A stretch of 41,225 nt of DNA from Patescibacteria group bacterium. Its GTDB lineage: Bacteria; Patescibacteriota; Doudnabacteria; UBA920. A program made the translations under genes and the position numbers. The stretch covers positions 1-41,225 of the forward strand of contig JAMDAY010000020.1 of the NCBI GenBank assembly GCA_023484515.1, written 5' to 3'. This document shows, in pieces, positions 1 to 41,225 of this stretch (positions are counted from its first letter, which is position 1; the number at the start of each line of letters is the position of its first letter). Below the pieces are notes generated by a model that saw only the letters and a list, made by a program, of their open reading frames with translations, did no database searches and was not told the origin of the DNA.

Positions 1-1
1 T

Positions 2-121
2 GTGGAATACAAATGGGTGCCTTGGCAAAATTTGGAAAAGGAGGTCCACCGGGAAAAGCAAGATCTGGCCAAAATCATTTTGGAAGATTTGATAAAAATG
101 AGGGAAAAAGCTATAATATAA
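2..121 (+). CDS. C-terminal end of an unidentified protein (5' partial)
   Basis: An open frame runs in from the left edge and stops at TAA 119-121, leaving 39 residues. The tail is charged and helical, with a Trp-rich start (WVPWQNL) followed by KQDLAKIILEDLIKMREK, which looks like real coding sequence rather than noise. The family cannot be named from so little. The promoter of gltX lies inside its last codons, so the two genes are close neighbours on the same strand. Confidence 0.5.
   Translation: MEYKWVPWQNLEKEVHREKQDLAKIILEDLIKMREKAII
89..117 (+). promoter_or_regulatory. sigma70-type promoter for gltX
   Basis: TTGATA (89-94), 17-bp spacer and a consensus TATAAT (112-117). The predicted start near 124 leaves a leader of about 87 nt before the gltX ATG at 211. 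The promoter sits within the 3' end of the upstream gene. Confidence 0.6.
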
Positions 122-200
122 TTGGCAGAAACTACAAAAATAATAAAATGAACAAAAATAACTGTAGCCCAATTTTGTCAGTTTTGCCAATTTTTTAATT
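120..200 (+). promoter_or_regulatory. gltX leader: hairpin followed by a U-rich run, attenuator-like
   Basis: AATTGGCAGAAACT (120-133) can pair with AGTTTTGCCAATT (180-192) with one bulge, and the second arm runs straight into a T-rich stretch (193-205). A competing inner pair AACTG/CAGTT is possible. There is no T-box sequence. The arrangement resembles a weak intrinsic terminator or attenuator ahead of gltX. The first bases of the stem may lie upstream of the true start site. Confidence 0.35.
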
Positions 201-210
201 TTTGTCATTT

Positions 211-1725
211 ATGATTCGCACCCGTTTTGCCCCCTCGCCAACCGGCTATGTGCATATCGGCAGCCTGCGCACCGCGCTGTTCGCTTTTTTGTTTGCGAGG
301 CATAACAACGGCAAGGTTATCTTGCGCGTGGAAGACACTGACCGCACCCGCTTGGTGGAAGGGGCTGTTGACAACCTGCTAAAAGTAATGAAGCGGGTCG
401 GTATTAATTTTGACGAAGGATTTTACCTGGATAATCAAAATCAAGTCAAGGAAAGGGGAGAGGCCGGGCCGTATCTGCAATCACAGCGATTGCAGCTTTA
501 CCAAAAACACGCCTTGGAGCTTATTGAAAAAGGCAGGGCTTATTACTGTTTTTGCAGCGAACAGCGCTTGGAGGAATTGCGGAAAGAACAGGCCGCGCTA
601 AAAAAACCGCCAATGTACGACCGCCACTGCCGAAACCTGGCCAAAGAGCAAATTGCCGAAGAAACGGAAAGATGCCGCAAAGAAGGGCGTAATCCGGTTA
701 TCCGTTTTTCCATGCCCCAAGAAGGGCAGACGGTTTTGCATGACTTAATTTACGGAGACATTACATACGAAAATAAAATTTTAGACGACCAAGTTATTTT
801 AAAATCCGACGGGTTCCCAACATACCACCTGGCCGTGGTAATAGACGACCATTATATGCAAATTAGCCATGTTATCCGCGGCGAAGAATGGCTGCCTTCG
901 GCCCCCAAACACGTTTTGCTATACCAAGCCTTCGACTGGAATGCTCCTGCGCATGCCCATTTCCCGCTAATTTTAAATCCTGATAAATCTAAGCTTTCCA
1001 AACGGCAGGGCGACGTGGCTGTAGAAGACTTTCTGGCCAGAGGATATCTGCCTGAGGCGCTGGTTAACTTTGTCGCATTTTTAGGATGGAACCCCAAGAC
1101 CGAACAAGAAATTTTCAGTATGGAAGATTTAATCAAGCAATTTGACCTCGCAAAAATTAATAAAGCCGCCGCTATTTTTGACATTAATAAACTGGATTGG
1201 ATAAACAGCCTGTATATTCGGGCAAAATCGGACAGCGAATTAACCGACCTGCTCATTCCGTACTGGGAAGAAGCAATAGGGACGCATACTATCCGCCCGT
1301 TTAAGGATAACAAGGAATACCTGGAAGCCATTGCATCCTTGGAAAAAGATCGGCTTAAAAAACTTTCCGAAATAGGGGAGAGAACCAGATACTTCTTTAT
1401 GGAACCGGAATATGCCCCTAATTTGCTGGTCTGGAAAAAATCAACGGCAAGGGAAACTAAAGAAAAACTTTTAAAACTGTACGACCATCTCAATAAATTA
1501 GATACCAACACGCTAATTTACAAGGAAAACCTGGAAAAAGACCTAAAAAACTTTATTTTACAAAACCAATTTGACAATGGGTCAATTTTATGGCCTTTGC
1601 GCACTGCCATGACAGGGCTGGATAAAAGTCCAGGGCCGTTTGAAGTTACCAGTACTTTAGTTTCAGGCTTAGGAAAAGGCGAAATCTTAAAACGCTTGCA
1701 AAAAGCTATTAATAAACTGGCATAA
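211..1725 (+). CDS. gltX: glutamyl-tRNA synthetase
   Basis: Class I aminoacyl-tRNA synthetase that charges tRNA with glutamate in the cytoplasm. The product is 504 residues, normal for bacterial GluRS. HIG is at residues 15-17 and the KMSKS counterpart KLSKR at 261-265. A zinc-type insertion shows C113-x-C115 and C140; the usual fourth ligand two residues after the last Cys is Asn here, so metal binding may be altered. The ATG at 211 was chosen because it gives the standard MxRTRFAPSPTG N-terminus; an in-frame TTG at 202 adds only three residues. There is no clear Shine-Dalgarno sequence. No GlnRS is seen in the window, so a non-discriminating role with GatCAB is possible but untested. Confidence 0.95.
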   Translation: MIRTRFAPSPTGYVHIGSLRTALFAFLFARHNNGKVILRVEDTDRTRLVEGAVDNLLKVMKRVGINFDEGFYLDNQNQVKERGEAGPYLQSQRLQLYQKHALELIEKGRAYYCFCSEQRLEELRKEQAALKKPPMYDRHCRNLAKEQIAEETERCRKEGRNPVIRFSMPQEGQTVLHDLIYGDITYENKILDDQVILKSDGFPTYHLAVVIDDHYMQISHVIRGEEWLPSAPKHVLLYQAFDWNAPAHAHFPLILNPDKSKLSKRQGDVAVEDFLARGYLPEALVNFVAFLGWNPKTEQEIFSMEDLIKQFDLAKINKAAAIFDINKLDWINSLYIRAKSDSELTDLLIPYWEEAIGTHTIRPFKDNKEYLEAIASLEKDRLKKLSEIGERTRYFFMEPEYAPNLLVWKKSTARETKEKLLKLYDHLNKLDTNTLIYKENLEKDLKNFILQNQFDNGSILWPLRTAMTGLDKSPGPFEVTSTLVSGLGKGEILKRLQKAINKLA

Positions 1726-1791
1726 AAAATTCCAATATTGCGCTATAAGGGTTTTGTGGACGTTTTATACGCGGCCGCAGAACTCTTTTTA

Positions 1792-1821
1792 TTTACTTAA
1801 ATTGCATTTTTTTGATATAAT
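1792..1821 (+). promoter_or_regulatory. promoter of the M23 peptidase gene, near-leaderless
   Basis: TTTACT (1792-1797), 18-bp spacer, extended -10 TGATATAAT with TATAAT at 1816-1821. Only 9 bases separate the -10 box from the ATG at 1831, so transcription should begin at or within 3 nt of the start codon. Confidence 0.6.
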
Positions 1822-1830
1822 ATTAATGCA

Positions 1831-3138
1831 ATGAAATTCAACAAAGATACCAAAACTAAAATAAAAGCCATTTTAGTGATTATATTGTCGCTGGTTTTAA
1901 ACTTTTCCCGCGTTTCTGCGGAAACTGCTGACAACGCGGTAGACAGCTTAAACCTGCAAAAACAGGAAAGGCAAAAAAAATTAGACGCATTGAACAAACA
2001 AATTAAGGATTATACGCAGCAAATAGCAACAGCCCAATCTTCGGCCAACACTCTAAAAAACCAGATTACCATCTACGATAAGCAAATTACCGCGACCCAA
2101 CTGCAGATTGAAGCCAAACAAACGCAGATTGAAGATACCAGCCTGCAGATATCGGAATTGGAAAAATTAATTGACCAGAAAACCAAGGATATCGCGGAAA
2201 ACAGGAAAATCCTGGCGGAATTGATAGTCCAGTTAAACGAATTTGACAACAGTTATGTTTTAAAAACCACGCTGGCAAGCGGCAATCTTTCGGATTTTTT
2301 GGACCAGGTCCAGTATACTCAAAATTTTCAGGATAAAATTTACCAGTTAGTCCAAAAAATTAAAGACTTAAAAGCCAAACTGGAATCTGACGAACAGGAT
2401 CTTAAAGTCCAATTGGCCAACCTGCAGGACTTAAAGGAAGAGTTGGAAATTTCCCAGGAATCCTTAACCGCCCAGCGCGACCAAAAACAAACCTTGCTTA
2501 CACAGACCAGGGGCCTGGAATCCAATTATCAAAGGTTATTGGCTTCCAGCAAAAACGAAGAGCTTAGTCTGCAAAAAGAAATAGACGACCTGGATGCAAA
2601 AATTCGGGCCAAACTTGGCAATAAAGTTATAGAAAGTTCCAAGGGCGCCCTGGCATGGCCAATGGACGGAGTGCTAACCCAAGGATACGGCAACACCGGC
2701 TTTACCGCCTTGGGATATACGTTCCATAACGGCATAGACGTGGCCGCGCCTGCCGGACAGCCCATATATGCCGCAGCAGACGGCATAGTGCTTGACACCG
2801 ATCACTCTGACACTTCTTATGGCAATTGGGCGGCAGTAAAACATTCCATACCTACCCAGAAAAGCGGCACGATAAATATTGTCACGCTATATGCGCATAT
2901 GCGCACAATTAAGGTGTCACCGGGCCAATTCGTGAAAGCCGGCGATCTGATTGGCTACGAAGGCAACACCGGCAATACCACTAAAAAATTATACGGGCCA
3001 AGCCGCGGCTATCATATACACTTTGGCGTTTACGACGCCGAAGGTTTCGGCATAAATCCCGGAGCATACCAAAAAATTTACGGCCCTTATAAGGTGCCTT
3101 ACGGGTATACTTATAATCCGATGAGTTTCCTGCAATAA
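1831..3138 (+). CDS. exported coiled-coil M23 (LytM) peptidase, EnvC/PcsB-like
   Basis: Predicted secreted murein hydrolase of 435 residues. A hydrophobic segment at residues 11-29 ends in a signal-peptidase-like VSA (28-30). Residues 35-265 are heptad-rich coiled coil. The C-terminal LytM domain keeps the zinc and catalytic residues: H299 and D303 (HNGID), H356 (YAHM), H395 and H397 (HIHFG). The coiled coil plus M23 order is that of EnvC and PcsB, which in other bacteria are activated by FtsEX; ftsEX lies 11 kb away in this window, so a functional link is an inference. It has its own promoter and follows gltX by 105 bp without an obvious terminator. Confidence 0.88.
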   Translation: MKFNKDTKTKIKAILVIILSLVLNFSRVSAETADNAVDSLNLQKQERQKKLDALNKQIKDYTQQIATAQSSANTLKNQITIYDKQITATQLQIEAKQTQIEDTSLQISELEKLIDQKTKDIAENRKILAELIVQLNEFDNSYVLKTTLASGNLSDFLDQVQYTQNFQDKIYQLVQKIKDLKAKLESDEQDLKVQLANLQDLKEELEISQESLTAQRDQKQTLLTQTRGLESNYQRLLASSKNEELSLQKEIDDLDAKIRAKLGNKVIESSKGALAWPMDGVLTQGYGNTGFTALGYTFHNGIDVAAPAGQPIYAAADGIVLDTDHSDTSYGNWAAVKHSIPTQKSGTINIVTLYAHMRTIKVSPGQFVKAGDLIGYEGNTGNTTKKLYGPSRGYHIHFGVYDAEGFGINPGAYQKIYGPYKVPYGYTYNPMSFLQ

Positions 3139-3180
3139 GCGCGACGGCTTAAATTTCCGAAATAAAAAAATAAAATACGT

Positions 3181-4074
3181 ATGACATCAAAATCATTCTT
3201 AAAGAATTCGCTCCTGGTAATTATGGCGGCCGACATTTTCTTGGCGCAGGCCAACTTGGCCTTGGCCGCGGACACGGGCGGATACGTTGGCGTCCAGGAA
3301 ACCATTACCAGGTATTTGTGCACCCCGACGCCGACTCCGGAAGAAGCTAATAACACTTTTAAAATAAACACTTACCAAACCGCGGCCCAAAAAAACCAAA
3401 ACCAATACGACTTATACCTTTGCATCAACAGGATATATAAATTTGCCATTGCCATTGGCAGCAGCATTGCCGTCTTGTTTATTGTAGTAGCGGGGTATAT
3501 TTACATGTCAGCCGAAGGCAGTCAGGAAGCCGTTGACAAGGCCAAGTCCATTTTAACCAGCAGCATTGCCGCCATGGTCATCTTATTCGGCGGTTATGTG
3601 CTGCTTAGGGCCATAAACCCCGAATTGATCCAATTCCAAAGCGTCCAGCCGCCCAGCGTTAAAGTCCCAATAATTACCGGCACTGGAGCATGCACCGGAT
3701 GCGTGGATTTTGGCACGGAGTTTGCCGTAAACGGAACGCTTCAACCTGGGAAAAATACATTTCTGCAGCCTGCCTTAATAACCAAACTAAGTTCTTTAAA
3801 AAGCAAGGATCCCAATTTTAGGATAAACGAAGCTTATCCGCCTACAGTAACCCATTCCGACCCCTGTCATAATGACGGAAGCTGCGCTGATATAGCTTAT
3901 ACCGGCACCATGAGTTCGCAAAACCTGAATGCCTTTTGCCAAAAAGCCAAAGATTCCAGACTTTCCATAACCAATGAATATTACAATTTAAATTACACTG
4001 CACAGCAGATTCCGGCCTGTGGAGCAGCAAAAAAATATGACACCACCACAGGTGGACATTTACATGTAAAATAA
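3181..4074 (+). CDS. TrbC/VirB2-like two-TM protein with M15-like C-terminal domain
   Basis: 297 residues. An N-terminal signal-like segment (residues 8-29, ending LALAAD) is followed by two hydrophobic helices (about 85-110 and 125-147) in the layout of VirB2/TrbC pilins, a type often annotated in CPR genomes. The remaining 130 residues hold THSDPCHNDGSCADIAY and a terminal GGHLHV, which resemble the H-x6-D and H-x-H zinc signatures of M15 D,D-peptidase folds. The order signal, two TMs, exported metallo-like domain is unusual for a pilin. It follows the M23 gene by 42 bp and ends at a strong terminator, so both are probably one transcript. The M15 assignment is by motif only. Confidence 0.6.
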   Translation: MTSKSFLKNSLLVIMAADIFLAQANLALAADTGGYVGVQETITRYLCTPTPTPEEANNTFKINTYQTAAQKNQNQYDLYLCINRIYKFAIAIGSSIAVLFIVVAGYIYMSAEGSQEAVDKAKSILTSSIAAMVILFGGYVLLRAINPELIQFQSVQPPSVKVPIITGTGACTGCVDFGTEFAVNGTLQPGKNTFLQPALITKLSSLKSKDPNFRINEAYPPTVTHSDPCHNDGSCADIAYTGTMSSQNLNAFCQKAKDSRLSITNEYYNLNYTAQQIPACGAAKKYDTTTGGHLHVK

Positions 4075-4087
4075 ATTTAACGTGTTA

Positions 4088-4117
4088 AACCCCAAGGTCC
4101 TCCCCTTGGGGTTTTTT
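4088..4117 (+). terminator. intrinsic terminator after the pilin-like gene
   Basis: Perfect 10-bp stem AACCCCAAGG (4088-4097) / CCTTGGGGTT (4104-4113), 6-nt loop, T-run following. Confidence 0.9.
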
Positions 4118-4676
4118 GTTGGCAGGGAAGTGCTATGATTAATCAGGGTAAAATTTGCTATATACTTTTTATTTGTGTTGTAATTATATTTTAAAAAGTA
4201 TTAAAGTTAATATTTAAGTAAATATTTATTTATATCGCTAGGGAATAGCCAATTAAATCTAACTGATTAAATATTTGTGCGTGATTTAAATGAAATAGTA
4301 ATATATTATGAACAATCACAATGTGGAAGAAAAAATTAAAAAAGCCAGGGGACTGGCTTACTATGCGTTTCGTGTCGGACAAGATACATTGTCCGACGTA
4401 ATAGATTTTTTATCCACAGCCCTTCTCCATTAATATTCTTAATCCGATACTTTATTGCGTTTAAATATCTATACTGCCGGTTCACGTCGTTAAAATATTT
4501 AATGCTAATTAATTCAAAATTTTTGCCCCGGCCGCATAGCAAAAAAATAACAATTTAGTTAGTTTAAATTTCGTTTAAAATTTAATAAATTGGAATAAAA
4601 TAAAGCCCTGCTCGCCTATCTCGGCGCGGCAAGACTTTAATTTATATAACACGAACGTTATAAATAAAAATTATAT
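4118..4676. other. AT-rich gap with a small ORF, a hairpin and one DnaA-box sequence
   Basis: Between the terminator and the end of the cysteine desulfurase gene there is no long gene. It holds the 41-codon ORF listed separately, an exact TTATCCACA (4410-4418), and the short palindrome TATAAC-6 nt-GTTATA (4645-4662). A single DnaA-box match with no dnaA or dnaN nearby does not support an origin. Confidence 0.5.
4308..4433 (+). CDS. possible 41-residue protein with internal hairpin
   Basis: ATG to TAA, 41 residues, charged helical start (NVEEKIKKARGLAYYAF) and a hydrophobic acidic end (TLSDVIDFLSTALL). The composition is protein-like but there is no Shine-Dalgarno sequence and no recognised family. 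The codons for VGQDTLSD contain a perfect 9-bp inverted repeat, GTCGGACAA (4374-4382) / TTGTCCGAC (4389-4397). It may instead be the remnant of a longer gene. Confidence 0.3.
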   Translation: MNNHNVEEKIKKARGLAYYAFRVGQDTLSDVIDFLSTALLH

Positions 4677-5936
4677 CTATACATCCTTTGTTATTTTCCG
4701 GAGCTCTGCAACTACAGGAGGCAAAACTTTTAATACATAATCCAAATCTTTTTTGACAGTAAATTTGCCTAATGTCAGCCTAATGCTCCCAAAAATCTCC
4801 GCTTGCGACCTGCCGATTGCCTGCAGGACATGGGAAGGCTCCATGTTGGCGCTCGAGCAGGCGCTGCCGGTGGAAACGCTTATGCCGTAAGAATCCAAAT
4901 ATAATAATAAGGACTCGCCTTCTATTCCGGAAAAAGAAAGGTTAATGTTGTTAGGCAGCCGTGACAGCGTGCCCGTCTTACTTTTTGCGCCTTTTAAAAG
5001 CATGGGTTCAGGGCCGTTAACTGACACATTGGGAATTTGTTTTAAAATTTCCCGAATGAAGTAATCCCGCAATTTCGCCAGCCTGCCGTTTTCCTTTGCC
5101 CTGTTTTTTTGCGCCAGACGGAAAGCTTCTGCCAGGCCGACTATTCCCGGCACGTTTTCCGTGCCGCTGCGCAGACCTCTTTCCTGACCGCCGCCGAAAA
5201 TTAGCGGATTTAATTTTGTCCCCGTGCGGACATATAAAAATCCGGTTTGCTTTGGCCCGTATATTTTGCTGCCGTTCACCGTCATAAGGTCCACTCCCAG
5301 CTTATTGACGTTTAAATCCAAAGCTCCGGCAGCCTGGCAGGCGTCGGTGTGGAAAAGTATGCGGGAAAAGCCCTGCCTTTCTCTTTCTTTATTGACTTGG
5401 GAAAGTCGCCTGCCTATTTCCCCTATTGGCTGGATGCTGCCAATCTCATTGTTGGCATACATTATGGAAATAATGCCTGTCTGTAAATTTACGGCCTGGA
5501 ATAGCTTTTGCACATTTACAAAGCCATGATTATCCACTTCCGCCAAAGTCACTTCCGCGCCCTGGTTTTGAAGCGCCTGGACGGAACTTAATATAGCGGG
5601 ATGTTCTATGGCTGAAACAATAATATGGCTCGGTTGCCCCAGTGGCGCGCCTTTTACAATTTTCATTGACCCGAAAATCGCCAGGTTAACGCTTTCCGTG
5701 CCGCCGGCGGTAAAAATAATTTCCGAAGGAGACGCGTTAATCAGCCGGGCAATGGATTGTCTGGCCGATTCAACGGCCTTTCTGGCTTCCCTCCCCTGCC
5801 TGTATAAGCTGGAAGGGTTCCCAAACTCATCCGACCAAAAAGGCGCCATGGTTTTTTGAACCTGTTTGTCCAACGGGGTCGTGGCCGCGTAATCCAAATA
5901 AACCGACTTATTGTTTTTTTTAAACTTGGGGAACAT
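4677..5936 (-). CDS. cysteine desulfurase, NifS/IscS family
   Basis: PLP enzyme that takes sulfur from cysteine for Fe-S clusters or tRNA thiolation. 419 residues, family-typical. Visible features are the N-terminal YLDYAATTP, TAGGTESVN (76-84), EHPA with the PLP-stacking His112, HTDACQ (Asp198), the PLP lysine K224 in SKIYGPK, and the catalytic Cys360 in STGSACSSAN. It is last in a minus-strand operon, 13 bp after the hydrolase. No IscU or MnmA is seen nearby, so the acceptor is unknown. Confidence 0.93.
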   Translation of the reverse strand: MFPKFKKNNKSVYLDYAATTPLDKQVQKTMAPFWSDEFGNPSSLYRQGREARKAVESARQSIARLINASPSEIIFTAGGTESVNLAIFGSMKIVKGAPLGQPSHIIVSAIEHPAILSSVQALQNQGAEVTLAEVDNHGFVNVQKLFQAVNLQTGIISIMYANNEIGSIQPIGEIGRRLSQVNKERERQGFSRILFHTDACQAAGALDLNVNKLGVDLMTVNGSKIYGPKQTGFLYVRTGTKLNPLIFGGGQERGLRSGTENVPGIVGLAEAFRLAQKNRAKENGRLAKLRDYFIREILKQIPNVSVNGPEPMLLKGAKSKTGTLSRLPNNINLSFSGIEGESLLLYLDSYGISVSTGSACSSANMEPSHVLQAIGRSQAEIFGSIRLTLGKFTVKKDLDYVLKVLPPVVAELRKITKDV

Positions 5937-5949
5937 ATTATGTCGCTAT

Positions 5950-6813
5950 TTAATCGTTTTGCGCCAAAAATTGCCTGAGAATTTTTATATATAAAAATTC
6001 TTCTTCCAAATGAGCCATATGAGAGCTGTTTTCAAACACTTTCAATTGGGCATGGGGAATTTGCGATTGGTAATAAGCCGCGGCTTGGGGGCTGACGCTG
6101 TCAAATTTCCCGCAAGTAAATAACGCGGGCTGCGTTATTTCTCGCAGCCTCATGCTGCTGTCATAATTTTTTAAACTGCCGGTTATGGTATATTCGTTAG
6201 GGCCCCACATATGGCGGTATATTCCGGCGCCAAAGCCGGCGTTAGCCGCCTTAACCCCATCAGGAGCAGGATCTATGCGGCACTCATAGGTAATATGATA
6301 CAAATGTTGGGCATGTTTATATTCGGGAGAATTGATTTTGCCGTCTGCTTCATATTTCAAAATAATCTTCCCCAAAGGCTGCGGCAATTCCGCTAAATGC
6401 CGGGAGGTAGTTTCAAGCCACAAAGGAATGCTTATGCAAGGACTGGCAAAAACTATGCTACTTACTCCCAAAGGCTTGGTATAAAGGTATTCTGCGGCTA
6501 AAATGGTGCCCCAGGAGTGCCCTAGCAGATGACAATCGTCTAATTTTAATTTTATCCTTAATTCCTCCAATTCCTGAACAAAATGCTCCACAGTCCATAA
6601 GGAAGGGTCGCTTAGACGCCCTGAACGGCCGCAACCGGACTGGTCGTAAAAAATAACCTCGCGTTCGCTGCCTAATTGTTCCAGGTTCCGCAAATAGTCG
6701 CTGGGATAACCGGGGCCGCCATGCAAAACTAACAACGGCAAGCCTTTAGGCTTGCCTGTCTTATAATACCACACTTTCCCCCAACGGAACTCAATATTAC
6801 CTTCCATGTCCAT
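5950..6813 (-). CDS. alpha/beta hydrolase, proline iminopeptidase (S33) type
   Basis: 287 residues, the normal length for the family. The oxyanion motif HGGPG is at 31-35, DQSGCGRS at 57-64 matches the S33 signature DQxGxGxS, and the triad is Ser100 (GHSWG), Asp238 and His265. There is no signal peptide, so a cytoplasmic peptidase freeing N-terminal proline or another small residue is likely; exact substrate cannot be read. It starts 4 bp after the sunset-domain gene stops and is followed closely by the cysteine desulfurase. Confidence 0.85.
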   Translation of the reverse strand: MDMEGNIEFRWGKVWYYKTGKPKGLPLLVLHGGPGYPSDYLRNLEQLGSEREVIFYDQSGCGRSGRLSDPSLWTVEHFVQELEELRIKLKLDDCHLLGHSWGTILAAEYLYTKPLGVSSIVFASPCISIPLWLETTSRHLAELPQPLGKIILKYEADGKINSPEYKHAQHLYHITYECRIDPAPDGVKAANAGFGAGIYRHMWGPNEYTITGSLKNYDSSMRLREITQPALFTCGKFDSVSPQAAAYYQSQIPHAQLKVFENSSHMAHLEEEFLYIKILRQFLAQND

Positions 6814-6817
6814 AAAT

Positions 6818-7249
6818 TTACCTTGATGATTTTACAAAACCAGCAGCCTGGGCTTCAGCCTCGGTCTGAAAACATTGTTCAGGTTTAACTATATTGTAAA
6901 ATGCCCCGCCGGAAACGTGATAAATTTTTTTGCCGCTGGAAGATAAATTACCTTTTATTAAGCAATTTCCGGTTGAGGCGTTAGAAGTTGGGGTAACGGT
7001 AGCGGCTTGCAAAACCGCCGCTGCCCCCGTATTTACCTGGGTCTGGTCTCCCGCCTCGCCTGCCGCTGGCTTAGCAGTTGATTTTGTGTTATAATTACTT
7101 TGACCTTTTAATTTAACCGCCTTGGTTTCGCGATCATAGCGGCCTGTGCCAAATCCCGCTAAAAATACCAAGACAAAACAACCTGCGACTAAAATTTTTT
7201 GCCGGTTTTCCTTCTCAGCCACCCATTCCTTTAGTTGTTGGTAATCCAT
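6818..7249 (-). CDS. membrane-anchored sunset-domain protein
   Basis: 143 residues. One TM helix lies at about 19-37 after a charged cytoplasmic start, then a Ser/Thr/Ala-rich linker. The last 48 residues (CLIKGNL...KKIYHVSGGAFY...CFQTEAEAQAAGF) match the small domain called sunset, found at C-termini of many secreted or nuclease-linked proteins in CPR and Chloroflexi; its role is unknown to me. First gene of a three-gene operon. The -10 box ends 6 nt before the ATG, so the mRNA is probably leaderless. Confidence 0.7.
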   Translation of the reverse strand: MDYQQLKEWVAEKENRQKILVAGCFVLVFLAGFGTGRYDRETKAVKLKGQSNYNTKSTAKPAAGEAGDQTQVNTGAAAVLQAATVTPTSNASTGNCLIKGNLSSSGKKIYHVSGGAFYNIVKPEQCFQTEAEAQAAGFVKSSR

Positions 7250-7255
7250 GGCTTA

Positions 7256-7284
7256 ATTATATCTTTTTTTGGCATTTGGCACAA
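7256..7284 (-). promoter_or_regulatory. promoter for the sunset-hydrolase-desulfurase operon
   Basis: On the minus strand: TTGTGC (7284-7279), 17-bp spacer, TATAAT (7261-7256). Six bases separate the -10 from the ATG at 7249. Confidence 0.6.
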
Positions 7285-7294
7285 ATTTAAAAAA

Positions 7295-8638
7295 ATGAGA
7301 TACGCTTTTGTTTTAGGGAGGGTTTATACTTTATCCATTGCGGAGTTGGTGGCAATTTTGGAAAAGCCCGATCCCAGCTTTAACCTATCGGGAGATTCCA
7401 TAAAAATCCTGGAAGCCTCGGAAGAAGTGCTGGTCATTGAAACCAAGCACCCTCTTTCCGCAGAACGGTTGCAAAAAAAACTCGGCGGAGTCATAAAAAT
7501 TTTACAGATTGTGGATGTCCTAAAAAAACGCGAGCAGGATTCCATAAATTTTGCACTCAAGCACTATTTCAAACCAGGCGTTTTAAAAAAACAATTTTTC
7601 AAGGATTACAAAGGAAAGATGCAATTTGGGGTTAGCATCTATCTTTTAGATATGTCGTTAGCCAGGCCTTCCACAGCCCCAGTCCCCCTCCCTAACACCG
7701 AACAAAGGAATTTTAACAGCCCGTTTGGGGAACCAAAACGTATTGGCATGATGATAAAAAAGAGCCTGGCCGACACCGGACAAAGCATCCGCCTGGTCCT
7801 GCCGGAGTTTAATTCCCTGGCCCTAGCTTCCGTAGTGGTGACCAAAAATTTGCTTCTGGCAAAGGGAGCGGAAATTTGCATCTTAGCCGGTAAAAGCGTA
7901 ATATATACGGCCAAAACCCTAACGGTCCAGGATTTTGAAGACTACGGCAGACGCGACTACCAACGCCCTGTCCGGGACGAAAAACAAGGCATGATCCCCC
8001 CCAAGGTGGCGCAGATTATGCTAAACCTGGCAAATTGCCAAACTAACAATACCATTTTGGATCCTTTTTGCGGCATTGGCACAATTTTGCAGGAAGGGAT
8101 TTTGTTGGGATACAAAATGCTGGGCAGCGATATAAACAAATTGGCCATACGAGGGTCGGAAAACAACCTGGAATGGTTCCGGAACCGCTATAAGATCCCT
8201 CCGGGAAAGTACCATTTGGAGGCTGCGGATGCCAGAAAATTGTCTTCCTTGCTTTCCGGACAAAAAATAAGCTCCATAGTGACCGAAGGCACCCTGGGCC
8301 CGCTATATACAGCCTACCCCAAACCCCAAGAAATAACCGCTAATTTTAAAGATTTGGCAAGCCTTTATGCTGACAGCCTTGTCGAGTTCGCCAGATTTTT
8401 GCCTTCCGGAGGCCGGGTGGTTATTTGCATTCCAGCTTATAAAAAAGGCAGGAACAACTATGAAAAAATGCCAAGTCTTGACTTTATAAAAGATTTGGGA
8501 TATAATTTTATAAGCATTATTCCGGCTGCAATTGCAAAAAAACTCAAATTCCTTAAGTTAACCGAGCGTAATACCGCCGTCTACGACAGGAAAGACCAGA
8601 TCGTGGCGCGGGAAATAGCAATTTTTCAGAAGAATTAA
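7295..8638 (+). CDS. Trm11/THUMP-like RNA or DNA methyltransferase
   Basis: 447 residues from the ATG at 7295; an upstream in-frame TTG at 7235 would overlap the divergent gene and its promoter, so it was not used. The N-terminal half resembles the variable THUMP-side region of Trm11-like tRNA guanine-N2 methyltransferases. The SAM-binding motif is DPFCGIGT (256-263), followed by an acidic SD (278-279). Where the family normally has D/N-PPY, this protein has TEGTLGP (330-336), so the catalytic loop is non-standard. rpmA follows 12 bp later, pointing to a translation-related role. Confidence 0.75.
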   Translation: MRYAFVLGRVYTLSIAELVAILEKPDPSFNLSGDSIKILEASEEVLVIETKHPLSAERLQKKLGGVIKILQIVDVLKKREQDSINFALKHYFKPGVLKKQFFKDYKGKMQFGVSIYLLDMSLARPSTAPVPLPNTEQRNFNSPFGEPKRIGMMIKKSLADTGQSIRLVLPEFNSLALASVVVTKNLLLAKGAEICILAGKSVIYTAKTLTVQDFEDYGRRDYQRPVRDEKQGMIPPKVAQIMLNLANCQTNNTILDPFCGIGTILQEGILLGYKMLGSDINKLAIRGSENNLEWFRNRYKIPPGKYHLEAADARKLSSLLSGQKISSIVTEGTLGPLYTAYPKPQEITANFKDLASLYADSLVEFARFLPSGGRVVICIPAYKKGRNNYEKMPSLDFIKDLGYNFISIIPAAIAKKLKFLKLTERNTAVYDRKDQIVAREIAIFQKN

Positions 8639-8650
8639 TTAAATCAATTT

Positions 8651-8932
8651 ATGGCACATAAAAAGGCTGGAGGTTCTACTAGTTTAGGCCGCGATAGCGT
8701 ATCAAAACGGCTGGGGGTAAAAATATTCGGCAGCCAGGCAGTTAAAAAGGGACAAATTATCGTCCGCCAAAAAGGCGCCAAGTTCCACGCAGGCAAAAAT
8801 GTCAGGACTGGAAACGACTATACCCTTTATTCGTTAATTGACGGCCTGGTTAAATTCCAAAATAAGAAACTTGCCAAATTCCACGGCAACCTGAGAAAAA
8901 CACGCATAGTCAGCGTTGAACCTGCCAGATAA
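8651..8932 (+). CDS. rpmA: 50S ribosomal protein bL27
   Basis: 93 residues, normal length. The N-terminus [16 protein letters not shown] reaches towards the peptidyl transferase centre in ribosomes; there is no N-terminal pre-sequence of the Firmicutes type. The usual rplU partner is not upstream; a methyltransferase gene takes that place. Ends 18 bp before a strong bidirectional terminator. Confidence 0.95.
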
Positions 8933-8950
8933 CTCCTCCCTTATATTTAT

Positions 8951-8977
8951 AAATATCCCGCATTTGCGGGATATTTT
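8951..8977. terminator. bidirectional terminator shared by rpmA and a convergent small gene
   Basis: Perfect 12-bp stem AAATATCCCGCA (8951-8962) / TGCGGGATATTT (8965-8976) with a tiny loop and A/T-runs on both sides. It closes rpmA and overlaps the stop codon of the minus-strand 42-residue gene. Confidence 0.8.
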
Positions 8978-9104
8978 ATTTGTTATTGGCAATGGCCACG
9001 TTTTGATTCTGCGGCAAAAACCTGGTCCCTTCCAAGGCTGGTATATTAAAAAATACAAAAGCCGCCAAAATAAAAATTAAAGCCAAAAACGAAATTTTAA
9101 ACAT
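8976..9104 (-). CDS. small single-TM membrane protein (42 residues)
   Basis: Begins MFKISFLALIFILAAFVFF, a single TM helix, then a polar exported-type tail ending IANNK. A good ribosome-binding sequence (AGAGGAAAC) precedes the ATG at a proper distance. The gene is convergent with rpmA and its stop overlaps the shared terminator stem. No family recognised. Confidence 0.55.
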   Translation of the reverse strand: MFKISFLALIFILAAFVFFNIPALEGTRFLPQNQNVAIANNK

Positions 9105-9194
9105 ATTTGTTTCCTCTGCCTAATTGCTGTATAGCGTATGACGAAAAAAAACCCGATCTCTGACGCTAAAGCTAATAGCACCGAAGTCTTGCCT

Positions 9195-9265
9195 GAAGGT
9201 CCATAAGCAAAGCGGAGAAATTTTTTGGCCCAAATGGCCGAAATTTTGCAATTGCAGCCCAAATG
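9195..9265 (-). repeat. partial copy of the GCTGCAATT...TTTCGGC dispersed repeat
   Basis: Read on the minus strand this stretch contains GGCTGCAATTGCAAAATTTC followed by GGCC-ATTTGGGCC, resembling GGCTGCAATTTCAGAATTTC at 24131-24150 and GCAATTGCAGAATTCCGG at 25229-25246. It looks like a decayed copy of the element intact at 24117-24221. The rest of the 9105-9309 gap shows nothing else I can name. Confidence 0.4.
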
Positions 9266-9309
9266 AAGTTTTTAGACAGCCTCATTAGAACCTTATTTCC
9301 TAAAGTGTT

Positions 9310-9609
9310 TTACATAACCATATTGGCATTTTCTTCCAAGGCCTGGCTTATGTCGGAAGGGTTGTTATAAATGGTATCGGGCAACTGGTCAAGCATGTCT
9401 AAAATTTCCGGTTGGGCCTGCTGGTCAACGGCAAAATCCAAAATATCTTCCTTGGAGGCGGGGTAAGCCAAGGCTTCCAAAAACCCAGCCAGGTTAAAAG
9501 CTTCTGACTCCCCTTTTCCAACCTGGGTCCTTTGGTTAGGCAGGTTATCCCTTCGGGATATATCGGGGGGAATATTGTTTTCATTTTCCAGCGGATTAAA
9601 ATTGGACAT
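9310..9609 (-). CDS. DUF2795-like small protein
   Basis: 99 residues from the ATG at 9609 (MSNFNPLENENN). The C-terminal half, FLEALAYPASKEDILDFAVD through LPDTIYNNPSDISQAL, has the DUF2795 pattern of an LP-x-YxxPxDI helix-turn fold. Function unknown; such proteins are common and short. Other in-frame starts exist at 9621 and 9738, but the extra N-terminal sequence does not look conserved and none has a good Shine-Dalgarno sequence. Confidence 0.6.
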   Translation of the reverse strand: MSNFNPLENENNIPPDISRRDNLPNQRTQVGKGESEAFNLAGFLEALAYPASKEDILDFAVDQQAQPEILDMLDQLPDTIYNNPSDISQALEENANMVM

Positions 9610-9799
9610 ATTTGTAATCATCTTACTGCCGTTTAACCTTGACGGCATTTTAGCGGTAAACTTAAAAAACCTTAACATTTGCAAACAAGCGGCTAATAAT
9701 ATTTTTGCGCTTGGGTCAAACGAATTTAATATATGCATTCGGCCAAACCGTCGCTTAAAACGGAAGCCTTTTAATTAAATTTTAGGTATGGGAGAAAAT

Positions 9800-9982
9800 A
9801 TGATCCATAAGAGATATTTATTCGTTTACGGCAACCCCTTAAAACTTTCCGCCGATATTAGCAATGAAAGGAAAGAAAAAGAATCATTCGGCATAAAGGG
9901 AGAAGATGAGCAGTGGGAAGCCTTTCCCGAAGATATGCCCATTCCCAGGACATGGTGGAGGAAGTGGCTAAAGATTAACTAA
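9800..9982 (+). CDS. small hypothetical protein, Trp-rich C-terminus
   Basis: 60 residues from the ATG at 9800, which has GGGAG five bases upstream; the in-frame ATG at 9788 lacks one. The protein is charged, with FPEDMPIPRTWWRKWLKIN at its end, possibly membrane-surface binding. No family recognised. It lies upstream of a hairpin and the next tiny ORF on the same strand. Confidence 0.45.
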   Translation: MIHKRYLFVYGNPLKLSADISNERKEKESFGIKGEDEQWEAFPEDMPIPRTWWRKWLKIN

Positions 9983-9999
9983 GCGGTTGCGCTGAAAAT

Positions 10000-10017
10000 G
10001 CCCGGCTCAAGCCGGGC
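10000..10017 (+). promoter_or_regulatory. GC-rich hairpin between two small ORFs
   Basis: GCCCGGC (10000-10006) / GCCGGGC (10011-10017), loop TCAA. There is no T-run, so it is more likely an RNA stability or processing hairpin than a terminator. Confidence 0.4.
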
Positions 10018-10061
10018 TGGGGATTTGGCGTCAAAAGTTTCCAAGCGAAGGAGGTGAAAAA

Positions 10062-10145
10062 ATGACAAAGATTTTAAACTTGGACGAAGGGGAGGGTGCT
10101 TCCAGAAAGGAAGACGAGAAAGAAAGAAACGACCAGAATCAATAG
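10062..10145 (+). CDS. 27-residue peptide with a near-perfect Shine-Dalgarno sequence
   Basis: AAGGAGGTGA (10049-10058) sits just before the ATG, the best ribosome-binding site seen in the window, where most genes have none. The peptide MTKILNLDEGEGASRKEDEK is highly charged, hydrophilic and likely disordered. It is followed by a hairpin. Function unknown; it could be a regulatory peptide or a short cytoplasmic protein. Confidence 0.45.
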   Translation: MTKILNLDEGEGASRKEDEKERNDQNQ

Positions 10146-10160
10146 CAAACGCTCCATTTT

Positions 10161-10188
10161 AAATCCCCGATGTCTTTATCGGGGATTT
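10161..10188. terminator. hairpin between the 27-residue ORF and convergent pyrG
   Basis: 11-bp perfect stem AAATCCCCGAT (10161-10171) / ATCGGGGATTT (10178-10188). T-tracts are short on both sides, so termination strength is uncertain; it would serve both convergent units. Confidence 0.6.
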
Positions 10189-10200
10189 AGAATTGCTACT

Positions 10201-11928
10201 TTATGTTTTTTGCGCCTCCGCTAATTTAACCCGGCTCTGCGGCGCATGCTGTTTGGTTGCCGCTTCCAGCAAGCCGGCAAACAAAGGGTGGGGCGAAAGC
10301 GGGCGGGATTGGAATTCCGGGTGGAATTGGCTGGCCACAAAATACGGATGATCCTTCAATTCAATAATTTCCACCAATTTGGAGTCAGGCGTGGTGCCGG
10401 CTATAACCAGGCCGGCTTTTTGCAGTTGGTCACGGTACTGGTTGTTAAATTCGTAGCGATGGCGGTGGCGTTCGTTAATTTTTGCCAGCCCGGTTTTTTT
10501 AATCAGGCCCGCCTTGAGGTAGGCTTGTTCGGTCTTGGTGCCGCGGGTGATTACGCAGTCCCAGCCGCCCAGCCTCATGGTGGCTCCGTATTCGCGGTTA
10601 AGCAATTTCTTTTCCTGGTCGGGCATTATGTGGATTACCGGATGGGGCGTGTCGTCATCCACTTCGGTGGTATTGGCTAATTTTAAGCCGGCAACGTTGC
10701 GGGCAAACTCAATGGTGGCCATTTGCATGCCATAGCATAACCCCAAATACGGAACCTTGTTTTCGCGCGCATATTGGATGGTCTGGATCATGCCTTCGGT
10801 GCCGCGCGACCCAAAGCCGCCGGGAACCACAATGGCATTGTAACCGGCAAGCATAGCATTGGCGCCTTTATTTTCCACATCTATGCTGGAAATCCAATGC
10901 AAGTTCGCCTTGACCCCGTTGGCCCACGAAGCGTGCTTTATAGCCTCCACGACGGAAATGTAAACGTCGGACAATTTATAAGCGCCGGTTTCGTAATACT
11001 TCCCCACCACGGCAACGTTGACTTCTTTGCGTATCCGGCCAAGTTTGTCCAACAGGTTTTTCCAGTCTTTCATGTCATGCTTGTGCGGCTGCAAACCGAA
11101 TTTCTTTAAAATTTTATCCGCCAGCCCTTGCCTGTCAAACTCCATGGGCACGCGGTAGATGGTATCAAGATTCGGCGCGGAAATAATGCTGTCAGATGAC
11201 ACATTGCAGGTCCAGGCTAAAGTGGATTTGCGGCGGTCGTCCAAGGGCTTTTCCGCGCGGCCAATTATAAAATCCGGCTGGATGCCGCTGCCTACCAGCA
11301 GCCTGACCGAAGTTTGTACCGGCTTGGATTTCATTTCTCCCACATGGGGCGGCGTGGGCAAATAGCCTACGTGAATATGCATTACGTCGCGGTTGTCGCG
11401 GTATTTCATTATCCTGTTGGCTTCTATAAACAGGATATTCTGGTATTCCCCGACCGTCCCGCCGATTTCCGCAATGACAAAATCCGCCTTGCGCTCAATG
11501 GCGGCTTTTTCCAGGCGGGAGATAATTTCTTCCGGCACGTGCAGGGCCACTTCCACGTCTTCGCCGTCATATTCAAAATTCCGCTCTTTCTGGATGATGC
11601 GCTGGTAAATTTGCCCGTTAGTGACGTAATTGGAGCTGGACAGGTCCGTATTCATGAATCTTTCGTAATTGCCCACGTCCTGGTCGGTTTCCACGCCGTC
11701 CTTGGTCACAAATACTTCCCCGTGCTCCTGCGGGCGAATAGTGCCCGCGTCTACGTTCAGGTAAGCGTCCATCTTGACCGGCGCAACCTTGTAGCCGCGG
11801 GATTCCAACAGCAGGGCAATGGCCGAAGCGGTTACCCCCTTGCCCACGGACGAAATAACGCCCCCGGAAATAAAAATAAATTTGGTATTCAGTTTTTTCG
11901 CCTTGCGCGCCTTGACGTGATATGACAT
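10201..11928 (-). CDS. pyrG: CTP synthase
   Basis: Converts UTP to CTP with ATP and glutamine. 575 residues with both domains: the synthetase P-loop SSVGKGVTAS near residue 26, Mg sites in GVETDQDVGNYERF and EIGGTVGE, and a class I glutaminase domain with nucleophile GLCYGMQ and FHPEF. It is divergent: the usual DPYxNVDPGTM is DAYLNVDAGTI, and the helix near the UTP site reads PPHVGEMKSKPVQTSV. A 15-residue basic N-terminal extension precedes the fold. It follows the PsbP-like gene by 29 bp, so they probably share a transcript. Confidence 0.95.
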   Translation of the reverse strand: MSYHVKARKAKKLNTKFIFISGGVISSVGKGVTASAIALLLESRGYKVAPVKMDAYLNVDAGTIRPQEHGEVFVTKDGVETDQDVGNYERFMNTDLSSSNYVTNGQIYQRIIQKERNFEYDGEDVEVALHVPEEIISRLEKAAIERKADFVIAEIGGTVGEYQNILFIEANRIMKYRDNRDVMHIHVGYLPTPPHVGEMKSKPVQTSVRLLVGSGIQPDFIIGRAEKPLDDRRKSTLAWTCNVSSDSIISAPNLDTIYRVPMEFDRQGLADKILKKFGLQPHKHDMKDWKNLLDKLGRIRKEVNVAVVGKYYETGAYKLSDVYISVVEAIKHASWANGVKANLHWISSIDVENKGANAMLAGYNAIVVPGGFGSRGTEGMIQTIQYARENKVPYLGLCYGMQMATIEFARNVAGLKLANTTEVDDDTPHPVIHIMPDQEKKLLNREYGATMRLGGWDCVITRGTKTEQAYLKAGLIKKTGLAKINERHRHRYEFNNQYRDQLQKAGLVIAGTTPDSKLVEIIELKDHPYFVASQFHPEFQSRPLSPHPLFAGLLEAATKQHAPQSRVKLAEAQKT

Positions 11929-11957
11929 AGGTAATTTAATAATTTAAAAATAAAAGA

Positions 11958-13199
11958 TTATCTTGAAAATTCAAAGGTTGAAATAATTAGATTAAAAGTA
12001 TCCACCAAACTTTGAACATGGGAAAGTTGATAATCGGAAACCAAAGAAACAACCATAATTTTATTACCAATAGGTACTATTAAATTCAAATTTGAACCGC
12101 CCTCTCCGTCTAAGTTTTGTTTTAAAGCGGTTTTTCCTCCCATCACCACGCTTTGTTGATCATAACCCACTCCTGGCCAGCTATTTTTTTCAGCCTCCGT
12201 ATTTATCTTAATTGCTTCAGACTGTGATAAAAAATCAGGTGATTGGGTCAGCCAATCTTGGATACTAAGCGATTTTAAATTATCCAATACCATTACTAAA
12301 ATCTTCCCCTGTCCCGGCTCAGACGTCATATTAAAATCATATTGTGGGGTGGTTAAGGTTATTACATTTCCCTCCGGTCTTATCTTCCAATCTCCCGGAT
12401 ATTTAAACTCAAACCCATACTCCTCATTCCGGTAAATTTTCCAATTGTTGGTGTCCAATTCTATAGAAGGGGAAAGCGAAGAAGGGTCGGTAAATTTTAC
12501 GGAAGACAGTATCTGCTCCAGAATTTGCCGGTTTTCCTGGCGGCTAATGGCGCCGGGGATGGCCAGGATTTCTTTTTCCCGCATGTCGGAAAATATGCCG
12601 GAAAGGGCCTGGACCATCATGTTTTCCGCCACCAAAACCCTATTGCCGCTTACGGGAAAGTAATAAACAGTATGCCCACAGCCTTCCACGCCTTCGTAAA
12701 TGGAAAAGCCGGTCAAATTGCCAACTTGATATTTATCTATAAATCCTGGACTAATTTTTAACGTGTCGCCGCTAAAATTTTCCGCCGGCAGATAAGGAGA
12801 CATTTTCCTGGCTGCCTGGGCTGCGGTGCCGTTATAAATTTGGAAAGACGCCTTAAAGTCGGTCAAATTGTCGTAGGTTTGCTCGTCTCCTTTCATATCA
12901 CAGTCGCCGTGGTTCTGGTAAGGGATCTGGTGGCTTAATTCCACCACACCGGACTTTTCAGCCGGTGATAATTTGCTTGGATACTGGAAAGAAAAACCCA
13001 AGTCCTGGTTTTGATAAGTTTTTAAGTCCCCGGCTGAACCGTGGAAGCCGTTTTTTATGGTGCTTAAAATTCCTTCTATGGACACTAATTCCTCCCCTTG
13101 CTTGTAGTCGTCAGCCTGGTAAATAACCAATCCGGCGGCAACCAAAACCGCCGCCCCGACTCCTGCCCACATGTAAAAATGTTTTGTTTTTTGGGTCAT
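11958..13199 (-). CDS. membrane-anchored protein with two PsbP-like domains
   Basis: 413 residues. One TM helix (about 9-28) then an exported part with a duplicated motif: YQNQDLGFSFQYPSKL (63-78) and YRNEEYGFEFKYPGDW (about 256-271). This Y-x-N-xx-GF-x-F-x-YP pattern is the PsbP-like domain often found on CPR surface proteins. Function unknown. Between rplI and pyrG on the same strand. Confidence 0.65.
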   Translation of the reverse strand: MTQKTKHFYMWAGVGAAVLVAAGLVIYQADDYKQGEELVSIEGILSTIKNGFHGSAGDLKTYQNQDLGFSFQYPSKLSPAEKSGVVELSHQIPYQNHGDCDMKGDEQTYDNLTDFKASFQIYNGTAAQAARKMSPYLPAENFSGDTLKISPGFIDKYQVGNLTGFSIYEGVEGCGHTVYYFPVSGNRVLVAENMMVQALSGIFSDMREKEILAIPGAISRQENRQILEQILSSVKFTDPSSLSPSIELDTNNWKIYRNEEYGFEFKYPGDWKIRPEGNVITLTTPQYDFNMTSEPGQGKILVMVLDNLKSLSIQDWLTQSPDFLSQSEAIKINTEAEKNSWPGVGYDQQSVVMGGKTALKQNLDGEGGSNLNLIVPIGNKIMVVSLVSDYQLSHVQSLVDTFNLIISTFEFSR

Positions 13200-13265
13200 G
13201 GTAACCCCGTCCCGATATAAGGATACATCCTGACCTGCGGATTTGCGGATCCGTATATATCCGTT

Positions 13266-13293
13266 GATCCGGACGTATCTGAAAATCCGGATC
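13266..13293 (-). other. GATCCGGA stem-loop and CGGAT-rich spacer between rplI and the PsbP-like gene
   Basis: GATCCGGA (13266-13273) / TCCGGATC (13286-13293), embedded in a stretch with repeated GGAT/ATCC words from 13213 on. Similar ATCCG-rich words flank the inverted-repeat elements near 23465, 30900, 31130 and 40700. No T-run. Confidence 0.4.
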
Positions 13294-13300
13294 GGTTAAT

Positions 13301-13747
13301 TTATAATGCCTCAACGTGCAATTTAATATTTGCTTCCAAGCCGCTGCCTAACTTAACCTTTGCCTGATGTTCGCCCAGGGCGCGGATAGGAACGGGAAGC
13401 GCTATTTGATGCTTTTCCAAATTTGCATTCATCTTATGGTTTATTGTTTGGACGACGTCCTTTTCATGCACGCTCCCGAAAATTTGCCCCTTGTCCCCGA
13501 CTTTCACTTTTAAAGTGAACGTCCGTTTTTCCAGGTCCGATTTTAACAGGCGCAATTTCTCAATTTCCTTTAACCTCTTATTCTCCGCTTCCTTGCTTTC
13601 CTTGGCAATTTTGGCCTGGATGTCTACCGTGGCTGTTTGGACAAAACCCCGGGGTATTAAAAAATTCCTGGCATAGCCTTCGCTGACGTCTTTTATTTCC
13701 CCTCTCCTGCCCTGCCCGGGCGCGTCTTTTAAAAAGATTACTTTCAT
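13301..13747 (-). CDS. rplI: 50S ribosomal protein bL9
   Basis: 148 residues from the ATG at 13747, which gives the conserved [20 protein letters not shown] start; 14 further in-frame codons upstream look like leader. N-domain [17 protein letters not shown] is intact, followed by the long connecting helix and the C-domain. No Shine-Dalgarno sequence; upstream is an A/T-rich duplicated ATACAAAT. Confidence 0.93.
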
Positions 13748-13888
13748 TTGTATATTTGTTAAAATTTGTATATTAGCGAATGGTAACAAAAAAACTCCCC
13801 TTTTTCCAGAGAGTCCGGCTTTTAAGCCTGTAAGGCTCTTTTTAAGTATATAAAATTTAGCTGATTTGTCAATCGGACTTTCCTTCTG

Positions 13889-14103
13889 CCCCGCCTGCGC
13901 TTTCCACCCCCTCTTGTGTCATTCCGGACAATTTGTAAGATATCAAATTGATCCGGAATCCAGCCTGTGCTAATTTTTAGATCCCGGACAATTTTTACGG
14001 CCAAGGATATGCGTCTACGTAAAAATTTCCGGGATGACAGGAAATTGCTTATAAATAAGGCAAGAGAAAAATAGTGAAAACGCAGGCGGGTCAGGGTTTT
14101 CCT
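13889..14103 (-). repeat. palindromic MITE-like element, copy 1
   Basis: About 215 bp. Outer inverted ends are CCCGCCTGCGCTTTC and CCCGCCTGCGTTTTC; inside are two TGTCATyCCGGA arms (about 13917 and 14039) that bound two hairpins separated by CCAGCCTGTGCTAATTTTTA. A homologous copy in the opposite orientation is at 35431-35613. It fills the gap between ftsX and rplI and carries no credible gene; the 96-codon frame across it is only the translated repeat. Confidence 0.75.
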
Positions 14104-14117
14104 TAGGAGCAAATCAT

Positions 14118-15035
14118 CTAAATTTTAAGATACTTCCTTATGGCCAGCAACGTGGAAAAAACCGCCAAAATTACGGAAACCGCCAGCATCATAAACAGCA
14201 AATACCAAAAGTTGAATACGTTCTGGTTAAATAGAGTGACCTGCGGATTGACGAATAGCGCCACCTTGGGCAAAACTTTGGTGAACACCGGATAAAACAG
14301 CAAGCCGGCAATTATGGTGGAAAAAACGCTGTAGAGCAGGCTTTCGGTCAGGAACGGCCCGCGGATATACCAATTAGTCGCGCCCACCAGCCGCATAATT
14401 TCCACTTCTTCCTTGCGGTTGTAAATGGTCAGGGTAATAGTGTTAAATATCACCAAAATCGCGATCAAGGAAAAAACTATTATCAGCCCGATCCCGAAAG
14501 TCACGATAAATTTTAAAATTTTGCCCAGCCGTTCTATAACGGGCCGGTTGTCTTCAAAATTTACTTTGGAGATATAATCCTGGTATTTCGGGTCCTGGAA
14601 CTGCTGCGCAATTCCCGGATAATCGTCAAGTTGGTAAGCTTTTACGTTAAAGGTTGCGGGCAAGGGGTTTTCTGTCAGCTCGTTCAGGGACTGGGTAATA
14701 AGCGGGTCATTCTTATGGGCTTCCTTGAACTGGTCAAAAGCCTGCTGCGAGGAAGTATAAGAAATTTCTTTTATTTTCGAATTAGAGTCAAAATCTTTTT
14801 TAATGTTCATTATCTGGTCCTCGCCCAGGCCGGTTTTAAAATACACGCTAATGTCCACGGTATTCTTGATGGTGCTAATGGAATAATTGGTTATGGCAAA
14901 CATCAAAAACAGCACGGAAAAGATTACCAAAGTAATGGTCATTACCATGGTGGCCGCGGCCGACAGCCAGGAGTTGCGCCAGAAATTCACAAACCCGGTC
15001 TTAATTATGCGAAATGCCGAAATGGAGTCAAACAT
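14118..15035 (-). CDS. ftsX: cell division ABC permease FtsX
   Basis: 305 residues, typical length. Four TM helices (about 22-47, 180-206, 232-256, 278-298) with the large extracytoplasmic loop between TM1 and TM2, as in FtsX proteins. With FtsE it should couple ATP hydrolysis to activation of a periplasmic or surface murein hydrolase; the coiled-coil M23 protein at 1831-3138 is a candidate partner by inference. Follows ftsE by 87 bp that contain an inverted repeat. Confidence 0.92.
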   Translation of the reverse strand: MFDSISAFRIIKTGFVNFWRNSWLSAAATMVMTITLVIFSVLFLMFAITNYSISTIKNTVDISVYFKTGLGEDQIMNIKKDFDSNSKIKEISYTSSQQAFDQFKEAHKNDPLITQSLNELTENPLPATFNVKAYQLDDYPGIAQQFQDPKYQDYISKVNFEDNRPVIERLGKILKFIVTFGIGLIIVFSLIAILVIFNTITLTIYNRKEEVEIMRLVGATNWYIRGPFLTESLLYSVFSTIIAGLLFYPVFTKVLPKVALFVNPQVTLFNQNVFNFWYLLFMMLAVSVILAVFSTLLAIRKYLKI

Positions 15036-15043
15036 AAATCATA

Positions 15044-15112
15044 ATGAATTAGGAATTAGGAATCAGGAATAATGAATTAGGGATAACTGCAGAACCGTAA
15101 TTCCTAATTCAT
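15044..15112. repeat. 15-bp inverted repeat between ftsE and ftsX
   Basis: ATGAATTAGGAATTA (15044-15058) / TAATTCCTAATTCAT (15098-15112), with extra partial AATTAGG copies between. Could form a hairpin in the ftsEX message. Confidence 0.55.
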
Positions 15113-15122
15113 GCTCCATAAT

Positions 15123-15800
15123 TCAAAGTTTATACTTCCCCTTCTCTTGCTCCATGGTAATTTTGCCGTTTTCTATGGTAATGACGCGCTTTTTTATGCG
15201 GTTGACCAGGTCTGCGGCATGGGTGGCGAGGATTACGGTGGTCCCCAGATGGTTGATCTTCAAGAGCAAGTCCAAGACTTCGTTGGCATTAACCTCGTCC
15301 AAATTCCCGGTCGGCTCGTCCGCCAACAGCAGAACCGGGCGATGGGCCAGGGCGCGGGCAATGGCCACGCGCTGCTTTTCCCCGCCGGACATTTCGTGCG
15401 GAAAATTGTCTTTTTTATGCAAAAGCCCCACCAGTTCCAAAATTTTCGGCACGTCGTCGGTTATTTTGTCCTTGCGGTGTCCGCAGACTTCCATGGCAAA
15501 AGCCACGTTTTCGTAAGCGGTCCGCCTGGGCAGCAGCTTCATATCCTGGAAAATGACGCCAATTTTCCGCCTTAAATAAGGCAGGTCGGACTTGCGGACT
15601 TGGGAAATGTCTATGTCGTCAATTAAAATTTTGCCGCCGTCTATCTGCTCTTCCCCAATAATCAGCTTCATTAAGGTAGATTTTCCGGCGCCGGACAACC
15701 CGACCAGGGAAATAAATTCCCCGTGGTGGATTTCCAAATTTACGTCGTCTAACGCTTTATTTTTGCTGTAATGTTTGGTAACTTTCTCAAATTTGATCAT
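15123..15800 (-). CDS. ftsE: cell division ATP-binding protein FtsE
   Basis: 225 residues. Walker A GLSGAGKST (34-42), Q-loop FQDMKLLP, signature MSGGEKQR (137-144), Walker B LLLADEP (157-163) and a switch His in ATHAADLV. Order prfB-ftsE-ftsX is common in Gram-positive-like and CPR genomes. Its own promoter lies in the 121-bp gap after prfB; the start codon directly follows one arm of a 19-bp inverted repeat and has no Shine-Dalgarno sequence. Confidence 0.95.
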   Translation of the reverse strand: MIKFEKVTKHYSKNKALDDVNLEIHHGEFISLVGLSGAGKSTLMKLIIGEEQIDGGKILIDDIDISQVRKSDLPYLRRKIGVIFQDMKLLPRRTAYENVAFAMEVCGHRKDKITDDVPKILELVGLLHKKDNFPHEMSGGEKQRVAIARALAHRPVLLLADEPTGNLDEVNANEVLDLLLKINHLGTTVILATHAADLVNRIKKRVITIENGKITMEQEKGKYKL

Positions 15801-15802
15801 GT

Positions 15803-15915
15803 TTTTTTCTGGAGATTTTTGCTGCCAAAAGATAAAATGGGTATATTGACATTATAGCAATTTTTTTTACATTATCAAAATTTATAAATTTTTCTTCAAA
15901 AATCTCCAGAAAAAA
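15803..15915. repeat. 19-bp perfect inverted repeat spanning the prfB-ftsE gap
   Basis: TTTTTTCTGGAGATTTTTG (15803-15821) and CAAAAATCTCCAGAAAAAA (15897-15915), 75 bp apart. One arm abuts the ftsE start codon, the other the prfB stop codon, and the ftsE promoter lies between them. Confidence 0.8.
15851..15878 (-). promoter_or_regulatory. ftsEX promoter
   Basis: Minus strand: TTGATA (15878-15873), 16-bp spacer, TATAAT (15856-15851). Leader of about 44 nt. Confidence 0.6.
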
Positions 15916-15921
15916 TTATCC

Positions 15922-17019
15922 TCATGCCGACACCGCGGTCTTCTCCAAATATTTTTCCACAAACTCGTCCAATTCGCCGTTTAGCACGGAATCGGGGTCG
16001 GACGTTTCAAAATTAGTCCGATGATCTTTTACAAGTTTGTAAGGATGCAGCACGTATGATCTAATTTGATTTCCCCACTCGGCTGACTTAAATTCCCCGC
16101 GAATTTCCTGTTTTTCCTTTTGCAGTTTTTCCTCTTCTAAGGACTTTAATTTGGACATTAAAATCTTCATGGCCAATTCGCGGTTCTGGTGCTGGGATCT
16201 TTCGTTTTGGATGGATACTTTTATCCCGGTCGGGATGTGGGTTATGCGAATGGCGGAATAAGTGGTATTTACGCTTTGCCCGCCGTGGCCGGAAGACGTA
16301 TTGGCTTCTATTTTTAGGTCCTTGGGATCTACCTTGAGCTCTTCCTGTTCTTCCAAAATCGGCAAAAGTTCCATTAAGGCAAACGATGTTTCCCTGGTAT
16401 GGGCGGGATTGAAAGGCGACAGCCGGACCAGGCGATGCACGCCGGCTTCGCTTTTAAGCAAGCCGTATGCAAAAGGGCCGAATACTTCCACCACTGCGGT
16501 CTTAATGCCGCCCTGCTCTCCCCTGCTGGTTTCCAAAATTTCGGTTTTAAAACCTTTTTTTTCGCAATACCTTAAAAACATCCTTAGCAGCATTTCCGCC
16601 CAGTCCTGGGCATCCACGCCTCCGGCTCCGCTGTGCAGGGAAAAGATGGCATTGTGGTCGTCGTATTTTTTAGAAAGCAGCGCGACAAAACGGTTTTTGC
16701 GGTATTGGTTTTCCAGGTCCGCAGTGTGGCTTTCAAGATATTTTTTTGTTTCTTCAGATTCGTCCCGGTTATGCCTGACCAATTCCAGCGTTTCCTGCGC
16801 ATCTTTTTCCAAATTTACCCAAAAGTCGTAAAAATTTTTTAATTGATTGTATTCCTGGCTGACTTTTTGCGCGTTTTGGTTGTCTGCCCAAAAATTTGGC
16901 GCGGCCATTTGGTCTTCCAGTTCCAAAATGCGCTGCTCTTTTTGCGGCAGGTTTAAATGGGATTTAAGATTTAAAATTTCAGATTTTAAATTTTCCAGGC
17001 GCTTAATAAGTTCGTTCAT
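15922..17019 (-). CDS. prfB: peptide chain release factor 2
   Basis: Reads UAA and UGA stops and triggers peptide release. 365 residues, normal for RF2. The SPF stop-recognition tripeptide is at 201-203 and the GGQ at 246-248, within an unusual SSGHGGQSVNTT where most RF2s have GAGGQHVN. The frame is open from the ATG with no in-frame early stop, so the well-known programmed frameshift is absent. Its presence fits use of TGA as stop in this window (for example at 24072 and 39788). Confidence 0.95.
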   Translation of the reverse strand: MNELIKRLENLKSEILNLKSHLNLPQKEQRILELEDQMAAPNFWADNQNAQKVSQEYNQLKNFYDFWVNLEKDAQETLELVRHNRDESEETKKYLESHTADLENQYRKNRFVALLSKKYDDHNAIFSLHSGAGGVDAQDWAEMLLRMFLRYCEKKGFKTEILETSRGEQGGIKTAVVEVFGPFAYGLLKSEAGVHRLVRLSPFNPAHTRETSFALMELLPILEEQEELKVDPKDLKIEANTSSGHGGQSVNTTYSAIRITHIPTGIKVSIQNERSQHQNRELAMKILMSKLKSLEEEKLQKEKQEIRGEFKSAEWGNQIRSYVLHPYKLVKDHRTNFETSDPDSVLNGELDEFVEKYLEKTAVSA

Positions 17020-17114
17020 AAATACATTATCAAAATACGAATGTACGCTAAAGATACTAATAATACTGATATTATTCTATTGGTATATTAATCTCATTTA
17101 AGCATTTAGTCCAG

Positions 17115-17147
17115 AAAAAAGCTGCGCATAGTCCATTCATGCGCAGC
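17115..17147 (-). terminator. intrinsic terminator of the 17155-17556 gene
   Basis: Minus strand: GCTGCGCAT / ATGCGCAGC 9-bp stem (17147-17139 and 17129-17121), 9-nt loop, followed by TTTTTT (17120-17115). Confidence 0.9.
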
Positions 17148-17154
17148 GTACTGC

Positions 17155-17556
17155 TTAAAAGGCGGAAATACCCGCGAACATCTTGCGGATTTGTGCTTCC
17201 AGCCCTTTGCGGGTCAATACAGCGGGGAATTCTTCCACTGCTTTTTGGGCAGTAAATAAAAACTGGCGGACCAGTTTTCCCCGCGACCCTCCTTCTAATT
17301 CGCTAATCTCGGTGAGGAAGTTAATGTCGTCCTCGCTCAAGGGTATGTGCATCTCCGCCGGTGAAGGCTGATCTTCCGCTTCTGCGTCTTTCAGTATCGG
17401 CAAAATGCCCGTTCCGGCAAGTTCGCGGGCCACAACAATGGCCGCGGCCAAACGCCACGCAGCTTCCGACTCCGGGGAAGCCCGGCAGCCTGTAGGCTTT
17501 AGGCTGGCTAGCACGGCATCTGGAACTTTTAAATGAAACTTTTTTTGTTCCCCCAT
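17155..17556 (-). CDS. hypothetical 133-residue protein with its own promoter and terminator
   Basis: Acidic, soluble, no TM or signal. Contains an Ala-rich helix (AAWRLAAAIVVARELAG) and EDDINFLTEISELEGGSRGKLVRQFLF, which has a helix-turn-helix or ribbon-helix-helix-like feel, but no family is recognised. It is a monocistronic unit: consensus-like promoter at 17619-17647, a leader hairpin, and a strong terminator. Higher GC (near 50%) than its flanks. Confidence 0.6.
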   Translation of the reverse strand: MGEQKKFHLKVPDAVLASLKPTGCRASPESEAAWRLAAAIVVARELAGTGILPILKDAEAEDQPSPAEMHIPLSEDDINFLTEISELEGGSRGKLVRQFLFTAQKAVEEFPAVLTRKGLEAQIRKMFAGISAF

Positions 17557-17583
17557 CGTATTTTGCGAAAGAAGATAACCATT

Positions 17584-17609
17584 TACTTCCAGGCCGACTT
17601 TTGGAAGTA
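17584..17609 (-). promoter_or_regulatory. inverted repeat in the leader of the 17155-17556 gene
   Basis: TACTTCCA (17584-17591) / TGGAAGTA (17602-17609), 10-bp spacing, just downstream of the predicted start site. It could be an operator for autoregulation or a 5'UTR hairpin. Confidence 0.4.
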
Positions 17610-17618
17610 TTGTGTTAA

Positions 17619-17647
17619 ATTATACAGCAAAAAAGCCCCTTTTTCAA
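17619..17647 (-). promoter_or_regulatory. promoter of the 17155-17556 gene
   Basis: Minus strand: TTGAAA (17647-17642), exactly 17 bp, TATAAT (17624-17619). The -35 hexamer lies in the loop and stem of the preceding terminator. Confidence 0.7.
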
Positions 17648-17654
17648 GGGACTT
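17627..17654 (-). terminator. intrinsic terminator of the acyltransferase-like gene
   Basis: Minus strand: AAGTCCCTT (17654-17646), GAAA loop, AAGGGGCTT (17641-17633) with one G-U pair, then a T-run. Confidence 0.85.
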
Positions 17655-17665
17655 GCGCTTAAATT

Positions 17666-18451
17666 CTATTTGAACTGCTCTAAATAATGCTTGGTTAAAA
17701 GACTCATCTCATCTTCTGGTTTTCCGCCAGCGATCAGGCCTTGCCAATCTTTAGCTGTGGAATAACACTCCTTTAAAACTAAGTCATGCCTCCTTTTCTG
17801 CGGATCCAATCTTAGTTCCGAATTAAAAACAGATTGTAAAGCCAGGCTTGCTTTAATTCGCCCCTGCTGTTCCCGCAGTTCCGGCAAATCCGGTCCGAAT
17901 AAATAAAATGAATAGATCATATCGTCCGGCCTCAACCTCTTCACTATTGAACGAAACCCCCTCTGAAACAGGAATTTTTCCTTTTTCCTTTCCGCCCCTC
18001 CGGTAGGAAATAACGCCACTGCATGTCCCGCTTTGATATAATCTAAAATTTCCCCAAAATAATTTTTGTAAAAACTGGGCGGCGCTCCCCGTTTATCCTT
18101 AGGAAGAGGAAATAAAATTTTAGGATCAATTGCATGGGAAAATATTTCAAAAGCGTTGCTGCTTAATACCACCTTCACGTCTTTTCTCTCTATTTGTGCC
18201 GTTACAGCGACAACGTCAATCGGAGACGGGCCAGGATGATTTGCAATAATTAATCCCGGATCGTTATTTAAACGCCCACGAAGATCCCCCAGTTCTTTGC
18301 CTCCTACCGCCTCATTGCGAATATTTATTCCTTCCGACTTTAAAATCTCATTAGAAAAACCCTTTAAACCCCTATTTTCAAAAATAGATTTTTTATTTTC
18401 TATTGCCTTTGAGGCAATAAACCCTTCAATTTTATTTCCAAGTTCTTTCAT
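17666..18451 (-). CDS. PlsC-like acyltransferase family protein
   Basis: 261 residues. NHPGPSPIDV (about 70-79) resembles the H-x4-6-D catalytic motif of glycerolipid acyltransferases, though with six rather than four intervening residues, and FPTGGAERKK (about 148-157) matches the FPEG-type substrate motif. No clear TM. It may act in lipid acylation at the membrane surface, but CPR mostly lack lipid synthesis and the spacing is atypical, so the call is provisional. Transcribed alone, with a terminator downstream. Confidence 0.5.
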   Translation of the reverse strand: MKELGNKIEGFIASKAIENKKSIFENRGLKGFSNEILKSEGINIRNEAVGGKELGDLRGRLNNDPGLIIANHPGPSPIDVVAVTAQIERKDVKVVLSSNAFEIFSHAIDPKILFPLPKDKRGAPPSFYKNYFGEILDYIKAGHAVALFPTGGAERKKEKFLFQRGFRSIVKRLRPDDMIYSFYLFGPDLPELREQQGRIKASLALQSVFNSELRLDPQKRRHDLVLKECYSTAKDWQGLIAGGKPEDEMSLLTKHYLEQFK

Positions 18452-18458
18452 AAAAGAA

Positions 18459-18493
18459 AAGTATATACTTAAGCTTAACTTAGGTATATACTT
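18459..18493. promoter_or_regulatory. paired AAGTATATACTT palindromes upstream of the acyltransferase-like gene
   Basis: AAGTATATACTT (18459-18470) and AGGTATATACTT (18482-18493), 23 bp apart, immediately upstream of the start codon at 18451. Two-turn spacing of 12-bp palindromes suggests a dimeric repressor site, or simply AT-rich promoter sequence. Confidence 0.3.
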
Positions 18494-18528
18494 CGGTATA
18501 ACTTTTTAGAAAACGAGAGCCGGCCTCT

Positions 18529-18582
18529 GGGATAAACAGTCTTTAGATTGACAGTCTTTAATCATCATCTGCAGATTTTTAA
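18529..18582 (+). repeat. GGGATAAACA...CATCTGC repeat, copy 1
   Basis: 54 bp that match 45 of 54 positions of 20083-20136. Contains an internal direct repeat CAGTCTTTA. Lies between the acyltransferase-like start and the tmk end. A GC-rich hairpin AGGGCGGCCCT with following TTTT (about 18598-18614) could end a plus-strand transcript. Confidence 0.6.
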
Positions 18583-18621
18583 ACGAGTAGTCCCACAGGG
18601 CGGCCCTGGTTTTGCCGAACT

Positions 18622-19365
18622 TTATTTAAAGTCCTTCAGCGCGATGCGCCTAACCAGCTCCCAGACCTTGTTGTGGATTTGTTCCGGCGGCAGCAGTTCG
18701 CTGTCTTTTACGCATTCCACCATCTTCGTGTTGGGGAACAGCTTGGCAATTTCCAGATAAGTCTTTTCCGCGTTTTTTAAATGCTGCAAGTCCGCTTCAT
18801 GCAAATCGCGTTTTTTGCCATTGGTATATTCATGATGCTCAACGGATTTTAGATCTACTAACTTTTGCGCCACTTCCGCGGGGACGTGCAAAATAATGTT
18901 CAGGTCGGGCTTGGGGATGCTGAAAATATCGTATTCCAAGTTATCCAGCCACTTGAAAAACCTCACGCGCTCGCCATGGTCGGGAATTTTACCGCCCTGA
19001 TGCCCGGCATTGGCCGTAACGTAGCGGTTGGACACCACAATTTTCCCTTCTTCCAGCCATTGCCGAATTTTAAAAGACGCGTCAAACCTGTCCACAGCGT
19101 AAAAAATAGACGCGGCCCTTGGCGCGACCTGGCCGTATTTGCCGTTTAAATATTCTTCTATCATGCCGGCGGACTTGGTTCCGTATTGCGGAAAATCCGC
19201 TATTTCCACCCGGTATCCGCTAAGTTTAAGTTCGTCAGCCAGCAGGTTCAACTGCGTGGTCTTGCCGCTGCCGTCCGTGCCGTCTATTACGATCAACTTG
19301 CCTGCCTGCGCCCCTTTCTTTTTTTTCTCCTCCTTGCCGAAAGATAGTTTTTTTAAGATTGGCAT
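18622..19365 (-). CDS. thymidylate kinase-like P-loop kinase
   Basis: 247 residues from the ATG at 19365. The P-loop GTDGSGKTTQ and the DR(F/Y) motif in YAVDRFD are those of dTMP kinase, and SNRYVTANAGHQGG matches the nucleotide-binding region. It is some 30-40 residues longer than standard Tmk, with an insert near EHHEYTNGKKRDLHEAD, a form I associate with archaeal and CPR homologues. A longer start at 19443 would overlap the upstream gene. Phosphorylating dTMP to dTDP fits the neighbouring thyA, folA and dcd. Confidence 0.8.
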   Translation of the reverse strand: MPILKKLSFGKEEKKKKGAQAGKLIVIDGTDGSGKTTQLNLLADELKLSGYRVEIADFPQYGTKSAGMIEEYLNGKYGQVAPRAASIFYAVDRFDASFKIRQWLEEGKIVVSNRYVTANAGHQGGKIPDHGERVRFFKWLDNLEYDIFSIPKPDLNIILHVPAEVAQKLVDLKSVEHHEYTNGKKRDLHEADLQHLKNAEKTYLEIAKLFPNTKMVECVKDSELLPPEQIHNKVWELVRRIALKDFK

Positions 19366-19411
19366 AAGTATTGGAATAATTATTACAGAAGATATTTCCC
19401 ATAAATTCCGT

Positions 19412-19978
19412 TCAAGGTTTGGCAATTTTCCCCACCACCACATCCATCTTGCCGTATAATTCCGCCAGCGTCCCTTCGTTTACAACTTTGTAGTCCGCCT
19501 TTGCGCCAAGTTTGGGGATTCCAATTTCCGTCAGCTCCTTTTCCTGCCGCAAAAATTCCTTAAAGCTCATTGTGGCGTCATCAACCTTTTCGTGGCGCTT
19601 TAGATATCTTTGGTAACGGATCAGTTTGTTAGCCGTAATATAAACAATCTTCGCGCCCAGCTTCTTGGCGTCCGCCATTTCGTCCATACGGATGCCGTTA
19701 ATGACCACAAATTTGGCCGTGGACAGCTTGACCCGCTGCATCAAGGCCTTGCCCAGGACGCCGTTGCCGAAAATTTTGCGCAGGCCCAGGCCTAAGTCTA
19801 TTTCGTTGCGCCGGGAAACGGGCAGGTACAAAATATTTAAAATATCATCCAAAATATGGCTAAAACGGGCGTGAAAAGCTCCGTACTTTTTTACTAAATA
19901 ATTGGCCGCCGCGTCTTTTCCCGCAAACTTTTCCCCTACCAGACCAATTATTACTCGTTTTCCCTTTGTTTTTTTCAT
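19412..19978 (-). CDS. deoxynucleoside monophosphate kinase-like P-loop protein
   Basis: 188 residues from the second Met (19978). P-loop GLVGEKFAGKDAAANYL has the GxxGxKxxGKD pattern of phage-type dNMP kinases and dephospho-CoA kinases; NGIRMDEMADAKKLGAKIVY follows the Walker B strand. The TATAAT ending 7 nt before 19978 favours a leaderless message starting there rather than at 19984. It precedes the tmk-like gene on the same strand, supporting nucleotide phosphorylation. Confidence 0.65.
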   Translation of the reverse strand: MKKTKGKRVIIGLVGEKFAGKDAAANYLVKKYGAFHARFSHILDDILNILYLPVSRRNEIDLGLGLRKIFGNGVLGKALMQRVKLSTAKFVVINGIRMDEMADAKKLGAKIVYITANKLIRYQRYLKRHEKVDDATMSFKEFLRQEKELTEIGIPKLGAKADYKVVNEGTLAELYGKMDVVVGKIAKP

Positions 19979-19985
19979 TGCCATA

Positions 19986-19991
19986 ATTATA
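19986..19991 (-). promoter_or_regulatory. extended -10 promoter of the dNMP kinase-like gene
   Basis: TGGTATAAT on the minus strand with TATAAT at 19991-19986. No good -35 box. Its spacing points to a leaderless start at 19978. Confidence 0.5.
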
Positions 19992-20015
19992 CCATAATCC
20001 GGATATAAAAATAAA

Positions 20016-20044
20016 TTGACGTAAAGCTGTTATCTGGATATGAT
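20016..20044 (+). promoter_or_regulatory. promoter of the CYTH gene
   Basis: TTGACG (20016-20021), 17-bp spacer, TATGAT (20039-20044). The resulting leader of about 147 nt contains copy 2 of the GGGATAAACA repeat. Confidence 0.6.
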
Positions 20045-20056
20045 AATATTGTAACA

Positions 20057-20170
20057 ATCCCGAGGAATGAAAGATGCCTTCCGGGATAAACAGGCTTTAG
20101 ATTATCAGTCTTTCATTATCATCTGCCAATTTTAAGATAACTGGCCCCGGAATACGCCCTTTATTGCTTG
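20057..20170 (+). ncRNA. structured leader RNA of the CYTH gene, holding repeat copy 2
   Basis: 20083-20136 matches 18529-18582 at 45 of 54 positions. In the leader, AATGAAAGA (20066-20074) can pair with TCTTTCATT (20106-20114), ATCCCG with CGGGAT, and TTCCGGG with CCCGGAA (about 20150). The conserved repeat inside a folded 5'UTR suggests a cis-acting RNA element; a selfish repeat is the alternative. Confidence 0.4.
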
Positions 20171-20197
20171 ATATTACGCTTCCCAACAAATTAATTT

Positions 20198-20920
20198 ATG
20201 GCAACCCATTCTTACGAAATTGAAATAAAATCTTTGCTCGGCAACAAGGAAAACGCGGACAAGCTGGTGGGCAAAATGAAAGAAAAGGACGCTGGCTTGC
20301 AAATTATCGGCTCGCATAAACAGCTAAACCATTACTTTGTTCCAAACGGCGGAAATTTAAAGAAAATTTTTAATAATGTGAAAGATATTATTAAATCGGA
20401 CAAATTGGACAAGCTGCAAGATTTGGCGGAAAAGGCCAAAGATTTTTCCGTCAGGACCCGCTGGGCCGACGGCAAAGTGATTTTGGTGATTAAAGCCAGC
20501 GTGGACGACACCACCAGCTTTAACGGCACTGCCCGCCTGGAATGGGAAGGCCTGATAAACTTGCAACTTGATGAGCTTGATAAACTTATTTTGGATTCCG
20601 GTTTCCAATACCAGGCCAAATGGTCGCGCGAGCGCGAGGAATTTGTGTTTCACCCCACTGTAGGGGCTGGCTTTAGCCGCCCGCAAACGGCAATCAACGT
20701 CTCCATCGACAAAAACGCCGGCTACGGCCATTTGGCCGAATTCGAAATGGTGATCAATGACCAGTCGGCAGCGGAAGAGACCAAGGCCTTTATTCGCAGC
20801 GTAATGAAAAATCTTGAAATAGAAGAACTGCTGCAAGACCGCCTGGCCAGGATGTTTGACTACTACAATAATAATTGGCGCGATTATTACGGCACGGACA
20901 AAATATTTGTGATTGAGTAA
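20198..20920 (+). CDS. CYTH domain protein (class IV adenylate cyclase / triphosphate tunnel enzyme type)
   Basis: 240 residues. The N-terminal E-I-E-I-K (residues 7-11) is the CYTH signature, and the tunnel-type alternating charged strands continue (VRTRW, KVILVIKA, ARLEWEG, WSREREEF, EFEMVI). CYTH enzymes act on triphosphates such as ATP, ThTP or polyphosphate; the substrate here is not readable. It sits beside nucleotide kinases and thyA. An unusual long leader precedes it. Confidence 0.75.
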   Translation: MATHSYEIEIKSLLGNKENADKLVGKMKEKDAGLQIIGSHKQLNHYFVPNGGNLKKIFNNVKDIIKSDKLDKLQDLAEKAKDFSVRTRWADGKVILVIKASVDDTTSFNGTARLEWEGLINLQLDELDKLILDSGFQYQAKWSREREEFVFHPTVGAGFSRPQTAINVSIDKNAGYGHLAEFEMVINDQSAAEETKAFIRSVMKNLEIEELLQDRLARMFDYYNNNWRDYYGTDKIFVIE

Positions 20921-20956
20921 ATGGCAAAAACATCTAAAATAAACTTAATTTGTCTT

Positions 20957-21058
20957 TGTCATTGCGAGCCCGAGTGTATCCGAGGGGCGAAGCAATCTTT
21001 ATCTACCTGACAGATTGCCACGACGTCCAGTTAAAGCCCTGGATTCCTCGCAATGACA
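20957..21058. repeat. TGTCATTGCGAG dispersed palindromic element
   Basis: 102 bp bounded by perfect 12-bp ends TGTCATTGCGAG (20957-20968) and CTCGCAATGACA (21047-21058), with inner arms GCAATCT / AGATTGC. The same end sequence is a familiar interspersed repeat in many environmental bacterial genomes. It lies between the CYTH gene and thyA. Confidence 0.75.
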
Positions 21059-21075
21059 TCAAAGGATAATTTTAT

Positions 21076-22059
21076 ATGCAAAAAGATCATCCTGAATATC
21101 AATACCTGAACCTAATGCAAGAAATCCTGGACAATGGCGTGCGGCAGGAAGACAAAGGCACGGGAGACGTGACTTACAGCTTATTCGGCCGCCAGATTCG
21201 CTTTAATTTGTCCGAGGGCTTTCCCCTCCTGACCACCAAAAAGACCTATTGGAAGGGCATTTTGCACGAATTATACTGGTTTATGTCCGGCCAAAGCAAT
21301 ATAAAATACCTTGTAGATAACAAAGTGCACATTTGGGACGATTATCCTTATAGGATCTACCGCGAAAAAATGGCCAAAGGCTTAATGCCGGAAATGACCA
21401 AGGAAGAATTTATTGCCAAGATTGAAAACGACGCGGAGTTCGCCAAACAGCACGGCGAACTGCCTAAAATTTACGGAGAACTGTGGCGCCGCTGGCCGGC
21501 CAAGAACGGCCGCACAGTTGATCAGCTTCAGTGGCTGGTCAATGACCTGCGCAAAGACCCGGACGCGCACAATGCCCTTGTCAATTCCTGGAACCCGGAA
21601 TACCTGTACGAAATGGCCTTGCCCGAAGAAGCCTGCCGCTTCCCCATTTGCCACAACATGTACCAGGCCAATGTCAAAAACGGTAAGCTAAGCTTGCAGC
21701 TTTACCAAAGATCGGCCGATATTTTTTTGGGCGTGCCGTTTAACATTGCTTCTTACGCCCTGCTGGCAATAATCCTCGCGCAAGTCACGGGCAACCAGCC
21801 CGGCGAATTTGTGCACACGTTCGGCGACGTCCATATTTACGAAAACCACCGCGAGCAGGCCAAAGAGCAGCTTACGCGCAAGCCCAGGCCCCTGCCAACC
21901 GTCAAGCTTGATCCTTCCGTCAAAGAACTGGGAGATTTTACGCCTGCCAAAGTGGAACTGCTTAATTACGACCCTTACCCGCCCATTAAAGCTGAAATGG
22001 CCGTGGTCGGCGGCATTGTGGACGAAAACTGGAAAAAATATGCGCAAAGTAAGTCTTAA
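21076..22059 (+). CDS. thyA: thymidylate synthase
   Basis: Makes dTMP from dUMP with methylene-tetrahydrofolate. 327 residues. The nucleophile is Cys192 in FPICHNMYQ, and QRSADIFLGVPFNIASYALL (211-230) is the dUMP-binding signature; HTFGDVHIYENH is also intact. It is a little longer than E. coli ThyA because of an insert at about 95-150. AAGGA lies upstream of the ATG. folA, which recycles dihydrofolate made by this reaction, lies 1.5 kb downstream. Confidence 0.97.
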   Translation: MQKDHPEYQYLNLMQEILDNGVRQEDKGTGDVTYSLFGRQIRFNLSEGFPLLTTKKTYWKGILHELYWFMSGQSNIKYLVDNKVHIWDDYPYRIYREKMAKGLMPEMTKEEFIAKIENDAEFAKQHGELPKIYGELWRRWPAKNGRTVDQLQWLVNDLRKDPDAHNALVNSWNPEYLYEMALPEEACRFPICHNMYQANVKNGKLSLQLYQRSADIFLGVPFNIASYALLAIILAQVTGNQPGEFVHTFGDVHIYENHREQAKEQLTRKPRPLPTVKLDPSVKELGDFTPAKVELLNYDPYPPIKAEMAVVGGIVDENWKKYAQSKS

Positions 22060-22146
22060 AGTAAAATCCAAATTGATGACAGTCTTCTGGGGCAGCCCCA
22101 GATGTCTGGCGTCAAGATATTTGCCATTGAGCCCGATTTACATATT

Positions 22147-22575
22147 ATGATAATCCCCACGGTTGCAGTTTTAATTTTAAAAGGCAATAAAGTTTTGCTG
22201 GTTAAACACGGCCCGGCCGCCAGGCAATTTGAGGGCGTAATGGGCTTGCCCTCCGGCCACGTGGAAAAAGACGAAACGGAAATCCAGGCCGCAATCAGGG
22301 AACTTAAGGAAGAAACCGGCTTGGAAGCTGCGACTGATGATTTAAAAGAATTTCCGAATAATTACCATGTCGCCCGTATCCCCCTCAAAGACGGCAGCAA
22401 CAACGAATGCGGCTGGAGAGTCTATTTGTGCCAAAATTATTCCGGCCAATTGCAAGCCACGGAAGAAACCGAGCCGGTTTGGGTTAATGTCAACTTCCTG
22501 GACGGCTTGCGCCTATTGCCCAACGTTAAAGATGCGGCCCAAGCCGGACTGGTTTATTTAAACAATCAAAATTAA
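22147..22575 (+). CDS. NUDIX hydrolase
   Basis: 142 residues from the ATG at 22147 (MIIPTVAVLILKGNKVLLVK); an upstream ATG at 22102 adds 15 residues. The Nudix box G-x5-E-x7-REL-x-EE-x-G is complete in GHVEKDETEIQAAIRELKEE followed by TGL. Likely cleans a nucleoside diphosphate derivative; substrate unknown. Lies in the thyA-folA run of plus-strand genes. Confidence 0.85.
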   Translation: MIIPTVAVLILKGNKVLLVKHGPAARQFEGVMGLPSGHVEKDETEIQAAIRELKEETGLEAATDDLKEFPNNYHVARIPLKDGSNNECGWRVYLCQNYSGQLQATEETEPVWVNVNFLDGLRLLPNVKDAAQAGLVYLNNQN

Positions 22576-22589
22576 ACGAAAGGAGATAT

Positions 22590-22925
22590 ATGCCGAGAGA
22601 TAAAATAATTTTTTATTCGTTTCTCCACGCCGTTGCCATAACTTTATACGTTGGTTTGGTGGCCTGGCTCATGTCCAACGGCAACAGGCTTTTCGGAGTT
22701 GAAGACCAAAATGTTGTAACGCCGCTTGCCATGCTTATGCTTCTGGTGCTTTCTGCGGCTATTGTAGGAACCTTAATTTTTCTGCGCCCGGTTTTGCTTT
22801 ATTTGGACAACTTGCGTAAAGAAGCGGTTGTTTTCCTGTTCTCCACTCTCGGCTGGCTGCTGTTGTTTACCGTAGTAATTTTTATTTTGCTGGCTACGGT
22901 TTTTAAAACTAACATGATTTACTAA
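22590..22925 (+). CDS. three-TM membrane protein of unknown function
   Basis: 111 residues with TM helices at about 8-28, 45-67 and 80-104. A strong AAAGGAGAT ribosome-binding site precedes the ATG. Its stop overlaps the next start in TAATG, so the two are translationally coupled. No family recognised. Confidence 0.7.
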   Translation: MPRDKIIFYSFLHAVAITLYVGLVAWLMSNGNRLFGVEDQNVVTPLAMLMLLVLSAAIVGTLIFLRPVLLYLDNLRKEAVVFLFSTLGWLLLFTVVIFILLATVFKTNMIY

Positions 22926-23323
22926 TGAAAAAAATTTACGTTACCTGTTCGCTTACCCATGCTTCGGAAGAATTTAAAGAAGAGATGGCAAGGCTGAAAC
23001 AAATGCTAAAGGCGAAATTTGAAGTTTTAGAATTTAAAGGATTAACGGACGGAACTCCGACAGACGTTTACCATCATGATATTGGCTGCGTCAAGTCCTG
23101 CGACCTATTGCTGTCCGAATGCAGCCATCCGGCCATTGGCCTGGGTTTTGAAATTGCCACTGCCCTGTTCCGCCATAAGCCCATACTGGCCGTGGCAAAA
23201 CAAGATGCCAAAGTCAGCCGGCTCATATTGGGCATAGACAGTTCCTTGTTTTCATTTATGCGATATAACAGCCTTGAAGAAGTTGCGGACGCCGTGGAAA
23301 AGAAAATGGAAGGCATTATATAA
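22925..23323 (+). CDS. nucleoside 2-deoxyribosyltransferase / DNPH1-like protein
   Basis: 132 residues. The N-terminus KKIYVTCSLTH and the pair HHDIGCVKSCDLLLSE and SHPAIGLGFEIATAL match the Rossmann-like NDT fold, with Glu in GFEIA as the expected catalytic residue. Members cleave or exchange the base of 2'-deoxynucleosides or 5'-monophosphates. In this deoxynucleotide cluster a role in removing unwanted dNMPs or salvage is likely but inferred. Confidence 0.75.
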   Translation: MKKIYVTCSLTHASEEFKEEMARLKQMLKAKFEVLEFKGLTDGTPTDVYHHDIGCVKSCDLLLSECSHPAIGLGFEIATALFRHKPILAVAKQDAKVSRLILGIDSSLFSFMRYNSLEEVADAVEKKMEGII

Positions 23324-23353
23324 CGGCAGCGAAGGCGCCTTCCGGGAATATAG

Positions 23354-23461
23354 CCAAAGGTGACCATTGCGCAAGTATGGATGAGAATATAAAGCAAGTT
23401 GATCAATATTGATCATAATCCCCATAATCTTGTCACTTTCGTGCGCAATGGTCACCTTTGG
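23354..23461. repeat. 108-bp element with 20-bp perfect inverted ends
   Basis: CCAAAGGTGACCATTGCGCA (23354-23373) and its exact complement at 23442-23461. The centre holds a palindrome TGATCAAT-ATTGATCA. It sits between the DNPH1-like gene and folA. No gene fits inside; it looks like a miniature inverted-repeat element or a long hairpin in the transcript. Confidence 0.8.
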
Positions 23462-23528
23462 ACTCTATCCCTATATCCGTAATAACCCATATTCCGCAAA
23501 GATAATGTAAATCAACAAGTTTAAACAA

Positions 23529-24074
23529 ATGACTTCCAAGCCGAAAATTTCCATAATTGCCGCCATAGCCAAAAACCGCGCCATTGGCAAGGACAATAAG
23601 CTGCTTTGGCACATTCCGGAAGACTTAAAACGCTTTAAAGCGCTAACCAGCGGACACGCAATAATTATGGGCAGCAGGACTTTTGAATCCCTGGGCAAGC
23701 CCTTGCCTAACCGGACTAATATTGTCATAGCCAAAGGCCAGGACTACCAAGCCCCGAGATGCACTGTGGCGCACTCAATTGACGAAGCCTTGGCTGTAGG
23801 GGAGGATATTATCCGCCCGTTGCCTGCAGACCGCCAAGAGATATTTATTATTGGCGGCGGTTCCATTTACGCCCAGTTCCTGCCCATGGCTGACAAGCTG
23901 TATCTGACCATGGTAGAAAAGGAATTTGAGGCAGACACTTTTTTTCCGCCTTACGAAGACCTGTTCACAAAAGCAGTCTTGGCGGGCCAGGGCGAATATA
24001 ACGGGCTGAAATATAAATTTTTAGAATTGGAAAAGCAAGCTAACAACTTGAATAATACAAACGGACTTTCATGA
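23529..24074 (+). CDS. folA: dihydrofolate reductase
   Basis: Reduces dihydrofolate to tetrahydrofolate, needed after ThyA. 181 residues. Signature ISIIAAIAKNRAIGKDNKLLW with LWHIPEDLKRFK, NADPH-site MGSRTFESLG and FIIGGGSIYAQFLP are intact. Stop codon TGA lies inside a 38-bp palindrome. Confidence 0.95.
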   Translation: MTSKPKISIIAAIAKNRAIGKDNKLLWHIPEDLKRFKALTSGHAIIMGSRTFESLGKPLPNRTNIVIAKGQDYQAPRCTVAHSIDEALAVGEDIIRPLPADRQEIFIIGGGSIYAQFLPMADKLYLTMVEKEFEADTFFPPYEDLFTKAVLAGQGEYNGLKYKFLELEKQANNLNNTNGLS

Positions 24075-24096
24075 ATATATTCATGAAAGTCCGTTT
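24059..24096 (+). terminator. 38-bp perfect palindrome at the folA stop codon
   Basis: AAACGGACTTTCATGAATA (24059-24077) and its complement (24078-24096), followed by TTTAAAA context. It probably terminates folA transcription, though the T-run is short. Confidence 0.6.
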
Positions 24097-24116
24097 AAAA
24101 TACGTGTCAGTTATAT

Positions 24117-24221
24117 GGGTCTGTAGCCGAATGCCATTTTGGCTGCAATTTCAGAATTTCGGCATCTTGGCCAATCGGAATTCTGAAATTTCGCCTTAAA
24201 AGCGCATTCGGCTACAGACCC
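24117..24221. repeat. nested inverted-repeat element between folA and dcd
   Basis: Outer 18-bp perfect arms GGGTCTGTAGCCGAATGC (24117-24134) / 24204-24221, and inner 12-bp arms AATTTCAGAATT (24138-24149) / AATTCTGAAATT. The right end abuts the dcd stop codon. Decayed relatives are seen at 25152-25250 and 9195-9265. Confidence 0.75.
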
Positions 24222-24832
24222 TATATGTGCTTGGCCGCAATTCCTTTTATTTTTAAGCCGGCGCTGACTTCGTGGGTCAGTTTGGAGGCCAACGGTTCTT
24301 TTTGTCCGGCATATTTGTTTCCTTTTTTCTTGCAATAAGGGACTTCCGCCGGCGAAGTCAGCTCTTCAAACGTAAAAGCGCAAATCCGCATGTCCGGATA
24401 CAAAGCCACGGGCATAACCCCCAAATTCCCTAGCTCCATGGTAGGCTTGCCTATCCAGCCGGGGTCAAAAATAGAGGCGGTGCCGTGCACAATTATTCCC
24501 AGCCGGCCCAAGCTGCTGCGGCCTTCTATACGACCGAGCAGGCTATTGCATAATTCCAAATTTTCCACGGTCGTGGCCAGGGCGAAATCGCCCGGCTGCA
24601 TTATGAACGCTTCGCCCTTAGGAACGGTTATTTCTTTCATTATCGCGTCCGTGTCCACCGTGCCCTTTAAGTCAATGTAGGCGAAATTGGAATGCTTGAA
24701 TACGCGGAACTTGCTGCCCAGGTGCAAATCTATGGAGCAGGACCCCAGTTGGGTTTTAAAATTTGGCTGCGGGGAAATTTTAATTTTTCCTTCCTTGATG
24801 GCTTTTTTAATATCGCGGTCCGAGAGGATCAT
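24221..24832 (-). CDS. dcd: dCTP deaminase
   Basis: Deaminates dCTP to dUTP, feeding dUMP to ThyA. 203 residues. Conserved GRIEGRSSLGRLGIIVHGTA, FDPGWIGKPTMELGN with the catalytic Glu, and the trimer-forming N-terminus MILSDRDI. No separate dUTPase is seen in the window; whether the enzyme is bifunctional cannot be told from motifs alone. Convergent with folA. Confidence 0.95.
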   Translation of the reverse strand: MILSDRDIKKAIKEGKIKISPQPNFKTQLGSCSIDLHLGSKFRVFKHSNFAYIDLKGTVDTDAIMKEITVPKGEAFIMQPGDFALATTVENLELCNSLLGRIEGRSSLGRLGIIVHGTASIFDPGWIGKPTMELGNLGVMPVALYPDMRICAFTFEELTSPAEVPYCKKKGNKYAGQKEPLASKLTHEVSAGLKIKGIAAKHI

Positions 24833-24955
24833 AAAATTTATTTAAAAATAAAATAATAGAAAGATTTCCCTAGCTGCCTAAATCTTTAAATCTTTTAGTT
24901 TTTAAATCTTTCAATTACATCTTACACCACTTTTGCCGCCTTGACAAAACGTTTA

Positions 24956-25069
24956 ATGGAAAATATTACGACTGCAATGGACAAATATTCTTCCAATTCT
25001 GCTTCTAAGGCCCTTAAGAGCCCGGCTGCCACTAAGACAACCGAGCGCCTTTTGCGGCTGGAAGCATAA
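24956..25069 (+). CDS. possible 37-residue peptide or small RNA
   Basis: ATG to TAA encoding MENITTAMDKYSSNSASKAL and a basic tail. Upstream are TTGACA (24941-24946) and a weak TATTAC (24964-24969) that overlaps the ORF, so the promoter and ORF cannot both be right; the unit may instead be a non-coding RNA of roughly 150 nt ending at the terminator at 25104. Confidence 0.25.
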   Translation: MENITTAMDKYSSNSASKALKSPAATKTTERLLRLEA

Positions 25070-25103
25070 CAGGATCCCCTCTCTAAGATTTCCCTAAATG
25101 CAA

Positions 25104-25128
25104 CCTCCCGCAAACCGGGAGGATTTTT
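25104..25128 (+). terminator. intrinsic terminator on the plus strand with no clear gene upstream
   Basis: CCTCCCG (25104-25110), loop CAAAC, CGGGAGG (25116-25122), then ATTTTTGTT. The U-run is only on the plus strand, so something is transcribed rightward from the dcd-rsgA gap. Confidence 0.75.
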
Positions 25129-25341
25129 GTTACAATAATATACTGCTAATTATGAATCTGTTGCCGAATGCCATTTTGACTGCCCCGATGCAAGGTTTAG
25201 CCGGGGTTCCAACTTATTATTCACGCCGGAGCAATTGCAGAATTCCGGCGGTTTGTCCGAACAGGAAATGATTGTCCCTTTCGCCTATGCAAAATTGAGG
25301 GATTTACTTTAATCTTTTGTCAGGCAGTATAAACCGGCCTA

Positions 25342-26427
25342 TTAAAATTTATTCCGGTAGCTCTTTAGTTCTTTTTTGGCCTTTTTTACGAACTTGCCGA
25401 AATCGCGGTCTTTTTTTCTTTTTTCAAAATCGGACATTTCGTAATAATCCGCTTCTTTTTTCAAATTAAGAAAATTGGCGTATTGGCCCTTGTCCAGCTT
25501 GCCGGAATTTACCGCCAAAAGCACCGCGCACCCGGGTTCGTGGGTATGCGTACAATCGGTAAATTTGCATTCCTGAGCCAGCAAAGTTATCTTTTCGAAC
25601 ACATTCTCCACGCCCGCGCCGGCATCTGCCAACCCCACTTCCCGCATCCCCGGGTTGTCTATGACTATCCCGCCGCCAGACAGGAAATACATCTCCCTGG
25701 TTGTTGTCGTATGTTTTCCGCGGGACGTGCCAAGGCTAATACCCTTGGTTTTTATTGTCTCGCCGCCTATTAATTTATTTATCAAAGACGACTTACCTAC
25801 GCCGGATGAGCCCAAAAAACAATAAGTTTTCCCTTTTGCGATGTAACTTTTTAGTTCGTCCAGGCCTTCTTGGGTTACAGTGCTGGTAAAAATTACGTCA
25901 GCGCCGCCAAACCGGTTTTTTATTTGCTCAAGTTTGGCGTCTAGATCTTCCTTAGGGACGAGGTCGGTTTTATTCAAGATAATGGCAGGCTTTGCCCCGC
26001 CGTCATTTACTATGGCAAAATATCTTTCTAAACGGTTTAAATTATAATCCCTGCCTATAGATTCAACTACGAACGCCACGTCAATGTTGGCCGCGATAAT
26101 TTGAATGTCCTTGCCGCCGCCCTGTTTTCTTTTTATGACGGTCTTTCTTGGCAAAATGCCGTTAATTACCGCATTGCCGCTGCCCAGCGCGGTTATTGCC
26201 ACAAAGTCGCCTACCGCGGGAAAGTCTTCCCGGGACAAAGCAGTAAACATTTGCCTGCCGGTAACCTTAGCCAAGTATTCGCCATTTGTACTTTTGACTT
26301 TGTAAGCTCCTTTGTATTCGGCAATCACCCGGCCAACCCCAAAACCGCCCAACCCTTTTTCTTTGCGGTTAGTTTCAAAAAAATCGCCATATCCCAAATC
26401 TTCAAGATTTACCGTCTCGTTTTTCAT
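25342..26427 (-). CDS. rsgA: small ribosomal subunit biogenesis GTPase RsgA
   Basis: Circularly permuted GTPase that checks late 30S assembly. 361 residues. G4 NKTD (152-155) precedes G1 GSSGVGKSS (206-214) and G3 DNPG (257-260), the hallmark permutation. Zinc motif C287, C292, H294/H296 and C300 in CKFTDCTHTHEPGC. The ATG lies 8 nt after the -10 box, so the mRNA is probably leaderless. Confidence 0.95.
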   Translation of the reverse strand: MKNETVNLEDLGYGDFFETNRKEKGLGGFGVGRVIAEYKGAYKVKSTNGEYLAKVTGRQMFTALSREDFPAVGDFVAITALGSGNAVINGILPRKTVIKRKQGGGKDIQIIAANIDVAFVVESIGRDYNLNRLERYFAIVNDGGAKPAIILNKTDLVPKEDLDAKLEQIKNRFGGADVIFTSTVTQEGLDELKSYIAKGKTYCFLGSSGVGKSSLINKLIGGETIKTKGISLGTSRGKHTTTTREMYFLSGGGIVIDNPGMREVGLADAGAGVENVFEKITLLAQECKFTDCTHTHEPGCAVLLAVNSGKLDKGQYANFLNLKKEADYYEMSDFEKRKKDRDFGKFVKKAKKELKSYRNKF

Positions 26428-26435
26428 ATGCGTTA

Positions 26436-26465
26436 ATTATACCCCAATCAACTTTAAAAAACCAA
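26436..26465 (-). promoter_or_regulatory. rsgA promoter
   Basis: Minus strand: TTGGTT (26465-26460), 18-bp spacer, TATAAT (26441-26436). Eight bases lie between the -10 and the start codon. Confidence 0.5.
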
Positions 26466-26889
26466 CTTCGCTCAAGGACAAAAAATTTTTTACCCCAACT
26501 TCGTAAAAGCTCCGCTGGGCAGGCTTCCTTAAGGAGGCCTGACAAATTTAAAACCCCCATAAGGGGTTTTAAATTTGTCCCGAACGAGCCTGATTCTGTC
26601 GGTTGAGCCAAAAAGCGGAAAATGTCAAAAATTCAAATTTGGCCCTATGCCTTATTTTGCCCTAAGCATAGTGCGCAGCGGAGTTGAAAGGCAATAAAAC
26701 TACGGCGTGAGCTTAGTGCGAACGCCTCAACACGTGTTGAGGCGTTCGTTATAAATAATCCATTTACTTATTTAGTCGTTTATTATGACTTTGTCATACC
26801 TTATACTATGCCGAGAATAAGTTATGGTAAAATACTTATAAAGAGATGGGAGGGCAGATACAAAAAATCGCAAGAAAGGAAAAAATAAG
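26466..26889. other. non-coding gap with two long palindromes
   Basis: No gene seen. GACAAATTTAAAACCCC (26541-26557) / 26563-26579 is a 17-bp perfect stem with a 5-nt loop, preceded by a second hairpin AGGCTTCCTT / AAGGAGGCCT (26521-26540). CGAACGCCTCAACAC (26719-26733) / 26734-26748 is a 30-bp perfect palindrome. The words AGCATAGTGCG and AGCTTAGTGCG occur as a direct repeat (about 26665 and 26711). Confidence 0.6.
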
Positions 26890-27445
26890 ATGAAGGCCCT
26901 TAAACAAGGCCTGGCAACGATTGCGATCGGCGGCAGCGGACGGGGGTATATTTAGCTCCGCCAGGACATGGGTTTTGCAAATTGGGATACCCTACGGGCT
27001 TGGCTTCCTGGCCGTCCCGGCGGTGACGCTTTTAGGCAATTATCTGCGCATGGGCGAAAATTCGTCCAGGTTTTTTGCCTTAATCGCCGAAAATGGGATC
27101 TTCTATTTGCTGGTCTTAATTAATGACCGGTTCCTGCCAAAAGAAAAAAGGATGTTCAACAAAGGCGCGGAATCTGTTTGGAAGATTTTACTGGCCGAAG
27201 GCTTGGACGCCTGCATGAGGCTGAAGCTGATGCAGCTAGGTGCCGTTATGCTTGGTAACGAGGAATGGGGCGTTGCCTTGGGCAGCCTGGCTGCCGATAT
27301 TGGGTTTGCTCTGGCTTTAAAGTATGGCGTCCTGGTTTTTAGGGTCGCACGGCAGACAAACAGCGCAGCCTTGCGCGTCTGCGGAACGATCCGAGGCAAA
27401 CTAAGTCAAACAACTTCCTGGCCCAAGCCCGCAATGGCTTGGTAA
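26890..27445 (+). CDS. small membrane protein, apparently frameshifted near its start
   Basis: The best start is ATG 26890, with AAGGA upstream, but that frame stops after MKALKQGLATIAIGGSGRGY-I. A long frame shifted by one base continues GIFSSARTWVLQIGIPYGLG to a stop at 27445. Removing one G from the GGGGG run at 26942-26946 would join the two into a protein of about 184 residues with two to four hydrophobic helices. Either an indel (sequencing or real) or slippage is implied; otherwise the gene starts at TTG 26921. No family recognised. Confidence 0.45.
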
Positions 27446-27454
27446 GGCCTCTTT

Positions 27455-27487
27455 GGCGGCTTGCTTTGCGAAGCGAGCCGCCTTTTT
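27455..27487 (+). terminator. intrinsic terminator after the frameshifted membrane gene
   Basis: 12-bp stem GGCGGCTTGCTT (27455-27466) / AAGCGAGCCGCC (27471-27482) with one T-G pair, loop TGCG, then TTTTT. Confidence 0.9.
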
Positions 27488-27566
27488 CCTACTTGTAAAC
27501 AGCCAAATATTATGCTTAACTATATGGAGGTAAATAAACCAAAAACGCCGCAAATAAGGAACAAAT

Positions 27567-28865
27567 ATGGGAAATAAGCTAAAAAAAACCTTGTCTTTGC
27601 TGGCAGGGGCGATATTTTTTGCCCTGCTGTTTTTACTGTCGCAATACGATTATTTATTTTTCCATACCCTGGTGGAATCTGCAATTATTGTCATTGGGTT
27701 GTTAATTTTTACCATTGCCTTCAACGCTAAAAAAATTGTCAGGAACGACTTTTTCCTCTTTTTGGGCGTTGCTTTCCTGTCTAGTTCCGTCCTGGAATTT
27801 TTCCATACTTTAACCTACAAAGGCCTAAGCGTAATCCCGGGCGTGGCAACCAATGTCCCTACCCAGTTATGGCTGGCCGGCCGTTACGTGCTGGCCGCCT
27901 CCTTTTTGGCGTCCCCGCTTTTTATAGGAAAGGAACTTAAGCCTAAAAATAAAGTCCTTTTGTATTCGGTATTTTTTTTCGCGACCGCCGGGCTACTGCT
28001 CTCCATCTTGACCGGCATTTTTCCCGACGCCTACATTGAAGGCGGCGGATTGACTTTATTTAAGGTTGTCAGCGAATATGTTATTAGCTTAATTTTTGTT
28101 GCGGCCATTGTATTATTCTCCCGAAAAAAACAATTTTTTGACAATGCTATTTTTAACGACATAATACTTTCCCTGGCTTTTAGCGCCTTAGCGGAAATAT
28201 CTTTTACGCGCTACGTCAGCGTATACGGATTCTTTAACACCTTAGGGCATTTGTTTTTAATTTTGGCGGGGTATTTCACTTATAAAGGATTAATCAGCAA
28301 AGCTTTAACCGATCCTTACAGTTTGCTGTTCCGGGAATTGAAGGACGCCAACCTCAAATTGACAACGCTTGCTTCTACGGACGGGCTGACAGGGCTGTAT
28401 AACCGCCGTTTTACCTTAGAAGAAATTGGCAGCCAGTTTGAACGCTCAATTTTAGCCGGCAGGCCCTTTAGCATAGCAATGCTGGACCTGGATAATTTAA
28501 AGGAAATTAATGACAAATTCGGCCACAGCGCCGGAGATGCGGTTTTAAATTACGTGGGAAAAATTTTGCAAAAATCCTTCCGCAGTACCGACATAGTGGG
28601 GCGTTACGGCGGCGACGAATTTATTGTTTGCCTTTTGGACACCACTGCCGAAACCGCGCAAAATATTTTAAATGCGGTTGCTGCAACTATAAAAAATGAA
28701 CCAATCTCTATTGGCCAACTCAGCCTGCCTATTTCCATCAGCAGCGGGGTCTGCGGATTTTCCGGCCAAAAAAGTTTGTCCGAACTAATAAATGCAGCGG
28801 ACAAAAACTTGTTGGAAAACAAAAAGAAAAGCAAAGTTTTATCCGCCCCAATGACAAATATCTAA
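27567..28865 (+). CDS. MASE3-GGDEF diguanylate cyclase
   Basis: 432 residues. The N-terminal 240 residues form seven or so TM helices with FHTLVESAIIVIGLLIF, the MASE3 sensor pattern. A short linker leads to a GGDEF domain with LTGLYNRR, active site YGGDEF (347-352) and an inhibitory-site RSTD (339-342) five residues upstream. It should make cyclic di-GMP from GTP in response to a membrane or ligand cue. AAGGA precedes the ATG. No EAL, HD-GYP or PilZ protein is seen in the window, so the effector is unknown. Confidence 0.9.
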   Translation: MGNKLKKTLSLLAGAIFFALLFLLSQYDYLFFHTLVESAIIVIGLLIFTIAFNAKKIVRNDFFLFLGVAFLSSSVLEFFHTLTYKGLSVIPGVATNVPTQLWLAGRYVLAASFLASPLFIGKELKPKNKVLLYSVFFFATAGLLLSILTGIFPDAYIEGGGLTLFKVVSEYVISLIFVAAIVLFSRKKQFFDNAIFNDIILSLAFSALAEISFTRYVSVYGFFNTLGHLFLILAGYFTYKGLISKALTDPYSLLFRELKDANLKLTTLASTDGLTGLYNRRFTLEEIGSQFERSILAGRPFSIAMLDLDNLKEINDKFGHSAGDAVLNYVGKILQKSFRSTDIVGRYGGDEFIVCLLDTTAETAQNILNAVAATIKNEPISIGQLSLPISISSGVCGFSGQKSLSELINAADKNLLENKKKSKVLSAPMTNI

Positions 28866-28916
28866 TCTGGCCGGTTTAAATACTTGGGGTATTTTAACAG
28901 TAAATATCCATTCCTG

Positions 28917-28945
28917 TTGACGTTATATGCTTAAAGTGGTATCCT
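28917..28945 (+). promoter_or_regulatory. promoter of the candidate structured RNA
   Basis: TTGACG (28917-28922), 17-bp spacer, extended -10 TGGTATCCT with TATCCT at 28940-28945. Predicted start at about 28952. Confidence 0.6.
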
Positions 28946-28951
28946 GCTATC

Positions 28952-29213
28952 GTTTTCCAATTCTTGGAACGGCGGGCCTGTGATTGCCTTTTCCTTCCTA
29001 GAAAAGGTCAGCAAATCTATACCGGGGGTAGGGTTTGCTGCCGTGTCGGGCGGGTCATGGGTCCGTCGATTTTTTACGGAGGATTTTTATCGAATTTTTT
29101 ATACAGCAGTCATCATAGCCTTCCCATGCGGGTAATTCTCATTGCATTTGAAACCCGCTTGGAAAGAAAACCGGGGAGCGCTCCGCGTCTAAATTGCGCG
29201 CCCCGGTTTTTTA
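28952..29213 (+). ncRNA. candidate structured non-coding RNA of about 260 nt, unassigned
   Basis: A gene-free stretch with a good promoter and a strong terminator. Seen pairing: GGCGGGCCTGTGA (28971-28983) with TCATGGGTCCGTC (29055-29067), 13 consecutive pairs counting G-U, extendable by a C-G and two wobbles. Inside this stem are hairpins CCTTTTC/GAAAAGG (28987-28993, 29001-29007) and CAGCAAA/TTTGCTG (29009-29015, 29034-29040). A small 5' hairpin TTCCAA/TTGGAA and a 3' hairpin GCGGGT/ACCCGC (29128-29133, 29153-29158) flank it. No long ORF. It lacks visible signatures of RNase P RNA, SRP RNA, tmRNA or the c-di-GMP riboswitch. Confidence 0.6.
29167..29212 (+). terminator. intrinsic terminator of the candidate RNA
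   Basis: AAAACCGGGG (29167-29176) / CCCCGGTTTT (29201-29210), an inner GCGC pair, and a following T-tract TTTATTTTT. Confidence 0.85.
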
Positions 29214-29356
29214 TTTTTCAATGAATAGCTGGCAAGGCAAATGGGTTCACAATAATACAAAAAACAGTATCATCGCTGGAAGATTTAAAGGGGTCTCTAA
29301 GGCAGCGAAGCGATCTATTCTGCTCTATAGCCAGAAATTAAAGCCGGTTGGCATGT

Positions 29357-29542
29357 TTACCGCCATAGCATTCCTTTGAATTCGCTATTGACCATGAGCG
29401 GGACTCCCCGCAGGGACTGGATGCGCGCGGAAATTTCCTTAACCGGACAACGGTGTTCGCGGTTGCTGCGGGTGGCGCAATGCGCGCAAAGCGAATGCAA
29501 CTGGGAAACAATATTAATTTTTACTTTTTCCGCCTCGCTCAT
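29357..29542 (-). CDS. small Cys/His protein directly downstream of lexA
   Basis: 61 residues. C19-x2-C22 and H30-x-C32 (SLCAHCAT, EHRCPV) look like a zinc knuckle, and the C-terminus SLRGVPLMVNSEFKGMLWR is distinctive. No family name recognised. It starts 28 bp after the lexA stop on the same strand, so it is probably cotranscribed and SOS-regulated. Confidence 0.65.
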   Translation of the reverse strand: MSEAEKVKINIVSQLHSLCAHCATRSNREHRCPVKEISARIQSLRGVPLMVNSEFKGMLWR

Positions 29543-29570
29543 AAATTTGACAATTGTTATTTTATATATC

Positions 29571-30188
29571 CTATTCCAACTGCCTGATTACCCCAACCAC
29601 TTTGCCCTGCACCATCCATTCTTCCTTGGGGTAAATGTTTTTATATTCGGGATTCTCGGCTTTTAAGTAGGCGCGGTTTTTTACCTGGATAAACCTTTTT
29701 ACCGTGGCTTCGTCGTGCAGCAGGGCCACCACAATGTCATTGTTCCGGACGTCCTTGGTCGGGCGGACAATAACCAAATCACCTTCAAAAATTCCGGCGT
29801 TAACCATGCTGTTGCCGCGCACGCGCAGCAGGAATACGTCCCGGCGGCTTTTTACCAGCGTCTGCGGCAAATTGATCCAGTCTTCTATTTGTTCTTCGGC
29901 CAAGTGCGGGGTGCCGGCCTGGATGTTGCCTAAAATTGGCAATTTAACCAGGCCTTTTTCCAGACTTTCGCCCAGCGCATCTAACACCTGTATTCCCCTG
30001 GCTTTGCCCGTAATTTTTATATATCCTTGCTCCTGCAGGGAATTTAACAGCTTTGCCACGGCGTTCTTGGACTTGACCTTTAAAAAACCGGCCATCTCCG
30101 AAATGCTGGGCGGCAAATCCTGCTCGCGGATTTGCCTGACAATATATTTTAACAATTCTTTTTGGCGGTTTGTAATTTCTTTAGGCAT
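29571..30188 (-). CDS. lexA: LexA repressor
   Basis: SOS repressor that self-cleaves when RecA is activated. 205 residues from the ATG at 30188 (MPKEITNRQKELLKYI); a start 12 codons upstream adds a poor extension. N-terminal winged helix (TNRQKELL, PPSISEMAGFLKVKS), cleavage site Ala91-Gly92, catalytic Ser127 (RGNSMVNAG) and Lys164. The promoter carries a GAAC-N4-GTTT box between -35 and -10, implying autoregulation. Confidence 0.95.
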   Translation of the reverse strand: MPKEITNRQKELLKYIVRQIREQDLPPSISEMAGFLKVKSKNAVAKLLNSLQEQGYIKITGKARGIQVLDALGESLEKGLVKLPILGNIQAGTPHLAEEQIEDWINLPQTLVKSRRDVFLLRVRGNSMVNAGIFEGDLVIVRPTKDVRNNDIVVALLHDEATVKRFIQVKNRAYLKAENPEYKNIYPKEEWMVQGKVVGVIRQLE

Positions 30189-30311
30189 GGCATTTCCATT
30201 AATTATTTTAAAATAATTTTGCAAAGAAGGATGTTTTTAACAAATTTATATCACGCTATTTGATAGGACAACCATAAAGAAACCCTGAGCAAGCAAAATT
30301 ACCTTAAAATA

Positions 30312-30340
30312 ATATTAAACGATCGTTCACCTATTGTCAA
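30312..30340 (-). promoter_or_regulatory. lexA promoter with embedded SOS box
   Basis: Minus strand: TTGACA (30340-30335), 17-bp spacer, TAATAT (30317-30312). Within the spacer and touching the -10 is GAACGATCGTTT (30328-30317), which fits the Gram-positive SOS consensus GAAC-N4-GTTY. Leader of about 117 nt to the ATG. Confidence 0.75.
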
Positions 30341-30379
30341 AACCGCGGATTTCCTTGTTATTTTATAATTAGCTAAAAG

Positions 30380-30388
30380 TTATCCACA
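30380..30388 (+). other. single exact DnaA-box sequence
   Basis: TTATCCACA in the AT-rich lexA upstream region. Only one perfect box is seen, so it is noted rather than called as an origin. Confidence 0.3.
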
Positions 30389-30515
30389 AGCAAAATAAAA
30401 TCCCCTTATGGGAATTTCATTGGGAAATTATTGAGGCCCGCATATTATCTTGAATAATTTTTGTTATCAGTAAGCCCAAATTTATTCAACTGATTTTGCG
30501 GAGATCAATAGATGC

Positions 30516-30633
30516 TTAAGAAGGGTTGATCCTGATATTATTCCTGTCCAGGGAACGGATATAATTTTCAATCTCTCTATGGCCATAATCAAAAATTTTT
30601 TTTCATTTCACCGACAAAACCGTAATCAAGCAT
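30516..30633 (-). pseudogene. possible small gene interrupted at an A8 run
   Basis: ATG at 30633 opens MLDYGFVGEMKKNF then TGA. If the run of eight A (30603-30596) were seven, the frame would continue IFDYGHREIENYIRSLDRNN to a TAA at 30516, giving 38 residues. Both halves look protein-like. It lies 6 bp beyond the stop of the 30640-30876 gene. Confidence 0.3.
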
Positions 30634-30639
30634 AAAATT

Positions 30640-30876
30640 TTATTTGGTGTGCAGTAAAAATTCCACTAAATTTGCCATCCCCTGCCAGACGCTGAGCAGA
30701 ATAGGTTTGGAAGCCGGCAACAAAATTACCAAGGCAATAATATAAATAAAATCTTTCTTGACCACCTTAAAGGCCGAATAGATAAGTAATATTGCCAGGC
30801 CAATGGAAATAACCGGCCGCAGTTCCGCGGGAAAATTTTCCAAAAGCTGCAAATAAATATTTTGTATTTGGCCCAT
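30640..30876 (-). CDS. small membrane protein, two TM helices
   Basis: 78 residues with hydrophobic helices at about 22-38 and 44-60 and an amphipathic end. GGAAAC precedes the ATG at a suitable distance. No family recognised; such small membrane proteins are frequent in CPR genomes. Confidence 0.6.
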   Translation of the reverse strand: MGQIQNIYLQLLENFPAELRPVISIGLAILLIYSAFKVVKKDFIYIIALVILLPASKPILLSVWQGMANLVEFLLHTK

Positions 30877-30963
30877 AAGGTTTTTGTTTCCTTATACTGT
30901 CTTTACGGGATACGGATAGAGGGTTAGGCAGTGATGGCGCACATTGGGGATCAAACATTGGAC

Positions 30964-31057
30964 GATGACGCACATCTGGGATAAGTGGTTTTTAAATTGC
31001 CGGATAATAATCACCATCAACCAAACTTAAGGAAGATTGTCCCAGATGTGCGTCATC
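30964..31057. repeat. 94-bp element with 18-bp perfect inverted ends
   Basis: GATGACGCACATCTGGGA (30964-30981) and its exact complement (31040-31057). A degenerate extra arm, GATGGCGCACATTGGGGA, lies just to the left (30933-30950), so two related insertions or one duplicated end may be present. ATCCG-rich words and a CCCGCC-AGA-GGCGGG hairpin (31146-31160) fill the rest of the gap. Confidence 0.75.
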
Positions 31058-31198
31058 ACCAAAATTAGCTTAACTTTAGCAGGGTAGCCCAGGAAGACCG
31101 TCTTCACTGCCGGAAAGGATAAAGCACCTCCCGGATCCGCATATCCCCGCCAGAGGCGGGCAGGCGTATCAGTCCGTATTCCGCAAATACAGCGCATC

Positions 31199-31771
31199 TC
31201 ACCTTTTCTTTTTCCCGCCCAGCTCGTCCACTACCGCTATATGGCGGTAATCAAAAATGTCTTTGATAAATTTGTCAAAAGTATCGCGTCGCAGCAAAAA
31301 TTCTTCCACGGTCATAATGCTGTAATTAATTTCCAACCCCATCAGCTTTTGCGCGTTCCTTAAAAACATGTCCAGCTTGTTCAGGTTTACTTTTCCCACC
31401 AAGAGCAGGTCCACGGGCAGGTTCGGATAGCCGGTAAAGATGCCGCTTAAAAACGCGGCCCTAATTTTTCCAAGCTTTTTTATGGCGCTAAACAGTTCGT
31501 CTTGATATTTCGGCCCCTGCTTTTGCAGGTATTTCCTTATTTCCGGCATCAGCTTGTGCCTGTTGTTGAGCAGATAATATCTTTTTCCCCGCTTGCTAAA
31601 ACCCTTTAACACTCCCTGGTTGGACAAATGCCCCAAAGCCTGCCCTGCCCGCGCATGCGGTATCCCTAGGCGCTTAGAGACTTCTAAAACGGAAAAACTG
31701 CGTTCAGGCGCTACCAGAAAAAAACTTAAAATTGTCGAATTGGTCTTGGAATCTATTATGTCTTGGATCAT
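31199..31771 (-). CDS. winged-helix protein with degenerate nucleotidyltransferase-like domain
   Basis: 190 residues. Residues 1-70 form a winged helix (RSFSVLEVSKRLGIPHARAG, RGKRYYLLN). Residues 95-175 follow the minimal nucleotidyltransferase fold, but the usual GS-x-ArG-x-SDIDLLV reads LSGIFTGYPNLPVDLLLVG, so one of the two metal Asp residues is missing. Likely a DNA-binding regulator rather than an enzyme. A -10 TGATATAAT (31794-31789) gives a leader of about 11 nt. Confidence 0.65.
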   Translation of the reverse strand: MIQDIIDSKTNSTILSFFLVAPERSFSVLEVSKRLGIPHARAGQALGHLSNQGVLKGFSKRGKRYYLLNNRHKLMPEIRKYLQKQGPKYQDELFSAIKKLGKIRAAFLSGIFTGYPNLPVDLLLVGKVNLNKLDMFLRNAQKLMGLEINYSIMTVEEFLLRRDTFDKFIKDIFDYRHIAVVDELGGKKKR

Positions 31772-31841
31772 AAAAATTTGTTGTTTCTATTATATCACAT
31801 TTTTCCCGCCCTTAATACCGGACCCGATGGTTTAGCGATAA

Positions 31842-31870
31842 TTTGCTTTTTACCCCAAACATTGTATAAT
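31842..31870 (+). promoter_or_regulatory. promoter of the PP2C-like/propeller gene
   Basis: TTTGCT (31842-31847), 17-bp spacer, TATAAT (31865-31870). Leader about 11 nt, no Shine-Dalgarno sequence. Confidence 0.6.
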
Positions 31871-31887
31871 AAAAATAACAAATTTTT

Positions 31888-33915
31888 ATGGACGAACTAG
31901 AAAGCCAAATAGCCAAAATCCAATTAGGCAACGCTAAAAATACCAGCAGTTTTGTTTATACTTTCGCGGAAAAAGCTGCCGGCAGCCCGGCGGAAATGTA
32001 TGTGGTCTGCGAAATACCGGTTTTAAACCCCGCAGCCATAGAATCCTGCGAAAAAATTTGCCTGGCCATTTCCGCCGCTTTAAAACGGGCCTACCGCCGC
32101 CCTCCCACGGAAGAAACCTTTGAAAACGCCATTGCCCAGATTAACGAAGAAATTGGCAAACTGGCGGCCTTGGGGCAAGCCCGCTGGATAGACAAGCTTA
32201 ACGGCATTATTGGCATAAAAAACCGCCGCGCCTTTACCATTGCCACTTGCGGGAAAGTTTCCGCCTTCCTGCTCCGCAGCGGGGAATTTGCCGACATTTC
32301 CTGCTCCTCTCCGCAAAGCAATCCGCTCAAGGCTTTTGAAAACTATGCGATAGGAAAGATCCGGCTCAATGACATAATAATCCTGTCCACCACCCAATTG
32401 TTTAACTACCTTTCCATGGAACGGATAAAAATTATTTTGTCCGATGCCAATTTTTTGCATGCCACGCAAACCATTATTGAACTGCTTAAGGAAAATGCCG
32501 GGCCGGAAGTGGCTTTTGGCACCCTGTTGAACATGCAAGTGCCTTTGGGGCAAGTGGCGGACGAGGAAATAGATTTGGAAAATTACATATTGGAAACCGG
32601 GCCCAAGGGCGGCAAACTGGCAGCCATAACGGCTTTTGCCAAATCGGTTTTCGCTTTTGACAAAATTAAACGCAAACCGAGCATTGGACTTCCCCGCGTG
32701 TCGTCCTTGTCACGGCGCTTAAAAAATCTGGGCGGCAACACCAAAAATGCGGTGGCCAAAAGCAAAAGCCTATGGACTGCTTTGGGCAAAGGCGTTTCCG
32801 CCAGCCGCCGCACCCTGGACCTGGGGAATTTTAAGTCATTTTCCCCGCAAAAAAAATTCTTCTTTATTTCCGCGGCAGTGTTGCTGCTGGCTTTTGCGGT
32901 AAATCTTGGAATATCTTATAACCTGAAAAAGCATAAGCTGGCCGACCAGCAAATCGCGTCCGGCCTTAAGGAAGCGCAGACACTGCTTGCCAATGCCCAA
33001 ACCCTAATGCTTTACCAGGACGAAAACGGGGCTAGGCAAGCCTTGTCCCAAGCCCAAAGAAAGCTGCCCGATTCAATTGCCGTAAAATCCGCCAATAAGG
33101 AACTTTACGACCAAGTCAGCGGCCAAATGCAGGAACTAAGGCAAAAAATAGAAAAAGACATAAGCATCCAAGTTACGGCCATTGGCGGCTTGGGCGCGGC
33201 AGATTTTTTGATCAAGTTACCGGAATTCGTAGCCACCCAGATTAACGGTAATTTAATAAGCTACAATAAATCCTCGGGAAATTTGGAAGACGGAAATCTT
33301 AAATTACCGGATAAGATTATAGGCAGCCAATATATTAACGGCTCCACGGCAATTATTTACGACGGCCAAAGCTTAAAAGCGTGGAATTATAAAAACGGCG
33401 AGTTAGGGGCGGTTTTTTCGCAAAACGTGCCTTCGCAAGACGGGTTTGCGGGAATGGCCGCGTATCCGTCCAACAGCCGGGTCTACTTGGTAAACAAAAC
33501 TGCCGGGCAAATAACCAGCTTTCTAGTGGACAAAAACGCTTTAAGCCGGCCGGTAGCGTCGGTAAAAGATTCCAGCCTGGGCCAGGCCCTGGACCTTGCC
33601 ATTGACGGCAGCATTTACGTACTTACCCCTTCGGGGATTAGCAAATACCAAAACGGACAGCCGGTAAAATTTGACATGCCGTTTCTGCTGATTCCTTTTT
33701 CCGGCCGTGGGAAAATTTACACGGAAAAAGATTTCCAAAACTTTTATCTGCTGGATACGGGAAACAATCGCGTAGTGGTAATGGACAAACGCGGCAACCT
33801 GGTCGGCACCATTAAATCTCAAAGTTTTACCAAGCTTCGTGATTTCCAGGTGGATGAAAATAACAAAATAATCTACCTGCTCAATGACAGCAGCCTGCTT
33901 AAAGTGCAGTATTAA
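31888..33915 (+). CDS. PP2C-like domain, TM helix and beta-propeller protein
   Basis: 675 residues. Residues 1-235 resemble a PP2C phosphatase fold (ENYAIGKIRLNDIIILSTTQ corresponds to the strand that normally reads GDxxLLxTDG), but the metal Asp residues are not conserved. A basic linker (256-310) leads to one TM helix (324-343), then a helical exported segment (350-420) and repeated beta-strand units to the end (for example FYLLDTGNNRVVVMDKRGNL) typical of an NHL-like propeller. The layout suggests a transmembrane sensor or scaffold. It ends at a GC-rich terminator. Confidence 0.65.
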   Translation: MDELESQIAKIQLGNAKNTSSFVYTFAEKAAGSPAEMYVVCEIPVLNPAAIESCEKICLAISAALKRAYRRPPTEETFENAIAQINEEIGKLAALGQARWIDKLNGIIGIKNRRAFTIATCGKVSAFLLRSGEFADISCSSPQSNPLKAFENYAIGKIRLNDIIILSTTQLFNYLSMERIKIILSDANFLHATQTIIELLKENAGPEVAFGTLLNMQVPLGQVADEEIDLENYILETGPKGGKLAAITAFAKSVFAFDKIKRKPSIGLPRVSSLSRRLKNLGGNTKNAVAKSKSLWTALGKGVSASRRTLDLGNFKSFSPQKKFFFISAAVLLLAFAVNLGISYNLKKHKLADQQIASGLKEAQTLLANAQTLMLYQDENGARQALSQAQRKLPDSIAVKSANKELYDQVSGQMQELRQKIEKDISIQVTAIGGLGAADFLIKLPEFVATQINGNLISYNKSSGNLEDGNLKLPDKIIGSQYINGSTAIIYDGQSLKAWNYKNGELGAVFSQNVPSQDGFAGMAAYPSNSRVYLVNKTAGQITSFLVDKNALSRPVASVKDSSLGQALDLAIDGSIYVLTPSGISKYQNGQPVKFDMPFLLIPFSGRGKIYTEKDFQNFYLLDTGNNRVVVMDKRGNLVGTIKSQSFTKLRDFQVDENNKIIYLLNDSSLLKVQY

Positions 33916-33943
33916 AAAACTTGCGCAATTAAATACTTTGACT

Positions 33944-33966
33944 AAGGGCGGCCGCCCTTTTTCTTT
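33944..33966 (+). terminator. terminator of the PP2C-like/propeller gene
   Basis: AAGGGCGG/CCGCCCTT palindrome (33944-33959) followed by TTTCTTTT. Confidence 0.8.
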
Positions 33967-34008
33967 TCCCTTTTGCGCTATTGTGCTAGCACAATAGCGC
34001 AAAAGGGA
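33967..34008. repeat. 42-bp perfect palindrome
   Basis: TCCCTTTTGCGCTATTGTGC (33967-33986) begins an uninterrupted palindrome centred on GCTAGC and ending at 34008, directly after the terminator. It could extrude as a cruciform or be a scar or target of a transposon. A further hairpin GGCAGCC / GGCTGCC follows at about 34036-34060. Confidence 0.9.
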
Positions 34009-34145
34009 GCGGCAGGTAATACTATAATTTAACCGGCAGCCAGCAACGCCAAAGGCTGCCTTTGCGCCGATCCGGTAGAAGCCCGTTCCGGATTACTGCC
34101 GCCTTTTTAGCCAAAGCGTAAAGACACCTTTTGCCGGCCGCAGTG

Positions 34146-35315
34146 TTAATCCGATAATTTACCCTGCCTTTGGCGCATAAACGCTCCCACAATATGCTTT
34201 GCCTCGGCCAAATTTTCCGCTGACATCAGCTTTGCGCGCAATTCCCCGGCGCCGGCAAAGCCGGAAGCATAAGCCTTAAAATGCTTGCGCATTATCACAA
34301 ACGGCTTGCTTCCTTGGAATAAGCGGCCAAACAGCTCCGCGTGCTCAACCAAAACGCGCAACTTTTCTTCTATTGGTATTTTTGGCGCAGGTTCCGCGCG
34401 AATATCAGTGTCTAATTCGCTGCCCGGCTCCGCGTTTGTATCCGCGGCAAAATTTAAGCCATTACTATTGGCAATTAGATCTGCGCCTGATCCGCGCCCA
34501 AGATCTGCGTTAATATCCGCAATTCTAAAAAACCAGGGATTGCCAAACGCTCCCCTGCCGACCATTACCCCGTCCGCGCCCGATTCCTTAACTCGGGCCA
34601 ACCCCTCTTGGTAAGATCTTATGTCGCCGTTCCCCAAAATAACGGTTGGCGATTTTATTTTATCGCGGATTTTTATTGCCTCGGCAATTTTGTCCCAATG
34701 AGCCGGGACTTTGGACATTTCTTGTTTAGTGCGGCCGTGCAATATTAATGCAGCCGGTTCGGTTTGTAAAATTGTTTTGACCCACTCTCCCATTTCATCT
34801 GGTTTGCTGTAGCCGATGCGCGTCTTAACGGAAACCGGCAAACCGCCCGCGCCTTTTTTTGCGGCTAGAATAATTTCCTGCGCCAGTTTCGGCTCGCGTA
34901 TTAAGGCCGCGCATGCGCCAACGGCAATCTCCTTGGACTGGGGACAACCCATGTTAATGTCCACGCCGTCAAATTTTAATTTATTGATGATCTGCGCCGC
35001 CTGAAAAAACTTTTCCGGATCGCGGCCCCAAATTTGCGCCACAATCGGCCTTTGGGCTTCGGTGTATTTAAGGTCAATTTCCAACTTCTTGCGGCCTTCG
35101 GGATGCAGTAGCCCGTCCACGTTGACGAACTCGGTAAAAAGAACAAAGTTATTATAAAAATTGCGGGTTGTAGATTTATCGGCTTCCTTTTTGTCCCATA
35201 AATTGGAAGCGCTGTATCTTGCGAACATCTCCCGGAAAGCGCAATCCGTCACCTGCTCCATGGGAGCCAGGCAAAAGATCGGCTTGTTCAATTTTCGCCA
35301 AAAATTGGTAAACAT
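34146..35315 (-). CDS. tRNA-dihydrouridine synthase
   Basis: FMN enzyme reducing uridine in tRNA. 389 residues. FCLAPMEQVTD, catalytic-Cys motif NMGCPQ, HGRTKQEMSK and VGRGAFGNPWFF are all in place. It is longer than usual because of an insert of about 40 residues after the GNPWFF motif (about 270-312), rich in A, D, E, G, N and P with repeated AD/AEP words. Which Dus subfamily it belongs to cannot be read safely. Confidence 0.9.
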   Translation of the reverse strand: MFTNFWRKLNKPIFCLAPMEQVTDCAFREMFARYSASNLWDKKEADKSTTRNFYNNFVLFTEFVNVDGLLHPEGRKKLEIDLKYTEAQRPIVAQIWGRDPEKFFQAAQIINKLKFDGVDINMGCPQSKEIAVGACAALIREPKLAQEIILAAKKGAGGLPVSVKTRIGYSKPDEMGEWVKTILQTEPAALILHGRTKQEMSKVPAHWDKIAEAIKIRDKIKSPTVILGNGDIRSYQEGLARVKESGADGVMVGRGAFGNPWFFRIADINADLGRGSGADLIANSNGLNFAADTNAEPGSELDTDIRAEPAPKIPIEEKLRVLVEHAELFGRLFQGSKPFVIMRKHFKAYASGFAGAGELRAKLMSAENLAEAKHIVGAFMRQRQGKLSD

Positions 35316-35370
35316 TTAAATATTGATCAATTGATATAAAAGCATTTTACCTGAAATCCCCGGCATTTTC

Positions 35371-35396
35371 AACGGGTCAACCGCGGTTGACCCGTT
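35371..35396. repeat. 26-bp perfect palindrome upstream of the dihydrouridine synthase gene
   Basis: AACGGGTCAACCG (35371-35383) and its complement (35384-35396). Could be an operator or a terminator-like hairpin. Confidence 0.6.
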
Positions 35397-35430
35397 TTCA
35401 GTTGTAGAAAGTGGGACGAAACACTAACCC

Positions 35431-35613
35431 ACCCGCGCTTCCGCTGCCCGTCCCTTGCCTTATTTGCCAGCAATCCCCTGTCATCCCGGAACTTTGACGT
35501 TACGTTGGAGTATCCGAAATCTAAAACTAAGCACAGGCTGGATTCCGGATCAATTTGATATCTTGCAAATTGTCCGGAATGACACAGGAGGCGGAGAGAA
35601 GCGCATGGCGGGG
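35431..35613 (+). repeat. palindromic MITE-like element, copy 2
   Basis: Core 35477-35588 is bounded by CCTGTCATCCCGGA and TCCGGAATGACACAGG, with the hairpin ATTCCGGA-CAATTTG / CAAATTG-TCCGGAAT. The sequence AGCACAGGCTGGATTCCGGA and outer flanks CTTGCCTTATTT and GCGCATGGCGGGGC match copy 1 (13889-14103) in opposite orientation. Confidence 0.75.
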
Positions 35614-35665
35614 CAGTGTTTCTATGTTTATTGGCATCTTACCTGTTTTTTAGAATAATATAAGG

Positions 35666-35689
35666 CCGCCCTGTCTATAGACAGGGCGG
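35666..35689 (-). terminator. terminator of the rplJ-rplL operon
   Basis: 24-bp palindrome CCGCCCTGTCTA / TAGACAGGGCGG followed on the minus strand by a T-rich CCTTATATTATT. Confidence 0.7.
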
Positions 35690-35764
35690 TCTAATCGCGC
35701 TCTATTCGCGCTGCGGTATTTGCAATAATTCCGCTTCTAAAAGCTAGCAGCTATAAACTATGAG

Positions 35765-36175
35765 CTATTTCAACGTCACTTTCGCGCCGGCTTCTTCCAA
35801 TTTCTTCTTTAAGGCTTCGGCGTCGGCCTTATTGACGTTTTCCTTAACCGGCTTGGGTGCGCCGTCCACCAGATCCTTGGCTTCTTTCAGGCCAACGCCG
35901 GTGACTTCGCGCACTACTTTAATCACGTTAATCTTATTGACTCCGGCTTCGGTTAATTCCACGGTGAATTCCGTCTTTTCTTCAGCCGCGGCGCCGGCGC
36001 CTGCGCCGGCAGCGGGCATGGCGCCCATCATGACCGGGGCGGCCGCGCTTACGCCGAATTTGTCTTCCAGCACCTTAACCAGTTCACTAAGCTCCAACAC
36101 CGAAAGCTTTTCAATTTGTTCCACCAAAGCTTTAAACTTTTCGGGAACTTCCACTGTCTTAGTTTCGTCTGCCAT
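35765..36175 (-). CDS. rplL: 50S ribosomal protein bL12 (L7/L12)
   Basis: 136 residues from the ATG at 36175 ([14 protein letters not shown]); a start 7 codons upstream is less likely. N-terminal dimer domain with [19 protein letters not shown], an Ala/Gly/Met-rich hinge, and the factor-binding C-domain [20 protein letters not shown]. Stalk protein that recruits translation GTPases. 71 bp after rplJ. Confidence 0.95.
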
Positions 36176-36246
36176 ATTAATATATACCTTTGACATTTGG
36201 CCCTTGACTTATGACAAGTCAAGCGTCAATTGTTAATTGTTAATCG

Positions 36247-36762
36247 TTACTTTTGCGCCATTGCGTTCAGCACGTTTACCAGCCCCCGGATATTGCCGGC
36301 CAGCACGTTCACGAACCCGGAAACCGGGGCGTTAATGGTGCGAACCACCATGCCGCGCAGCTCCTGCTTGGTCGGCATGTCCGCCAGCGCCAAAACCTGG
36401 TCCTTGCTAATAACCTTGCCGTCCGCAATGCCTTCCAGCACCGCAATGGTCTTAATGTCCTTGGACATATTCTTGACGCTCCGGGCCGGAGCGGTTTCGT
36501 CTTCCGCGGAAATGGAAAGTATGACCGGCGTCTTGTAGTCCAAAGCCGGGGCGGCAATGTTATTTTCTTCCAAAGCTTTCTTAACCAAGGTTAATTTGTA
36601 CACTTTGGAAAAAATATTGTCCTTCCTTAAAGTCTTGCGGAACTTGTCCAAGTCCTTAACCGTAGTGCCGCGATAATCGCTGAATACCACGGCCTTGGCC
36701 TGGGCCAATTTTTCCTTCAGTTCCTGCAAGTCCTTTTCTTTTTGGGATTTTACTTTTGCCAT
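36247..36762 (-). CDS. rplJ: 50S ribosomal protein uL10
   Basis: 171 residues. Conserved FSDYRGTTVKDLDKFRKTLR and VYKLTLVKKALEENN in the rRNA-binding domain, with a C-terminal helix for bL12 dimers. First gene of rplJ-rplL, without rplK-rplA upstream. A leader of about 290 nt with an internal terminator precedes it. Confidence 0.95.
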   Translation of the reverse strand: MAKVKSQKEKDLQELKEKLAQAKAVVFSDYRGTTVKDLDKFRKTLRKDNIFSKVYKLTLVKKALEENNIAAPALDYKTPVILSISAEDETAPARSVKNMSKDIKTIAVLEGIADGKVISKDQVLALADMPTKQELRGMVVRTINAPVSGFVNVLAGNIRGLVNVLNAMAQK

Positions 36763-36789
36763 AAATTATTGCTGATCCTTATTTACTAT

Positions 36790-36854
36790 CATACAAGAGA
36801 GTATGAAAGTGGCCGACCTTTGATCCACCTCTATTTGAATTAAATTTAGAGGAT
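36790..36854 (-). promoter_or_regulatory. hairpins just upstream of rplJ
   Basis: CATAC/GTATG (36790-36794, 36801-36805) and GATC..CCTCTA/TAGAGG..GATC (36822-36854). They lie between the attenuator and the rplJ start and may tune translation. Confidence 0.45.
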
Positions 36855-36905
36855 CATCCACCGAAGCTTTTGGCGAAGGGGGATGGAATAAATATCCTTT
36901 TAGAT

Positions 36906-37050
36906 AAAAAATAACTCGGATTTTCCCGAGTATAAATTGCGGCGTTCAAATATTGCCAGCTAATTGGCACGCTGCACTTTTCCTCGGCGGGCTTTGCTCC
37001 TTGGGAGATTATGATCAATTTGATCGCCAACTGTCTTAGGATATTTAGTT
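36906..37050 (-). ncRNA. putative L10-type leader RNA with attenuator
   Basis: The transcript from the promoter at 37057-37085 begins near 37050 with a segment reading CCTAAGACAGTTGGCGAT, which resembles, from memory, the L10-leader element that binds the L10-L12 complex. It ends in ACTCGG (36931-36926 side) / CCGAGT with TATTTTTTA, an intrinsic terminator (36906-36931). Read-through would reach rplJ. A separate small RNA is the alternative. Confidence 0.5.
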
Positions 37051-37056
37051 GCAAAT

Positions 37057-37085
37057 ATTATAGCAGAAGGTTAAACAGCCGTCAA
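37057..37085 (-). promoter_or_regulatory. rplJ-rplL promoter
   Basis: Minus strand: TTGACG (37085-37080), 17-bp spacer, TATAAT (37062-37057), one of the strongest promoters in the window. Confidence 0.75.
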
Positions 37086-37090
37086 ATAAA

Positions 37091-37669
37091 TTAATTAAAT
37101 ACCAGCTTCGGCAAGTACCAGACCAGGGCTGCGGTTTCTCGGAAATAGTAATATATTAAGTCGCTTTTGCTATAATAAAACGGGTCTGGCGCGCTCCAAT
37201 AGACCGGGCCAAAGCCGTTGCGCTTGGCAACCAGGGCGGCCCTGGCCAAATGAAAACGGTCGCTGACAATTACCAGGCTTTTGGCCTGCGGGTCCAAAGC
37301 CTTGGAATTTTTAATGTTTTCAAAGGTAGAATGGGAATTCTGCTCAAGGATTAACGGGACAGGCCGCGCCGAATTTTTTTCTATGACCTTTTTCATATAC
37401 TGGGCTTCCGATATGTCCTGGTCGGAAATCCTGCCTCCGGAAAGGATCATTTCCGCGCCTTTGCCCTGCTGGTACAGCCTTAGCCCTTGCATGCTGCGGT
37501 TATAAAGCGCTGGCGTGTTAATGGCTGCTCCCAAAACAATAATAGCGTCGGCCTTTTCGGGAATTTGGCAGTGGTATTGTCCCACGCCGAATACCACGCT
37601 GAATGACACCAAAAACAAAACAGCCGCAGCCAAGGCTGTAATTTTGAAAATTTTCAAAATTTTCCTCAT
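37091..37669 (-). CDS. YdcF/ElyC/SanA-like (DUF218) membrane protein
   Basis: 192 residues. One N-terminal TM helix (about 8-29), then ADAIIVLGAAI, SGGRISDQDISEA, EQNSHSTFENIKNS and VSDRFHLARAALVAKR, all DUF218 signatures. Relatives affect envelope integrity and peptidoglycan precursor use. It is divergent from the class A PBP gene with a 51-bp gap. TGCTAAAAT ends 6 nt before the ATG, suggesting a leaderless message. Confidence 0.85.
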   Translation of the reverse strand: MRKILKIFKITALAAAVLFLVSFSVVFGVGQYHCQIPEKADAIIVLGAAINTPALYNRSMQGLRLYQQGKGAEMILSGGRISDQDISEAQYMKKVIEKNSARPVPLILEQNSHSTFENIKNSKALDPQAKSLVIVSDRFHLARAALVAKRNGFGPVYWSAPDPFYYSKSDLIYYYFRETAALVWYLPKLVFN

Positions 37670-37675
37670 AACCGC

Positions 37676-37681
37676 ATTTTA
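37676..37681 (-). promoter_or_regulatory. extended -10 promoter of the YdcF-like gene
   Basis: TGC-TAAAAT on the minus strand, 6 nt before the start codon; no clear -35 box. Confidence 0.4.
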
Positions 37682-37720
37682 GCACAAAATAAAAGTTTTG
37701 GCAGTTTTGTCCGTCAAAAA

Positions 37721-39790
37721 ATGCAAATGAAATCCCCAAAGAGAAAACTTTTTTTAAAGATTATTGCCGCCGTCGCGGGACTGGCTGCGGCCCTTGCTGT
37801 TTTTGCCTATTACTTTTTATTTTCCCTTCCCTCGGCGGAAGAAATAAAAAACATCCCTCCGGTATCCACTAAAATTTTGGACCGGAACGGCAACCTGCTA
37901 TACGAAATTTACGGGGAATCCAAGCGCACCCCGGTAAGTTTAAACGAGATTTCCCCCTGGCTGCAAATGGCAACCGTAGCCGCGGAAGACAAGAATTTTT
38001 ACAGCCACGGGGGCATATCCCTCCCGGCTATTGCCCGCGCCGCCTGGGTCAATTACCGCAGCGACGCCATAATCCAGGGCGGCAGCACCATTACCCAGCA
38101 AGTGGTAAAAAACATTTTTTTGTCCAGGAAAAAATCTTTTTCCCGCAAAATTAAAGAGGCCGTATTGGCCCAGCGGCTGGAAGGTAAATTGCCTAAAAAC
38201 GACATCCTGGGATTATACTTGAACACTGTTCCCTATGGCCGCAATACTTACGGCGCGGAAGCGGCCAGCCAAAGTTATTTCGGCAAGGCGGCCAAGGACC
38301 TAAATTTGGCGGAAAGCACATATTTGGCCGCTTTGCCCCAAGCCCCTTCCTATTATTCGCCTACCGGCGCCAATCTGGAAGCGCTTAAGCAAAGGCAGCA
38401 ATATATATTGTCCGTTTTGGCGCAGCAAAAAAAAATTACCCCGCAGCAGGAACGGCAAGCGGCAAGCGAACAAGCGGCTTTTTTGCCCCTCCGCAACAAC
38501 ATTAAAGCCCCTTACTTTGTTAAATGGGTAGAACAGTCGTTAATCCGGCAATATGGGGAAAAAACCTTGGAAGAGCAGGGTTTTACGGTTTATACTACTT
38601 TAGATGAAAATCTGCAGCAGGAGGCGGAACAAATAGTTAAAGACGGCATTAAAGCCTACGCCAAAAAATACAATGTCCATAATGCCAGCCTGGTGGCAAT
38701 TGACCCGCAAACCGGGGAAGTTTTGGCCATGGTGGGCGGCGAAGGATACTTTGACAGCCCCTATCCGGCCGGATGTCAGCCTGGAATAAACTGCCAATTT
38801 GACCCTATGTTCAACACGGCCCTGGCGCTAAGGCAACCGGGCAGCAGCTTTAAGCCTTACACTTATATTACGGCCTTTTCCCCGGAGTTTAAATTCGCTC
38901 CCGCTTCCATTGTCATGGATATCAAAAAAAACTTCAGCCCGCCCGGGATAAAGCCTTACATCCCGAATAACTTTGACGGCTCAAGCCATGGCGCGGTCAG
39001 CATGAGGAAAGCCTTGGCCGGCAGCCTTAACATTGCCGCGGTCCAAACTTTGTCTTTGGTCGGGACGGCCAATGTAATTGCAACCGCGCAATCCTTGGGC
39101 ATAACCTCTCCCTTAACCCAATGCGGCCTTTCGCTGACCTTGGGCGCATGCGAAGTTACTTTACTGGAGCATACCGCAGCCTATGGCGCGTTTGCCAACC
39201 AGGGCGTAAAAATGCCTACGACATATATATTAAAAATAACGGACAAGGCAGGCAACGTGATTAAGCCTAATGTCCGCGAAACAGGAAAACGGGTTTTGGA
39301 CCCGCGCGCCGTATACGAACTGGACAGCGTCTTAAGCGATAACCAGGCCAGAAGCTTTATTTTTGGCAGCCGCTCGCCCCTGTATTTTAAGGATAGGATT
39401 GTGGCTGCCAAAACCGGCACCAGCCAGGACTTTAAAGACGCCTGGACCATTGGTTTTACGCCGCAACTGGTTGCCGGCGTCTGGGCGGGAAATAACGACG
39501 GCAGCTTAATGAAAGGGATGGCCGACGGTGTTATGGTAGCCGCCCCCATTTGGCATAATTTTATGGAAGCCGCGCTCAAAGGCCAGCCGACAGTAAGCTT
39601 TGCCAAACCGGAAGGAATTGAGGAAGTTTACGTCAGCGCCTCTTCCGGCAAGCTGGCCGCTTCTTATACCGAAAATCCCGTAAAGGAAATTTTTGCCGAC
39701 TATGCCGTTCCCGTAGCCTACGACCCCCTCCCCGCCACCTCCACCTCCAGCTCCACCCTAACTCTCCTTAACCTTAGGCTTTCGCCTTGA
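37721..39790 (+). CDS. class A penicillin-binding protein (PBP1A-like)
   Basis: Bifunctional peptidoglycan synthase of 689 residues. TM anchor at 11-35. Glycosyltransferase 51 domain with Glu89 in AAEDKNFYSHGG and QGGSTITQQ (119-127). Transpeptidase domain with Ser375-x-x-Lys378 (GSSFK), SLN (435-437) and KTGTS (564-568). A short Ser/Thr/Pro tail ends the protein. Its last 33 bp overlap the convergent sigma factor gene. Confidence 0.95.
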   Translation: MQMKSPKRKLFLKIIAAVAGLAAALAVFAYYFLFSLPSAEEIKNIPPVSTKILDRNGNLLYEIYGESKRTPVSLNEISPWLQMATVAAEDKNFYSHGGISLPAIARAAWVNYRSDAIIQGGSTITQQVVKNIFLSRKKSFSRKIKEAVLAQRLEGKLPKNDILGLYLNTVPYGRNTYGAEAASQSYFGKAAKDLNLAESTYLAALPQAPSYYSPTGANLEALKQRQQYILSVLAQQKKITPQQERQAASEQAAFLPLRNNIKAPYFVKWVEQSLIRQYGEKTLEEQGFTVYTTLDENLQQEAEQIVKDGIKAYAKKYNVHNASLVAIDPQTGEVLAMVGGEGYFDSPYPAGCQPGINCQFDPMFNTALALRQPGSSFKPYTYITAFSPEFKFAPASIVMDIKKNFSPPGIKPYIPNNFDGSSHGAVSMRKALAGSLNIAAVQTLSLVGTANVIATAQSLGITSPLTQCGLSLTLGACEVTLLEHTAAYGAFANQGVKMPTTYILKITDKAGNVIKPNVRETGKRVLDPRAVYELDSVLSDNQARSFIFGSRSPLYFKDRIVAAKTGTSQDFKDAWTIGFTPQLVAGVWAGNNDGSLMKGMADGVMVAAPIWHNFMEAALKGQPTVSFAKPEGIEEVYVSASSGKLAASYTENPVKEIFADYAVPVAYDPLPATSTSSSTLTLLNLRLSP

Positions 39791-40408
39791 GGATTGGGAT
39801 TTTAAACGTCTTAAAATTTCCCGTTTTGTCCTTAGCCAATTAGTCCTTACCGTGATTTCACTAATATCAAGTCTTTCCGCAATTTCACTGTCTGGTACAT
39901 GTTGCACTTTCATTTTGGCCACTTTGCGATTTTGTTTAGGTAACCCGTTTAATACCGCATTAATTACTTGCCTTGCCTTATTCGTGTCAATATTTTTTAT
40001 CAAATTTTCTTCTTCCAAGTTAACATTCTGCTTATGACCGCCTATTCGTAAATTGCCAATCCCTTTATGGCCGTCAATTTCCTCATGGTTACGAGTTAAA
40101 AGTTTGAATGTTTTTTTTAAGCAGCGTAAGCGGTCTATGTTAGCATTGATTGCTATCCTGTATATCCAAGTATATAATTCCGACTTTCCGCGAAACTGGC
40201 CAATTTTTTTAAAAACCGACAATCTTACTTCTTGAAACAAATCTTCGGCATCCGCCTCGTTATTTCCAGTTAATTGACGGCATATTTTCTTCAATGTAGG
40301 ATAATATTGCTCAATTTCTTTCCTGTAAAATTCATAATGGGAACTGTCATCCTCCTGCAAAGGCTTGTCAATGCCGGCTTCCAAATTTGGGTTTGACATT
40401 TCATTCAT
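39758..40408 (-). CDS. ECF-type sigma factor
   Basis: 216 residues. Region 2 (DAEDLFQEVRLSVFKKIGQF, ELYTWIYRIAINANIDRLR) and region 4 (LPKQNRKVAKMKVQHVPDSE, EIAERLDISEITVRTNWLRT) are clear, with no regions 1 or 3. The C-terminal tail is strongly basic. No anti-sigma gene is adjacent. Its 3' end overlaps the PBP gene on the other strand by 33 bp. Upstream is an extended -10 TGGTATAAT (40449-40444). Confidence 0.88.
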   Translation of the reverse strand: MNEMSNPNLEAGIDKPLQEDDSSHYEFYRKEIEQYYPTLKKICRQLTGNNEADAEDLFQEVRLSVFKKIGQFRGKSELYTWIYRIAINANIDRLRCLKKTFKLLTRNHEEIDGHKGIGNLRIGGHKQNVNLEEENLIKNIDTNKARQVINAVLNGLPKQNRKVAKMKVQHVPDSEIAERLDISEITVRTNWLRTKREILRRLKSQSSRRKPKVKES

Positions 40409-40443
40409 ATTTTTTCGTCTTAATTCTCAAAATCCACATAATT

Positions 40444-40449
40444 ATTATA
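40444..40449 (-). promoter_or_regulatory. extended -10 promoter of the sigma factor gene
   Basis: TGGTATAAT on the minus strand about 36 nt before the start codon; -35 weak. Confidence 0.4.
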
Positions 40450-40821
40450 CCAAAAACAGCAATTAATTAAAGTTTATCCCGACAGCCTGCTTTTGGTCAC
40501 CTTAATTTTATAACTCCGCGCCTACCCTTGTAGGGACAGGTCTAGACCTGTCCCTACGTCTTTGACATCAATGACCAGCTTGGCAATGGCTTTATCCGGC
40601 GTATCCTTCTTGGCCTGTCCCTGCCGTCCTTGATGCCTGTGATCTGTGATCTGTGGTCTGTGCCCTGGACCGGAGATCTTCAGGCCGGCTGGTGCGGGGT
40701 TTATCCGTAATCCGCGTTCCGCCAGCTGGCCGCGTAGAATCAATTTACGTGGTTTGCCACATGGAATGAATTTACATGGATGGCGGATCCGTTTGCAAAT
40801 CCTAGCCAGTCCCAGCCAGTC
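40450..40821. other. repeat-rich gap before the tRNA gene
   Basis: No convincing gene. It holds a 28-bp perfect palindrome GTAGGGACAGGTCT / AGACCTGTCCCTAC (40530-40557), three tandem TCTGTG words (about 40640-40665), and several GGATCC/ATCCG words. An open frame across it (105 codons, minus strand) is repeat translation. Confidence 0.6.
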
Positions 40822-40850
40822 TTGATTATTGCCTTCCAAAATGCTAATAT
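40822..40850 (+). promoter_or_regulatory. tRNA-Gln promoter
   Basis: TTGATT (40822-40827), 17-bp spacer, TAATAT (40845-40850); an overlapping TATAAT starts 3 bases later. Confidence 0.5.
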
Positions 40851-40871
40851 AATATAGAATTTATTGCCCAT

Positions 40872-40946
40872 TGGGGTATAGCCAAGTGGTAAGGCAAACG
40901 GCTCTGAACCGTTCATTCGTAGGTTCGAATCCTACTACCCCAGCCA
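40872..40946 (+). tRNA. tRNA-Gln (anticodon CTG)
   Basis: 75 nt with encoded CCA. Acceptor stem TGGGGTA/TACCCCA, D-arm GCC-AAGTGGTAA-GGC, anticodon stem AACGG/CCGTT with loop CTCTGAA (anticodon CTG, reads CAG), T-arm GTAGG-TTCGAAT-CCTAC, discriminator G. Confidence 0.95.
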
Positions 40947-40977
40947 ATTGTGAGTTAAAGACGCCTTTGTGATACTC

Positions 40978-41025
40978 CGCGAGTCGTCCATATAGATGTG
41001 CATTCTTCAATTATGGCGACTCGCG
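40978..41025. repeat. hairpin between tRNA-Gln and the IS30 element
   Basis: CGCGAGTCG (40978-40986) / CGACTCGCG (41017-41025), extendable with CCATA/TATGG after one bulge. A second inverted pair ATACCCCA (41047-41054) / TGGGGTAT (41071-41078) follows. IS30-type elements are known to favour palindromic targets. Confidence 0.6.
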
Positions 41026-41128
41026 TGTTTTATCCCAAGCCTCCGAATACCCCACCCGATCCGACCTATTTGGGGTATCATGTTCCATTGTACAAGACCC
41101 TACATTCTAGCTTGAAGTGCAACCGCCC

Positions 41129-41225
41129 TTAGGGCTTAAGGCCCTTAACAAAGACCTCGTAAGGGGTAAGGTAGTTTAAGCGTTTTCTGGGACGGTGATT
41201 AAGTTCTCTGACTGCCCGATCAACG
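41129..41225 (-). mobile_element. C-terminus of an IS30-family transposase (runs off the window)
   Basis: Minus-strand frame entering from the right edge and ending at TAA 41131-41129: VDRAVRELNHRPRKRLNYLT then PYEVFVKGLKP. N-x-RPRKxLxYxTPxEVF is the IS30 signature at the end of the catalytic domain. Downstream GGTTGCACTTCAAGCTAGAAT resembles the usual IS30 terminal region, so the element end probably lies near 41060-41125. Confidence 0.8.

Follow-up and report, generated by a model that had tools for sequence, protein, structure and literature searches.

The 297-residue protein encoded by ORF 3181-4074 of the window (the whole 41,225-nucleotide stretch of DNA analysed here, i.e., contig C12 of a 1.3 Mb source genome that is 97.8% complete and belongs to an ultrasmall, Doudnabacteria-like Patescibacterium) is probably a VirB1-type, wall-opening hydrolase of a Patescibacterial T4SS, carried on a VirB2-like pilin stem. 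The first-pass annotation had described a pilin-type protein fused to an M15-like exported domain, and this architecture was borne out: the stem scored above the Pfam cut-off of its family, and the head was modelled with an M15/LAS fold (Table 1). In the mechanism we propose, a signal peptide would export the N-terminus of the fusion, the two pilin-type helices would hold the protein in the membrane with their short loop inside, and a zinc-dependent M15/hedgehog-like head would project outward into the wall zone, where it should cut stem peptides. The fusion would fill the job of VirB1 for the Patescibacterial T4SS jointly with the M23 peptidase encoded just upstream, and the head would represent an exchangeable slot—with SLT, SLT_3, M15_4, C39_2 and other M15-like domains occupying the same position on the same stem. 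Zinc binding, catalysis, the topology of the fusion and the service of the window's own copy to a T4SS are predicted properties in this scheme.

Table 1. Features of the window and of related loci; positions without a locus prefix refer to the window.
Feature	Position	Strand	Basis or remark
ORF, 297 aa: signal-like N-terminus, T4SS_pilin stem and hedgehog/M15-fold head	3181..4074	+	ATG start
Hydrophobic N-terminus, aa 1-30	3181..3270	+	signal peptide by eye; helix 2-31 in full-length model
Conserved pilin-type stem, aa 73-159	3397..3657	+	PF18895 match, aa 81-136; alignment; modelled helices 76-110 and 115-145
Head, aa 168-297, M15/LAS (hedgehog-like) fold	3682..4071	+	alignments, profile match, model, fold searches
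H225, conserved	3853..3855	+	in register with hedgehog active-site His (weak profile match)
HNDGSCAD, aa 230-237; predicted zinc ligands H230 and D237	3868..3891	+	alignments, shuffle test
E266, invariant Glu of NEY motif	3976..3978	+	alignments
HLHV, aa 293-296; H295 predicted third zinc ligand, H293 possible catalytic His	4057..4068	+	alignments, shuffle test
gltX, start of conserved gene order	202..1725	+	by eye
Promoter-like site before the M23 gene	1792..1821	+	such sites no commoner than chance (5 found, 7.3 expected)
Exported coiled-coil M23 peptidase, directly upstream of the fusion, conserved partner	1831..3138	+	PF01551, 2.1e-23
Terminator-like hairpin, 11 pairs and T run, 13 bases past the stop	4087..4114	+	
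929-aa SLT_3 protein, next after virB4	L074:10413-13199		
Second type-A head copies in f3	L040:4860-5378, L041:2740-3279, L043:4812-5381		
f2 loci with unfused stem between gatA and gatB	L104, L105, L107, L108, L110, L111, L112		
f2 surface proteins ending in the stem	L113:7828-10857, L114:6002-8929, L115:5546-9295, L116:5419-7116		

The identity of the stem could be narrowed by Pfam comparison. T4SS_pilin (PF18895) matched it with 29.8 bits against a curated cut-off of 26.6, whereas TrbC/VirB2 (PF04956) reached 16 bits on the ORF, below its cut-off of 27.9; the N-terminus, initially labelled TrbC/VirB2-type, therefore belongs to the T4SS_pilin family and not to TrbC itself. Two NCBIfam models of pilin-like conjugal transfer proteins also touched the ORF, both sub-threshold. 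The full-length structural model placed the three helices of Table 1 ahead of a folded head, with low confidence overall (pLDDT 68.8, pTM 0.45). Among 15 aligned relatives, stem identity to the window protein was 57-72% in ten and 38-49% in the remaining five, and a stem profile set the window stem (E 5.9e-43) apart from the array pilins of the source genome (7.6e-14 or weaker). Within the family of the source genome (f1, 22 genomes including the source), 11 of the 19 fusions tested reached the T4SS_pilin cut-off and 8 fell below it. The pilin family itself was detected in 367 of 379 genomes of a Patescibacteria sample and in 0 of 14 controls.

The conserved residues of the head include those of a putative metal site. 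The H-x6-D signature and terminal HLHV reported at first pass are both present (Table 1), and the combination of H-x2-G-x3-D with H-x-H in the last 14 residues arose once when the window head was shuffled 20,000 times (5e-5). H230, D237, E266 and H295 were invariant across the first ten aligned heads; in a second set of 13 heads, H225, H230, D237, E266 and H293 were invariant, and H295 was replaced by Ser in two (L046 and L047). The roles assigned to H293 and H295 are presumed from hedgehog and MepA. The terminal H-x-H is altered in heads of five loci (L046, L047, L055, L057 and L058; HFS, FHV, FHLE), which are perhaps inactive or have differently built metal sites. Heads of the window's type (type A hereafter) also carry conserved cysteines of the disulphide type. 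Genes for DsbA-like thioredoxins adjoin fusions at L064:5190-5933 (PF13462, 8.7e-38), where the gene sits between an SLT and an M15_4 fusion, and at L048:3750-4400 (2.4e-20)—neighbours that fit the conserved cysteines of the heads.

From a structural perspective, modelling of the head by itself gave a confident prediction (pLDDT 89.9, pTM 0.85). Structure prediction and superposition on M15 enzymes, the check suggested at first pass, related the fold to M15 and did not refute that reading as far as the fold goes. In VIA-align, hedgehog N-domains ranked at the top (Z 10.2, rmsd 2.5 over 106 residues), followed by MepA (Z 7.8), LdcB (7.2), LysECD7 (6.5), ChiX (6.5) and VanXY (6.4), with the DD-peptidase 1lbu at Z 6.0—by the program's own caution, a Z below 8 may say little by itself. 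Foldseek likewise gave the leading ranks to hedgehog N-domains, at a best E of 1.9e-3 and with none under 0.001; ChiX, an RB49 peptidase, LysECD7 and MepA came lower. A profile of ten heads returned eight matches among PDB sequences at E ≤ 10, seven of them hedgehogs, and in the best of these, a weak match to Sonic hedgehog (E 0.012), H-x6-D aligned in register; a single-sequence PDB search gave no match. None of the M15 Pfam models passed on the window head, VanY being touched by one of ten heads at E 0.081, and neither SLT on the head nor HH_signal (the hedgehog N-domain) on the window was matched, the latter model reaching 20 bits against a cut-off of 22.1 on a head of another class (L011). 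We take the head to have an M15/LAS fold that, as modelled, is nearest to hedgehog and MepA, both of the H-x-H type, and not to E-x-x-H D,D-peptidases. Thus, the earlier comparison with zinc D,D-peptidases stands as far as the fold is concerned and gives way on the closest relatives and on Pfam membership. A viral origin of the head found no backing, as tblastn in three viral-contig scans yielded no relative; these scans use short patterns, so distant viral relatives could be missed.

An M23 gene lies directly upstream of the fusion in all 18 f1 genomes where the contig reaches that far (the window and 17 others), and also upstream in the f3 loci L033, L040 and L043, as well as in L024, which is cut at the locus edge. 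The gltX-M23 pair occurs by itself in 6 of 6 loci viewed in families f2, f4 and f5 (with one gene between gltX and M23 in L122), ruling out that M23 always requires the fusion. The stem has further settings in f2. In all seven f2 loci viewed, an unfused stem gene separates gatA from gatB; like gltX and nifS, these two genes were named by eye. Elsewhere in this family, long surface proteins (566-1250 aa, exported) have the stem at their C-terminus (Pfam-confirmed for L114), an arrangement that favours the stem being a plain anchor in some settings. Two f2 genomes encode an exported, C39-like protein (by eye) near gltX-M23 on the other strand (L117:3988-4746 and L119:3188-3934), and at the gltX-M23 locus of G023 the stem itself carries a fused C39_2 domain. 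The source genome itself contains five Mur-ligase-domain genes, from which it follows that the organism probably makes its own wall.

We also observed that the stem is retained while the head varies. The stem profile recovered 21 genes in 19 f1 genomes at E < 1e-22, and the 20 readable heads (the G009 gene is cut by a contig end and was left out) fell into eight classes: type A in five (G000, G020, G002, G008 and G011), SLT in five (8.9e-15, 9.4e-18, 1.4e-9, 2.6e-11 and 2.7e-12), SLT_3 in one (9.3e-7), M15_4 in one (2e-17; L027), and four further classes with H-x2-G-x3-D, namely B (three), C (two), D (one) and E (two). In f3, heads of type A (G035 and G031), class D (G027) and Peptidase_C39_2 (G023, 2.6e-12) were found, and the type-A head occurs a second time directly after the f3 fusion or one gene past it, there preceded by a single N-terminal helix (Table 1). 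Two f1 loci contain tandem fusions, with SLT followed by type A in G011 (L065) and SLT followed by M15_4 in G007 (L064). Where Pfam names the replacement, it is a domain with known cutting activity on peptidoglycan or, in the case of C39_2, on peptides. Classes B-E are M15-like by motif only, since hhalign comparisons with the window type, based on two-sequence alignments, were not significant (E 0.015-0.2) and PDB profile searches with classes B, C and E gave no firm match: none for class B, 19 matches for class C, all of them hedgehogs (best E 0.12), and unrelated enzymes for class E at E 0.3 or worse. H-x2-G-x3-D was present in 8 of 8 heads checked across types A-E, and H-x-H fell within the last 14 residues in six of these, being absent from L009 (class B, ending in E-x-x-H) and L013 (class C).

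Stem identity hardly depended on the head, averaging 54.2% between genes with unlike heads (134 pairs) and 52.5% between genes with like heads (19 pairs), for the 18 of 21 f1 genes compared (omitting the SLT gene of G007, G009 and G013), while unlike heads shared 22.5% identity against a shuffle level of 21.0%. Mapping the eight head labels onto a tree of the M23 proteins (16 of 18 loci, without G019 and G009; 3 of 13 inner branches well supported; one label for each two-fusion locus, SLT for G011 and M15_4 for G007) required 10 changes, with a minimum of 7 and a shuffled mean of 10.7. Since 76 of 200 shuffles were as low, the head classes do not cluster overall, and head class tracking ancestry as a whole could be ruled out; clustering is seen for classes B and C taken singly (18 and 26 of 500 shuffles). 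Given that stems are equally alike irrespective of head, that unlike heads are near shuffle level and that labels are unclustered overall, the sequence comparisons indicate that stem and locus are inherited while heads get replaced.

The connection to secretion emerged from genomes beyond these two families. Type-A heads were found in 11 of the 379 phylum-sample genomes and in 5 of the 22 of the source family, with at least 4 of 10 loci assigned to Candidatus Doudnabacteria or Doudnabacteria-type, the source's own order. A search for the same fusion in other CPR, as originally proposed, showed that pilin-head fusions do recur there: pilin-type-A fusions follow virB4 in Wolfebacteria (L044), Zambryskibacteria (L046) and Komeilibacteria (L047 and L048). 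We extended the linkage analysis to wider DNA around four genomes outside f1 and f3 carrying the type-A head (L123-L126), identifying virB4 by a P-loop_TraG or tblastn match. Outside f1 and f3, all seven testable loci have virB4 upstream of the type-A-head gene, at 0-3.1 kb and in the same orientation; pilin fusions account for six of them (L044, L046, L047, L048, L123 and L125) and a non-pilin protein for one (L126). L124, where the contig ends, and L045, which starts within the gene, fall outside these seven. In L123 and L125, PrgI precedes a split virB4, which the fusion follows; in L126, which belongs to the source's own order (f4), virB4 directly adjoins a type-A head on another membrane segment, a virB4 that had shown earlier in L056. 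The same two-gene split of virB4 recurs in L044, L046, L123, L125 and L126, excluding a frameshift. Four of the six virB4-linked pilin fusions reached the T4SS_pilin cut-off (L044 and L055/L123 did not), and the terminal H-x-H is altered in the virB4-linked L046 and L047. The window gene and the virB4 of the source genome lie on separate contigs (C12 and C33), and no virB4 was seen near the f1 fusions of L064, L065, L067, L068 and L069 or the f3 fusions of L040 and L043, in loci of 10-14 kb.

Beside virB4 on C33, the source genome encodes PrgI, a 929-aa protein with SLT_3 at its end (2.5e-6), and the 178-aa product of a partner gene. At the gltX-M23 locus of G004 (L069), a pilin stem carries this SLT_3 domain (51% over 154 columns) and is followed by the same partner gene (39% over 141); L124 lines up pilin-SLT_3, a partner gene and pilin-type A. 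Because SLT_3 and its partner occur in both the virB4 and the M23 settings, the sequences indicate that the two places hold interchangeable cassettes. That PF18895 and PF18896 (SLT_3) are neighbouring accessions hints that the family authors met both in related proteins. The 929-aa protein resembles the window protein in having a wall-hydrolase domain, one that with its partner also occurs on a pilin stem in L069, and differs in having a long, other N-terminal part in place of the pilin stem and SLT_3 in place of the M15-like head. With this protein beside virB4, the window gene would not be the sole wall cutter of the T4SS. No PF01464 SLT protein was detected in the source genome, whereas the control for this search was positive in 8 of 14 genomes. 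Elsewhere in the genome, six pilin-type genes follow ftsH as an array on C11; the product of one (L062:8508-9299) combines a T4SS_pilin stem (6.1e-10) with a peptidoglycan-binding domain (PF01471, 1.2e-8). A second, ICE-like T4SS on C33 (L073, 5001-25000) includes a virB4-type ATPase, a coupling protein (TrwB/TraG matches), an M23 peptidase and a pilin-like protein below cut-off, together with what appear by eye to be a recombinase, a reverse transcriptase and ubiquitin-system-like proteins.

These observations can be read in four overlapping ways. The T4SS wall-cutter interpretation draws on the stem score, the head fold, the exchange of heads, the M23 neighbour (18/18), the virB4 linkage (7/7), the occurrence of SLT_3 with its partner in both settings and a source genome free of PF01464 SLT proteins. 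Against it count the position of the window gene off the virB4 contig, the five f1 and two f3 loci without virB4, the SLT_3 protein already at the source T4SS, the f2 stems that are unfused or end surface proteins as a plain anchor might, the 6/6 gltX-M23 loci without fusion, the lack of a passing M15 Pfam model, the altered H-x-H of L046, L047, L055 and L058, and the 8/19 f1 fusions below the pilin cut-off. In a second reading, the stem would be a membrane anchor only and the protein an ordinary hydrolase of the cell's own wall, acting with M23 in growth or division and having no tie to secretion in this lineage. The f1/f3 gene adjoins M23 and not virB4, the stem also ends the long f2 surface proteins, and the Mur-ligase-domain genes imply that there is probably an own wall to remodel. 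We nevertheless consider this explanation unlikely: homologues with the same head type stand beside virB4 in every testable locus, the conservation of the stem (57-72% in 10 of 15 relatives, 38-49% in five) exceeds what an anchor would need, the SLT_3-partner cassette bridges the virB4 and M23 settings, and gltX-M23 manages without a fusion in f2, f4 and f5.

Alternatively, the fusion could be a true pilus subunit whose heads, displayed on an extended filament, cut the host wall at the contact site. Membership of the stem in the T4SS_pilin family agrees with this, head exchange would suit changing host walls, and pilin arrays occur in some Patescibacteria (available parts of PMC12102498) as well as in the source genome; the f1/f3 gene, however, lies outside the pilin array and away from virB4, and a filament role is quite improbable. 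Moreover, it would be unusual for every subunit of a VirB2-type filament to bear a head of 130 residues or more. About equally improbable is a head that holds zinc in a hedgehog-like manner and binds the wall or the host surface without being an enzyme. Its nearest fold is indeed that of hedgehog, whose zinc site is, to our knowledge, not known as a wall peptidase; the loss of H295 in L046 and L047, the altered H-x-H pair in L055, L057 and L058 and the missing M15 Pfam match on the window head point in the same direction. Yet the window protein retains H225, H230, D237, E266, H293 and H295, and its relatives fill the head slot with SLT, SLT_3, M15_4 and C39_2 domains.

Comparison with described systems places the T4SS wall-cutter interpretation in context. 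In pCF10, PrgJ is followed by PrgK, and in Gram-positive T4SS operons VirB4 is followed by VirB1. The fusion shares with the VirB1/PrgK/TraG hydrolases an exported wall-hydrolase domain, a position just after virB4 in homologues of the window gene, and the mixing of domains, as seen among the fusion heads; it differs in being built on a VirB2-like stem with an M15/hedgehog-type instead of an SLT head, and in that the f1/f3 fusion gene lies beside M23, away from virB4. T4SS hydrolases are described as mixing SLT, CHAP, LytM and muramidase domains (available parts of PMC12857230). With the Patescibacterial VirB2-like pilins (PF18895), the window protein has in common a signal-like N-terminus and two helices separated by a short loop, to which it adds an exported, enzyme-like head of 130 aa. 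With the M15/LAS peptidases (MepA, VanXY, LdcB, ChiX) and the hedgehog N-domain, it shares the fold, H-x6-D and H-x-H, and is set apart by a head that is 14-16% identical to hedgehog, without an M15 Pfam match, and that carries the conserved disulphide-type cysteines.

A 2025 survey of Patescibacteria (Quinonero-Coronel et al., PMC12102498) reports, in its available parts, VirB2-like pilins, pilin arrays in some members and few VirB1 proteins, inferring that the pilus does not require VirB1; no mention of pilin-hydrolase fusions was found in these parts. A full-text literature search, with subscription papers and preprints mostly outside its scope, likewise returned no report of such a fusion. 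The pilin-hydrolase fusions beside virB4 are a candidate replacement for the missing VirB1 activity, and are easily overlooked in counts that go solely by the pilin domain. A bolder version of this idea, possible though doubtful, is that Patescibacteria merged VirB1 and VirB2 into pilin subunits with interchangeable wall-cutting heads, the cutter being brought by the channel or pilus itself and the heads being swapped in the course of evolution to match the current host's wall. Head exchange on a conserved stem also shows which kinds of wall bond may need cutting. In Saccharibacteria, the T4SS is essential for growth on the host, in a role described as unknown in the available parts of PMC12102498 and PMC11665869, and the T4SS wall-cutter idea could be tested directly in cultivated members of this group, if such a gene is present. 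More broadly, the fusion pattern suggests that a means of opening the wall for secretion has been overlooked.

Follow-up and report, generated by a model that had tools for sequence, protein, structure and literature searches.

A candidate structured RNA gene of restricted distribution behind a diguanylate cyclase gene in a member of Doudnabacteria

Background

Intergenic genes for trans-acting small RNAs of bacteria, which form a kind rather than a family, have a promoter-like site, an intrinsic terminator and no downstream gene. Their transcripts are structured, measure 100-300 nt and carry a single-stranded 5' seed. Among the RNAs that have their own models, 6S RNA (RF00013) is a stand-alone, strongly paired molecule of the 200-nt class, shaped as a rod with a central bubble, and SRP RNA is marked by a GGAA-type tip with a symmetric loop. 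Riboswitches for c-di-GMP precede the same-strand gene that they regulate. Strong folds are also found in DNA repeats of the REPIN and MITE kind. In the genome described here these are dispersed, nearly strand-symmetric cloverleafs measuring about 100 nt, in which a long stem closes three branches and few junction bases are unpaired.

Little is known about regulatory RNAs in bacteria with small genomes, most of which are uncultured. Here we analyse the region 28952-29213 of a 41,225-nt contig (JAMDAY010000020.1, assembly GCA_023484515.1), which we call the window, from a Patescibacteria group bacterium of the lineage Doudnabacteria. Judged by sequence, the region resembles intergenic small RNA genes in its promoter-like site, its terminator-like hairpin, the lack of a downstream gene and the predicted size and structure of its putative transcript. 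It differs from them in that its main structured part, domain 1, is a nearly fully paired junction, and in that no relatives were found. A literature search returned no paper on an RNA of this region.

Results

Position of the region and its neighbours

The region occupies a gap (28866-29356) between the stop codon of a plus-strand MASE3-GGDEF gene and two minus-strand genes, lexA and a small gene that follows it, which converge on the region (Table 1). This agrees with the preliminary description, which had placed the region behind a diguanylate cyclase gene with nothing following on the same strand: Pfam identifies the upstream gene as MASE3-GGDEF, and the plus strand is clear. Because this gene was not found in any of 21 family relatives, and a protein scan of contigs from other genomes gave only distant GGDEF genes as best matches, it was likely acquired horizontally. 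The gene order 3' of lexA and the small gene is not shared either and differs among the relatives examined.

Table 1. Features of the locus and of the dispersed repeats of the genome (positions without a prefix are those of the window)
Feature	Position	Strand	Basis or remark
MASE3-GGDEF diguanylate cyclase gene	27567-28865	+	Pfam; upstream neighbour
Promoter-like site, TTGACG (28917-28922), 17 nt, TATCCT (28940-28945)	28917-28945	+	TG before -10 (extended -10)
5' hairpin, 6 pairs, 3-nt loop	28955-28969	+	predicted fold
Domain 1, closed four-way junction	28970-29068	+	predicted fold
Domain 1 closing stem, 15 contiguous pairs	28970-28984/29054-29068	+	predicted fold
Domain 1 hairpins, three	28986-29008, 29009-29040, 29041-29053	+	predicted fold
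Alternative terminator-like hairpin before U6 run	29049-29067	+	terminator prediction
U-rich linker, mostly unpaired	29069-29119	+	predicted fold; about 50 nt
U6 run just 3' of closing stem	29070-29075	+	sequence; possible early termination point, RNA of about 122 nt
3' hairpin, large loop, weak	29120-29166	+	z -1.97 for 29105-29167
Terminator-like hairpin, then T run	29167-29210	+	z -4.0; inverted repeat; A/T tracts on both sides
61-aa gene after lexA	29357-29542	-	convergent neighbour; conserved in family
TGTCATTGCGAG repeat copies	20957-21058; L196:1037-1139; L164:6270-6378; L215:11445-11533; others		
Repeat family with ends TGTCATTCCGGA / CCGGGATGACA	13917-14039, 35479-35584; L186:18628-18733; L179:2653-2749		
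Repeat family TGTAGGGGC...GCCCCTACA	elsewhere in genome		11 pairs
Repeat family CAACCTCTC...GAGAGGTTG	elsewhere in genome		3 pairs

The promoter proposed in the preliminary description (TTGACG-17-TATCCT) is present, with a TG before the -10 box in addition, and transcription is predicted from it to start near 28952. The site has 9 of 12 consensus matches and its -10 box is weak. Since promoter-like sites are not rare here (9 in a stretch of 1.9 kb, 3.8 expected), it is weak evidence when taken alone. The strong terminator claimed for the other end was recovered on folding, as a hairpin with a 14-nt loop. This hairpin is nearly symmetrical and can therefore serve both strands; either the convergent genes or the GGDEF gene could account for its presence. 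We considered whether the alternative terminator-like hairpin next to the U6 run might switch with the closing stem and rejected this, because the U run is shared by both states and the junction is far stabler.

Fold of domain 1

Domain 1 folds at -51.2 kcal/mol, as compared with -33.3 +/- 3.0 kcal/mol for its dinucleotide shuffles (z = -5.97; none of 200 was as stable), and its centroid coincides with the minimum-energy fold. The opposite strand reaches -28.5 kcal/mol (z -2.44), which leaves a difference of 22.7 kcal/mol between strands. The structured RNA of the preliminary description is thus strongly folded, and specifically so on the plus strand. Its long enclosing stem was confirmed as well, with 15 pairs instead of 13 and three enclosed hairpins instead of two; the further 3' hairpin is present, its significance being weak (z about -2). 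A single base is unpaired at the junction, and the parts left exposed in the folded RNA are three loops, a bulged A and the U-rich linker.

The energy difference stems from the G-U pairs, which number 9 out of 41; A-C mismatches are absent from the pairs. If a palindrome decayed by strand-neutral transitions, half of the resulting mismatches would be A-C on the plus strand, and the chance that all nine are G-U is about 0.002. Together, the G-U pairs and the strand difference indicate RNA of the plus strand as the folding molecule. The z-score alone is unremarkable here, because the window is rich in strong intergenic hairpins; these are, however, mostly similar on both strands. When all 99-nt stretches of the window were folded at a step of 5, domain 1 was the stablest, and only 10 positions, domain 1 among them, differed by 18 kcal/mol or more between the strands. 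In the remaining 1.26 Mb of the genome, 9 of 83,763 stretches combined an energy of -45 kcal/mol or lower with such a difference, a set that may include rRNA or coding sequence.

A second strongly strand-asymmetric fold was noticed on the minus strand at 25016-25114, between rsgA and a dCTP deaminase gene (-47.7 vs -24.3 kcal/mol, z -4.8). It has no match in Rfam and could be another structured RNA or a leader.

Search for relatives

Nothing credible was found by blastn in the genomes of the family (22), the order (49, which also served as the class-level set) or the phylum (380); matches there and in phages, plasmids and viral contigs were short and T-rich or due to chance. A covariance model (R1), built from the single sequence and its structure, recovered only itself in the same 22, 49 and 380 genomes. 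It had no match at the lexA loci of relatives and none around 80 other GGDEF genes, which are distant relatives of the one studied here. Within its own genome domain 1 is single-copy by both R1 and blastn. Relatives below roughly 65-70% identity are missed by blastn and by a single-sequence model. Because no relatives were found, the GGDEF gene is absent from the family and the surroundings are not shared, the locus would be young or lineage-specific, or else diverged beyond detection.

Known RNA families

At gathering thresholds, Rfam 15 matched nothing but a single tRNA in the whole window. None of 4227 Rfam models matched the plus strand of the region even at E<=10, and lax thresholds produced only chance matches on the minus strand, over the terminator hairpin. 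The Infernal check against Rfam that the preliminary description had proposed thus leaves the region unassigned, in agreement with its statement that signatures of RNase P RNA, SRP RNA, tmRNA, 6S RNA and c-di-GMP riboswitches are missing. As for the housekeeping RNAs of this organism, RNase P RNA is encoded on a different contig, 6S RNA was not found above cut-off in the 22 family genomes, and SRP RNA (RF00169) had no match in the genome itself at E<=1, whereas 13 of 14 control genomes gave one under the same search. The SRP RNA may be missing from the assembly or diverged.

The RNase P RNA has a peculiarity of its own, outside the window. Within it, at L141:1001-1291 (G000:C9, about 12921-13211), there is a GIY-YIG gene of 83 codons (Pfam PF01541, E 3.4e-15), flanked by the complementary arms CCCCGCTCTTTGGATTGTAT / ATACAATCCAAAGAGCGGGG and lying just 5' of a AGGAAAGTCCG motif. 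The gene apparently occupies the loop of an arm that resembles P3. We found nothing in the literature that resembles such an arrangement in bacteria.

Dispersed cloverleaf repeats

The genome contains about 20 copies of a dispersed element with terminal inverted repeats, TGTCATTGCGAG...GAAGCAATCT...AGATTGCTTC...CTCGCAATGACA, which is about 75-140 nt long and folds into a cloverleaf. Its copy in the window has no match in Rfam. Three more dispersed families came from a scan of part of the genome for cloverleaf folds (Table 1). A separate element of 94 nt at 30964-31057 is MITE-like, its 21-nt ends being 95% complementary (GATGACGCACATCTGGGATAA), and recurs almost unchanged on a different contig (L197:13002-13095).

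Discussion

We propose, with moderate confidence, that the region is a stand-alone, lineage-restricted gene of a non-coding RNA on the plus strand. The promoter-like site, the 5' hairpin, the junction and the terminator follow each other in fitting order. The fold, its strand specificity, the single-copy status and the absence of matches to RNA families and proteins are direct results of computation. The preliminary description is supported in part: the region is placed as a stand-alone transcript would be, has no Rfam assignment, resembles no recognised protein gene and is strongly structured, specifically on the plus strand; the transcript itself, and its length of 260 nt, are candidates. 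We regard it as a candidate orphan of the known kind of intergenic small RNAs.

In our model, RNA polymerase with a sigma-70-type factor would start near 28952 and the transcript would fold into a rigid four-way junction protecting its 5' part. Termination at the U6 run would give an RNA of about 122 nt, and termination near 29213, at the terminator, one of about 260 nt. Such a small RNA would regulate targets or bind a protein in trans, using its hairpin loops and U-rich linker. Transcription, length and trans action are what we infer. Action in trans seems most likely because there are no internal loops resembling ligand pockets, no downstream gene and no coding frame. A ribozyme or riboswitch is not suggested, since domain 1 is almost wholly paired and lacks a pocket, and no gene follows.

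One conceivable target was dismissed. The loop CUUCCUA might block Shine-Dalgarno sites, but its pairing with start regions does not exceed that of shuffled loops, and only about 4 of 32 start regions in the window have a Shine-Dalgarno-like motif; such targeting is therefore unsupported. At several gene starts of the window a TATAAT-like box lies about 10-20 nt ahead of the start codon, which, together with the scarcity of Shine-Dalgarno-like motifs, suggests that leaderless mRNAs may be frequent here.

Other readings of the region have to be weighed against an RNA gene. That it is a small or decayed protein gene is very improbable. A 66-codon open stretch (28935-29132, GGPVIAFSFLEKVSKSIPGVGFAAVSGG...) does read protein-like, yet it has neither an ATG or TTG start nor a clear ribosome-binding site, and the other open frame (28964-29224) runs through the terminator. 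Codon scores are -0.09 bits per codon for the former and -0.28 for the latter, as compared with +0.11 for the 5th percentile of the real genes of the window. One blastn match, 87% over 38 nt, links the region to a distant genome's membrane-protein gene and shares the phase of the 28964 frame, but it is short and T-rich, and no match was found in Pfam, PHROGs, NCBIfam, PDB, phages, plasmids or viral contigs. Neither frame therefore looks like coding sequence. We give no more credit to domain 1 being a diverged 6S RNA, SRP RNA or c-di-GMP riboswitch. The models find neither 6S nor SRP RNA where they were sought, so both may be diverged in these organisms, and a gene for c-di-GMP synthesis adjoins the region. 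Against this stand the empty plus-strand Rfam search and the architecture: domain 1 is a four-way junction without the central bubble of 6S RNA and without the tip of SRP RNA, and the region lies behind the cyclase gene with nothing downstream to regulate.

Two further explanations, both unlikely in our view, deserve closer attention. Domain 1 could be a solitary or diverged copy of a REPIN- or MITE-like mobile cloverleaf repeat; whether maintained or in decay, it would then be a DNA element and no RNA gene. Several TGTCATTGCGAG copies are indeed about 100 nt long with a closing stem and three branches, as in domain 1, whose middle hairpin (CAGCAAATCTATAC) resembles by eye the GAAGCAATCTTTTC of the repeats. 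Yet a model built from 12 copies of the repeat (R2), which scores the window copy at 85 bits, gives domain 1 nothing by default and only 4.5 bits, at the middle hairpin, with filters off. The terminal repeats TGTCATTGCGAG / CTCGCAATGACA and dispersed copies are both absent, and the strand difference of domain 1 compares with at most 12.5 kcal/mol in the listed repeats; membership in the cloverleaf repeats is for these reasons not supported, though domain 1 may have descended from them or converged with them. The other explanation, which we find improbable to a similar degree, takes the region for a structured 3' UTR of the GGDEF mRNA: transcription would read through from 28865 to 29210, and the junction would shield the message from 3' exonucleases and have no independent role. 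The GGDEF gene is on the same strand at a distance of 50 nt, the interval from its stop codon to 28917 holds no good terminator, its only hairpin being weak, rich in A/U and followed by no T run, and the internal promoter is weak. Moreover, family relatives have neither the gene nor the RNA, so that the two may have come or arisen together. What speaks against a 3' UTR is the -35 and extended -10 directly 5' of the structured part, and the fact that the RNA is untraceable around the other GGDEF genes, distant as these are.

Returning to the RNA gene, it is doubtful, though conceivable, that it represents a new class of stand-alone structured RNAs, built around a near-perfect four-way junction and confined to one small-genome lineage, possibly a mobile cloverleaf repeat that gained a promoter and a terminator.

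Conclusions

Of the housekeeping RNAs, RNase P RNA is detected in this genome by the usual models, whereas 6S and SRP RNA are not. The well-defined, strand-specific fold of domain 1 offers a concrete target for RNA-seq. If its descent from the cloverleaf repeats were true, the locus would be an example of selfish DNA that became an RNA gene.
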